42,469 nt of DNA from an uncultured Porphyromonadaceae bacterium (lineage in GTDB: Bacteria; Bacteroidota; Bacteroidia; Bacteroidales; Muribaculaceae), in contig URQP01000006.1 in assembly GCA_900550025.1 (NCBI GenBank), forward strand, positions 1 to 42,469. The letters are read 5' to 3'. The notes beneath the pieces were generated by a model. That model did not search any database. It was given only the letters and a program-made list of their open reading frames with translations, and was not told the DNA's origin. Shown in pieces: positions 1 through 42,469 of this stretch. The translations under genes were made by a program, and so were the position numbers. Position 1 is the stretch's first letter. Every line of letters starts with the position of its first letter.

Positions 1-813
1 TTTGAGTTTAAAATGCCTGTAGAACTGAATTACTCCTCGGAGACCGGATTATTGAATTTGTACGGGTATGATGAGCAAGGACGTGAAGCACAAGGATCGA
101 ATGAGCAGTTTGTCGTAGGAGACATGGATAATGATGTCGAGGCGGATACGGAAGGTCCGATTATCCATTCTATGTATCTGAATAGCGAGACATTCAGTTA
201 TGGCGATAAGGTAAATGAAGAGCCTGTGTTTATTGCCGATGTGGAAGATGAATCAGGAATAAATATTTCTGGAATCGGTATCGGGCACAATATGACGGTA
301 ACAATCGACCATTCTTCGGCTCAAGAATATATTGTTAATAACTACTTTGATCCGGTGGTAGGTGAATTCGGGCGAGGAACAGTAATGTATCAATTACCGT
401 CTTTACCGGCAGGATCACATACTTTGACGTTTAAGGTTTGGGATACGGAAGGTAATTCTACGGAAAAGACAACTTCATTTGTTGTCGTACCGGGTATGAA
501 ACCCCAGATATTCGATCTTTATCCTCAAAAAAATCCGGTGTCGGAATATGCAGAGTTTTATTTGAAGCATGATCGTCCGAATATGAATATCCAATTAAGG
601 CTGTCTATTTATAATTTGATGGGTACAGAACTATGGACTTATTCGGATGACGGACTTTCCGATATGTGGACTTCTCAACCGATCGTTTGGAACCTGACCG
701 ATAAAGCCGGAAGACGGGTTGCGCCCGGTGTATATCTTTATCGGGCGTATATCTCGACAGAAGGCAGTAAGGAGGCTACCAAGACTAAAAAAATCATAGT
801 CGTTGCACAATAA
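1..813 (+). CDS. porU: PorU, T9SS cell-surface sortase (3' part only)
   Basis: The reading frame is open from the first base, so the gene begins upstream and only the last 270 residues are present. PorU is the gingipain-like cysteine protease that removes C-terminal sorting domains from T9SS cargo at the cell surface and attaches the cargo to anionic LPS. The visible part holds an Ig-like region, then a sorting-domain-like end with the pattern YNLMGTELW, GRRVAPGVYLYR and terminal KKIIVVAQ. The catalytic Cys/His domain lies outside the window. The assignment rests on this C-terminal fold together with porV 60 bases downstream and ispF after it, an order also known from Porphyromonas gingivalis. 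Confidence 0.88.
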   Translation, partial: FEFKMPVELNYSSETGLLNLYGYDEQGREAQGSNEQFVVGDMDNDVEADTEGPIIHSMYLNSETFSYGDKVNEEPVFIADVEDESGINISGIGIGHNMTVTIDHSSAQEYIVNNYFDPVVGEFGRGTVMYQLPSLPAGSHTLTFKVWDTEGNSTEKTTSFVVVPGMKPQIFDLYPQKNPVSEYAEFYLKHDRPNMNIQLRLSIYNLMGTELWTYSDDGLSDMWTSQPIVWNLTDKAGRRVAPGVYLYRAYISTEGSKEATKTKKIIVVAQ

Positions 814-873
814 AAGCCTTTGAATACAGTTTTTATTAAGGAGAAATAAAATAGAAAAGAGAGAAATATATTT

Positions 874-2079
874 ATGAACCGGATACGAAGTTTTTTTGTA
901 ATTGTTTTTCTGGGAGCTTGTTTTACTTCGTTTGCTCAGAACGATGTTAAGAATAAATTTAATCCGATTAACACGGGAGTAACCTCTTTGGGTATTGCTC
1001 CGGATGCTCGAGGCGGATCTATGGGAGACTTGGGAGCTGCTACCGATCCTGACGTGAACTCTCAATATTGGAATCCTGCAAAATATGCTTTTGCATTCAG
1101 CCGTGCGGGAGTTTCTGTATCTTATACTCCATGGCTGCGTAAATTGGTCAATGATATTTATTTGGCAAACCTTGCCGGTTATTGGAAAATAGGTGGCGGT
1201 GACAATCAGGCTGTCAGTGCATCGTTGCGCTATTTTTCTCTCGGAGAAGTCAATTTGACTGATGATGGAGGGGTAGTGACTAACTCGGTAAATCCTTATG
1301 AATTGGCTTTCGACCTTGGTTATTCACGTAAATTGTCGGAGAAATTCTCTATGGGTGTGGCATTACGGTATATATATTCCGATTTGGCTTTCAGTGATGC
1401 TTATTCAGCGGAACAGCAGACCGGCGCGTCGGCTTTTGCTGCCGACATTTCCGGATTCTTCACATCCTATCCGATTATCGGGCGGAATGAGTGCCAATGG
1501 TCGTGGGGATTCAATATTTCCAATATCGGTTCCAAGGTATCGTATAATGATGGTAACGATCCTGCTTTCTTGCCTACGAATCTGCGGCTTGGTACAACAT
1601 TTACATTCCCGCTGGCGCAGTATAATAACTTGGCATTGTCTTTGGACATAAATAAATTGCTGGTTCCGACTCGTCCTCGTCAATCCGATTATATGGCAGA
1701 AGATGGAAATTACGATTCTGAGGCCTATGAGGCAGCCTTGGAGGACTGGCGTAATACATCGTCGATTTCCGGCATATTCAAATCGTTTTCGGATGCTCCC
1801 GGAGGATTCTCTGAAGAGTTGAAGGAGATTAATTTTTCAGTCGGGGCGGAATATAATTACAACCAGCAGTTTTTCGTGCGTGCGGGCTATTTTTACGAGC
1901 ATCCTGACAAAGGCAACCGGCAGTATTTTTCTTTTGGAGCGGGATTCTCTCTGAATGTCATACAACTCGATGCTTCTTATATGCTTGCAACGGCACAGAG
2001 CAGTCCGCTTGACCAGACATTGCGTTTTTCATTGACTTTCGATATGGATGGCTTGAAGCATTTGCTCGGCAAGGATTAA
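874..2079 (+). CDS. porV: PorV, T9SS outer membrane shuttle protein
   Basis: PorV (LptO) is a FadL-like outer membrane barrel that collects cargo from the SprA translocon and delivers it to the PorU sortase. The 401-residue product begins with a signal peptide that probably ends at TSFAQ (about residue 22). Next comes the family's N-terminal pattern GVTSLGIAPDARGGSMGD and the segment PDVNSQYWNPAKYAF, then alternating amphipathic strands up to the C-terminal strand LRFSLTFDMDG. The length fits the family. It follows porU by 60 bases and precedes ispF by 11, so the three are probably co-transcribed. The ATG used is the only start that leaves an intact signal peptide. Confidence 0.93.
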   Translation: MNRIRSFFVIVFLGACFTSFAQNDVKNKFNPINTGVTSLGIAPDARGGSMGDLGAATDPDVNSQYWNPAKYAFAFSRAGVSVSYTPWLRKLVNDIYLANLAGYWKIGGGDNQAVSASLRYFSLGEVNLTDDGGVVTNSVNPYELAFDLGYSRKLSEKFSMGVALRYIYSDLAFSDAYSAEQQTGASAFAADISGFFTSYPIIGRNECQWSWGFNISNIGSKVSYNDGNDPAFLPTNLRLGTTFTFPLAQYNNLALSLDINKLLVPTRPRQSDYMAEDGNYDSEAYEAALEDWRNTSSISGIFKSFSDAPGGFSEELKEINFSVGAEYNYNQQFFVRAGYFYEHPDKGNRQYFSFGAGFSLNVIQLDASYMLATAQSSPLDQTLRFSLTFDMDGLKHLLGKD

Positions 2080-2090
2080 GTGGTGATGAT

Positions 2091-2570
2091 ATGAATATAA
2101 GGGTAGGAATGGGTTACGATGTCCACCGTCTGGTGTCGGAACGTGAGCTGTGGATTGGAGGTGTAAGGATAGAGCACACTATGGGATTGCTCGGGCACAG
2201 TGATGCGGATGTGCTGATTCATGCCCTTTGCGATGCTTTGCTCGGTGCTGCGTCTTTGCGGGACATAGGATACCATTTCCCTGATAAAGACCCTGAATAC
2301 AAAGGTATAGAGAGCAAAATACTTTTAAGAAAAGTAGTTTCGTTACTTAGGGAAAATGGCTATGAATTTGGCAATGCTGATATGACTGTATGTGCGGAGC
2401 GTCCTAAATTGAATCCGTATGTGCCGGAGATGCAACACGTATTGGCGGACTGTATAGGTACTGATAAAGATAACATATCCATCAAGGCTACAACCACTGA
2501 GAAGCTTGGTTTTACAGGCCGGGAGGAAGGTATCTCGGCATACGCTGTCGTTTTGGTATACAAAGTTTGA
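2091..2570 (+). CDS. ispF: 2-C-methyl-D-erythritol 2,4-cyclodiphosphate synthase
   Basis: IspF catalyses the cyclisation step of the non-mevalonate isoprenoid pathway, releasing CMP to form MEcPP in the cytoplasm. The 159-residue length is typical. The metal-binding motif GMGYDVHRL is at residues 6-14, the conserved GHSDADVLIHALCDALLGA is near residues 35-53, and a CMP-binding region with KATTTEKLGFTGREEGI lies near the C-terminus. It sits 11 bases after porV and ends at a strong terminator. The link to the T9SS genes is positional and also occurs in other Bacteroidales, so it need not mean a shared function. Confidence 0.97.
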   Translation: MNIRVGMGYDVHRLVSERELWIGGVRIEHTMGLLGHSDADVLIHALCDALLGAASLRDIGYHFPDKDPEYKGIESKILLRKVVSLLRENGYEFGNADMTVCAERPKLNPYVPEMQHVLADCIGTDKDNISIKATTTEKLGFTGREEGISAYAVVLVYKV

Positions 2571-2584
2571 AGAGGATAAAAATT

Positions 2585-2616
2585 AAAAAGGCGAGCCCAA
2601 ACGGTTCGCCTTTTTT
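2585..2616. terminator. Bidirectional intrinsic terminator between ispF and the DUF805 gene
   Basis: A 13-pair stem (2585-2597 with 2603-2615, one G-T wobble) encloses the 5-base loop caaac and is flanked by A and T runs. It can stop transcription from ispF on the + strand and from the convergent DUF805 gene on the - strand. Confidence 0.9.
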
Positions 2617-2635
2617 ATTGTCTGTTTATGTGGTT

Positions 2636-3229
2636 TTAAAAATATTTCGGATCTTCTCCATACTCGTTTCTGCCGATATTTCCTTCTTGACAGAACCATA
2701 TTATCAATAAAATAGTCCCGACTATAGGTATAAGGCATAGCAAATAGTACCATCCGCTTTTGCCGATGTCGTGAAGCCGTCGCACGCTTATTGCAATCAT
2801 CGGGATTACGCATGCCAATGGTATAATGAATGTCCAGCCCAACAAACAGTTTATGACGAATACCATCAGATATGACCACCAGAATTCTGCGCGGCGGGCA
2901 CGTCCCTCGAATGTGGCATATTTAGTCCAGAACAATTTGCAAGCCTCCATCATGTCCATATTACGCATGCGCATGCCGTTTGAAGCCGTAGTGTATGCCT
3001 GCTGTTGTCCGTAGGGGGCTTGTTGATATGGAGGTACTTGCTGTCCGTAATTAGGCGCCTGTTGATGATATGGAGGCGTTTGCTGCCCATAATTAGGTGC
3101 TTGTTGCATAGAGGGCTGTCCTGTTGGTGGTACTGGCTGATTTCCCAATTTCTCTATCGGTTGCCCGCATTTTGGACAAAAAGAAGCGTTATCGTCAACC
3201 ATTTGTCCACAGTGTTTACATTTGATCAT
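2636..3229 (-). CDS. Zinc-ribbon plus DUF805 membrane protein
   Basis: A 197-residue protein in three parts. Residues 4-21 form a zinc ribbon (CKHC and CPKC pairs). Residues 35-80 are a Q/P/Y-rich low-complexity linker with near-tandem units based on QAPNYGQQ. Residues 95-197 are a DUF805 domain with several hydrophobic membrane segments and the typical RARRAEFWWSY and SVRRLHDIGKSGWYYLL motifs. DUF805 proteins are small integral membrane proteins without an established activity. The zinc ribbon should face the cytoplasm, but no partner can be named. A -7 promoter box lies at 3265-3272, and the gene converges on ispF. Confidence 0.85.
   Translation of the reverse strand: MIKCKHCGQMVDDNASFCPKCGQPIEKLGNQPVPPTGQPSMQQAPNYGQQTPPYHQQAPNYGQQVPPYQQAPYGQQQAYTTASNGMRMRNMDMMEACKLFWTKYATFEGRARRAEFWWSYLMVFVINCLLGWTFIIPLACVIPMIAISVRRLHDIGKSGWYYLLCLIPIVGTILLIIWFCQEGNIGRNEYGEDPKYF
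2999..3103 (-). repeat. Q/P/Y-rich tandem repeat inside the DUF805 gene
   Basis: Codons 43-77 contain two 13-residue units (QAPNYGQQTPPYH and QQAPNYGQQVPPY) followed by a shorter third, QQAPYGQQQ. The unit is about 39 bases. It forms the linker between the zinc ribbon and the membrane domain. Confidence 0.75.
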
Positions 3230-3264
3230 AATTATAACGATTTTAAGTTAGTCTAAAATTTTTC

Positions 3265-3272
3265 CAAAGGTA
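3265..3272 (-). promoter_or_regulatory. -7 promoter box for the DUF805 gene
   Basis: On the - strand this reads TACCTTTG, an exact match to the Bacteroidota -7 consensus TAnnTTTG, 35 bases before the ATG. No clear -33 TTTG is visible at the usual distance. Confidence 0.5.
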
Positions 3273-3318
3273 ATAATAAAATTTAATATAATTGAATAAT
3301 TTACTTATTTATTTGAAA

Positions 3319-4611
3319 TCAAGAAAAGAAATAAGTAAACACTTTTATCATATTACGATGGTCCTCCATCGAGCCTGTTTCCATTGCTGAATGCATTGCC
3401 CATATCGGATTTCCTACATCCACTCCGTTTATGTCAATCTGCGAGGTAAGAATGTTTCCTAAAGTTGAACCTCCGGCATTGTCCGAGTGGTTTACGAAAA
3501 ATTGATATGGCACTCTGGCACTGTTGCATAGGGCGATAAACACGGCGGATGAATTTGCGTCTGTCATATATTTGCAATTGGCATTGATTTTTATGACAGG
3601 ACCGCCTCCCATTGTAGGATGGTTTGTTGGATCGTATTTCTCCGGATAATTCGGATGGGCGGCATGCGCATTGTCGGCAGAAATCATGAATGTCTTTGCA
3701 AGGGCGCGGTAGAATCCTTCTTCGTCTATGCCGGTGCTGATAGCCATGCGGCGCATTATGTTGGCAAGCACTGGCGATGCTGCTCCTTGTTTTGTGCCGC
3801 TTCCGGTTTCTTCGTTGTCGAAGATTGCCATAATTTTAGTGCTATCTGTATCTGTCCCGTCAATGAGAGCGCATAAAGCTGCATGCGCCATACTTAAATC
3901 ATCAATTCTTCCGGAGCAAATGAATTCTTCATTGAATCCCACTTTTTCAGCTTTCTGATGGTTATAAAGTATCAGGTCGAAGTCAAGAATAGAATTTTTA
4001 TCAATGTTCAATTCTTTTGCCACTTGGTTGATAAGGAATTCGTCCTTTTCTGCATTTTCATTTATGATTGCGGCAATTGGCAGCATATCTTTTTGTTTCG
4101 ACAATTTGTTGCCTTCGTTCACGCCTCTGTTGAAATGAATGGCAAGATGAGGTATGACCATTACAGGGCGTTTCATATTGATGAGCATAGTGGTTGGTTT
4201 CAACGGATTGTCCGGGTTTTTCACAATCACTCTACCTGCCACTGACAGTGGGCGGTCAAACCACGTATAGAGTATCGGACCGCCATATACTTCCGTATTC
4301 AATCTTAGGACACCGTCGCCTGTCATCTCCGGATTTGGTTTTATGCGGAAGCATGGGGAGTCGCTATGTGCGGAAATTATCTTGAATCCGGACTCCGAAA
4401 CTGGTTTGTCGCCTATGGTGAATCCGAATATTGCGGAATCGTTTTTTACTACAAAATATTTCCCTCCTTTTGCTAAATTCCATTTGTCTGAAGCATCCAG
4501 CTCTATGAAGCCATTGGATAATAATTCATTTTTTATTGTATTGACGGCAAGGAAGTTACAAGGACTGTCGTCTAAGAATGTCAATAAAGATTCTGCTCTG
4601 TTTGTTTGCAT
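3319..4611 (-). CDS. M18 family aminopeptidase
   Basis: A 430-residue cytoplasmic dinuclear-metal aminopeptidase of family M18 (aspartyl aminopeptidase/ApeB type), which removes N-terminal residues from peptides. The expected metal-ligand and catalytic motifs appear in order: SAHSDSPCFRIKP near residue 80, SGRIDDLSMAHAAL near 235, DNEETGSGTKQGA near 265, SADNAHAAHPNYPEKYDP near 310, and a C-terminal His-containing segment around MHSAMETGS. There is no signal peptide. It lies 11 bases downstream of the DUF5063 gene on the same strand, so it may be the last gene of the yicC-gmk-nadD run. The preferred substrate cannot be read from sequence. Confidence 0.93.
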   Translation of the reverse strand: MQTNRAESLLTFLDDSPCNFLAVNTIKNELLSNGFIELDASDKWNLAKGGKYFVVKNDSAIFGFTIGDKPVSESGFKIISAHSDSPCFRIKPNPEMTGDGVLRLNTEVYGGPILYTWFDRPLSVAGRVIVKNPDNPLKPTTMLINMKRPVMVIPHLAIHFNRGVNEGNKLSKQKDMLPIAAIINENAEKDEFLINQVAKELNIDKNSILDFDLILYNHQKAEKVGFNEEFICSGRIDDLSMAHAALCALIDGTDTDSTKIMAIFDNEETGSGTKQGAASPVLANIMRRMAISTGIDEEGFYRALAKTFMISADNAHAAHPNYPEKYDPTNHPTMGGGPVIKINANCKYMTDANSSAVFIALCNSARVPYQFFVNHSDNAGGSTLGNILTSQIDINGVDVGNPIWAMHSAMETGSMEDHRNMIKVFTYFFS

Positions 4612-4622
4612 GATTATGGATA

Positions 4623-5132
4623 TTAATAGTTGTTAGAGTTGTATTTCACTGCATGCAACGCGCGCAATGCATTACATAATTTTTGTCCCCAATATGCGTC
4701 AAAGTTTTCTTTGCATACGCATAGAAAATCGTTGATATGCGATTGCGGCGCGTCTTTAACCGAATGTACAAAATTGTATAGGTCTTGAAAAATGTCGGCA
4801 AGATATTCCGATATGCTTACAGCAATAGGTGTGTCAGAGAACTTCATATCTTCCTCAAACGCTTCCAATACGGTGTCGTCTTCTCCTAAGATACGCTCCA
4901 TATTGCGGCGGACACTGTCGTAGTATACTTCTTCCAGACGTGGCTCTATATATAAGCTGTCTTCATATATCGGAAGCTCTAAATCAGAAGCCGATATATA
5001 TATGCGTGGCAAAATTTTCAGCATTTGTTCAACAAATTGCTCTTTCTCAAAATCCTCTGAGTTTTCAACAAGATTGCAATATTCGTTTGCCAATCCGATG
5101 AACATAATGCTGTTTTTACTGATAGTATCCAT
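4623..5132 (-). CDS. DUF5063 family protein
   Basis: A 169-residue, acidic, mostly helical soluble protein without signal peptide or membrane segment. It resembles the DUF5063 family of Bacteroidota, which has no assigned activity as far as I know. Recognisable parts are the N-terminal FIGLANEYCNLVENSEDF, the middle LPRIYISASDLELP and the C-terminal WGQKLCNALRALHAV. Its ATG shares one base with the nadD stop codon (TAATG), so translation is probably coupled to nadD. A link to NAD or nucleotide metabolism is only suggested by position. Confidence 0.75.
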   Translation of the reverse strand: MDTISKNSIMFIGLANEYCNLVENSEDFEKEQFVEQMLKILPRIYISASDLELPIYEDSLYIEPRLEEVYYDSVRRNMERILGEDDTVLEAFEEDMKFSDTPIAVSISEYLADIFQDLYNFVHSVKDAPQSHINDFLCVCKENFDAYWGQKLCNALRALHAVKYNSNNY

Positions 5133-5701
5133 TATTTGTATAGATTATTTTGCGTTATATATTGGTAAACTTTCTCAGGCAAGAAAAAGTTCATATTTTT
5201 TCCTTTTTTGATAGACTCTCTGATGTATGTAGATGATATTTCTATCAGAGGGGCATCGATGCATCTTACATTCGGATGCTTTGGCTCTTCGATTGCATAT
5301 CCGTGCCTCGGATAAATGATGACACCGAAATCGTCCATAATCTGTTGGGAGCATTTCCAATTGCCGAAACGTTCCCAATTGTCGGAGCCTATTATTATCT
5401 TGAATTCGTTTCCGGGATAGCGTTCTTGTAGGACGTGTAGGGTGTTAATTGTGTAAGAGGGAAGAGGCAGTTCTAATTCAATGCCGCAAGGGCGAAGTGC
5501 AGGACAGCACTCTGTCGCCAGTTCTACCATCCTTAGGCGATGTTCGCTTTGCAGCATCTGGCGGTCTGCTTTAAATGGATTTTGAGGAGAAACCGACAGC
5601 CACACCTCGTCCAAATCTGTATTTTGACATATATAACTTGCCAAAATGCAGTGTCCTATGTGTATAGGATTGAAAGAGCCGCCTAAAATCCCTATTTTCA
5701 T
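5132..5701 (-). CDS. nadD: Nicotinate-nucleotide adenylyltransferase
   Basis: NadD transfers AMP from ATP to nicotinate mononucleotide, giving deamido-NAD in NAD synthesis. The 189-residue product has the nucleotidyltransferase signature GILGGSFNPIHIGHC at residues 4-18 (the HIGH-type ATP site), a conserved SPQNPFK substrate loop, and the C-terminal ISSTYIRESIKKG motif. Length and motif order are normal. It overlaps gmk by four bases (ATGA) at its start and the DUF5063 gene by one base at its end, so it sits inside a tightly coupled operon. Confidence 0.95.
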   Translation of the reverse strand: MKIGILGGSFNPIHIGHCILASYICQNTDLDEVWLSVSPQNPFKADRQMLQSEHRLRMVELATECCPALRPCGIELELPLPSYTINTLHVLQERYPGNEFKIIIGSDNWERFGNWKCSQQIMDDFGVIIYPRHGYAIEEPKHPNVRCIDAPLIEISSTYIRESIKKGKNMNFFLPEKVYQYITQNNLYK

Positions 5702-6270
5702 TTTGCTAAGTAGTTGTGGATTATTGTTTTTGTTTCTTTGACGGCTTTTTCCAAATCATCGTTGACTACGGAATAGTCATATTTTGAAGCGAATGACAGT
5801 TCGTATTCTGCTTTCGCCACACGTTGGTTTATTGTTTCCTCATCGTCTGTTCCCCGGTTTATGAGCCTTTGCCGTAATATGTCGATGCTTGGTGGCAATA
5901 TGAAAATTGCGGCAGCGTCAGGATATAGTTTTTTCACATTTATACCGCCTTTCACGTCAATGTCAAGTATTAAGTTATGCCCGTCATTCAGTATTCTTGA
6001 CACTTCCGATTTCAATGTGCCATAATATCTGCCTGCGTAAACTTCTTCGTATTCAACGAAGGCATCCTCTTCTATTTTGCGCGTGAATTCTTCTGTGGTA
6101 AGGAAATAATAATTTATTCCGTCTTTTTCGCCTTCACGTGGTGCCCGGTTGGTTGCCGACACGGAAAACTTAAGGTCCAAGTCGGGCATAGCCATCAACT
6201 TGTTGATTATTGTGGATTTTCCTGTGCCTGAAGGTGCTGATATTATGATTATTTTACCTGTTTTTCCCAT
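5698..6270 (-). CDS. gmk: Guanylate kinase
   Basis: Gmk phosphorylates GMP to GDP with ATP. The 190-residue product begins with the P-loop ISAPSGTGKSTI (residues 9-20). The GMP-binding segment SATNRAPREGEKDGINYYF follows near residues 38-56, then VEYEEVYAGRYYGTLKSEV, and a lid region with RLINRGTDDEETI. The start lies 8 bases after the yicC stop, and the end overlaps nadD by four bases. The yicC-gmk-nadD order is common in Bacteroidales. Confidence 0.96.
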   Translation of the reverse strand: MGKTGKIIIISAPSGTGKSTIINKLMAMPDLDLKFSVSATNRAPREGEKDGINYYFLTTEEFTRKIEEDAFVEYEEVYAGRYYGTLKSEVSRILNDGHNLILDIDVKGGINVKKLYPDAAAIFILPPSIDILRQRLINRGTDDEETINQRVAKAEYELSFASKYDYSVVNDDLEKAVKETKTIIHNYLAK

Positions 6271-6278
6271 CGTTATGA

Positions 6279-7151
6279 TTACATTACGTTCAATACCTGT
6301 TCTTTTATTTGCTCAAGCTGGTCTTTCATCCTTACAACGATGCGTTGCAATTCCGCATGGTTGGCTTTTGAGCCAAGAGTATTGATTTCCCTGCCCATTT
6401 CTTGGCTTATGAAGCCGAGCTTTTTCCCCTGTCCGTGTCCTGTTTCCATTGTTGACAGAAAATAGTCCAAATGGTTTTGCAGTCGTAGTTTTTCCTCGGT
6501 TATATCCAATTTCTCGATATAGAAAATCATTTCTTGTTCCAAGCGGTTTTTGTCATAATCTTCGTTTTTCAGTTTCTCCAAAGCATCGACAATCCGTCCG
6601 CGTATTTTTTCTATGCGTTCCTGCTCGTATTTCGGCACTTCATTTAGAAGTTGCTGTATGTTTTCAATTTTTTCTTTGAAGAACTGTTCAAGGCGGTTGC
6701 CTTCTTGAGTGCGGAATGCCACAAGCTCTTTAATGGCATTGCTTACGGCATCATTCAGCGCCTCTTTTTCCGCATCGTCCATATCCGGCATTTCTGTTTT
6801 CATTATGTCGGGCATCCTCAGAAGCACCGAATACCAGTCTTCCGGTTCAGGTACTCCTATCTCTTGAGCCAAGTCTTCTATTTGCCTTTTATATTCAAAT
6901 GCCAATGATTTGTTTATTATAGATTGCGAAGTGCCGGCATTCGACTCGACAGTTATTACCAAATCAACTTTCCCTCGTTCCAATTCCGCTGCCACGAGCG
7001 AACGTAGAGGCAATTCACATTCCCTGTATTGCTGAGGAATGCGTATCGTGAGATCCAATTGTTTGCTGTTAAGGGATTTTATTTCAGCAGTGATTTTTTT
7101 ATCATTCATTTCGACAACAGCTTTGCCGAAACCTGTCATTGATAGAATCAT
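6279..7151 (-). CDS. YicC family endoribonuclease-like protein
   Basis: A 290-residue cytoplasmic protein. The N-terminal YicC domain starts with MILSMTGFGKA, the central region is charged and probably coiled coil (about residues 155-230), and the C-terminal DUF1732 part contains KLGFISQEMGREINTLGSKA. In E. coli YicC is reported to act as an endoribonuclease; whether this homologue does is inference. It is the first gene of the run leading to gmk, nadD and the DUF5063 gene. The ATG coincides with the conserved MTGFGK start region, so the start is well supported. Confidence 0.92.
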   Translation of the reverse strand: MILSMTGFGKAVVEMNDKKITAEIKSLNSKQLDLTIRIPQQYRECELPLRSLVAAELERGKVDLVITVESNAGTSQSIINKSLAFEYKRQIEDLAQEIGVPEPEDWYSVLLRMPDIMKTEMPDMDDAEKEALNDAVSNAIKELVAFRTQEGNRLEQFFKEKIENIQQLLNEVPKYEQERIEKIRGRIVDALEKLKNEDYDKNRLEQEMIFYIEKLDITEEKLRLQNHLDYFLSTMETGHGQGKKLGFISQEMGREINTLGSKANHAELQRIVVRMKDQLEQIKEQVLNVM

Positions 7152-7197
7152 AATTCTTCTTGTTGTTAGTTTTCTGTAAATTTAGCAAAATCGTTAC

Positions 7198-9312
7198 TTA
7201 TTCTTTTAAGCTTAAGCCGAGATTTGACAAAATGAAAGAGTATATATCCACGTATTCGTCGATTACTTTTGCCGTTGGCTTACCGCCGCCATGTCCTGCC
7301 TTGCTGTCTATTCTGATGAATTTAGGACGGTCGCCGGTATTTGATGCTTGCAGCATAGCGGCGTATTTAAACGAATGAGCCGGTACTACGCGGTCATCGT
7401 GGTCTGCGGTTGTCACAAGGATAGCGGGATAATGCGTACCGTCATTCTTTATGTTGTGGAGTGGTGAGTAGGATTTCAAATATTCAAACATCTCTTTGCT
7501 GTCTTCACTTGTGCCATAATCCGGAGCCCAGTTCCATCCGATAGTGAATTTGTGGTAGCGCAACATATCCATTACCCCAACTCTCGGTATTGCCACGCTG
7601 AACAAGTCAGGACGCTGGTTGACGCATGCCCCGATAAGCAGACCGCCGTTAGAGCCTCCTTCGGCAACAAGCATATCGCTATTTGTGTAGTTTTCTTTTA
7701 TAAGATATTCCGCAGCGGAAATAAAATCATCGAATACATTTTGCTTTTGCATTTTTGTGCCGGCAAGATGCCACTTTTCGCCATATTCGTTTCCGCCGCG
7801 CATATTCACTTGCGCATAGATGAAGCCGTTTTCAAGCAGGAACATGCGGTTGGCGCTGAAACTGGGGTAGAGCGTTATGTTGAATCCCCCATATCCATAA
7901 ATATAAGCCGGATTTTTACCATTTCGTTCCATCCCTTTCTTGTAAGTCAGAGTCATGGGCACTTGTGTACCGTCCTTGCTTGTCACGAATACTTGTTCGG
8001 TAACGTAGTCTTCCGGATTGAATGATACCGACGGCTGTCTGTATATTGATGATTTGTTAGTTTCCATATCATATTTATATATGGCCGTCGGATAGGTGAA
8101 CGAACTGAAAGCATAGTATGTTTCTTTGCTGTCCGGTTTTCCTGAGAAAGCCACTGTCCCGATTGTCGGAAGTTTCACCTCATGGATTTGTTTGCCTGAT
8201 AAGTCATGGATGTAGGCATGGTTGGATGCGTCTTTGTCATAGACAGCTATCAGTTTCCCGCCAATGAGCGATACGGACGAAAGCACATCCTTCTTTTCAG
8301 GTAAAATATCTTTCCAATTTTCAATGTATGGATTGTTCAAATCAGTTGCTACCAACCGGTTGTTAGGTGCGTTCAGATTTGTGAGTATATAGAGTTTGCC
8401 ATTGAAAATTTCTATTGGCGATATTGAAAAGTCCTGCGAATCAGAGATACATACGAATCTTGATTCGGGATTACTTAAATCTTTTATGTATAACCCATTG
8501 CCATTCCCGGCACCGCTTTCAAACATAAACAAGATGTTGTTGCGCTCGTCGGTTGCTGCTGTATAAAAGCGCAATGGATATTGCGGGTTTTCGTAGATAA
8601 GCTGGTCGGAACTTTGAGGAGTCCCTATTTTGTGATAAAAAATCTTGTGATTCTCGTTTTTCCCGGAATATTCATTGCCTTTCGGCGCATCGTATGCGCT
8701 ATAGAAAAAACCGTCCTTATACCATGCCGCTCCTGTGAATTTTGCCCATTTGATATGGTCTGGAAGCAATTTCTTTGTAGCAGTTTCCATCACGTAAATC
8801 TCTACCCAGTCGGAACCGCTTCGGGAGATTGTATATGCAAGATATTTGCCGTCTTCGGATAGGCTGGAGGAATTAAGAGCGACAGTGCCGTCGGAGGATA
8901 GTGCGTTCGGGTCGAGCAGCACTTCTCCTTTATCGTCCGGGCTGTCTGCTTTGTAGATTACGCTTTGGTTTTGTAATCCGCTGTTATATTGATAATAATA
9001 GTGGCCATTTTTTATAGTCGGGCAACCATATTTTTCATAGTTCATCAGACTTGACAGTCTTGTGCGTATTTCATCGCGGTAAGGCAAGCTGTTAAGATAT
9101 GCAGATGTCGTTTTTCTTTGTGCTGCTACCCATGCGGTCGTTTCGGCCGACGTATCGTTTTCAAGCCAACGGTATGGATCCGCCACATCAGTCCCGAAAT
9201 AATGGTCGACAACATTATCTTTCCTTGTCTCCGGATATTGGTATTTGTTGCCGGTTGCATTTGCCGACAGGCATACAATTGTACTGCACATTAAGAACAA
9301 TTTAGTTTTCAT
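7198..9312 (-). CDS. Prolyl oligopeptidase, S9A family, secreted
   Basis: A 704-residue serine peptidase that cuts short peptides after proline. The N-terminus MKTKLFLMCSTIVCLSANA is a signal peptide, so it acts in the periplasm or beyond. A beta-propeller covers roughly residues 80-430 and an alpha/beta hydrolase domain follows. The catalytic triad is visible: Ser554 in EGGSNGGLL, Asp639 in ADHDDRVVP and His674 in KAGHGGGKP. The frame is open for 52 more codons upstream to 9468, but that stretch overlaps the divergent promoter region and would bury the signal peptide, so I start at 9312. There is no T9SS sorting domain. Confidence 0.94.
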   Translation of the reverse strand: MKTKLFLMCSTIVCLSANATGNKYQYPETRKDNVVDHYFGTDVADPYRWLENDTSAETTAWVAAQRKTTSAYLNSLPYRDEIRTRLSSLMNYEKYGCPTIKNGHYYYQYNSGLQNQSVIYKADSPDDKGEVLLDPNALSSDGTVALNSSSLSEDGKYLAYTISRSGSDWVEIYVMETATKKLLPDHIKWAKFTGAAWYKDGFFYSAYDAPKGNEYSGKNENHKIFYHKIGTPQSSDQLIYENPQYPLRFYTAATDERNNILFMFESGAGNGNGLYIKDLSNPESRFVCISDSQDFSISPIEIFNGKLYILTNLNAPNNRLVATDLNNPYIENWKDILPEKKDVLSSVSLIGGKLIAVYDKDASNHAYIHDLSGKQIHEVKLPTIGTVAFSGKPDSKETYYAFSSFTYPTAIYKYDMETNKSSIYRQPSVSFNPEDYVTEQVFVTSKDGTQVPMTLTYKKGMERNGKNPAYIYGYGGFNITLYPSFSANRMFLLENGFIYAQVNMRGGNEYGEKWHLAGTKMQKQNVFDDFISAAEYLIKENYTNSDMLVAEGGSNGGLLIGACVNQRPDLFSVAIPRVGVMDMLRYHKFTIGWNWAPDYGTSEDSKEMFEYLKSYSPLHNIKNDGTHYPAILVTTADHDDRVVPAHSFKYAAMLQASNTGDRPKFIRIDSKAGHGGGKPTAKVIDEYVDIYSFILSNLGLSLKE

Positions 9313-9329
9313 TATGAATGTTTTTGATG

Positions 9330-9337
9330 CAAAAATA
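9330..9337 (-). promoter_or_regulatory. -7 promoter box for the prolyl oligopeptidase gene
   Basis: The - strand reads TATTTTTG, matching TAnnTTTG, 17 bases before the signal-peptide ATG at 9312. This supports the short start over the upstream in-frame extension. No convincing -33 element is seen. Confidence 0.5.
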
Positions 9338-9381
9338 CGGATAATGTATAAAGAATAGATAAGATTCGGCTTAAATTTATG

Positions 9382-9389
9382 TAATTTTG
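9382..9389 (+). promoter_or_regulatory. -7 promoter box for the DHA2 transporter gene
   Basis: TAATTTTG matches TAnnTTTG exactly and lies 35 bases before the ATG at 9425. A GTG at 9407 would leave almost no leader. The -33 element is not clear. Confidence 0.5.
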
Positions 9390-9424
9390 CATACGGTTTT
9401 AGATTTGTGTCTTTCCTTGAGGGT

Positions 9425-10789
9425 ATGGGTAATTTAATTAAAAAATATTTTCCTGTAGTAAGTGTCATTATTGTAATAATAATGTCGGTTCTTGACGGAA
9501 CATTGATGAATGTGGCATTACCGTCGTTGACAAAAGAGTTTGATGTTGAGCCTAATACGGCAATTTGGTTGATAAACTCATATCAGATGGTGATAATGAT
9601 GTTCTTGTTGGTGTTTGCGACTTTTGGTGACATAATCGGATACCGTAAGATTTTTCTTTCAGGCGTTGTGGTTTTTACTGTCGCGTCAGCATTATGCGCT
9701 TTATCCCAGAATTTCGCGATGTTGGTGTGTTCCAGAATATTGCAAGGTTTGGGGGCTGCGTGCGTGATGAGTGTCAATACTGCATTGGTGAGATTGATTT
9801 ATCCGCCGGAAGTGTTGGGTAGGGGAATGAGCATTAATGCGATGGCTGTGGCGGTAAGTTCTGCGGCAGGCCCTTCTATTGCCGGATTGATTTTGTCCAC
9901 ATTGAGTTGGCATTGGCTGTTTGCGATAAATATTCCGTTAGGAATCATTTCATTTTGGATTGGTTATAGAATGTTGCCACGAAGCTCCAATGCTAAAAAA
10001 AGAACAGTCGGATTTTTGGATTGTATCGGAAATGTGCTGACTTTCGGATTGATGATTTATGCGTTGGAAGGATTTGCCCACCACGAGAGCCGTGCGATAG
10101 TCTCGATTGCTTTTGTCGCGTTTCTTGTGATAGGGTATTTTTATCTGCGCAGCCAGTTGAACACATCTGCACCCTTGTTGCCTGTTGATTTGCTTAAGAT
10201 TCCTATATTTGCAAGGTCGATTATGACATCTGTGTCGTCTTTTATGGCTCAGATGCTTGCTATGGTTTCGTTGCCGTTTTTCTTTCAGGATGCAATGCAT
10301 TTCACGCCGGTAGAGATAGGGGTGCTGCTTACACCTTGGCCTATCGCTACAATGGTAACGGCTCCGTTGGCAGGACGTCTTGTCGAACGTTATCATCCCG
10401 GAATTCTTGGCGCTGTGGGCATGTGTGTGTTTTCGGTTGGATTGTTTTCGCTGTATTTTTTATCCGAAGATTCAACCATTGTCGATATATTTTGGCGGGT
10501 CATGATTTGTGGTGCGGGATTCGGGCTGTTTCAGACGCCTAATAATCTTACAATAATGTCATCCGCTCCGATGGAGAGAAGCGGAGGGGCAAGCGGTATG
10601 TTGGGCATGGCGAGACTTTGTGGACAGACGGTTGGTACTACTGCTGTCGCCATTGTGTTTGCAATAATACCCCATACAGATGGGGCAAGACTGTGTTTGC
10701 TGCTTGCGGCGTTGATGGCGCTGGTTGCAGGGACTGCAAGTATCTCCCGTGTCACTCAGAAATTTGTCAATCCACGCAATCGTAGTTAA
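9425..10789 (+). CDS. DHA2-type MFS drug efflux transporter
   Basis: A 454-residue inner membrane protein with about 12-14 hydrophobic segments, of the drug:H+ antiporter-2 (EmrB/QacA) type. Family signatures include [17 protein letters not shown] in the first helix, the motif A-like loop [11 protein letters not shown] after helix 2, [19 protein letters not shown] in helix 4, and the motif C-like [11 protein letters not shown] in helix 5. I use the ATG at 9425; a GTG at 9407 adds six residues but lies very close to the promoter. The gene is divergent from the prolyl oligopeptidase. No EmrA-like fusion protein gene is next to it, so substrate and partners are unknown. Confidence 0.9.
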
Positions 10790-10807
10790 TAATACCAAGC
10801 AGCATAT

Positions 10808-10836
10808 TTTGTGTTACGGAATTTTGCGTAAATTTG
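10808..10836 (+). promoter_or_regulatory. Promoter of the ruvA-sprA operon
   Basis: A TTTG at 10808-10811 is followed after 17 bases by TAAATTTG at 10829-10836, an exact TAnnTTTG box. The ruvA ATG begins 21 bases later. The in-frame TTG at 10834 is part of this box and so is not a start codon. Confidence 0.65.
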
Positions 10837-10857
10837 CGAATCAATATAAATAGGACT

Positions 10858-11439
10858 ATGCTGGAATATGTAAAAGGTGAGATAGCGGAAATCACACCCG
10901 CTTATGCGGTTGTGGATTGTAACGGTGTAGGCTATCTGCTCAATATATCGCTCAATACTTATACTTCACTTCAAAGCCAACGTATTGCAAAGGTGTTTGT
11001 CTATGAGGCAATCAGGGAGGACGCTTATGTTCTGTACGGCTTTTGCGATAAATTGGAACGGGATATGTTTACACTTCTTGTTTCCGTTTCAGGTGTAGGC
11101 CCTAATACGGCGCGGATGATTCTTTCGTCATTGTCGCCCGATGATTTGCAGGCTGTCATCTCTTCTGGTAATGTCAACCAGTTGAAATTGGTGAAAGGTA
11201 TAGGCGCAAAAACGGCGCAACGGATAATTGTGGATCTTAAAGATAAAATAAAATCAGGTAACAATACGTTATTAGTACAATTGGAAAATAGTTCTGAAAC
11301 TTTCGACGAGGCAGTTGCGGCACTTGTAATGCTTGGATTTCCACGTCCTGCTGTGCAGAAAGCGGTAGGCAATCTGCTTAAAGATGAGCCTCTTATGAAA
11401 GTGGAGGATGCCATCAAAATGGCACTGAAAATATTGTAG
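10858..11439 (+). CDS. ruvA: Holliday junction branch migration protein RuvA
   Basis: RuvA binds four-way DNA junctions and loads the RuvB helicase. The 193-residue product has the N-terminal OB domain ([20 protein letters not shown]), two helix-hairpin-helix elements ([17 protein letters not shown] and [20 protein letters not shown]) and the small C-terminal RuvB-contact domain, including the segment [12 protein letters not shown]. The ATG at 10858 gives the standard N-terminus and lies downstream of a good promoter. sprA starts 5 bases after the stop, so ruvA appears to lead a T9SS operon. Confidence 0.95.
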
Positions 11440-11444
11440 CCTGA

Positions 11445-14400
11445 ATGTATTGTAAAGGTCGTCTGAAATATGTTTTGCCGTTTGTGGCAGGGGTGGTGTT
11501 TTGCTTCTTCTGCGGCTTTTTCAGCTATGCGCAGTATAAAAAGCCGGAAGTAGCGCCTCCTCCGTCGGTTTTTACGGGTAAAAGTGCGGAAACAGGAGAT
11601 ACCTCAGCCACGCATTTTGAAGTAAAGCCGACCATCACACCCGGTTATGATGAATTGCTTGGTAACAATAAGCCTGCGGTCGATTTAAGGGATCCGTCAA
11701 ATATCACGACGGAAGCTGTATATGACAATGAAACAAATTGTTACATTATCCATACGAAAATTGGTGACCGTGAAATAAGCACTCCGTTCATTCTTTCAGC
11801 AGATGACTATAATAATATGGAGCTGCGGAAGTCGATGATGGAATATTACCGTCAGAAGAATGCGGAACTTTATGAGAATAAAGGCAAGGAAAAATTCAAT
11901 ATCTTTGATATGAAGTTTTCTCTCGGTCCGCTTGAAAAAGTGTTCGGACCGGGTGGCGTGCAACTGAAGACGCAAGGGTCTGTGCAGGTGCAGATGGGAA
12001 TAAAGTCGAACAAAACCGATAATCCGGCATTGCCCGCAAGCGCGCGTCGTAAGACATATTTTGATTTTGACCAGAAAATACAGGCAACCATAGATGCGTC
12101 GGTAGGTGATAAGTTGAAATTCAATATGTCGTATAATACAGACGCCACTTTTGATTTTGATTCACAAAATCTGAAGTTGCAGTATGAGGGGAAAGAAGAT
12201 GAAATCATTAAAAGTATAGAGGCTGGTAATGTCTCGATGACTACAGGCTCATCACTGATAAAGGGAAGCACGGCTTTGTTCGGTTTGAAAACTAAATTAC
12301 AGTTTGGAAAACTGACAGTCACTGCGTTAGTGTCACAACAAAATTCAGAGTCGCAGACTGTCAATACGAAAGGTGGCGCCCAGACGACTTCCTTCTCCAT
12401 TAATGCAGACGATTATGACAAGAACAGGCATTTTTTCTTAAGCCATTATTTCCGTGACCATTATGATGAGTTCGCGTCGAAATTGCCTTATGTCTCGTCA
12501 GGTATCAGTATTACCCGTATTGAAGTTTGGATTACTAATCAGCGCGGTACGTATGATGAAGCCCGCAACATTGTCGGTTTTATGGATATTGGTGAAAACC
12601 ACATCCTCTCGAATACGCATTGGATTACCGATTTGTCGACTGATGTGCCGAGCAATAATTCTAACAACCTGCTTTCGGAAATAAAAAACAATTATCCTGA
12701 CGCGCGCTATATAAGTCAGGTATCTCAGGTGCTTGACCCTCTTTCTGCTTATGGTATTGAAGGAGGACGCGATTACGAGAAAATCGAGAGCGCGCGGTTG
12801 CTTTCTTCTTCTGAATACCGCCTGAATGCTTCTTTGGGCTACATTTCGCTTAATTCGGCTTTAAATGCAGATGAAGTGCTTGCTGTGGCCTATGAATATA
12901 CTTATCAAGGCCGTGTATATCAGGTAGGTGAATTTTCTAATGACGTGTCCGACACTCAGCAGTCGTTATATCTGAAATTGCTTAAAGGCTCGACCGTCTC
13001 TCCTAAATTCGCCAATTGGGATTTGATGATGAAGAATGTGTATTCGCTTGGCGCATATCAGGTTCAGAAACAAAATTTCAAGTTAAACATCAAGTATCTC
13101 AACGATACAACGGGTACATCGGTGCAATATCTTCCGGTTGACCCTATACGGAGTACACCATTGCTGCGTGTGATGAATCTTGACCGCCTTGATTCTAATG
13201 AGGAAACAAATCCTGATGGTTTCTATGACTTTATAGAAGGTTATACCGTTATTTCGTCACAAGGGAAAATTATATTTCCGGTTGTAGAACCGTTCGGCTC
13301 GCATCTTGAAAGTAAGATTACCAATAAAGAGGAAGCCAAAAAATATGTGTATCACGAACTTTATGATTCGACACAAACTGTAGCCAAACAGTTTCAGGAT
13401 AAGAATAAATTTGTGATGGAAGGCGAATATCAGGCTTCTTCCGGCTCTCAAATACGATTAAACGCGATGAATGTCCCGCGAGGCTCGGTTGTTGTCACCG
13501 CGGGGGGCGTAACACTTACGGAAAATAGCGATTATACTGTCGACTACAATATGGGTATTGTGACCATATTGAACCAGAGCATTATAGATTCGGGAACGAA
13601 TGTCAGCGTATCGTTGGAAAATCAGTCATTATTCAGCATGCAACGGAAGACTTTGTTGGGGCTTGACTTGAATTATGCGTTCAACAAGGATTTCAATGTC
13701 GGGGCTACAGTGATGCATTTTTCAGAAAAGCCTATTACTGAAAAAGTCAATGTCGGTGACGAGCTTATTAATAATACCATTTGGGGACTTAATTTTTCGT
13801 ATAATAAAGAATTTATGTGGCTCACGAATCTTGTAAATAAGATTCCTACAGTCAATGCCACCGCACCGTCGACAATAAGCATGCAGGGGGAATTTGCCCA
13901 ACTAATACCGCACAAGAAAGAGACGGGTTCAAATTCTGGCAGTTCGTATCTGGATGATTTTGAGTCATCGCAAAATACCATAGATATCCGTTCTCCTTAT
14001 TCGTGGTTCCTTGCTTCTACGCCGTACGATCCTTCAGCCGACGCATTGTTCCCGGAAGCGGCTTTGTCGAACAATATCGACTATGGAAAGAACAGGGCGC
14101 TGCTGTCATGGTATTATGTTGACCGTATGTTCACGCAACGTAATTCCTCGCTTTGTCCAGCTTATATAAGAAACGATTTGGAACAGTTGTCGAGTCCTTA
14201 TGTCAGGGAAGTGACTACGCGCGAGATTTGGCCTAACCGTGAGTTGAACTATGGGGAGGCTTCGGCTATACAGACTTTGAACCTGTCGTTTTATCCTGAA
14301 GAAAGAGGCCCTTATAATTTGGATGCAGAAAACATTGACGAGAATTTTAATCTCTTGAATCCTGAAAAACGCTGGGGCGGAATAATGCGGAAATTGGATA

Positions 14401-17400
14401 ATACGGATTTTGAGACATCCAATATAGAATACATACAATTTTGGATGATGGACCCATATTCTGTCGAAGGCGACGATAATCCGGGCGGAGATCTTTATTT
14501 CAACCTTGGAGAGGTGAGTGAAGATATATTGAAGGATGGTTTTAAGTCTTATGAGAATGGTTTGCCTATTGATGGCAGTGCAGGGTCGATGCGGGAAACT
14601 GTATGGGGGCGTGTGCCTACAGAAACTTCTCTTACATATGCGTTCGACAACACGGCAGGAGCCCGCGTCAATCAGGATGTAGGACTTGACGGACTTATTA
14701 ATGACGATGAGTATGTGTTTTCTTCATATCGTGATTATATCGAGAAATTGCGGTTGAAATTGTCGCCTACAACAATAGCGGCTCTTGAGGATGACCAGTT
14801 CTCCCCATTCAATGACCCGGCCGGCGATAATTACCATTATTACCGTGGCTATGATTACGATGAGCAGCAGGCATCCATATTGGAACGTTATAAGCATTAT
14901 AACGGAATGGAAGGCAATTCGTTAGGGGAGGACGATAATCGTGACGGATTGTACCAGTCCTCAAGGAGTGTCCCCGACGTAGAGGATATAAATCAAGACA
15001 ACACGCTGAATGAATATGAACGTTATTACCAATATCATATTTCTTTGAGGAAAAGCGACCTTGTTGTCGGCCAAAATTATATAACAGACAAGCAGACATC
15101 TACTGTAACGCTGCGTAACGGGCAGACCTCGGATGTGACATGGTATCAATTCAAGATTCCATTGAAAGATTATGAGAAAGTTGTAGGTTCTATCTCGGAT
15201 TTCTCTACGATACGTTTCATACGTATGTTTATGACCGGATTCCGCCAGACTACTCATTTGCGCTTTGCTACGCTTGAATTAGTGCGTGGAGATTGGCGCG
15301 TATATGATTATAATCTCAATTCCCGGGCAGATACTCCGGCAGAAGGGCAGCTTGATATGTCAGTTGTAAATATTGAGGAGAATTCAGGCCGCCAGCCGGT
15401 CAACTATGTGTTGCCTCCGGGGGTGAACCGTATTGTCGATCCGGGACAGTCGCAAATCACGCAGCTTAACGAGCAGTCGCTTTCTTTGAAACTAACGGAT
15501 TTGAAAGCCGGTGATGCCCGGGCGGTGTATAAGAATACGACTTTGGACTTACGTCTGTATAAGCGGTTGCAAATGTTCAGCCATGCGGAACGGTTGATTG
15601 ATGATATCAATGGAGAGCTTGTAGATGGCGATTTGTCGGTGTTCCTCCGTTTGGGTACTGACATAAAAAATAATTATTACGAGTATGAAGTGCCGTTGAA
15701 ACTGACACCACATAATGAAAATGGCACACTATATAATACGTATAGCACGACAGACCAGTACATAGTATGGCCGCAAGAAAATTTTATGGACATCAACCTT
15801 GATGTATTTACCGATTTGAAGAAAGCCAGAAATGTAGCCAAGAATGAAGAGGGCAGCAGTGTGAATTATACGACAGTGTATTCAGATTACGACCCGGAAC
15901 ATCAGGGTAATAAAGTCAGTGTGATAGGTAATCCGTCATTGAGCGATGTGAGAGTTGTGATGATAGGTGTTCGTAATAATTCCAGCAGGGGAAAAAGCGG
16001 GGAAGTCTGGGTGAACGAAATGAAGGTGACTGACTTCAATGAAGATGGAGGTTGGGCGGCAAAGGCTAATATCAATCTTGGGGTAAGTGATATCGCTACT
16101 GTGAACTTTGGCGGTCATATCGAGACTGTCGGTTTCGGAGGAGTAGACCAAAGCCTTGCAAACCGCCGGTTGGACGACTATAAGCAATACAATGTGGCGA
16201 CACAGGTGGATTTCGGGCGGTTCCTTCCTGAAAAAGTGAAACTGAAAGCTCCTGTATATTATTCTGTCACGAAAGAAAAAATATCGCCTAAATATAATCC
16301 TTTGGATCAGGACATATTGTTGAAAGACGCTCTTGACAACGCCGCTACCGAGCAAGAGCGAGATTCAATAAAGAATTATGCGATAGAGCAATCTACTGTC
16401 AAAAGTTTCAGTGTGTCTGGATTGAATTTCGGTGTCACCGGCAAGAACCCGATGCCTTGGGATCCTGCTAATTTTACCTTGAATGTCTCTTTCAATAAGC
16501 AGGAGAATATTTCACCGACAATTGAATACGAGCGTATCAATGATTACCGGGGAAGTTTCCAGTACAGTTATTCTCCGTATTTCAAACCATTCAAACCGTT
16601 TTCTTCTTTAAAAAGCAAATCTAAAAATGTGAAATTCTTGAAAGATTGGGAATTCAACTATTTGCCTACGTCAATAAATTTCTTGACTAATATGTCGCGC
16701 TATTATTATGAAATGCAATCGCGTAACGAGGCGGATGTAGATGTCGATATTCCTGTTTCTGTCAGTAAGAATTTTTATTGGGACCGTCAGTTCGCTCTGA
16801 ACTGGAATATAACCAAATCGTTGTCGCTGTCGTTCAATTCAAATACGATGGCGCGCATAGAGGAAGCTATGGGGGCTGTAAACAAAAAACTGTTTCCTGA
16901 CAAGTATAAGGAATGGAGAGATACGGTAATGAACAGCATCAAAGGTTTCGGTACTCCGTGGAACTACGACCAGACTTTTACGGCCACATATAAGGCTCCT
17001 TTCAATAAAATACCATTCCTTGATTTCCTGAATGCCAATGCCAGCTATAATGCCACATACCAGTGGGACCGCGGGGCGGAAGTTGAAGGGGAGACTGTCG
17101 GAAACTCGATAGCCAATAATGGAGTGTGGAACGTGGATGGCAAATTTAATTTCGAGACACTTTACAATAAAAGCAAATATTTGAAAGAAGTAAACAAGCG
17201 TTTTGCTTCTAATGCGCGGAAATCGGCACCGAAGAAACCGAAAAAGTTTCAGCGCACTTATCAGCTGAAGGACACGTTGATTGATGTAAGGCATAATCTT
17301 AGAACTAAAAAACTGATAATCAAAGCCACCACTTTGCAGGGAAAGCCTTTCCCGCTGAAGACAAAAATTGTTGATGACAATAATATCCAAATCCTTACGA

Positions 17401-18890
17401 CTGGTAAAGAGAGTGTGAAACTTGTAATTACCGAAGATTTGAAAAAGGATAAGAATATTTGGAAGGAAATTGGCGACCATGCCGCACGTTTTGCGATGTC
17501 GGTGCGCAGCGCAAGTTTTAAATGGCGTGATACGCATACTTCGAATATATCCCAATTTATTCCTGAAGTTGGAGATATGCTCGGACAGAGCCGCAATTAC
17601 GGACCGATGTCGCCCGGATTGGATTTTGCATTCGGGTTTACGGACGAAAGCTATCTGGACAAGGCCATTGACCGTGGTTGGCTGTTGCGTGATGCCAATT
17701 TGACAACACCTGCTATATTTGCGAAGACAACGGAATATACATTTGAAGTTCAGCTTGAGCCTATACGTGGCTTGAAAATACAGCTTACGGCAAACCGTAC
17801 AGATAACCGTACAAATCAGGTGCAGTTTATGTACGACAATATGCCTGTCACACGTACGGGAAGTTTTACAATGACCACATGCGCCATTTCGACGGCACTG
17901 CGTGGCTCATCTGCAAAAGATGGCTATAGCAGCAAGACTTACGACAAGTTCCTGAGCTATATTCCTCAGGTGGCAAACCGTCTTGAGGGAATATATGCGG
18001 GCAAACAATATCCGGTATCAGGATTCTTGGAAGGGACATCATATGCCGGGAAAGTTTATGATAGTGCAAACGGAGGGGTGGACCAAGCTGGCAGTGATGT
18101 GATGATTCCGGCATTCCTTGCCGCTTATACCGGCAAAGACCCGAATAAGGTCACATTGTCGCCATTTCCGTCGTTGGCACAAATACTGCCTAATTGGCGT
18201 GTGACATACGACGGCTTGGTAAAAATCGGGAATTTGAATAAGATATTCCGTAGTCTTACTTTGACACACGCATACCAGTGTACCTACAATGTCGGTTCGT
18301 TCACATCATATCTTAATTGGATTGGAGTTGACGGAGATTACGGTTTTACGCTTGACGAGTTGACGCAACGCCCTGTGCCGTCTTCTCCTTATAACATCTC
18401 ATCGGTGACGATTACCGAGAAATTTGCTCCGCTAATAGGTGTTTCGGCCACTCTTTACAATAATCTTACGCTAAATGCGGAATATCGCGATAGCCGGACA
18501 TTGTCGCTTAATTCAGATGCCGGACAGCTTGTAGAGGCGACACAAAAAGGGATAACAGTAGGGGCAGGGTATAAGATAGCAAATTTCAATACTGTCTTGA
18601 AAATGAAAGGTAAGCAGTCGGGTGTCAGCAACGACCTTACTATAAATGCTGATTTCTCGTTGCAAAACACTCAATCAATTATCCGCCGTATACAGGAGGG
18701 AACGAATCAGGCTACGAGCGGGACAAAGTCGATAGCAATAAATGTTACTGCCAATTATGTGTTGAGCAAGCGTATCACTCTCTCCGCTTTCTTCGACCAT
18801 CAGATTAACAAGCCGTTGATTTCGTCCACTGCTTATCCTACGACTAATAGTAACTATGGTATTTCCGTGAATTTGTCATTAGCAAGATAA
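11445..18890 (+). CDS. sprA: SprA/Sov, T9SS outer membrane translocon
   Basis: SprA is the giant outer membrane barrel through which T9SS cargo leaves the periplasm. At 2481 residues the product has the size expected of the family. A signal peptide ends at about FSYAQ (residue 30). The N-terminal SprA region contains FDMKFSLGPLEKVFGPGGVQ and the GDKLKFNMSYNTDATFDFD segment. Around residue 835 is the characteristic SSYLDDFESSQ. The rest is dominated by repeated aromatic-rich amphipathic strands typical of this barrel, ending NYGISVNLSLAR. The frame is intact over 7.4 kb. ruvA lies 5 bases before and a membrane glycosyltransferase gene 4 bases after, so all three are probably on one transcript. 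Confidence 0.96.
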   Translation: MYCKGRLKYVLPFVAGVVFCFFCGFFSYAQYKKPEVAPPPSVFTGKSAETGDTSATHFEVKPTITPGYDELLGNNKPAVDLRDPSNITTEAVYDNETNCYIIHTKIGDREISTPFILSADDYNNMELRKSMMEYYRQKNAELYENKGKEKFNIFDMKFSLGPLEKVFGPGGVQLKTQGSVQVQMGIKSNKTDNPALPASARRKTYFDFDQKIQATIDASVGDKLKFNMSYNTDATFDFDSQNLKLQYEGKEDEIIKSIEAGNVSMTTGSSLIKGSTALFGLKTKLQFGKLTVTALVSQQNSESQTVNTKGGAQTTSFSINADDYDKNRHFFLSHYFRDHYDEFASKLPYVSSGISITRIEVWITNQRGTYDEARNIVGFMDIGENHILSNTHWITDLSTDVPSNNSNNLLSEIKNNYPDARYISQVSQVLDPLSAYGIEGGRDYEKIESARLLSSSEYRLNASLGYISLNSALNADEVLAVAYEYTYQGRVYQVGEFSNDVSDTQQSLYLKLLKGSTVSPKFANWDLMMKNVYSLGAYQVQKQNFKLNIKYLNDTTGTSVQYLPVDPIRSTPLLRVMNLDRLDSNEETNPDGFYDFIEGYTVISSQGKIIFPVVEPFGSHLESKITNKEEAKKYVYHELYDSTQTVAKQFQDKNKFVMEGEYQASSGSQIRLNAMNVPRGSVVVTAGGVTLTENSDYTVDYNMGIVTILNQSIIDSGTNVSVSLENQSLFSMQRKTLLGLDLNYAFNKDFNVGATVMHFSEKPITEKVNVGDELINNTIWGLNFSYNKEFMWLTNLVNKIPTVNATAPSTISMQGEFAQLIPHKKETGSNSGSSYLDDFESSQNTIDIRSPYSWFLASTPYDPSADALFPEAALSNNIDYGKNRALLSWYYVDRMFTQRNSSLCPAYIRNDLEQLSSPYVREVTTREIWPNRELNYGEASAIQTLNLSFYPEERGPYNLDAENIDENFNLLNPEKRWGGIMRKLDNTDFETSNIEYIQFWMMDPYSVEGDDNPGGDLYFNLGEVSEDILKDGFKSYENGLPIDGSAGSMRETVWGRVPTETSLTYAFDNTAGARVNQDVGLDGLINDDEYVFSSYRDYIEKLRLKLSPTTIAALEDDQFSPFNDPAGDNYHYYRGYDYDEQQASILERYKHYNGMEGNSLGEDDNRDGLYQSSRSVPDVEDINQDNTLNEYERYYQYHISLRKSDLVVGQNYITDKQTSTVTLRNGQTSDVTWYQFKIPLKDYEKVVGSISDFSTIRFIRMFMTGFRQTTHLRFATLELVRGDWRVYDYNLNSRADTPAEGQLDMSVVNIEENSGRQPVNYVLPPGVNRIVDPGQSQITQLNEQSLSLKLTDLKAGDARAVYKNTTLDLRLYKRLQMFSHAERLIDDINGELVDGDLSVFLRLGTDIKNNYYEYEVPLKLTPHNENGTLYNTYSTTDQYIVWPQENFMDINLDVFTDLKKARNVAKNEEGSSVNYTTVYSDYDPEHQGNKVSVIGNPSLSDVRVVMIGVRNNSSRGKSGEVWVNEMKVTDFNEDGGWAAKANINLGVSDIATVNFGGHIETVGFGGVDQSLANRRLDDYKQYNVATQVDFGRFLPEKVKLKAPVYYSVTKEKISPKYNPLDQDILLKDALDNAATEQERDSIKNYAIEQSTVKSFSVSGLNFGVTGKNPMPWDPANFTLNVSFNKQENISPTIEYERINDYRGSFQYSYSPYFKPFKPFSSLKSKSKNVKFLKDWEFNYLPTSINFLTNMSRYYYEMQSRNEADVDVDIPVSVSKNFYWDRQFALNWNITKSLSLSFNSNTMARIEEAMGAVNKKLFPDKYKEWRDTVMNSIKGFGTPWNYDQTFTATYKAPFNKIPFLDFLNANASYNATYQWDRGAEVEGETVGNSIANNGVWNVDGKFNFETLYNKSKYLKEVNKRFASNARKSAPKKPKKFQRTYQLKDTLIDVRHNLRTKKLIIKATTLQGKPFPLKTKIVDDNNIQILTTGKESVKLVITEDLKKDKNIWKEIGDHAARFAMSVRSASFKWRDTHTSNISQFIPEVGDMLGQSRNYGPMSPGLDFAFGFTDESYLDKAIDRGWLLRDANLTTPAIFAKTTEYTFEVQLEPIRGLKIQLTANRTDNRTNQVQFMYDNMPVTRTGSFTMTTCAISTALRGSSAKDGYSSKTYDKFLSYIPQVANRLEGIYAGKQYPVSGFLEGTSYAGKVYDSANGGVDQAGSDVMIPAFLAAYTGKDPNKVTLSPFPSLAQILPNWRVTYDGLVKIGNLNKIFRSLTLTHAYQCTYNVGSFTSYLNWIGVDGDYGFTLDELTQRPVPSSPYNISSVTITEKFAPLIGVSATLYNNLTLNAEYRDSRTLSLNSDAGQLVEATQKGITVGAGYKIANFNTVLKMKGKQSGVSNDLTINADFSLQNTQSIIRRIQEGTNQATSGTKSIAINVTANYVLSKRITLSAFFDHQINKPLISSTAYPTTNSNYGISVNLSLAR

Positions 18891-18894
18891 AGAT

Positions 18895-20463
18895 ATGGGA
18901 AAGGAAAAAATGGTAAAGAAGAATGCGTATGACCGCATATGGGAAAAAGCCTCCGGATTATATCTGTCGCATCGTAAATTGATGGATATACTGTTTGTGG
19001 CACTGCTTTTTGTCATATTGTTTTTTGTACGTGTAAATAATATAAATGTAAAAAATCAGTTGCATTCCGACGAGGTGTTCTCTTTAATGCTCAGCACTTG
19101 TAATAATTATTATAACCAGTCGATACCTGACGGGGACTATACAGGAGCTGACTTGAAAAGAATGATAACGGCCGATAATGAAGGTGGCATCGACGGCGCT
19201 TTTTCTGACATTGCTCAACTTTGGCATAATAATGGCGATGCTCCGCATGCAAGTCTGTACTATATGGTTTTGCGTTTTGCGTTAATCGGGTTTGACAGTT
19301 TTGATGTACATAGTCTGTCATGGCGTGGCGGTGCATTGAATTTGGTGTTTTTTGCCATTTCATTTTTGTTGATGTATAAGTTGCTGCGTCGTTTGTTTGG
19401 CGATAATATTCTTTTGGTGCTTGCCGGATTAGCCATTGCTTTTGGTAATTGGATGTCGATAAGGAACACAATGCTTATTCGTGAATACCAGATGGCTGAG
19501 TCTGGTATTATAATGCTTACGCTGATAGGGGTGGCTTTGGTGCAGACAATTCGCGCGAACGGGTTTGTTGATAAAAAGCGGTTGCTTTTGTTTCTGTCTT
19601 TAGTCACGGCATACGTGATTTCCTTGGGATATTTCAACGCTGTTTATGTCTTGCTTTTTGGTGTAGGCATAATGTTGTCATGCTACAAGAACAAGCGGAA
19701 AGATGTAATATGGATTTTATTGTTGTCAGGAATTGTCGCTGTCGTGATGGCATTGATTATTTATCCGGGATTCTTTAATTTCTTGTTGCATGATTCAGTG
19801 CACAAGGAAAAAGCGTTCAGCAGTGTGAAAAACATATTCAGATATTTATTCGTTCGTGATTTGTCATTCCAATTCTTCACTGTCTATGGTGTGTTTATAA
19901 TGGCATTCGTGACATTGCTTGTGTTGCTGTCAAAAAAACGAATGCACCTTTTCAAATCAGAGCGTTTTCATTGGATTCCTGTCGTGACGCTTGCTTGTAT
20001 GGTATTTATCCAGTATGCTTCAGTACTTAAAATGCCTCGTTATTATTATGCTTTGATGCCGATGATGTCATTGGTTGTACCGCAAGTCATAGCGTGTGTG
20101 CCTAAATCATGGAAAGGATATTTTGAACTGCTTGTGATATTTTATTTTCCGATAATAACTTTGATGTTTCCGGTGAGGGAGAATTATGGTTGGGCGGCTT
20201 TGAAAGGCAACCTGCAACATCCTTCCATTCTCTATCGCCTTAATCCGAATGAAGTCGTGCAGCTTGTGCCTTGTATGAACGATACGGTTGACTATATGTT
20301 AAGCGGAAAGGAATATGTAGACATAAAAAAGGACCGGACTACCTATGTGGTTACTAAATTGGAGATAGGGATAAATAATGATACTATAAAGTCTGGGAAA
20401 CGGCTGATATGGGGCAAGCAGATTTATTTGTATGATTTTAATTTTTCAGGAAATGGGAAGTAA
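18895..20463 (+). CDS. GT-C-like membrane glycosyltransferase (GT39-like)
   Basis: A 522-residue inner membrane protein with about ten or more hydrophobic helices. After the first helix, the loop contains QLHSDEVFSL with the acidic pair Asp59-Glu60, the usual catalytic site of GT-C/GT39-type enzymes that use lipid-linked sugars. The long periplasmic loop ends in GDAPHASLYYMVLR, a variant of the family's HPPLYY-type motif, and NTMLIREYQMAES follows. Sugar donor and acceptor are unknown. It starts 4 bases after sprA and overlaps the lipoprotein gene. A second ATG at 18910 is preceded by a purine-rich stretch and could be the true start. A role in glycosylating T9SS cargo or its LPS anchor is speculation from position. 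Confidence 0.75.
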   Translation: MGKEKMVKKNAYDRIWEKASGLYLSHRKLMDILFVALLFVILFFVRVNNINVKNQLHSDEVFSLMLSTCNNYYNQSIPDGDYTGADLKRMITADNEGGIDGAFSDIAQLWHNNGDAPHASLYYMVLRFALIGFDSFDVHSLSWRGGALNLVFFAISFLLMYKLLRRLFGDNILLVLAGLAIAFGNWMSIRNTMLIREYQMAESGIIMLTLIGVALVQTIRANGFVDKKRLLLFLSLVTAYVISLGYFNAVYVLLFGVGIMLSCYKNKRKDVIWILLLSGIVAVVMALIIYPGFFNFLLHDSVHKEKAFSSVKNIFRYLFVRDLSFQFFTVYGVFIMAFVTLLVLLSKKRMHLFKSERFHWIPVVTLACMVFIQYASVLKMPRYYYALMPMMSLVVPQVIACVPKSWKGYFELLVIFYFPIITLMFPVRENYGWAALKGNLQHPSILYRLNPNEVVQLVPCMNDTVDYMLSGKEYVDIKKDRTTYVVTKLEIGINNDTIKSGKRLIWGKQIYLYDFNFSGNGK

Positions 20464-21094
20464 ATTGGTGTTAGTAATGCTGTCCCTGTTAGTATTAATG
20501 GGTTGTGCCGGTGGCAGAGAACCATATTTCTTGATAGAAGGGAGTCTTATTAACGGCCGTAATGCGGAAATGGCTAAACTGTATAAGTTCATGCCTGAAT
20601 ATGATGAGCTGATTTTAATAGACAGCGCAAATGTAGAGAATGGCAATTTCCAGTTTATGGGGCACGTGGATAACACGGCCGAAGCTTATGTGTCATTGGA
20701 TGGTTGTAATGACGCGTTTTGCTTCATTCTGTCGAATGACTTGCTTAATATGAAGATTGGCTGTAATGGTTATATTGTCAAAGGCACTCCTGACAATGAG
20801 CTGCTTTCTTCTTTGATTATGAAGCGGCAGATTTCTGTGAATGAAAGGGCACGTATTCAAAATGAATATGTTAAACTGCAAAAAGACAGTACTTTAACCA
20901 AAGCGATAGAAGATTCATTGCTTAATTTATATCGTATGCAGTCTGTTGGTTTGTCTAAAACTGTTTTTACTGCGATAGAGAGTAATTACAAGAAAAGTCC
21001 TGAATTTGCGGATATCGCGTTCCGTATGTTCTCATCGGCTATGTCGGAAAATATGTCAGATAGCATAGTTAATATTTTGAAATCAAGATATTAG
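20453..21094 (+). CDS. DUF4369-like lipoprotein
   Basis: A 213-residue putative lipoprotein. The start at 20453 gives a short signal peptide ending in the lipobox-like LVLMGC, with Cys18 as the lipidated residue. Residues 22-115 resemble the DUF4369 domain found at the N-terminus of many Bacteroidota thiol-disulfide oxidoreductases (pattern FLIEGSLINGRNAEMAKLYK and LILIDSANVENGNFQFMG). The usual C-terminal thioredoxin domain with CxxC is absent; a charged helical tail follows instead. The start overlaps the glycosyltransferase gene by 11 bases, so translation is probably coupled. Function is unknown. Confidence 0.75.
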   Translation: MGSKLVLVMLSLLVLMGCAGGREPYFLIEGSLINGRNAEMAKLYKFMPEYDELILIDSANVENGNFQFMGHVDNTAEAYVSLDGCNDAFCFILSNDLLNMKIGCNGYIVKGTPDNELLSSLIMKRQISVNERARIQNEYVKLQKDSTLTKAIEDSLLNLYRMQSVGLSKTVFTAIESNYKKSPEFADIAFRMFSSAMSENMSDSIVNILKSRY

Positions 21095-21109
21095 CATTCG
21101 TAATTTGAC

Positions 21110-21117
21110 TATTTTTG
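21110..21117 (+). promoter_or_regulatory. -7 promoter box for the AraC gene
   Basis: TATTTTTG matches TAnnTTTG and lies 19 bases before the ATG. This suggests the regulator is transcribed on its own rather than from the ruvA-sprA promoter. The -33 element is unclear. Confidence 0.5.
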
Positions 21118-21136
21118 TAAAAATAATATTGCTTAT

Positions 21137-22033
21137 ATGGATAATATAATCAGACTCGATACAGTTGACGACTACAATAAACTGTTCGGATTGGAGACGT
21201 TGCATCCATTAGTAGCTGTCGTCGATTTGGATGATGCCACTAAGTTCCCCGCGCATTTTACTGTCAATTATGGTATATATGCTTTGTTTTTGAAAGACAC
21301 CAAATGTGGTGATATTCTTTATGGAAAACAGGTTTATGACTATCAGGACGGAACGATTGTCAGTTTCGCTCCCGGTCAGGTAGTCAAAACTGAGATGATT
21401 GAAGGAAAAAGGGCGAAGGCCAAAGGGTTGTTGTTCCATCCGGATATTATCAAAGGTACATCCTTGGGACAGGAAATCAAGTCGTATTCGTTTTTCTCGT
21501 ACTCGTCATCGGAGGCATTGCATTTGTCGGAAGATGAAAGAAGTATAATTCTCGATTGCCTTAGAAATATAAAGACAGAATTGGTTCATCCTGTTGACAA
21601 ACTTAGCAAGCGTCTCATCGCAAGGAACATTCAACTTCTTTTAGACTATTGCATGCGTTTTTATGAAAGGCAATTCATTACCCGGGCAGTGGCCAATAAG
21701 GGTATATTGTCGAGGTTTGAGACTCTTTTAGATGAGTATTTTGGTAATATACAGCAGGACAAGGGACTGCCTACTGTGAGATATTTTGCGGATAAGGTGT
21801 GCCTTTCTTCGAATTATTTTGGAGACCTTATAAAAAAAGAAACCGGAAAGACTGCGCAGGAATATATTCAGAACAAGATTGTAGACCTTGCGAAAGAAAA
21901 GATACTCGGGACAGGGAAGAATGTGAGTCAGATTGCATACGAGTTGGGTTTCCAATATCCGCAACATTTTAACCGCTTATTTAAGAAAAGTGTGGGATGT
22001 ACACCTAACGAGTATCGTAAATTTGGTGCATGA
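21137..22033 (+). CDS. AraC family transcriptional regulator
   Basis: A 298-residue one-component regulator. The N-terminal part (about 1-190) is a variable sensing domain, with a cupin-like pattern around DGTIVSFAPGQVV. The C-terminal part (about 195-298) carries the two helix-turn-helix motifs of AraC proteins: VRYFADKVCLSSNYFGDLIK and KNVSQIAYELGFQYPQHFNR, ending with the conserved LFKKSVGCTPNEYRK. Neither ligand nor target can be read from sequence. It has its own promoter box and precedes pyrK by 64 bases, with a separate promoter between them. Control of pyrKD or of the sprA operon is possible but unsupported. Confidence 0.92.
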   Translation: MDNIIRLDTVDDYNKLFGLETLHPLVAVVDLDDATKFPAHFTVNYGIYALFLKDTKCGDILYGKQVYDYQDGTIVSFAPGQVVKTEMIEGKRAKAKGLLFHPDIIKGTSLGQEIKSYSFFSYSSSEALHLSEDERSIILDCLRNIKTELVHPVDKLSKRLIARNIQLLLDYCMRFYERQFITRAVANKGILSRFETLLDEYFGNIQQDKGLPTVRYFADKVCLSSNYFGDLIKKETGKTAQEYIQNKIVDLAKEKILGTGKNVSQIAYELGFQYPQHFNRLFKKSVGCTPNEYRKFGA

Positions 22034-22051
22034 ATTTATTGATAGAAGCAT

Positions 22052-22079
22052 TTTGTAAAGGGATTTTTCCGTAAATTTG
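22052..22079 (+). promoter_or_regulatory. Promoter of the pyrK-pyrD operon
   Basis: TTTG at 22052-22055 is followed after 16 bases by TAAATTTG at 22072-22079, an exact TAnnTTTG box. The pyrK ATG is 18 bases downstream. The in-frame TTG at 22077 lies inside the box and is not a start. No attenuator hairpin or PyrR-type leader fits in the short leader. Confidence 0.65.
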
Positions 22080-22097
22080 CAACAGATTATTGTAATT

Positions 22098-22880
22098 ATG
22101 AAAAAACAAATACTGGATTTTCTGATAAAAGAGAATAACCGTATTAACGAGAATTATTCATTATTGAAACTTACGCCGGCCGATGGCAGCCGTATTGTTG
22201 ATGCTGTTGCAGGGCAGTTTGTGCAAGTTGAGATTCCTGATTCCAAGACAACGTTTTTGCGCCGTCCGATTTCGATTAACTATATTGACAGAAATGATGA
22301 TACATTATGGTTGTTGATTCGGAAAGCTGGGAAAGGGACAGAAGCACTTGTCTTTATGGAAGAAGGACGGAGGTTGAATCTTGTTTTGCCTTTGGGAAAC
22401 GGTTTTTCACGTCCGTCTAAAAAAGAAGCGAGAATATTGCTTGCCGGTGGAGGTGTAGGGGTTGCCCCGATGTATTATTTAGGGACAGAATTGTATAAAG
22501 AGGGCTATGATGTGGAATTCCTTTTAGGTGCACGCCGTGATGCCGATTTGTTGGAATTGGATTTGTTCAGTCAGGTTGGTAAGGTACATTGCTCTACAGA
22601 AGACGGCTCAGCGGGAGAGAAAGGCCTGATAACCCACAATTCCGCGTTAAGCCGGGCATGGGATTATATCTTCTGTTGCGGTCCAATGCCTATGATGAAG
22701 GCGATAGCGCGCTATGCTGCAAAAAACAACATAGAATGTGAAGTGTCTTTGGAGAATCGTATGGCATGTGGCGTAGGGGCTTGTCTTTGCTGTGTAGAGG
22801 ATACTTCCGATAGCGGAAATGTGTGTGTATGTACTGAAGGACCAGTATTTAATATAAAACGTTTGAAATGGGAGATCTGA
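22098..22880 (+). CDS. pyrK: Dihydroorotate dehydrogenase B, electron transfer subunit
   Basis: PyrK passes electrons from the PyrD flavin through FAD and a 2Fe-2S cluster to NAD+. The 260-residue product has the ferredoxin-reductase FAD motif RRPISINY, the nucleotide-binding loop [16 protein letters not shown] and [11 protein letters not shown]. The C-terminal cysteine cluster [14 protein letters not shown] followed by CTEGPVF supplies the four iron-sulfur ligands. I chose the ATG at 22098 because the longer frame runs into the promoter. It overlaps pyrD by 13 bases, as expected for subunits of one heterotetramer. Confidence 0.94.
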
Positions 22881-23803
22881 AAGTAAATATAAAAGGTTTG
22901 TCGTTGAAGAATCCGGTAATGACGGCATCCGGAACATTCGGTTATGGAGAAGAATTTTCCGATTTCATCGATTTGAACCGTTTGGGTGGAATAATTGTAA
23001 AGGGCACAACTATAAACCATAGGGAGGGCAATCCGTATCCGAGGATGGTTGAAACTCCGTCGGGGATGCTTAATGCTGTAGGATTGCAGAATAAGGGCGT
23101 AAATTACTTCATCGAGCACATTTATCCCCGGATAAAGAATCTGGATACTGAAATAATTGTAAATGTGTCAGGCGCAAAAATCGAAGATTATGTTGCGGTT
23201 TGCGAGATGCTTGACGGTTTGGACAAAATCCATGCGATTGAGCTTAACATTTCATGCCCTAATGTGAAGCAAGGCGGAATGGCGTTCGGCACCACGTGTG
23301 CCGGAGCTTCACAAGTGGTCAAAGCGGCGAGAAATGCATTCGGAAAGACTTTAATTGTCAAGTTGTCGCCGAATGTTACTGATATTGCTGAAATAGCCCG
23401 CGCAGTCGAAGCGGAAGGTGCTGACAGCGTGTCGCTGGTAAATACATTCTTGGGAATGGCAATCGATATTGAAACCCGCCGCCCTTATTTGTCTACGGTT
23501 ACAGGAGGATTGTCCGGTCCATGCATACGTCCTATTGCTGTAAGAATGGTTTATCAGGTTGCGCATTCTGTGAAAATACCTGTAATTGGACTGGGGGGGA
23601 TTATGAATGGTCGTGATGCCATTGAATTTATGCTTGCCGGTGCTACTGCTGTGCAGGTTGGTACGGCTAATTTTATTGACCCGTCTGTTACAGTGAAGAT
23701 AATCGACTATATGGAAGAATATTTACAACGGCATAACATTTCTTCAATCCGTGAGATAATCGGTGGAATGAACATTTGCCGAAAAGAAATAGAACCTAAT
23801 TAA
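22868..23803 (+). CDS. pyrD: Dihydroorotate dehydrogenase B, catalytic subunit
   Basis: This enzyme oxidises dihydroorotate to orotate with FMN, the fourth step of UMP synthesis. The 311-residue TIM barrel has [12 protein letters not shown] near residue 19, the substrate motif [10 protein letters not shown], the catalytic Cys130 in [22 protein letters not shown], and the FMN phosphate site [15 protein letters not shown]. The catalytic Cys and the PyrK partner identify it as class 1B. Its start overlaps pyrK. The next gene begins only 14 bases after its stop, with no terminator between, so that gene may share the transcript. Confidence 0.96.
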
Positions 23804-23817
23804 AACTGTTTATTAAC

Positions 23818-26229
23818 ATGAAAAAAACTTTTTTGACAGTATTGTCGTTTATCTTGCCGGCTATTGCTTTTTCCAACACTGAATGGGGTGCGGCAGACAC
23901 GGTGGTCTGCTATAATGTTGGACCGGGTATTGAGTATATGAAAATAATCTATCCAGATATGCCACTTATTATCTGGTACACCACTATTGATCTTACCAAC
24001 GAGTATAATAAAGTGGAAAATGTTGTGAGCCGTCATCAGGTACCGGATGTTGACCGTTGGGATGTGATGACGCATTATCGTGAAAATTCCTATGACGGAC
24101 ATAATGTGCGTGTGGCTTGGAATCATGATTTTTTCGTATATGAGCAAGGTATATGCATAGGGGCAAATGTTTCTAACGGGCAGATGACTCATCACCGTGG
24201 CGGACGGTCGTTGTTGGCTATAACTTCAGATAAAAAAGCTGAGGTATTTCTCCAGAATTTTGACACAAAAGTGATAACTGAAGATGCGGAGGTGGTGATA
24301 GACAGTTATAATAGCGGTGCTTCGGAATTTGACGGCGATTGCATTTTTTTCAACACTCTCAATTCTCAGATATTGTTTATGGATGGAAAATACGTAAAGG
24401 TCAAAGCTTTGTCTGATTGGATTGTTAACGGCAACAATATACCGTGTGAAGTGTTGGAAATTTCGGATTCTCCGCTGCAGACTTCTTCGACGGAATGTGT
24501 CATATATCTTAGAAATGGCAAAGTTGACGCATTGGATGGCTTGTCAGTTGGTGATAGGATTGAGATTCAGCAGAAATTATTGCCGTCGGCATGGGGTACA
24601 GCGCCTGAAAACATATTGAACGCATTTCATGGCTATCCGAGCATAGCCCATAACGGCGTTTTGCACGAAGGTGAATATGACAACTTCGAGGGTGGGCGTG
24701 AATATGAAAAGTCGTCGCATGTAATGGCCGGGATTTCGAGAGACAAGACAAAATTGTATGTTTGTATTAACGAGATGTCATCGCAAAGCGTATCCATAGA
24801 TTGTGTGGAAATGGCTGAATGGATGCTTGAACGTGGGGCTTGGGACATTGTTAATTTTGACAGCGGTGGTTCTTCGGCTATTGTTGTAAACGAAGAGATG
24901 CTCAATCTTCCGGGACGCGGGTCGGTTCGCCCGGTGCAGGACGCAATGCTGGCAGTATCGCTTGCTCCTGACGACACTACTGTTGATTACTTGACATTCA
25001 GTAAGCGGAAATTCTGTTGCTCAACAATTTCATCTATGCCATTGAAAGTAATATCATATAATCAATACGGTGACATAGTGGATGACGGTGTGGAGGGATG
25101 CTCTTTTTCTGTTATTCCTGAAAATATGGGATGGGTTGATGAAAACGGTGTGTTCTTTTCTTCTGCGATACAAGGCGCAGGTAAAATAATAGCAGAGAAA
25201 GATGGTTTGCAATGTACGATACCATTTATTTCATATCAAGTGGAGTCCGTCACGTTGCCATTCTCTGAATTACTGATAGATTCCACAAGAAAATTTATTA
25301 TTCCACTGCAAGGGATGGTTAATGGATTGGTTAAGGAGCTTGACCCATCAGCATTTGAATGGATAGCTGATGACCCTGCTGTGGTGTCAGTGGAAGACGG
25401 GATAGTGTCAGGGTTGAAAAATGGAGAGACTAATGTTACAGGTACTTTCGGGAATCTGCAATTCTCTTTTAAAGTAAAAGTAGAGATAGGGAAAGGCTTG
25501 GTTTCTTGCCATGATTTTTCAGATTTGCCTGAATCGGGAAAACTTAATGGAGTTGAAGGTATGACATTGCGTAGTGATTTGCCGGACGGATGGGCAGACG
25601 GCTCGTATTTCAATGTGGAATCGGTCAGCGGTCGTTTGCGCCAAATATCCATAGATTTTCCCCAGACTTTGTATGGCATTCCCGATGGGCTTTCATTGCC
25701 TATATGGAACAATGATGGAGTTGTCAGCCGTATAACTCTTTCTTATTATGACTATGATGGGGAACGTTATTTGGCTGATATTGATATTGACCCGACAGAC
25801 AAGGTGTATGATATCGACTTTTTGGATTCAGAAGGCAATCCGTTAGAACTATTGAAATATCCTGTGCGTTTGTCCTCAATGAACATTTATTTAAATTCAG
25901 GGAATAATAAGAATTTCGCTCTTGGCAATCTGATGGTGCGCTATCCACTTGATAGTGAGGGCGGTATTAAAGAGTTGGAAAAAGATGCCAGATTAAGTCT
26001 GCTTGTAGGCGCGGAAACGTTGACTGTAAATTATGAGGCAGTGTCTGATGGCAATGCAACTGTACGGATTTATTCTTCGTCAGGTGTAAATGTGGTGAAC
26101 AGAACTATGCCGTTGATGCAGGGTTCTAACAGTTATACTATTAATACTAAATTCCTTACATCCGGGCTGTATGTTGTTATGTTTGAGAATAATGGTATTA
26201 CAAGTTGTGAAAAATTCATAATCCGTTGA
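23818..26229 (+). CDS. Secreted phosphodiester glycosidase with T9SS sorting domain
   Basis: An 803-residue secreted multidomain protein. A signal peptide ends near FILPAIAFS (residue 19). Residues about 85-385 match the phosphodiester glycosidase (NAGPA/DUF2233) fold, with FDGDCIFFNT at 171-180 and the hallmark NFDSGGSSAIVVN at 346-358. Residues 395-555 look like one or two Ig-like domains; the second has the Big_2-type pattern VSVEDGIVSGLKNGETNV. Residues 560-715 are an unassigned beta-rich region, possibly sugar binding. The last 75 residues resemble a type A T9SS sorting domain (ATVRIYSSSGVNV, LTSGLYVVMFENNG, CEKFIIR). The enzyme probably removes a sugar from a phosphodiester on glycans at the cell surface; the substrate is unknown. 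Confidence 0.82.
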   Translation: MKKTFLTVLSFILPAIAFSNTEWGAADTVVCYNVGPGIEYMKIIYPDMPLIIWYTTIDLTNEYNKVENVVSRHQVPDVDRWDVMTHYRENSYDGHNVRVAWNHDFFVYEQGICIGANVSNGQMTHHRGGRSLLAITSDKKAEVFLQNFDTKVITEDAEVVIDSYNSGASEFDGDCIFFNTLNSQILFMDGKYVKVKALSDWIVNGNNIPCEVLEISDSPLQTSSTECVIYLRNGKVDALDGLSVGDRIEIQQKLLPSAWGTAPENILNAFHGYPSIAHNGVLHEGEYDNFEGGREYEKSSHVMAGISRDKTKLYVCINEMSSQSVSIDCVEMAEWMLERGAWDIVNFDSGGSSAIVVNEEMLNLPGRGSVRPVQDAMLAVSLAPDDTTVDYLTFSKRKFCCSTISSMPLKVISYNQYGDIVDDGVEGCSFSVIPENMGWVDENGVFFSSAIQGAGKIIAEKDGLQCTIPFISYQVESVTLPFSELLIDSTRKFIIPLQGMVNGLVKELDPSAFEWIADDPAVVSVEDGIVSGLKNGETNVTGTFGNLQFSFKVKVEIGKGLVSCHDFSDLPESGKLNGVEGMTLRSDLPDGWADGSYFNVESVSGRLRQISIDFPQTLYGIPDGLSLPIWNNDGVVSRITLSYYDYDGERYLADIDIDPTDKVYDIDFLDSEGNPLELLKYPVRLSSMNIYLNSGNNKNFALGNLMVRYPLDSEGGIKELEKDARLSLLVGAETLTVNYEAVSDGNATVRIYSSSGVNVVNRTMPLMQGSNSYTINTKFLTSGLYVVMFENNGITSCEKFIIR

Positions 26230-26248
26230 ATATAAAGAATGACTGACC

Positions 26249-26296
26249 AAAAAGTAAAGAACCGTATGCATTTCTGCACATGGTTCTTTACTTTTT
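26249..26296. terminator. Strong bidirectional terminator after the phosphodiester glycosidase gene
   Basis: A perfect 15-base inverted repeat (26249-26263 and 26282-26296, aaaaagtaaagaacc and its complement) with further partial pairing inside. It is flanked by A and T runs and lies between two convergent genes. It overlaps the stop codon of the acyltransferase gene. Confidence 0.92.
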
Positions 26297-27353
26297 ATTT
26301 TGTAGCCCATTGTCTTAATGCTTCTGTCCCTTTTTTGATAGGAATCGAAAATAAAATTGATATGCTGGTATAAATTAAAACGGCAACGTATGGCGTTTTA
26401 ATCCAAAGTTGTTGAGTGTTCAGGAATATTTCACGTACTACGGGATGGATTACGAAAATATAAGCAGACATTATGCCGAGCCATTTAAATGCTTTTCCCA
26501 TTAATGCGGATTCCCGGATTTTTGTCGTAATTGGGAGTAATATAATGGGAAATAAGGCGAATGACAATATCCAACTGTATGCGTTGAAGCACGACAGAAG
26601 GAATAATAAGAATGCTAAGGCTGCCATTTTTCCGGATGGAAGGTAGCCTTTTCTTGCGAGAAATATTCCTATAACAAAAGGCAGTATGTAGCCGGGAAAA
26701 TTGTTCCTTATGAAAATCAATCTGTAATTATGGTCGATTCCGGGTATTGTCAACACCTGTATCAATACGCATATTATTGTAAGGATTATTATAGGTCTAA
26801 GCGGGCGTTTGTATGCGAACAGATAGTAAACCATATATAGCTGCATTATCATGGAGAAAAACCACCATGGACCGAGAATATGATTCCCCGGCATATATAG
26901 ATTGTCGATAAGTAGTACCATTAATCCATATTCTAGAATGTTAGACGACAGATAGTTTGGCTCTATTATTGACATCGCTATGAAATATGCGGTCATTACG
27001 GGAATTAGCATTGTTGCCAATTTCAGATAATGAGTTTTTGTAAATTTGATGAGACTTATTCTATGTTCATTATCGGGTGATTCATATTTGCGGACTAATC
27101 CGTATCCGCTTAAAAATATGAAAAGTGCAACAAAATAGTGTCCGAAATATGATAGAAGGGTTAAAGGTAAATATATATCCGGCAATGACAGTTGCTGCAA
27201 CAATTCAGCATTATTTGTTGTATGGTATGTAAATTCATTTTCGCTTGCAGTGAAAGGCATGCGTGTGCAAAGATTGTGCATTACAATCATAAGAATTGCA
27301 AGTCCTTTCAGAATTGTGGTATTTTCAATGTCGAGGAATTTCTTTGTCTGCAT
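26295..27353 (-). CDS. Acyltransferase family 3 membrane protein
   Basis: A 352-residue inner membrane protein with about ten helices, of the acyltransferase-3 (OafA/WecH-like) family that acetylates or otherwise acylates surface sugars. The first helix carries the expected His in ILKGLAILMIVMHNLC, followed by FVALFIFLSGYGLVRKYE, then HILGPWWFFSMIMQLYMVYY. There is no SGNH domain. It is separated from the upstream ettA by a terminator and probably has its own promoter, although none is clear. The acceptor glycan is unknown. Its stop lies inside the convergent terminator. Confidence 0.88.
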   Translation of the reverse strand: MQTKKFLDIENTTILKGLAILMIVMHNLCTRMPFTASENEFTYHTTNNAELLQQLSLPDIYLPLTLLSYFGHYFVALFIFLSGYGLVRKYESPDNEHRISLIKFTKTHYLKLATMLIPVMTAYFIAMSIIEPNYLSSNILEYGLMVLLIDNLYMPGNHILGPWWFFSMIMQLYMVYYLFAYKRPLRPIIILTIICVLIQVLTIPGIDHNYRLIFIRNNFPGYILPFVIGIFLARKGYLPSGKMAALAFLLFLLSCFNAYSWILSFALFPIILLPITTKIRESALMGKAFKWLGIMSAYIFVIHPVVREIFLNTQQLWIKTPYVAVLIYTSISILFSIPIKKGTEALRQWATK

Positions 27354-27366
27354 ATCGTGCCGGATG

Positions 27367-27403
27367 AAAAAAGGCAGTCCGATTGCTCGATACTGCCTTT
27401 TTT
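27367..27403. terminator. Intrinsic terminator after ettA
   Basis: A perfect 12-base inverted repeat (27367-27378 and 27392-27403, aaaaaaggcagt and its complement) with a 13-base loop, just after the ettA stop. It separates ettA from the acyltransferase gene on the same strand. Confidence 0.9.
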
Positions 27404-27406
27404 AGA

Positions 27407-29092
27407 TTATTCTATCAATTTGCGATACCGGATGCGATGTGGCTGGGTGTCGCCCATACGTGCTTTCTTGTTTTCTTCGTATTCCGAATATGAGCCTTCG
27501 AAATAGAATACTTGGCTGTCGCCTTCAAATGCAAGGATGTGTGTGCATATACGGTCGAGGAACCACCGGTCGTGGGATATTACTACTGCACATCCGGCAA
27601 AATTTTCCAAACCTTCTTCAAGAGCCCGCAGGGTATTCACGTCTATGTCGTTGGTAGGCTCGTCGAGCAGCAGCACATTTCCTTCTTCTTTCAAAGCCAT
27701 GGCAAGATGCAGCCTGTTGCGCTCTCCTCCCGAAAGTACTCCGATTTTCTTTTCCTGATCGGCTCCTGAAAAATTGAATTTCGAAAGATAGGCACGAGCA
27801 TTGACATCACGTCCGCCCATCCGGAATATGTCATTTCCGCCGGAAATCACTTGATATACTGATTTCTCTGGGTCAAGATCCTTGTGTGTCTGGTCGACGT
27901 ATGCAATTTTTACGGTTTCTCCGATTTTGAAATCGCCTTTATCCGGCTGCTCTAATTTCATAATCAGTTTGAACAAAGTCGTTTTACCTGCGCCGTTAGG
28001 ACCTATTACCCCGACAATTCCGTTTGGTGGCAGCATAAAATTAAGATTGTCGAAAAGCACCTTGTCTCCGTAGGCTTTTGCTACATGCTGCGCTTCGATT
28101 ACTTTGTTGCCGAGGCGTGGACCGTTGGGGATGAATATTTCGAGTTTTTCTTCCCGCTCTTTTTGGTCTTCATTAAGTAGGCGGTCATAGCTTGACAGGC
28201 GGGCTTTACCTTTTGCATGGCGTGCCTTGGGTGCCATTCTTATCCACTCAAGTTCCCGTTCCAACGTCTTTCTGCGCTTGCTTGCCTGTTTTTCCTCTTG
28301 TGCCATACGCTTAGTCTTTTGGTCAAGCCATGAGCTGTAATTGCCTTTCCATGGAATTCCTTCCCCCCTGTCTAATTCAAGAATCCAACCTGCTACGTGG
28401 TCGAGGAAATAACGGTCGTGGGTAATAGCTATGACAGTACCTTTATATTGTTGCAGATGTTGCTCTAACCAATCAATGGATTCTGCATCCAAATGGTTGG
28501 TAGGCTCGTCGAGCAGCAAGATGTCAGGATTCTGCAGGAGCAGACGGCATAATGCCACACGGCGACGCTCGCCACCTGAAAGTGTTGCTACATTTTGATC
28601 TTCAGGCGGGCATCTTAGCGCATCCATTGCCCTTTCAAGTGTATTGTCGATATTCCATGCGTCAACCGCATCGAGTTTGTCTTGAAGTTCTGCCTGACGG
28701 TTGATTAGCTTTTCCATTTTGTCAGGGTCTTCCAAGACATCAGGATCGCCGAAACTTTCATTCACTTTATCAAATTCGGCCAATAGGTCAAGCACGTGTT
28801 GCATCCCTTCTTGAACGACCTCTTTCACTGTTTTTGTAGGGTCTAATTTCGGATCTTGTTCAAGATAGCCTACAGAATAGCCGGGAGAAAATACTACTTC
28901 GCCTTGGTACTGCTTGTCAATGCCTGCTATTATTTTGAGCAATGTGGATTTTCCTGCACCGTTAAGACCGATAATGCCGATTTTTGCGCCGTAGAAAAAC
29001 GAAAGATAAATGTCTTTAAGCACTTGTTTTTGTGGTGGATAGATTTTACTTACTCCCACCATCGAGAATATTACTTTTTTGTCGTCAGCCAT
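27407..29092 (-). CDS. ettA: Energy-dependent translational throttle protein EttA (ABC-F)
   Basis: A 561-residue soluble ABC-F ATPase with two nucleotide-binding domains and no membrane segments. EttA binds the ribosomal E site and couples the start of elongation to the ATP/ADP ratio. Walker A motifs are IGLNGAGKST (residues 41-50) and IGPNGAGKTT (second domain); signatures are LSGGERRRVAL and LSGGERNRLHL; Walker B/H regions are LLLDEPTNHLD and LLLDEPTNDID. The start MADDKKVIFSMVGVSKIYPP and the charged linker between domains fit EttA rather than Uup or the antibiotic-resistance ABC-F types. It is 14 bases downstream of def and ends at a terminator. Confidence 0.95.
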   Translation of the reverse strand: MADDKKVIFSMVGVSKIYPPQKQVLKDIYLSFFYGAKIGIIGLNGAGKSTLLKIIAGIDKQYQGEVVFSPGYSVGYLEQDPKLDPTKTVKEVVQEGMQHVLDLLAEFDKVNESFGDPDVLEDPDKMEKLINRQAELQDKLDAVDAWNIDNTLERAMDALRCPPEDQNVATLSGGERRRVALCRLLLQNPDILLLDEPTNHLDAESIDWLEQHLQQYKGTVIAITHDRYFLDHVAGWILELDRGEGIPWKGNYSSWLDQKTKRMAQEEKQASKRRKTLERELEWIRMAPKARHAKGKARLSSYDRLLNEDQKEREEKLEIFIPNGPRLGNKVIEAQHVAKAYGDKVLFDNLNFMLPPNGIVGVIGPNGAGKTTLFKLIMKLEQPDKGDFKIGETVKIAYVDQTHKDLDPEKSVYQVISGGNDIFRMGGRDVNARAYLSKFNFSGADQEKKIGVLSGGERNRLHLAMALKEEGNVLLLDEPTNDIDVNTLRALEEGLENFAGCAVVISHDRWFLDRICTHILAFEGDSQVFYFEGSYSEYEENKKARMGDTQPHRIRYRKLIE

Positions 29093-29106
29093 ACTTTGTG
29101 TGGTTG

Positions 29107-29673
29107 TTATCGTTTGTGTTTTTGTTGTTTGATTTTATAGTCGCATGCGACTTTACCGTCGGCGATATTGCGTAGTTTGTTACGGATTAGTTGTTTGCGT
29201 ATTGGCGAAATTTTATCGACATACAGAATTCCGTCAAGATGATCATATTCATGCTGAATAATTCTTGCAAGGAATCCTTCGAACACTTGTTCGTGTTCGT
29301 TGAAATTTTCATCAAGCCAGTTGAGCTTTACTTTTTCGAATCTTGCGACAGGTTCGCTTAGGCCGGGAACACTGAGACAGCCTTCCTCTCTCGTGACTTT
29401 CTTGCCGTCTTCTATGATGTCCAATTCCGGATTTATAAGTGTAAGTCTTACACCCGCTAATTCAGGGAATGATTCTTTCAGCACATCGGCATCTATGACA
29501 ATCAGTCTTTTTGACAATCCTATCTGTGGCGCAGCCAGTCCGACACCGTCAGATTGTTGCATCGTTTCGTACATATCAGCTATTAGCTGATTTAATTCAG
29601 GATAATCCGGCTCAACTTCTTCTGCTTCTTTTCGCAATACGGGTTGTCCGTATAAATAAATTGGAAGTATCAT
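29107..29673 (-). CDS. def: Peptide deformylase
   Basis: Def removes the formyl group from the initiator methionine of new proteins. The 188-residue product has all three signature motifs: DGVGLAAPQIG (residues 42-52), EEGCLSVPG with the metal ligand Cys99, and QHEYDHLDG with His141, Glu142 and His145. Length and start are typical. It overlaps ruvX by four bases and precedes ettA by 14, giving a translation-related operon ruvX-def-ettA. Confidence 0.97.
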   Translation of the reverse strand: MILPIYLYGQPVLRKEAEEVEPDYPELNQLIADMYETMQQSDGVGLAAPQIGLSKRLIVIDADVLKESFPELAGVRLTLINPELDIIEDGKKVTREEGCLSVPGLSEPVARFEKVKLNWLDENFNEHEQVFEGFLARIIQHEYDHLDGILYVDKISPIRKQLIRNKLRNIADGKVACDYKIKQQKHKR

Positions 29674-30092
29674 AATTTTGCTTGTAAACTTTCTAAATAA
29701 TCGTTCAATATTATTGTGGCGGATATTTCATCAACTATCGCTTTATCCCGGCGGGCCATCTTTTTCATGCCTCCGTCGATCATAGCACGGTGCGCAAGCA
29801 CGGATGTGAAACGTTCATCATACATCTCTATCGGTATTTCCGGTATCTCTTTCCGCATCCTGTTGACAAATGGCTGTATGCGTTTCATATTCTCAGACGG
29901 CTGGTTATTCATTTGCTTAGGTAATCCGACGACTATTCTATCGACATTTTCCGTACTGACATAGTCCTTAATAAAGTTCAAAAGTGTGTGTGTCGGTACA
30001 CTCGTAAGCCCATTGGCCACGATTTGCAACGTGTCGGTGACAGCTATGCCGGAGCGTTTTCTTCCGTAGTCTATTGCGATTATCCGTCCCAT
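29670..30092 (-). CDS. ruvX: Putative pre-16S rRNA nuclease / Holliday junction resolvase YqgF
   Basis: A 140-residue RNase H-fold protein of the YqgF/RuvX family, linked in E. coli to 16S rRNA 5' end maturation and often annotated as a Holliday junction resolvase. The acidic active-site motifs are IAIDYGRKRSGIAVTD at residues 5-20, IVVGLPKQMN in the middle, YDERFTSVLA and VDEISATIILNDYL near the end. It starts just after a strong promoter and overlaps def by four bases. The neighbouring def and ettA favour the ribosome-related role. Confidence 0.93.
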   Translation of the reverse strand: MGRIIAIDYGRKRSGIAVTDTLQIVANGLTSVPTHTLLNFIKDYVSTENVDRIVVGLPKQMNNQPSENMKRIQPFVNRMRKEIPEIPIEMYDERFTSVLAHRAMIDGGMKKMARRDKAIVDEISATIILNDYLESLQAKL

Positions 30093-30101
30093 ATACGTTC
30101 A

Positions 30102-30132
30102 CAAAGATACGATAAATCGGCTGCAATGCAAA
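30102..30132 (-). promoter_or_regulatory. Promoter of the ruvX-def-ettA operon
   Basis: On the - strand, TTTG (30129-30132) is followed after 19 bases by TATCTTTG (30102-30109). Both match the Bacteroidota -33/-7 consensus. The ruvX ATG is only 9 bases past the box, so the leader must be very short or absent. Confidence 0.65.
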
Positions 30133-30176
30133 ATGGGAATTTTTATTGGGCACAGCTACGATTACCTATGGTAGGC

Positions 30177-32639
30177 CTACATCGGGTCAACATCGTAATA
30201 GATGACGGCTTGTTTCATCCGTGGGTCGTCAAGCGATTGTTCGTAGATGCTTCTCAATATCTGTTTTACTTTTGGCATCGACGCGGCATTTTCCATTTTT
30301 AGCGTAATCTGGCGGATATAGAACTGCTGTATCCTTGCTATTGAAGGGGCCTCCGGTCCAAGTACCCTGTTGCCGAATACTTGCCGGAGCATATTGCTGA
30401 ACCTGACGGAAATCTCGACTAATGAATCGTCATTCCTATGCTTTAGGTATATGTTGATTATGCGGGTGAAAGGCGGATACTTGAATTTGCGTCTTTGCTC
30501 AAGTTCTTCCTCGAAATATTTTTTATAATCGTGATTGGTTACGTATGTTATTATCGGATGTGCCGGTTCGCTTGTCTGTATATATACTGTTCCGCGTTTG
30601 TGCTTTCTGCCGGCTCTCCCTGCTACCTGTTCCATCATATTGAATGCACGTTCGTGTGAACGGAAATCGGGGAAGTTTATCATATTGTCGGCGTTTAATA
30701 TGCCGACAATGCTTACCCCATCAAAATCCAGACCTTTAGTGACCATCTGAGTGCCGACAAGCACTTGTGTCTTATGATTTGAAAAATCGTCTATTATATG
30801 CTCATAACTGGCCTTGCTCCGTGTTGTGTCAAGATCCATACGGGCTATTTTCGTGTTTGGAAAATAGTTTTCGATTTCGTCCTCTATACGTTCTGTGCCA
30901 TATCCGATGACTTCAATCGAAGGCTGCCCGCAAGCAGGGCATATGTCGGGTAATGGTATGGTATATCCGCAATAGTGGCAGACAAGTTGGTTTTGGCGTT
31001 TGTGGTATGTGAGAGTGACATCGCAATCCCTGCATTTCGGGGTCCAAGCGCATTCTTTACACCTCACCATAGGCGAAAATCCGCGGCGGTTCTGGAATAA
31101 GATTACTTGTTCTCCGCGTCCGATTGCTTTGTTGCATTGGTCAAGCAATTCTTGTGAAAACACTCCACGCATAGCCTTCTGTTTACGTGCTTTTGTCGTA
31201 TCGATAATTTTGACTTCCGGCATTTCCATACCTTCATGGCGGGTCATAAGTTCCACGAGCCCATATTTTCCTGTTTTGGCATAATAGTATGTTGAAATGG
31301 ACGGTGTGGCTGAGCCGAGAAGCGTCTTTGCCTTGTGCATTGAGGCAAGAACCAAAGCTGCGTCGCGGGCATTATAGCGTGGAGCAGGGTCTTGTTGTTT
31401 GTAGCTTGCTTCGTGTTCCTCGTCAACGATTATCAATCCTAATTTGTTGAACGGTAGGAATATTGAAGATCTAACTCCGATTATTATATATGGATCGGAC
31501 GTATGCAGGAGCTTTTTCCAAATGTCTACACGCTCATTGTCTGAGAATTTAGAATGATAAATAAGCAGACGGTCACCGAACACTTTTTGCAACCGTTGGG
31601 TAAGTTGCGTTGTCAATGCTATTTCAGGAACAAGATACAGCACTTGACGTCGGCTGTCAAGCGTCTCTTGTATCAATCGGGTGTATATTTCTGTTTTACC
31701 GCTTGATGTTACACCGTGAAGCAGCACAATGCTTTTGTCAGCAAATTGTCCGATTATCTCCTGATATGCTTTTTCTTGTACGCCAGTAAGTCGTTTTGGA
31801 GCTTCGTTGATAATTGTATCTGAGAGCTTAAACCTGTTGATTTCTTTTTTATAAAGCTGGAAAATCCCTTTGTCAACCATTGCGTTGAGGATAGGGGTGG
31901 TTCCCTCAGATTTGTCTTTAAGTTGCTGCTTGCTTACTTCAAATGGCATATCGCTGCCAAGCCATTTCGACAATTCTAAATAGGCAAGCAACATTGCTTC
32001 TTGTTTTTTTGCTGTTTTTACCTTGTCGAAAAACAGCTTTACAGTTTCATTGTCGCCACGCTTTGCGTTCAGACTGACAAAAACCTCTGTTTTGGGACGG
32101 TAGTTGTCGATTATTTTTTCAGTGATGTATAATGATTCCTTTTCAATCATAGAAGTCACAGTGGATTCTACATTTTTGAACCCTGTGGCTTTTGATATTT
32201 CAGCGGGCGTAAGTTTCTCTTTTGTAAGCAGCAGGTTGTAAATGATTTTCTCCCGGTCTTTCATAGAATTGTCGGTATCGACAAATTCGGGATTGGCGGA
32301 TACGAATGTCTCGCTTTCCACTTTCATTCCGGCCGGTACAGCCGCTTTATAAACATCGCCGATTGAACATAAGTAGTAATTTGCTATCCATTCCCAAAAT
32401 TTAAGTTGCGGATGACGCAGGATAGGGTAGTCGTCGAGTACGGAAATGATGTTTTTTACTTCAAAGTCACCCGGACGGTTGTTGTGCAAGAGTGTTATAA
32501 TTCCTGTGTAAATCTTTTTCTTGCCGAATGGTACAAGCACTCGGCATCCTATTTGGGCGGCATTTCCAATGCTCTCAGGGATGCTGTAGGTGAACGTTGA
32601 ATAAAGCGGCAACGGAAGTATTACCTCTGCATATTTCAT
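30177..32639 (-). CDS. priA: Primosomal protein N' (PriA helicase)
   Basis: PriA recognises stalled replication forks and reloads the replicative helicase. The 820-residue product has an N-terminal DNA-binding domain, Walker A LHGVTSSGKTEIY near residue 310, the DEEH box IIVDEEHEASYKQQDPAPRY, and helicase motifs such as GSATPSIST and VAGRAGR. Four CxxC pairs form the zinc module (CKECAWTPKCRDC, then CHYC and CPAC). Length and domain order are complete. It lies 17 bases downstream of an outer membrane barrel gene on the same strand, with no terminator visible between them, so it may be read from that promoter. Confidence 0.96.
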   Translation of the reverse strand: MKYAEVILPLPLYSTFTYSIPESIGNAAQIGCRVLVPFGKKKIYTGIITLLHNNRPGDFEVKNIISVLDDYPILRHPQLKFWEWIANYYLCSIGDVYKAAVPAGMKVESETFVSANPEFVDTDNSMKDREKIIYNLLLTKEKLTPAEISKATGFKNVESTVTSMIEKESLYITEKIIDNYRPKTEVFVSLNAKRGDNETVKLFFDKVKTAKKQEAMLLAYLELSKWLGSDMPFEVSKQQLKDKSEGTTPILNAMVDKGIFQLYKKEINRFKLSDTIINEAPKRLTGVQEKAYQEIIGQFADKSIVLLHGVTSSGKTEIYTRLIQETLDSRRQVLYLVPEIALTTQLTQRLQKVFGDRLLIYHSKFSDNERVDIWKKLLHTSDPYIIIGVRSSIFLPFNKLGLIIVDEEHEASYKQQDPAPRYNARDAALVLASMHKAKTLLGSATPSISTYYYAKTGKYGLVELMTRHEGMEMPEVKIIDTTKARKQKAMRGVFSQELLDQCNKAIGRGEQVILFQNRRGFSPMVRCKECAWTPKCRDCDVTLTYHKRQNQLVCHYCGYTIPLPDICPACGQPSIEVIGYGTERIEDEIENYFPNTKIARMDLDTTRSKASYEHIIDDFSNHKTQVLVGTQMVTKGLDFDGVSIVGILNADNMINFPDFRSHERAFNMMEQVAGRAGRKHKRGTVYIQTSEPAHPIITYVTNHDYKKYFEEELEQRRKFKYPPFTRIINIYLKHRNDDSLVEISVRFSNMLRQVFGNRVLGPEAPSIARIQQFYIRQITLKMENAASMPKVKQILRSIYEQSLDDPRMKQAVIYYDVDPM

Positions 32640-32656
32640 TTAATTATGTATGATTT

Positions 32657-33289
32657 TTAGAACAGGTAGGTTAGCCCGATTTTCAGCGTGCCGTTCTTTG
32701 CTTTGAAATTGGAAAGTTTAACCGCGCTCATCGCTCCTGTCACATCCCAAATGTAGCTTGCTGTCAGTTGGTAGTTGCGGAATAATTCCACGCCTCCGCC
32801 CACTTCTATTCCAAATACGACCGATTTATAGTCGAATGCTTTTATGTCGTTGTGCGCGAGCAATACCGATATTGACGGTCCTGCAAATACCAATGGGGCG
32901 ATTGTCCGTTCAACTCCATTCAGATTGGTGTACTTGAACCTCAAATGAATAGGTATGTCCAAATAATGTAAATAAGAGCGTTCGTTACCGTAACCGTCAG
33001 AATTCCATACAGTGAAATCTCCCAGATTCATTGTTGCCCCGCGTTGTGAATATTGCAGTCCGAGGTCTATGCAGAATCCTATTCCCGGAATTGCATATTC
33101 ACCTGCTATGCCGGCAAAATATCCTGCTGATTTGTCGGAAACAAATGGTGTTGTTCGTAGATTTTGCTGGCTCCAATTCAAGTCGGTAAGGTTGAATCCG
33201 GCTGTGGCGCCCCATCTCATCTGGGCGGATACGGAAAATGAGGATAATAATATAAAAGCGGCAATTATGCCGGTAAGCATCTTCTTCAT
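32657..33289 (-). CDS. Small outer membrane beta-barrel protein (first of a pair)
   Basis: A 210-residue outer membrane protein of the PorT/OmpW-like small barrel type. The chosen ATG gives the signal peptide MKKMLTGIIAAFILLSSFSVSAQ. Eight or so amphipathic strands follow, with WGATAGFNLTDLNW near the start, YLDIPIHLRFKY in the middle and a C-terminal LKIGLTYLF ending in Phe. The frame continues 24 codons upstream, but that extension overlaps the promoter box and is rejected. It is a diverged tandem paralogue of the next gene upstream (33425-34054). No specific function can be given; the family includes adhesins and T9SS-related PorT, but nothing identifies PorT itself here. Confidence 0.85.
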   Translation of the reverse strand: MKKMLTGIIAAFILLSSFSVSAQMRWGATAGFNLTDLNWSQQNLRTTPFVSDKSAGYFAGIAGEYAIPGIGFCIDLGLQYSQRGATMNLGDFTVWNSDGYGNERSYLHYLDIPIHLRFKYTNLNGVERTIAPLVFAGPSISVLLAHNDIKAFDYKSVVFGIEVGGGVELFRNYQLTASYIWDVTGAMSAVKLSNFKAKNGTLKIGLTYLF

Positions 33290-33318
33290 CGAAATGTATT
33301 TTGTTTGAAAAATTTCCA

Positions 33319-33349
33319 CAAAGCTACGTATTTTTCCGGCAGCTGCAAA
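33319..33349 (-). promoter_or_regulatory. Promoter of the first small barrel gene (32657-33289)
   Basis: On the - strand, TTTG (33346-33349) and TAGCTTTG (33319-33326) are separated by 19 bases, matching the Bacteroidota consensus. The -33 element lies in the T-rich tail of the upstream gene's terminator. Confidence 0.65.
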
Positions 33350-33407
33350 ATAAATCGGCATTTACAGTGGTTTTCATTGCTGAAAGTCTGTAAATGCCGA
33401 TTTATTT
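33348..33407 (-). terminator. Long hairpin terminator between the two barrel genes
   Basis: A perfect 19-base inverted repeat (33348-33366 and 33389-33407) encloses a 22-base loop that can itself pair (tttca/tgaaa). On the - strand it starts 18 bases after the stop of the upstream barrel gene and ends in a T-rich run. It probably terminates that gene or protects its mRNA end. Confidence 0.8.
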
Positions 33408-33424
33408 GTATTTAAAAAATTTCT

Positions 33425-34054
33425 TTAGAACAAGTAAGCTGCTGTTATTGTCCAATATTTGTTCTTACCGTCGATTGCCGGCATATCGTCCACAACTTTC
33501 ACAGTTTCTAATGCCTTTGTCAAGCCTATGCCATAACTTGCCCCGACTTGCAAATGCGAGAACAATTCAAGACCTACGCCTATGTTCCAAGAAATGTCGC
33601 ATTTTTTATTCTTGAAAAATTCGCTTGCGTCCTGTTTGCTTACAAGGAACGCGAATGCGGGACCTGTCGCGATATATGGCTTTACGACTTTGCCCACCGC
33701 AGGAATGTTGATTTTCCATTTCAAGTTTAACGGGATATCGATATAGTCACGTTTTTTCCCGATTTCGTTATATGCGCTTGTTTCTGAGCCGGCAGCACTT
33801 AAATAAGAGTCGGCTGTGCGGTGCACATACATTACTGATGCGTCAAGACCTATACCCAAGACAGGAGCTGTGAATTCAATCATAGCACCACCGGTAAATC
33901 CTGCACGATTGTCGGCTTTGATAATGTCCTCACTGAATTTCATACTGTTGACTGCAACACCGGCCTTCAAACCGAATTTAAATTGAGCTGATGCGGAGGT
34001 CGCGGCAGCAAGGCCAATAATGGCAATTGTGATTACACTTAATACTCTTTTCAT
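33425..34054 (-). CDS. Small outer membrane beta-barrel protein (second of a pair)
   Basis: A 209-residue outer membrane barrel with signal peptide MKRVLSVITIAIIGLAAA to about SASAQ. It contains FKFGLKAGVAVNSMKF, DYIDIPLNLKWKINI and IATGPAFAFLV, and ends in WTITAAYLF. It shares layout, length and several motifs with the neighbouring barrel (DIPxxLxxK, a GP motif before a transmembrane strand, final LF), so the two look like an old tandem duplication. The frame extends 42 codons upstream, but the promoter box at 34079-34086 lies there, so the signal-peptide ATG is preferred. The ligand or role is unknown. Confidence 0.85.
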   Translation of the reverse strand: MKRVLSVITIAIIGLAAATSASAQFKFGLKAGVAVNSMKFSEDIIKADNRAGFTGGAMIEFTAPVLGIGLDASVMYVHRTADSYLSAAGSETSAYNEIGKKRDYIDIPLNLKWKINIPAVGKVVKPYIATGPAFAFLVSKQDASEFFKNKKCDISWNIGVGLELFSHLQVGASYGIGLTKALETVKVVDDMPAIDGKNKYWTITAAYLF

Positions 34055-34078
34055 AATGCTTAAAATTTTGTTCGTGTG

Positions 34079-34109
34079 CAAACTTAGCGTAATTTTATGG
34101 AAATTCAAA
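34079..34109 (-). promoter_or_regulatory. Promoter of the second small barrel gene (33425-34054)
   Basis: On the - strand, TTTG (34106-34109), 19 bases, then TAAGTTTG (34079-34086). The same spacing occurs upstream of the paralogous barrel and of ruvX. The leader is about 20 bases. Confidence 0.68.
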
Positions 34110-34190
34110 TTTTTTGATTGTTTTTCCGTCAAAAACAAGATGCTGTCGGATGAAAAGTGATGAAATCTTTTATGTGTCATAACAAATCCT

Positions 34191-34198
34191 TACCTTTG
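34191..34198 (+). promoter_or_regulatory. -7 promoter box for pyrB-pyrI
   Basis: TACCTTTG matches TAnnTTTG, 23 bases before the pyrB ATG. A T-rich run at 34168-34171 lies where a -33 TTTG would be but is not an exact match. There is no room for a leader peptide attenuator of the E. coli pyrBI type. Confidence 0.55.
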
Positions 34199-34221
34199 TA
34201 TCAATCTTACGTTATAAAAGT

Positions 34222-35148
34222 ATGAAAAACGAAAGTCTTGTTTCCATCTCCGATTTCTCGAAAGAGGAAATTCTGGAATTGCTCGACAATATGCGCTATT
34301 TCGAGGCAAATCCAAATAGAAGGTTGCTTGAAGGAAAAGTCGTTGCAACTTTGTTTTTTGAGCCGTCGACACGTACGCGGCTCAGTTTTGAAACGGCAGT
34401 AAACAGATTAGGCGGCCGTGTGATAGGATTCTCCGATGCAAGCACTACCAGCTCGTCAAAAGGTGAGACATTGAAAGATACCATAAAAATGGTAGGCAAT
34501 TATGTCGACCTGATAATTATGCGCCATTATTTGGAAGGAGCGGCGCGCTATGCATCTGAGGTCTCGCGTGTGCCAGTCATAAATGCAGGAGACGGAGCAA
34601 ACCAGCATCCTTCACAGACGATGCTTGATTTATACTCCATATATAAGACTCAGGGCAAGCTCACGGATTTGACGATAACTATGGTCGGTGACCTGAAATA
34701 CGGACGGACTGTGCATTCTTTGCTTATGGCAATGTATTATTTCAATCCTACGTTCAATTTCGTGGCTTGCGATGAATTGAAGATGCCACAGGAATACAAG
34801 GACTTTTGCGACCAGCACGGAATTAAATATACGGAAACGACAGATTTCTCCGAAGAAGTCATAAATAACAGCGACATAATATATATGACGCGTGTACAGC
34901 GTGAGCGTTTCACCGATTTGATGGAATATGAACGTGTCAAGAATCTTTATACGTTGCATAATTCGATGCTCGACGGAAGTAAGGACAATGTGCGCATACT
35001 GCATCCTCTTCCGCGTGTGAATGAAATTTCACAGGATGTGGATGATAATCCGAAGGCATATTATTTCCAACAGGCACAGAATGGACTGTATGCCCGTCAG
35101 GCCATCATTTGTAAGGTTTTAGGTATAGATATTGATAAGGAGGCATAG
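34222..35148 (+). CDS. pyrB: Aspartate carbamoyltransferase catalytic subunit
   Basis: PyrB condenses carbamoyl phosphate with aspartate, the committed step of pyrimidine synthesis. The 308-residue product has the carbamoyl-phosphate site [15 protein letters not shown] near residue 48, the loop [16 protein letters not shown] (conserved Ser and Lys), the [18 protein letters not shown] motif, the aspartate-site TRVQRERF, and [10 protein letters not shown]. Length matches the E. coli-type catalytic chain. pyrI begins 2 bases after the stop, so the enzyme should be the regulated dodecamer of catalytic and regulatory chains. Confidence 0.97.
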
Positions 35149-35150
35149 CG

Positions 35151-35615
35151 ATGGATAACAATAAAGAACTTGCGGTAGCTGCTTTGTGTAATGGTACTGT
35201 CATAGATCATATCCCGACTGATTCCCTGTTCAAGGTGGTAAGTCTGCTCGATATTGAGAATATAAGCAGCAGTGTCACGATAGGTTATAATCTTGACAGC
35301 AAAAAACTTGGGAAAAAAGGCATTCTGAAAGTGGCCGATGTCTATTTCCCGGAAGAGAAACTCAACCGCTTGGCGTTGATAGCTCCCAATGTGAATGTCA
35401 ATATCATAAAGGATTATAAGGTTGTAAAAAAATATAAAGTTGCGTTGCCTGATGACATAATGGGTATTGTGAAGTGCAATAATCCTAAGTGCATTACAAA
35501 CAACGAGCCGATGCTGACACATTTCCACGTGGAAGATAAGGACAATGTTACACTTCGCTGCCATTATTGTGAGCGCACAGTCGTAAAAAACGATATAGTT
35601 TCATGTTGTCGATAA
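35151..35615 (+). CDS. pyrI: Aspartate carbamoyltransferase regulatory subunit, altered C-terminus
   Basis: PyrI binds nucleotide effectors and, through a zinc domain, holds the PyrB trimers together. The 154-residue product has the allosteric domain ([35 protein letters not shown]) and the four zinc cysteines Cys109, Cys114, Cys137 and Cys140 (CNNPKC and CHYC). The last five residues (VSCCR) are odd: they are encoded by DNA that, in another frame, belongs to a second copy of a PyrI C-terminus. The gene's own last few codons therefore seem to have been lost at that junction. The zinc site is intact, so the protein is probably functional. Confidence 0.93.
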
Positions 35616-35685
35616 GGAACAGGGTATTCTGAAGTGTCACTATTGCGAAAAGGAACAGCAGAAAGATAACATAAAATTGATTTAA
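35599..35685 (+). pseudogene. Remnant 3' end of a second pyrI
   Basis: Reading from 35599 in the +1 frame relative to pyrI gives 28 codons and a TAA stop: [18 protein letters not shown], then EQQKDNIKLI. It aligns without gaps to residues 125-150 of the intact PyrI ([18 protein letters not shown] and on) with 13 of 26 positions identical, including CHYC. A TAG directly precedes it in frame and no start codon is available, so it is not expressed as PyrI. It looks like the tail of a replaced or duplicated pyrI. Confidence 0.8.
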
Positions 35686-35694
35686 TATATTATT

Positions 35695-36264
35695 ATGAAG
35701 CAAGACTGGAAGCCCGGAACGATGATTTATCCGTTGCCTGCCGTACTGGTGGGTTGCGGGACTTGTCCTGATGACTACAATTTGATAACAGTTGCATGGA
35801 CAGGCACGATTTGTACGAATCCGGCTATGTGCTATATATCCGTGCGTCCTGAACGTCATAGCTATGAGCTGATAAAACGGACGATGGAATTTACGTTGAA
35901 TCTTACTACGGAATCTATGGCGAAAGCTGTCGACTGGTGCGGGGTAAGGTCGGGGAAGGACTATCATAAGTTTGTTGAGACAGGTTTGACGCCGGTAACG
36001 GGCAATATGGTTTCAGCTCCTTGTGTGGAGGAATCTCCATTGTCAATAGAATGCCGTGTTAAGGAAATCGTAAAATTAGGTTCACATGATATGTTTGTAG
36101 CCGATGTGCTATGTACGGATGCCGATGAATCCTTGATTAACAAGGAAACCGGAGCTTTCGATTTGGAATCGGCACGGCTTATCGCATATTCGCATGGGCA
36201 TTATTACAAGTTGGGCGAAGAAATTGGAAAGTTCGGCTGGTCAGTTCAGAAAAAACAAAAATAA
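35695..36264 (+). CDS. Flavin reductase family protein
   Basis: A 189-residue protein of the flavin reductase-like, FMN-binding split-barrel family. Features are the N-terminal YPLPAVLVGCGTC, the FMN-binding stretch NLITVAWTGTICTNPAMCYISVRPERHSYELI, FTLNLTTESMAKAVDWCG and the C-terminal AYSHGHYYKLGEEIGKFG. Such proteins reduce or carry flavin, and some act as ferredoxin-like electron carriers; the partner is unknown here. It begins 9 bases after the pyrI remnant and ends 21 bases before glyA, so the three genes may be co-transcribed with pyrBI. Confidence 0.9.
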   Translation: MKQDWKPGTMIYPLPAVLVGCGTCPDDYNLITVAWTGTICTNPAMCYISVRPERHSYELIKRTMEFTLNLTTESMAKAVDWCGVRSGKDYHKFVETGLTPVTGNMVSAPCVEESPLSIECRVKEIVKLGSHDMFVADVLCTDADESLINKETGAFDLESARLIAYSHGHYYKLGEEIGKFGWSVQKKQK

Positions 36265-36285
36265 AAACATTATAAAAGAAAACGT

Positions 36286-37566
36286 ATGAGAAGAGACAAT
36301 GCTATTTTCGACATTATCGAGCGTGAGCATCAGCGTCAGAAAAAAGGTATAGAACTGATTGCTTCCGAGAATTTTGTCAGCGACGAGGTTATGGAAGCGA
36401 TGGGGTCGTGCCTTACGAATAAATATGCGGAAGGCTATCCCGGACACCGTTATTATGGCGGTTGTCAGGTCGTTGACGAAGCTGAGTCGCTTGCGATAGA
36501 GCGTGTGAAGCAACTGTTCGGCGCGGAATATGCCAATGTGCAGCCGCATTCCGGAGCGCAGGCCAATATGGCCGTGTTTATGGCTGTGATGAAACCGGGT
36601 GATAAGTTCTTAGGCTTGAATTTGTCGCATGGCGGGCATTTGAGCCATGGTTCACCGGTTAATTTCTCGGGCCTGATGTTCCACGCGTTGGAATATGGTG
36701 TGAAAGAAGATACTGGCTATGTGGACTATGATATGATGGAAGAGGTGGCTTTGCGTGAGCGTCCGAAATTGATTATCGGCGGGGCAAGCGCTTATTCCCG
36801 CGAATGGGATTATGCACGGATGCGCAAGATTGCCGACGAGATAGGGGCTATCCTTATGATTGACATGGCTCATCCTGCCGGTCTGATTGCCGCCGGATTG
36901 CTTGACAATCCGTTGAAATATGCTCATATCGTTACTTCAACCACCCATAAGACGCTGCGCGGCCCGCGTGGTGGATTGATTCTTATCGGCAAGGATTTCG
37001 ATAATCCTTGGGGCAAGACTACTCCTAAAGGCGTGATTAAGAAAATGTCGGCATTGATTGATTCTGCTGTGTTCCCCGGTGTGCAAGGCGGTCCGCTTGA
37101 GCATGTGATAGCTGCTAAGGCTGTGGCATTCGGCGAGGCATTGCAGCCTGAATATAGGGATTACCAGATGCAAGTGAAGAAGAACGCCAAGGCTATGGCC
37201 GACGCTTTGATAGCTAGAGGTTATAAGATTGTGTCCGGTGGAACTGACAACCATTGCATCCTCGTTGATTTGCGCACACGTTTCCCGGAACTTACCGGCA
37301 AGGTGGCAGAAAAGGCACTTGTTGATGCTGACATAACGGCCAATAAGAATATGGTGCCTTTCGACAGCCGCTCGCCTTTCCAGACTTCTGGAATCCGTCT
37401 TGGAACTCCGGCTATTACAACCCGGGGTGCAAAAGAAGAATTGATGGGCGAGATAGTCGAAATGATAGACACCGTATTGTGCAATCCTGAGAATGAGGCA
37501 GTAATAAAGTCTGTGCGTGAAAAGGTTAATGCCACAATGAAGGATTATCCGATGTTCGCGTATTGA
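36286..37566 (+). CDS. glyA: Serine hydroxymethyltransferase
   Basis: GlyA interconverts serine and glycine with transfer of a one-carbon unit to tetrahydrofolate, using PLP. The 426-residue product shows [20 protein letters not shown] near residue 22, [17 protein letters not shown], the cofactor site [27 protein letters not shown], and the Schiff-base Lys222 in [15 protein letters not shown]. Length and motifs are fully standard. The ATG at 36286 gives the usual N-terminus ([18 protein letters not shown]). It is followed by an intrinsic terminator. Confidence 0.98.
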
Positions 37567-37589
37567 TTTAAGTGACATAGATTGATTAT

Positions 37590-37619
37590 AAAAAAGTGCC
37601 CGGTTTGTGGCACTTTTTT
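37590..37619. terminator. Bidirectional terminator between glyA and the DKNYY gene
   Basis: A perfect 11-base inverted repeat (37590-37600 and 37609-37619, aaaaaagtgcc and its complement) with an 8-base loop. It is shared by convergent genes and touches the stop codon of the DKNYY lipoprotein gene. Confidence 0.9.
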
Positions 37620-38586
37620 ATTTTCTTTTCAACGGAGATGACCTTTTTGCAGAGAAATCGAATTCATAATTGCCATTTTTGTCTTTATAGCAGTATTCTT
37701 CTGTCTGTCTGAAAGTTGCAGCGTCTATGCCTTTTAGAATTTCTGCGCCATAATATACGTGGTTTTTATCTTTCAAAAAGCAACCGACAGTTTGTAGTGT
37801 TACGGTATCAATAGTGTCTTTTAGCCGGACATTTCCGTCAAATAGGAATAAGTCGTTGACCACACAAGTCGTGAAATCTAATGCTTTTATGGATTTAATA
37901 TCAACGTTGTGCATGGCAATTTTCCCGAGATAAATAATATCTTTGCCATTCCGTAAATAAAAAGCTGTTCCAGATATGGTTTCGAGAGGGTTTTGAATGC
38001 TGTCTACAGATAAGAGTTTGTATTCTTCTTTTTCAGAATCACAATAAAGAAAATATATCCAGTTTTTATCAATGAACCATTCGTGAAATGCCTTGAATGT
38101 ATTCCTATCAACATCAATCCGTTTTTCATTCAGATATACATAATTTTTGTCGCGTAGCCATAAATGGTCTTGCCCATTTTGGTTGTGGACAAAATACTGC
38201 GCTGTCATTATGTCAATATCACATACAGTCGGACGGCATTCAGATGTGTAATAGTCTGAAACGAATACGTTGTTTTTGTCTTTGGCAAGTCCGGTAGTAT
38301 CTACATAAAATGTTTCAACATCAGCTTCTTTTATAATTTTAGATTTATAATAAGCATGGTTTTTGTCTTTAGCGTAGTTCTGTCCGAGTACGATGAATGA
38401 TTTACTGTCAGCATCATCCAAATAAGTTAATCCTAATTCGAACCAATTGTTGTTCGGTGAATAGTATATTCCTTTAAATGTTTTGTAATATCCATCAGAT
38501 TTTGGATCTATCTGTTTCCCGCAACTAATTATAAACAATGTGCATACAATCGCTAATGCTGATATTTTGAAAACATTTGTTTTCAT
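37618..38586 (-). CDS. DKNYY family lipoprotein
   Basis: A 322-residue lipoprotein. The start at 38586 gives a signal peptide with lipobox LFIISC, so Cys22 is probably lipidated. The body consists of irregular repeats of the DKNYY type, a Lys-Asp/Asn-aromatic motif seen as AKDKNHAYYKSK, AKDKNNVFVSD, LRDKNYVYLNEK and LKDKNHVYYGAE, each followed by a short strand and a DxxTF-like turn (VDRNTFKAF, IDAATFRQT). Such proteins are predicted beta-rich surface or periplasmic proteins without known activity. It is a single gene between two terminators, with a promoter box at 38605-38612. Confidence 0.85.
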   Translation of the reverse strand: MKTNVFKISALAIVCTLFIISCGKQIDPKSDGYYKTFKGIYYSPNNNWFELGLTYLDDADSKSFIVLGQNYAKDKNHAYYKSKIIKEADVETFYVDTTGLAKDKNNVFVSDYYTSECRPTVCDIDIMTAQYFVHNQNGQDHLWLRDKNYVYLNEKRIDVDRNTFKAFHEWFIDKNWIYFLYCDSEKEEYKLLSVDSIQNPLETISGTAFYLRNGKDIIYLGKIAMHNVDIKSIKALDFTTCVVNDLFLFDGNVRLKDTIDTVTLQTVGCFLKDKNHVYYGAEILKGIDAATFRQTEEYCYKDKNGNYEFDFSAKRSSPLKRK

Positions 38587-38604
38587 AGCAATCTTATAGT
38601 TGTC

Positions 38605-38612
38605 CAAAGATA
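38605..38612 (-). promoter_or_regulatory. -7 promoter box for the DKNYY lipoprotein gene
   Basis: The - strand reads TATCTTTG, an exact TAnnTTTG match, 18 bases before the ATG at 38586. It directly abuts the clpB terminator, so a -33 element would fall inside that hairpin; none is clear. Confidence 0.5.
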
Positions 38613-38613
38613 C

Positions 38614-38654
38614 AAAAAGTCCGCATACAGATTATACGTGTATGCGGACTTTTT
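38614..38654. terminator. Intrinsic terminator after clpB
   Basis: A perfect 15-base inverted repeat (38614-38628 and 38640-38654, aaaaagtccgcatac and its complement) with an 11-base loop, 13 bases after the clpB stop on the - strand. Confidence 0.92.
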
Positions 38655-38667
38655 ATGTATTGAGATT

Positions 38668-41259
38668 TTAGTTGCGGAAGATGAACTGGTCGCCTGATGC
38701 GTCGATGGTGATTGAGCGGTCTTTGTCGACATTGCCGGCAAGTATGTCTTTCGACAGGCGGTTGAGAATCTCACGCTGGATTACACGTTTCACAGGTCGC
38801 GCGCCAAATTCAGGGTCATAGCCCTCGTCGGCAAGCAGAACAACAGCTTTGTCGGTAATGTTAAGCTCTATGCCGTTTTTCTCAAGAGTACGTTTGACAG
38901 CATTGATTTGCAATTCTACAATCTGCTGAATCTCTTTCTTGCTGAGCGGAGTGAACATAATTATCTCGTCGATACGGTTCAGGAACTCAGGACGGATATT
39001 CGTTTTAAGCATATCCAATACCTGATTCTTTGTCTTTTCGATTACTTCACTCTTGTTGGTGTCCGTCATCTTCTCAAAATTCTCGCGTATGAGTTGCGAG
39101 CCCATATTCGAGGTCATAATTATAATCGTGTTCTTGAAATTGACTGTGCGTCCTTTATTGTCGGTGAGCCTTCCGTCATCGAGAACTTGCAGCAATATGT
39201 TGAACACATCAGGATGGGCTTTCTCTATCTCGTCGAACAATACTACGGAATACGGTTTCCTGCGTACCGCCTCGGTGAGCTGTCCGCCTTCCTCATATCC
39301 CACATAACCGGGAGGAGGACCGATAAGCCTCGACACAGAAAATTTCTCTTGATACTCGCTCATATCTATACGCGTCATCATATTCTCGTCGTTGAACAGA
39401 TAGTCGGCCAAGGCCTTAGCCAATTCCGTCTTTCCGACACCTGTCGTCCCTAAGAATATGAACGAGCCTATAGGACGGCGTGGGTCGTTGAGCCCGGCGC
39501 GGCTGCGGCGCACGGCATCAGCAATTGCACTGATGGCTTCGTCCTGCCCGACAACACGCTTATGCAATTCCTCTTCGAGGTGCAGCAGTTTCTCTTTCTC
39601 GCTTTTTACCATTTTCGACACAGGTATCCCTGTCCACCGGGAAACCACATCAGCAATGTCTTCAGCGTCGACTTCCTCCTTTATCAGGGATTTGTCGCCC
39701 TGCATCACTTTAAGTTTGTCGTGAAGTTGCGCATTTTCGTCTTCTTTGCCTTTAATCTTGGAATAACGTATTTCAGCGACTTTTGCATAATCGCCGTCGC
39801 GCTCGGCACGGTCTGCCTCGAATTTGAGCTGTTCAATGTCGACCTTATTCTGTTGAATCTTATTGATAAGCTCTTTCTCGGCTTTCCATTTTGCCATATA
39901 GTTTTTTTCTTCTTCACGCAGTTCTGACAAGTCTTTTTCAATTGCCTTGACCTTGTCTGATTCTCCTTCCTCACGCTTTATAGCCTCGCGCTCGATTTCC
40001 AATTGGGAAATTTTACGTATGATTTCGTCCAAAGCCTGCGGTACGGAATCAATTTCTATTCTCAATTTGGAAGCGGCTTCGTCAATCAAGTCGATTGCCT
40101 TATCAGGAAGGAAACGGTCGGTTATGTAGCGTTCTGAAAGCTGCACGGCCGCGATGATGGCTTCATCCATAATCCGTACTTTGTGGTGGTTTTCGTAACG
40201 CTCTTTCAAGCCTCGCAGAATGGCAATACTGCTCATCTCGTCAGGTTCGTTGACCATTACGACTTGGAAACGGCGTTCGAGAGCTTTATCCTTTTCAAAA
40301 TACTTCTGATATTCGTCAAGCGTCGTAGCTCCGATGCTCCGTAAGTCGCCACGTGCCAATGCCGGTTTCAGAATGTTGGCTGCATCCATTGCTCCTTCAC
40401 CTTTGCCGGCTCCGACAAGAGTATGTATCTCATCAATGAACAGGATTATTTCACCGTTGCTTTTTGTAACCTCATTGACTATGGCTTTCAACCTTTCCTC
40501 GAACTCTCCTTTATACTTGGCTCCGGCAACCAATGCTCCCATATCGAGCGAGAAAATCTGTTTTGATTTCAGATTTTCCGGAACATCCCCTCGGACAATT
40601 CTTTGTGCCAAGCCTTCTGCGATTGCTGTTTTACCTACACCCGGCTCTCCAACGAGAATAGGGTTGTTCTTTGTGCGGCGGCTTAATATCTGAAGCACAC
40701 GGCGGATTTCATCGTCACGGCCGATTACCGGATCGAGTTTGCCACTGCGTGCCCGCTCGTTCAGGTTGATGGCATATTTGCTCAACGCGTTATAAGAATC
40801 TTCCGCGCTTTGGTTCGTAGCCTTGTTGCCTTTTCTTAATTCAAGTATGGCCGCTTCAAGTTCTTTTTCTGTAATTCCAGCATCTTTCAGGATGGTTGAT
40901 GCTTGGCTTTGAACGAGAAAAATAGCCATAAACAGACTCTCTATTGTCACATATTCGTCACCGAGTTTTTGTGATTGTGCTATAGCTTGTTGCAGTATGT
41001 CATTCGACTCTCGTGATAAATACGGTTCACCGCCACTGACTTTCGGTTGAGATTCAATCCCTTTTTCTACTTGGGCATTGATTTGGGTTTCGTTTGCGCC
41101 AAGTTTCTGGAATATAAATTTTACAACCGATTCACCTTTGTCGATGACGGCCTTGAGCAGATGCACAGGCTCTATGGATTGTCCGTTATGCTGGCGGACA
41201 ATGTTCACTGCCTGTTGTATCGCTTCTTGGGATTTAATTGTAAAATTATCGAAATTCAT
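38668..41259 (-). CDS. clpB: ATP-dependent disaggregase ClpB
   Basis: ClpB works with DnaK to extract polypeptides from aggregates. The 863-residue product has the N-terminal Clp domain ([18 protein letters not shown]), the first AAA+ module with Walker [11 protein letters not shown] near residue 200 and Walker [10 protein letters not shown], and the coiled-coil middle domain (about 400-530) that separates ClpB from ClpA/ClpC. The second AAA+ module has [10 protein letters not shown] near residue 605 and [14 protein letters not shown]. No ClpP-binding loop is expected or seen. It is divergent from tgt. I find no CIRCE-type heat-shock operator and no clear TAnnTTTG box in the 136-base upstream gap. 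Confidence 0.97.
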
Positions 41260-41342
41260 AGTATTTAAGTATTAATTTGTCCAACAATCTTTTATTGTGT
41301 TTTTCAACACTCTGACTTATAATTATGCAATAACTATGCCAT

Positions 41343-41374
41343 TTTGGTAAAAATGAATACTTGCCTTATCTTTG
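41343..41374 (+). promoter_or_regulatory. Promoter of tgt
   Basis: TTTG at 41343-41346, 20 bases, then TATCTTTG at 41367-41374, matching the -33 and -7 consensus. The tgt ATG is 22 bases past the box. The rest of the clpB-tgt gap (41260-41342) is AT-rich with only a weak small hairpin at 41286-41299. Confidence 0.65.
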
Positions 41375-41395
41375 TATGCTGAATTAAAATGCGAT

Positions 41396-42469
41396 ATGGA
41401 CTTTAAGTTAGAGGCAAAAGATAGCAATTCCAATGCCCGTGCAGGGCTGATAACGACTGGGCATGGGACAATCGAGACTCCGATATTTATGCCAGTGGGA
41501 ACGGTGGGTTCAGTAAAGGCTGTACATATCAGGGAGTTGGAGAATGAAATAAAAGCCCAGATTATACTTGGTAATACATATCATCTTTATTTACGTCCCG
41601 GAATTGATATTCTTGAAAAAGCAGGCGGTTTGCATAAATTCAATGGCTGGAAAAAGCCTATTCTTACAGATAGTGGGGGCTTTCAAGTATTTTCTTTGTC
41701 TGCAAACCGCAAGCTAAAGGAGGAAGGAGCATATTTCCGTTCGCATATAGACGGCTCCAAACATTTGTTCACTCCGGAAAATGTAGTTGATATACAGCGT
41801 TCCATTGGCTCTGACATCATGATGGCTTTAGATGAATGCCCTCCCGGCGATTCTGATTATCAATATGCCAAAAAGTCACTTGACCTGACATTACGTTGGC
41901 TGCAACGAGGTTGGGAGCGGTTCAATACAACGGATGCAAAATATGGATATGACCAGACATTTTTTCCGATAGTACAAGGTTGTGTTTATAAGGATTTACG
42001 TGCCGAATCGGCAAAATTCGTGACCGACCTTGGGGCGGATGGCAATGCAATCGGTGGTCTTGCTGTGGGTGAGCCTACGGAAAAAATGTATGAAATGATA
42101 GATGTCGTGAATGAAATATTGCCGCAGGATAAGCCACGGTACTTGATGGGCGTAGGAACGCCCGCCAACATACTTGAAGCAATAGATCGGGGCGTGGATA
42201 TGATGGATTGTGTAATGCCTACAAGAAATGGGCGGAATGGCATGTTGTTCACGAAAAACGGCATAATGAATATGCGCAATAAGAAATGGGCGGATGATTT
42301 TGAGCCGATTGAGGCTGATGGTGCTGCCGAGGTCGACCGTCTTTATTCGAGGGCATATCTACGGCATTTGTTTGTAAGTCAGGAAATATTGGCAATGCAA
42401 ATTGCATCGATACATAATTTAGCTTTTTATTTGTGGCTTGTCGGGGAAGCCCGCCGCCATATAATCAGC
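41396..42469 (+). CDS. tgt: Queuine tRNA-ribosyltransferase (3' end cut by window)
   Basis: Tgt exchanges guanine 34 of tRNAs with GUN anticodons for preQ1, the first tRNA step of queuosine synthesis. 358 residues are present and the frame stays open at the window edge; about 15-20 are probably missing. The catalytic residues are visible: Asp92 in LTDSGGFQVFS and Asp271 in MDCVMPTRNGRNG. GNTYHLYLRPG and the recognition loop GGLAVGEP are normal. The C-terminal zinc site is unusual: where many bacterial enzymes have CxCxxC before the YSRAYLRHL motif, this protein has Gly309, Ala311 and Asp314. Only the His of the set remains (His340 in ASIHNLAFY). Confidence 0.95.
   Translation, partial: MDFKLEAKDSNSNARAGLITTGHGTIETPIFMPVGTVGSVKAVHIRELENEIKAQIILGNTYHLYLRPGIDILEKAGGLHKFNGWKKPILTDSGGFQVFSLSANRKLKEEGAYFRSHIDGSKHLFTPENVVDIQRSIGSDIMMALDECPPGDSDYQYAKKSLDLTLRWLQRGWERFNTTDAKYGYDQTFFPIVQGCVYKDLRAESAKFVTDLGADGNAIGGLAVGEPTEKMYEMIDVVNEILPQDKPRYLMGVGTPANILEAIDRGVDMMDCVMPTRNGRNGMLFTKNGIMNMRNKKWADDFEPIEADGAAEVDRLYSRAYLRHLFVSQEILAMQIASIHNLAFYLWLVGEARRHIIS

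Follow-up and report, generated by a model that had tools for sequence, protein, structure and literature searches.

A Phocaeicola-type DNA patch behind pyrI in a Muribaculaceae contig and its possible origin by one-sided-homology recombination

In the contig studied here, pyrI, the gene for the regulatory chain of aspartate carbamoyltransferase, is followed by a second PyrI C-terminus in another reading frame. Such an arrangement raises the question of which of the two C-termini is native, where the other one came from and by which process they were joined. The locus was analysed within its window, i.e. the whole stretch of 42,469 nucleotides, and the features discussed below are collected in Table 1.

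Table 1. Positions of the features at the pyrI/flavin-reductase boundary and of the flanking genes in the window.
Feature	Position	Strand	Description
pyrB, aspartate carbamoyltransferase catalytic chain	34222-35148	+	Resident; Pfam OTCace_N/OTCace; 97% amino acid identity to L001 and L032
pyrI	35151-35615	+	154 aa, ending ...NDIVSCCR; Pfam PyrI and complete PyrI_C; resident to about 35597-35600, final SCCR codons and stop being donor sequence read out of frame
Left junction	35592-35601	+	Window GATATAGTTT versus donor GACATGGTTT, 8/10 identical
Maximum donor patch	35598-35741	+	143/144 bases as in G690, difference at 35621
Minimum donor patch, 109 nt	35598-35706	+	Through the donor-type GAC codon 4 of flavin reductase
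Second PyrI C-terminus (tail)	35599-35685	+	28 codons and TAA, +1 frame; predicted not to be translatable alone
Flavin reductase	35695-36264	+	Pfam Flavin_Reduct; start region donor-type, resident from about codon 16-17
Right homologous cross-over interval	35707-35741	+	Stretches shared by donor and congeners
glyA, serine hydroxymethyltransferase	36286-37566	+	Resident flank; Pfam SHMT; 96-97% amino acid identity to L001/L032

The two C-termini and the resident locus

The second C-terminus, referred to below as the tail, could be aligned without gaps to PyrI residues 125-150, and 13 of the 26 residues were identical. When shuffled tails (n = 2000) were compared with PyrI in the same way, the number of identities was 5.9 on average and never exceeded 10, which bears out what the first-pass annotation had seen in the +1 frame. 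At the DNA level 43 of 84 nt were identical between the tail and the first copy. The first copy carries both PyrI domains: PF01948 matched residues 7-97, and the metal-binding domain PyrI_C (PF02748) matched residues 103-149 over profile positions 2-48 of 48, so that this domain is complete. The zinc domain of PyrI thus appears intact, and the C-terminal LK would have been exchanged for SCCR. The gene and the scrap behind it are both PyrI (PF01948, PF02748); unlike a full PyrI, the scrap consists of the last 28 codons only, lacks a usable start and covers just the second half of the four-cysteine site. In the frame of the tail a TAG lies directly upstream, ATG and GTG do not occur, and the sole TTG is found two codons before the stop of the tail. 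Because of the preceding TAG and the absence of ATG and GTG, separate translation of the tail is improbable, and it is probably an inert, untranslated scar.

The native state of the locus was determined by comparison with related sequences. A scan of genome contigs yielded 39 loci, and the gene ends were compared in 17. The four genes pyrB, pyrI, flavin reductase and glyA follow each other in line in the window and have the same order in L001, from an uncultured Muribaculaceae bacterium, and in L032, from Candidatus Limisoma faecipullorum (genome G001). The amino acid identities to L001 and L032 were 97 and 97% for PyrB, 95 and 93% for PyrI, 89 and 89% for flavin reductase and 96 and 97% for serine hydroxymethyltransferase. 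In both loci pyrI ends in DIVLK and a stop codon, and the flavin-reductase gene begins 3 and 1 nt later, respectively. The DNA of the window was collinear with G001 on either side of the junction (83% upstream, 86% downstream). Closer still were two protein sequences, P0001 (representative of a cluster of 16 sequences; 99% identical to the PyrI of the window) and P0003 (without a difference in the 135 columns that were compared; 15 internal residues are deleted), which both end in ...VVKNDIVLK and lack a tail. On the basis of their identity, P0001 and P0003 were taken to represent the window's own species. In a tree of the PyrI body (25 rows) the window grouped with P0003, P0001, L032, P0002 and L001 (support 100/99). 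A separate second tail behind PyrI was found in none of the 128 loci with a PyrI body (131 were examined, some genomes having been fetched twice); L122, one of the 128, gave two tail hits, which overlapped each other.

Because of the identity to relatives, the collinear flanks, the placement in the tree and the lack of a second tail in the 128 loci, the intact pyrI is, on the sequence evidence, the resident gene. The first-pass annotation had assigned the roles the other way round, taking the intact gene for the import and the tail for what the old gene had left behind; the flanks and the intact pyrI are instead of the resident lineage, and the tail is Phocaeicola DNA (see below). It had also held that its reading would be refuted if relatives had an unbroken pyrI that no homologous tail follows, and this is what the relatives have. 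Taken together, tail-free relatives and an identified donor point to either a strain-specific insertion or an artefact, and not to nothing at all.

Elsewhere the window encodes a protein of 2481 residues with Pfam matches to SprA_N, a motility/secretion family (11445-18890), and another that combines a Por_Secre_tail sorting domain with an NAGPA domain (23818-26229).

Donor and edges of the patch

The origin of the tail was assessed with protein and DNA searches. In a tail-weighted protein search its 28 residues were 100% identical to residues 125-152 of Phocaeicola PyrI; the sequences with a 100% tail match include P0267 (MULTISPECIES Phocaeicola) and P0268, P0283 and P0308 (Phocaeicola coprocola). 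At the DNA level, 61 genomes of the genus of G552 were searched, of which 59 gave a match; the best was G690 with 98% over 153 bases, and the next reached 80%. Over positions 35598-35741 the window agreed with G690 at 143 of 144 bases, including an uninterrupted stretch of 120. The sole mismatch, at 35621, yields a Gln, as in the named Phocaeicola PyrI sequences examined. The PyrI of G690 differs from P0267 by one residue, and G690 would thus be Phocaeicola-type. The patch DNA is missing from P0001, P0003, L001 and L032 and is foreign to the recipient lineage. The donor was most likely a Phocaeicola resembling P. coprocola, from a family other than that of the recipient, and the assignment is to the level of genus. 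Tandem duplication within pyrI, against which the first-pass annotation had already argued, is ruled out by the second copy being DNA of another genus, with 143 of 144 nt identical over the patch.

A donor inside the Muribaculaceae had been considered on the basis of a scan of 297 genomes of the family, in which G125 gave the best match to the tail (82%); this candidate was dropped once G690 gave 98%. The contig of G125 that carries the match (L076, G125:C35:8000-22000) is listed in the family of the Limisoma-like genomes and, across the 6 kb examined, resembled G690 most. Its identity to G690 was 96% for PyrB and 95.5% for serine hydroxymethyltransferase, compared with 73-80% for three genomes of the genus in which it is listed; the contig is probably mis-binned.

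The patch begins within the end of the donor pyrI, includes the spacer and reaches into the opening codons of the flavin-reductase gene. The foreign stretch is longer than the second copy at 35599-35685 described in the first-pass annotation and extends from 35598 to a point between 35706 and 35741, inside the flavin-reductase gene. Of the residues VSCCR, which had been ascribed to the second copy read out of frame, this holds for SCCR only, and Val150 is also the native residue in P0001, P0003, L001 and L032. The flavin reductase starts with MKQDW in the window and in the donor, and with MKQVW in P0121, its closest relative (97%; representative of 77 sequences), so that codon 4 specifies the Asp of the donor and not Val. 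From 35742 onward the window leaves the donor and follows the resident lineage. Together with the donor-type codon 4 this places the cross-over within 35707-35741. In this interval the donor is identical to the congener G001 over 28 nt (35714-35741) and to the congener G002 over 14 nt (35707-35720); these lengths compare the donor with G001 and G002, not with DNA of the same species. The right edge of the patch thus lies in homologous sequence.

The left edge is of a different kind. The window tracks the donor from the G of GTTT onward, where the two congeners have GTGC and GTCT, and GT at 35598-35599 alone is common to the donor and both congeners. Native and donor DNA therefore share 2 nt for certain, the native bases to the right of the break (35600-35601 among them) being taken from congeners; the shared stretch would be longer only if the species natively has GTTT. 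Of the six bases upstream, 4 match, and a match of at least 4 out of 6 was obtained in 4.5% of 20,000 random pairings. Microhomology or homeology at the left edge is thus suggestive at most, and the join lies at short or no homology. A single-strand fold of 35560-35740 (DNA parameters) was not stronger than that of shuffled sequences (z 0.71).

As a result of the patch 79 nt separate the stop of pyrI from the start of the flavin-reductase gene, compared with 1-3 nt in the relatives, and the gene would now carry the leader of the donor. The interval from the last Val codon to the following ATG, 13-15 nt long in G001 and G002, has become 97 nt.

Natural patch, chimera and other explanations

We moderately favour a natural event in which Phocaeicola DNA was patched into a Limisoma-like Muribaculaceae cell with homology at one side, a weighing that is a matter of judgement and was not computed. 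A short piece of DNA from a P. coprocola-like Phocaeicola would have entered the cell; a shared stretch on the right, 28 bp or somewhat longer, would have anchored strand invasion, and an illegitimate join about 75 nt out of register would have closed the left end. In this way 97 nt would have taken the place of 13-15 nt of native sequence, lengthening the locus by about 82-84 bp and leaving a patch of 109-144 bp between the resident pyrI and flavin-reductase genes. The native DNA at both breakpoints is represented in this scheme by congeners and by proteins taken as same-species only, and the junction is known from one sequence. The earlier idea that recombination brought together pyrI alleles of two lineages, homologously on one side and at short homology on the other, agrees with the edges found.

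The alternative of most weight is a chimera of the library or the assembly, which, again by judgement and not by computation, we regard as possible, at clearly less than an even chance. A Limisoma-like contig would have jumped to Phocaeicola reads at the at least 28 identical nt of the flavin-reductase start, and the left side would have been closed by a chimeric read or a merge at short overlap. Common assembly k-mer lengths are about that of the shared stretch of 28 nt or more, and the right edge falls exactly where the two species share such a stretch. The near-identity of the patch to the donor is also expected of an artefact from a mixed sample, and comparable singleton oddities occur in metagenome sequences of the family (P0003, P0083, P0146). 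No second occurrence of the junction was found: it was absent, with up to 2 mismatches allowed, from 397 genomes of the family, a weak test since only 4 of these are of the recipient's genus and apparently none is of the window's species (their PyrI is at most 95% identical to that of the window), and viral contigs gave 0 matches. On the other hand, the exact overlap at the left join is a few nt at most, which is too short for a k-mer path, so that this rival also requires a chimeric molecule or a scaffold merge. Moreover, the flanks on both sides are of the same lineage and in normal order. A second switch to donor sequence was not seen over the 12.0 kb of window sequence alignable to the G690 pieces compared: beyond the patch, exact matches ran to 25 nt at most (120 inside it) and the best 100-nt stretch was 87% identical. 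The scan is silent on the ~30 kb that do not align with these pieces at the DNA level. Searches for further Phocaeicola patches in the window gave matches of 64-74% and one 42-nt match of 86%; in searches of this type a short patch goes unseen when it is embedded in a longer alignment, and the known patch itself lay within a match of 72%. Two further explanations carry far less weight. The order of events first proposed, in which a Phocaeicola-type pyrI was present and a resident-type pyrI (or pyrBI) recombined in later, leaving the old tail as a scar, would yield the same final structure, with the right edge stemming from the earlier import. However, it requires two transfers rather than one, the resident pyrB, pyrI and flanks appear vertically inherited, and the closest sequences carry the resident tail; we consider it very unlikely. 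A functional extension, in which frameshifting links the second half of a zinc domain to PyrI, is more improbable still, to the point of being negligible. Just before the junction the sequence A_AAA_AAC (35585-35591) has what we take to be the form of a -1 slippery heptamer. The tail, however, sits in the +1 frame, and a -1 shift at this site reaches neither the native frame nor that of the tail. The TAG directly before the tail, the half-site of cysteines, the lack of such a tail in the 128 PyrI loci and the fold, which is no stronger than that of shuffles, argue in the same direction, and a programmed frameshift to a longer PyrI was dropped on the grounds of frame, stop codon and lack of conservation.

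Rearranged pyrI sequences, real or not, do occur in metagenome data of this kind. P0003 is a singleton in which the window's own PyrI allele has lost 15 internal residues, and in P0083, a singleton on a contig of 819 bases, the zinc-domain half of PyrI is duplicated internally; both are possibly assembly errors. In P0146 (316 residues, single contig of 5.2 kb) PyrI is cut at ...EPMRTYFNV and fused in frame to flavin reductase, a mirror-image deletion at the same pyrI/flavin-reductase boundary.

Relation to known recombination systems

Since the right edge lies in strong homology and the left join at short homology, the edge pattern is, as read from the sequence, the hallmark of homology-facilitated illegitimate recombination (HFIR). 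In the passages of PMC3240628 and PMC6382021 that deal with it, HFIR is described for natural transformation of Streptococcus pneumoniae, Acinetobacter baylyi and Pseudomonas stutzeri and, at low efficiency, for conjugation in E. coli. As in these systems, one end of the foreign DNA lies in homology and the other is joined illegitimately. Unlike in these systems, the present case would be a possible natural scar in an uncultured member of the Bacteroidales in which competence is only putative, the anchor is just ~28 bp or somewhat more, and the tract is just ~0.1 kb. HFIR presupposes uptake of linear DNA, by competence or conjugation, and depends on RecA. The Pfam Competence family (ComEC-type) was found in G002, G003, G028 and the donor G690 and not in G001, a family that also matches 10 of 14 control genomes, including E. 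coli, so that its presence says little about competence. A search of the open-access literature for Muribaculaceae and natural transformation gave no title on competence of this family; for the Bacteroidetes, natural transformation is described in Riemerella.

Short-patch double illegitimate recombination (SPDIR) proceeds with microhomology at both ends. It also places a very short foreign segment in the position of a few native bases. Unlike in SPDIR, the right end has extended homology here, and this process fits the locus less well. The term SPDIR does not occur in the main text of PMC5312590. A comparison of strains within three species ascribes, in the parts relevant here, much small-scale diversity to illegitimate recombination and draws a homology-assisted model (PMC2884548). 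The small variable segments, or microdiversity, treated in these parts resemble the present patch in being short, strain-specific and ascribed to illegitimate recombination; they concern strains within a species, whereas the donor here is from another family and is pinned to the genus. The kind of event is thus already known, and the present case would be a further instance, if reads confirm it.

Should the junction be an artefact, it would show that a conserved stretch of ~30 bp beside a gene end can create a false gene fusion. Should it be real, it would represent a natural scar of the HFIR type across families, whose two edges are located to a precision of a few tens of bases and whose donor is assigned to the genus. 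We tentatively propose, at somewhat less than even confidence, that uncultured gut Muribaculaceae take up naked or vesicle-borne DNA of neighbouring Phocaeicola and stitch in patches of ~100 bp via a one-sided anchor of ~28 bp or somewhat more, the opposite side having little or no homology, and that HFIR-like patching across families is active in the animal gut, leaving partial-gene scars that are missed by gene-level scans for horizontal transfer. A real junction would then allow one to ask how often gut Bacteroidales swap patches too short to be detected by gene-based methods.
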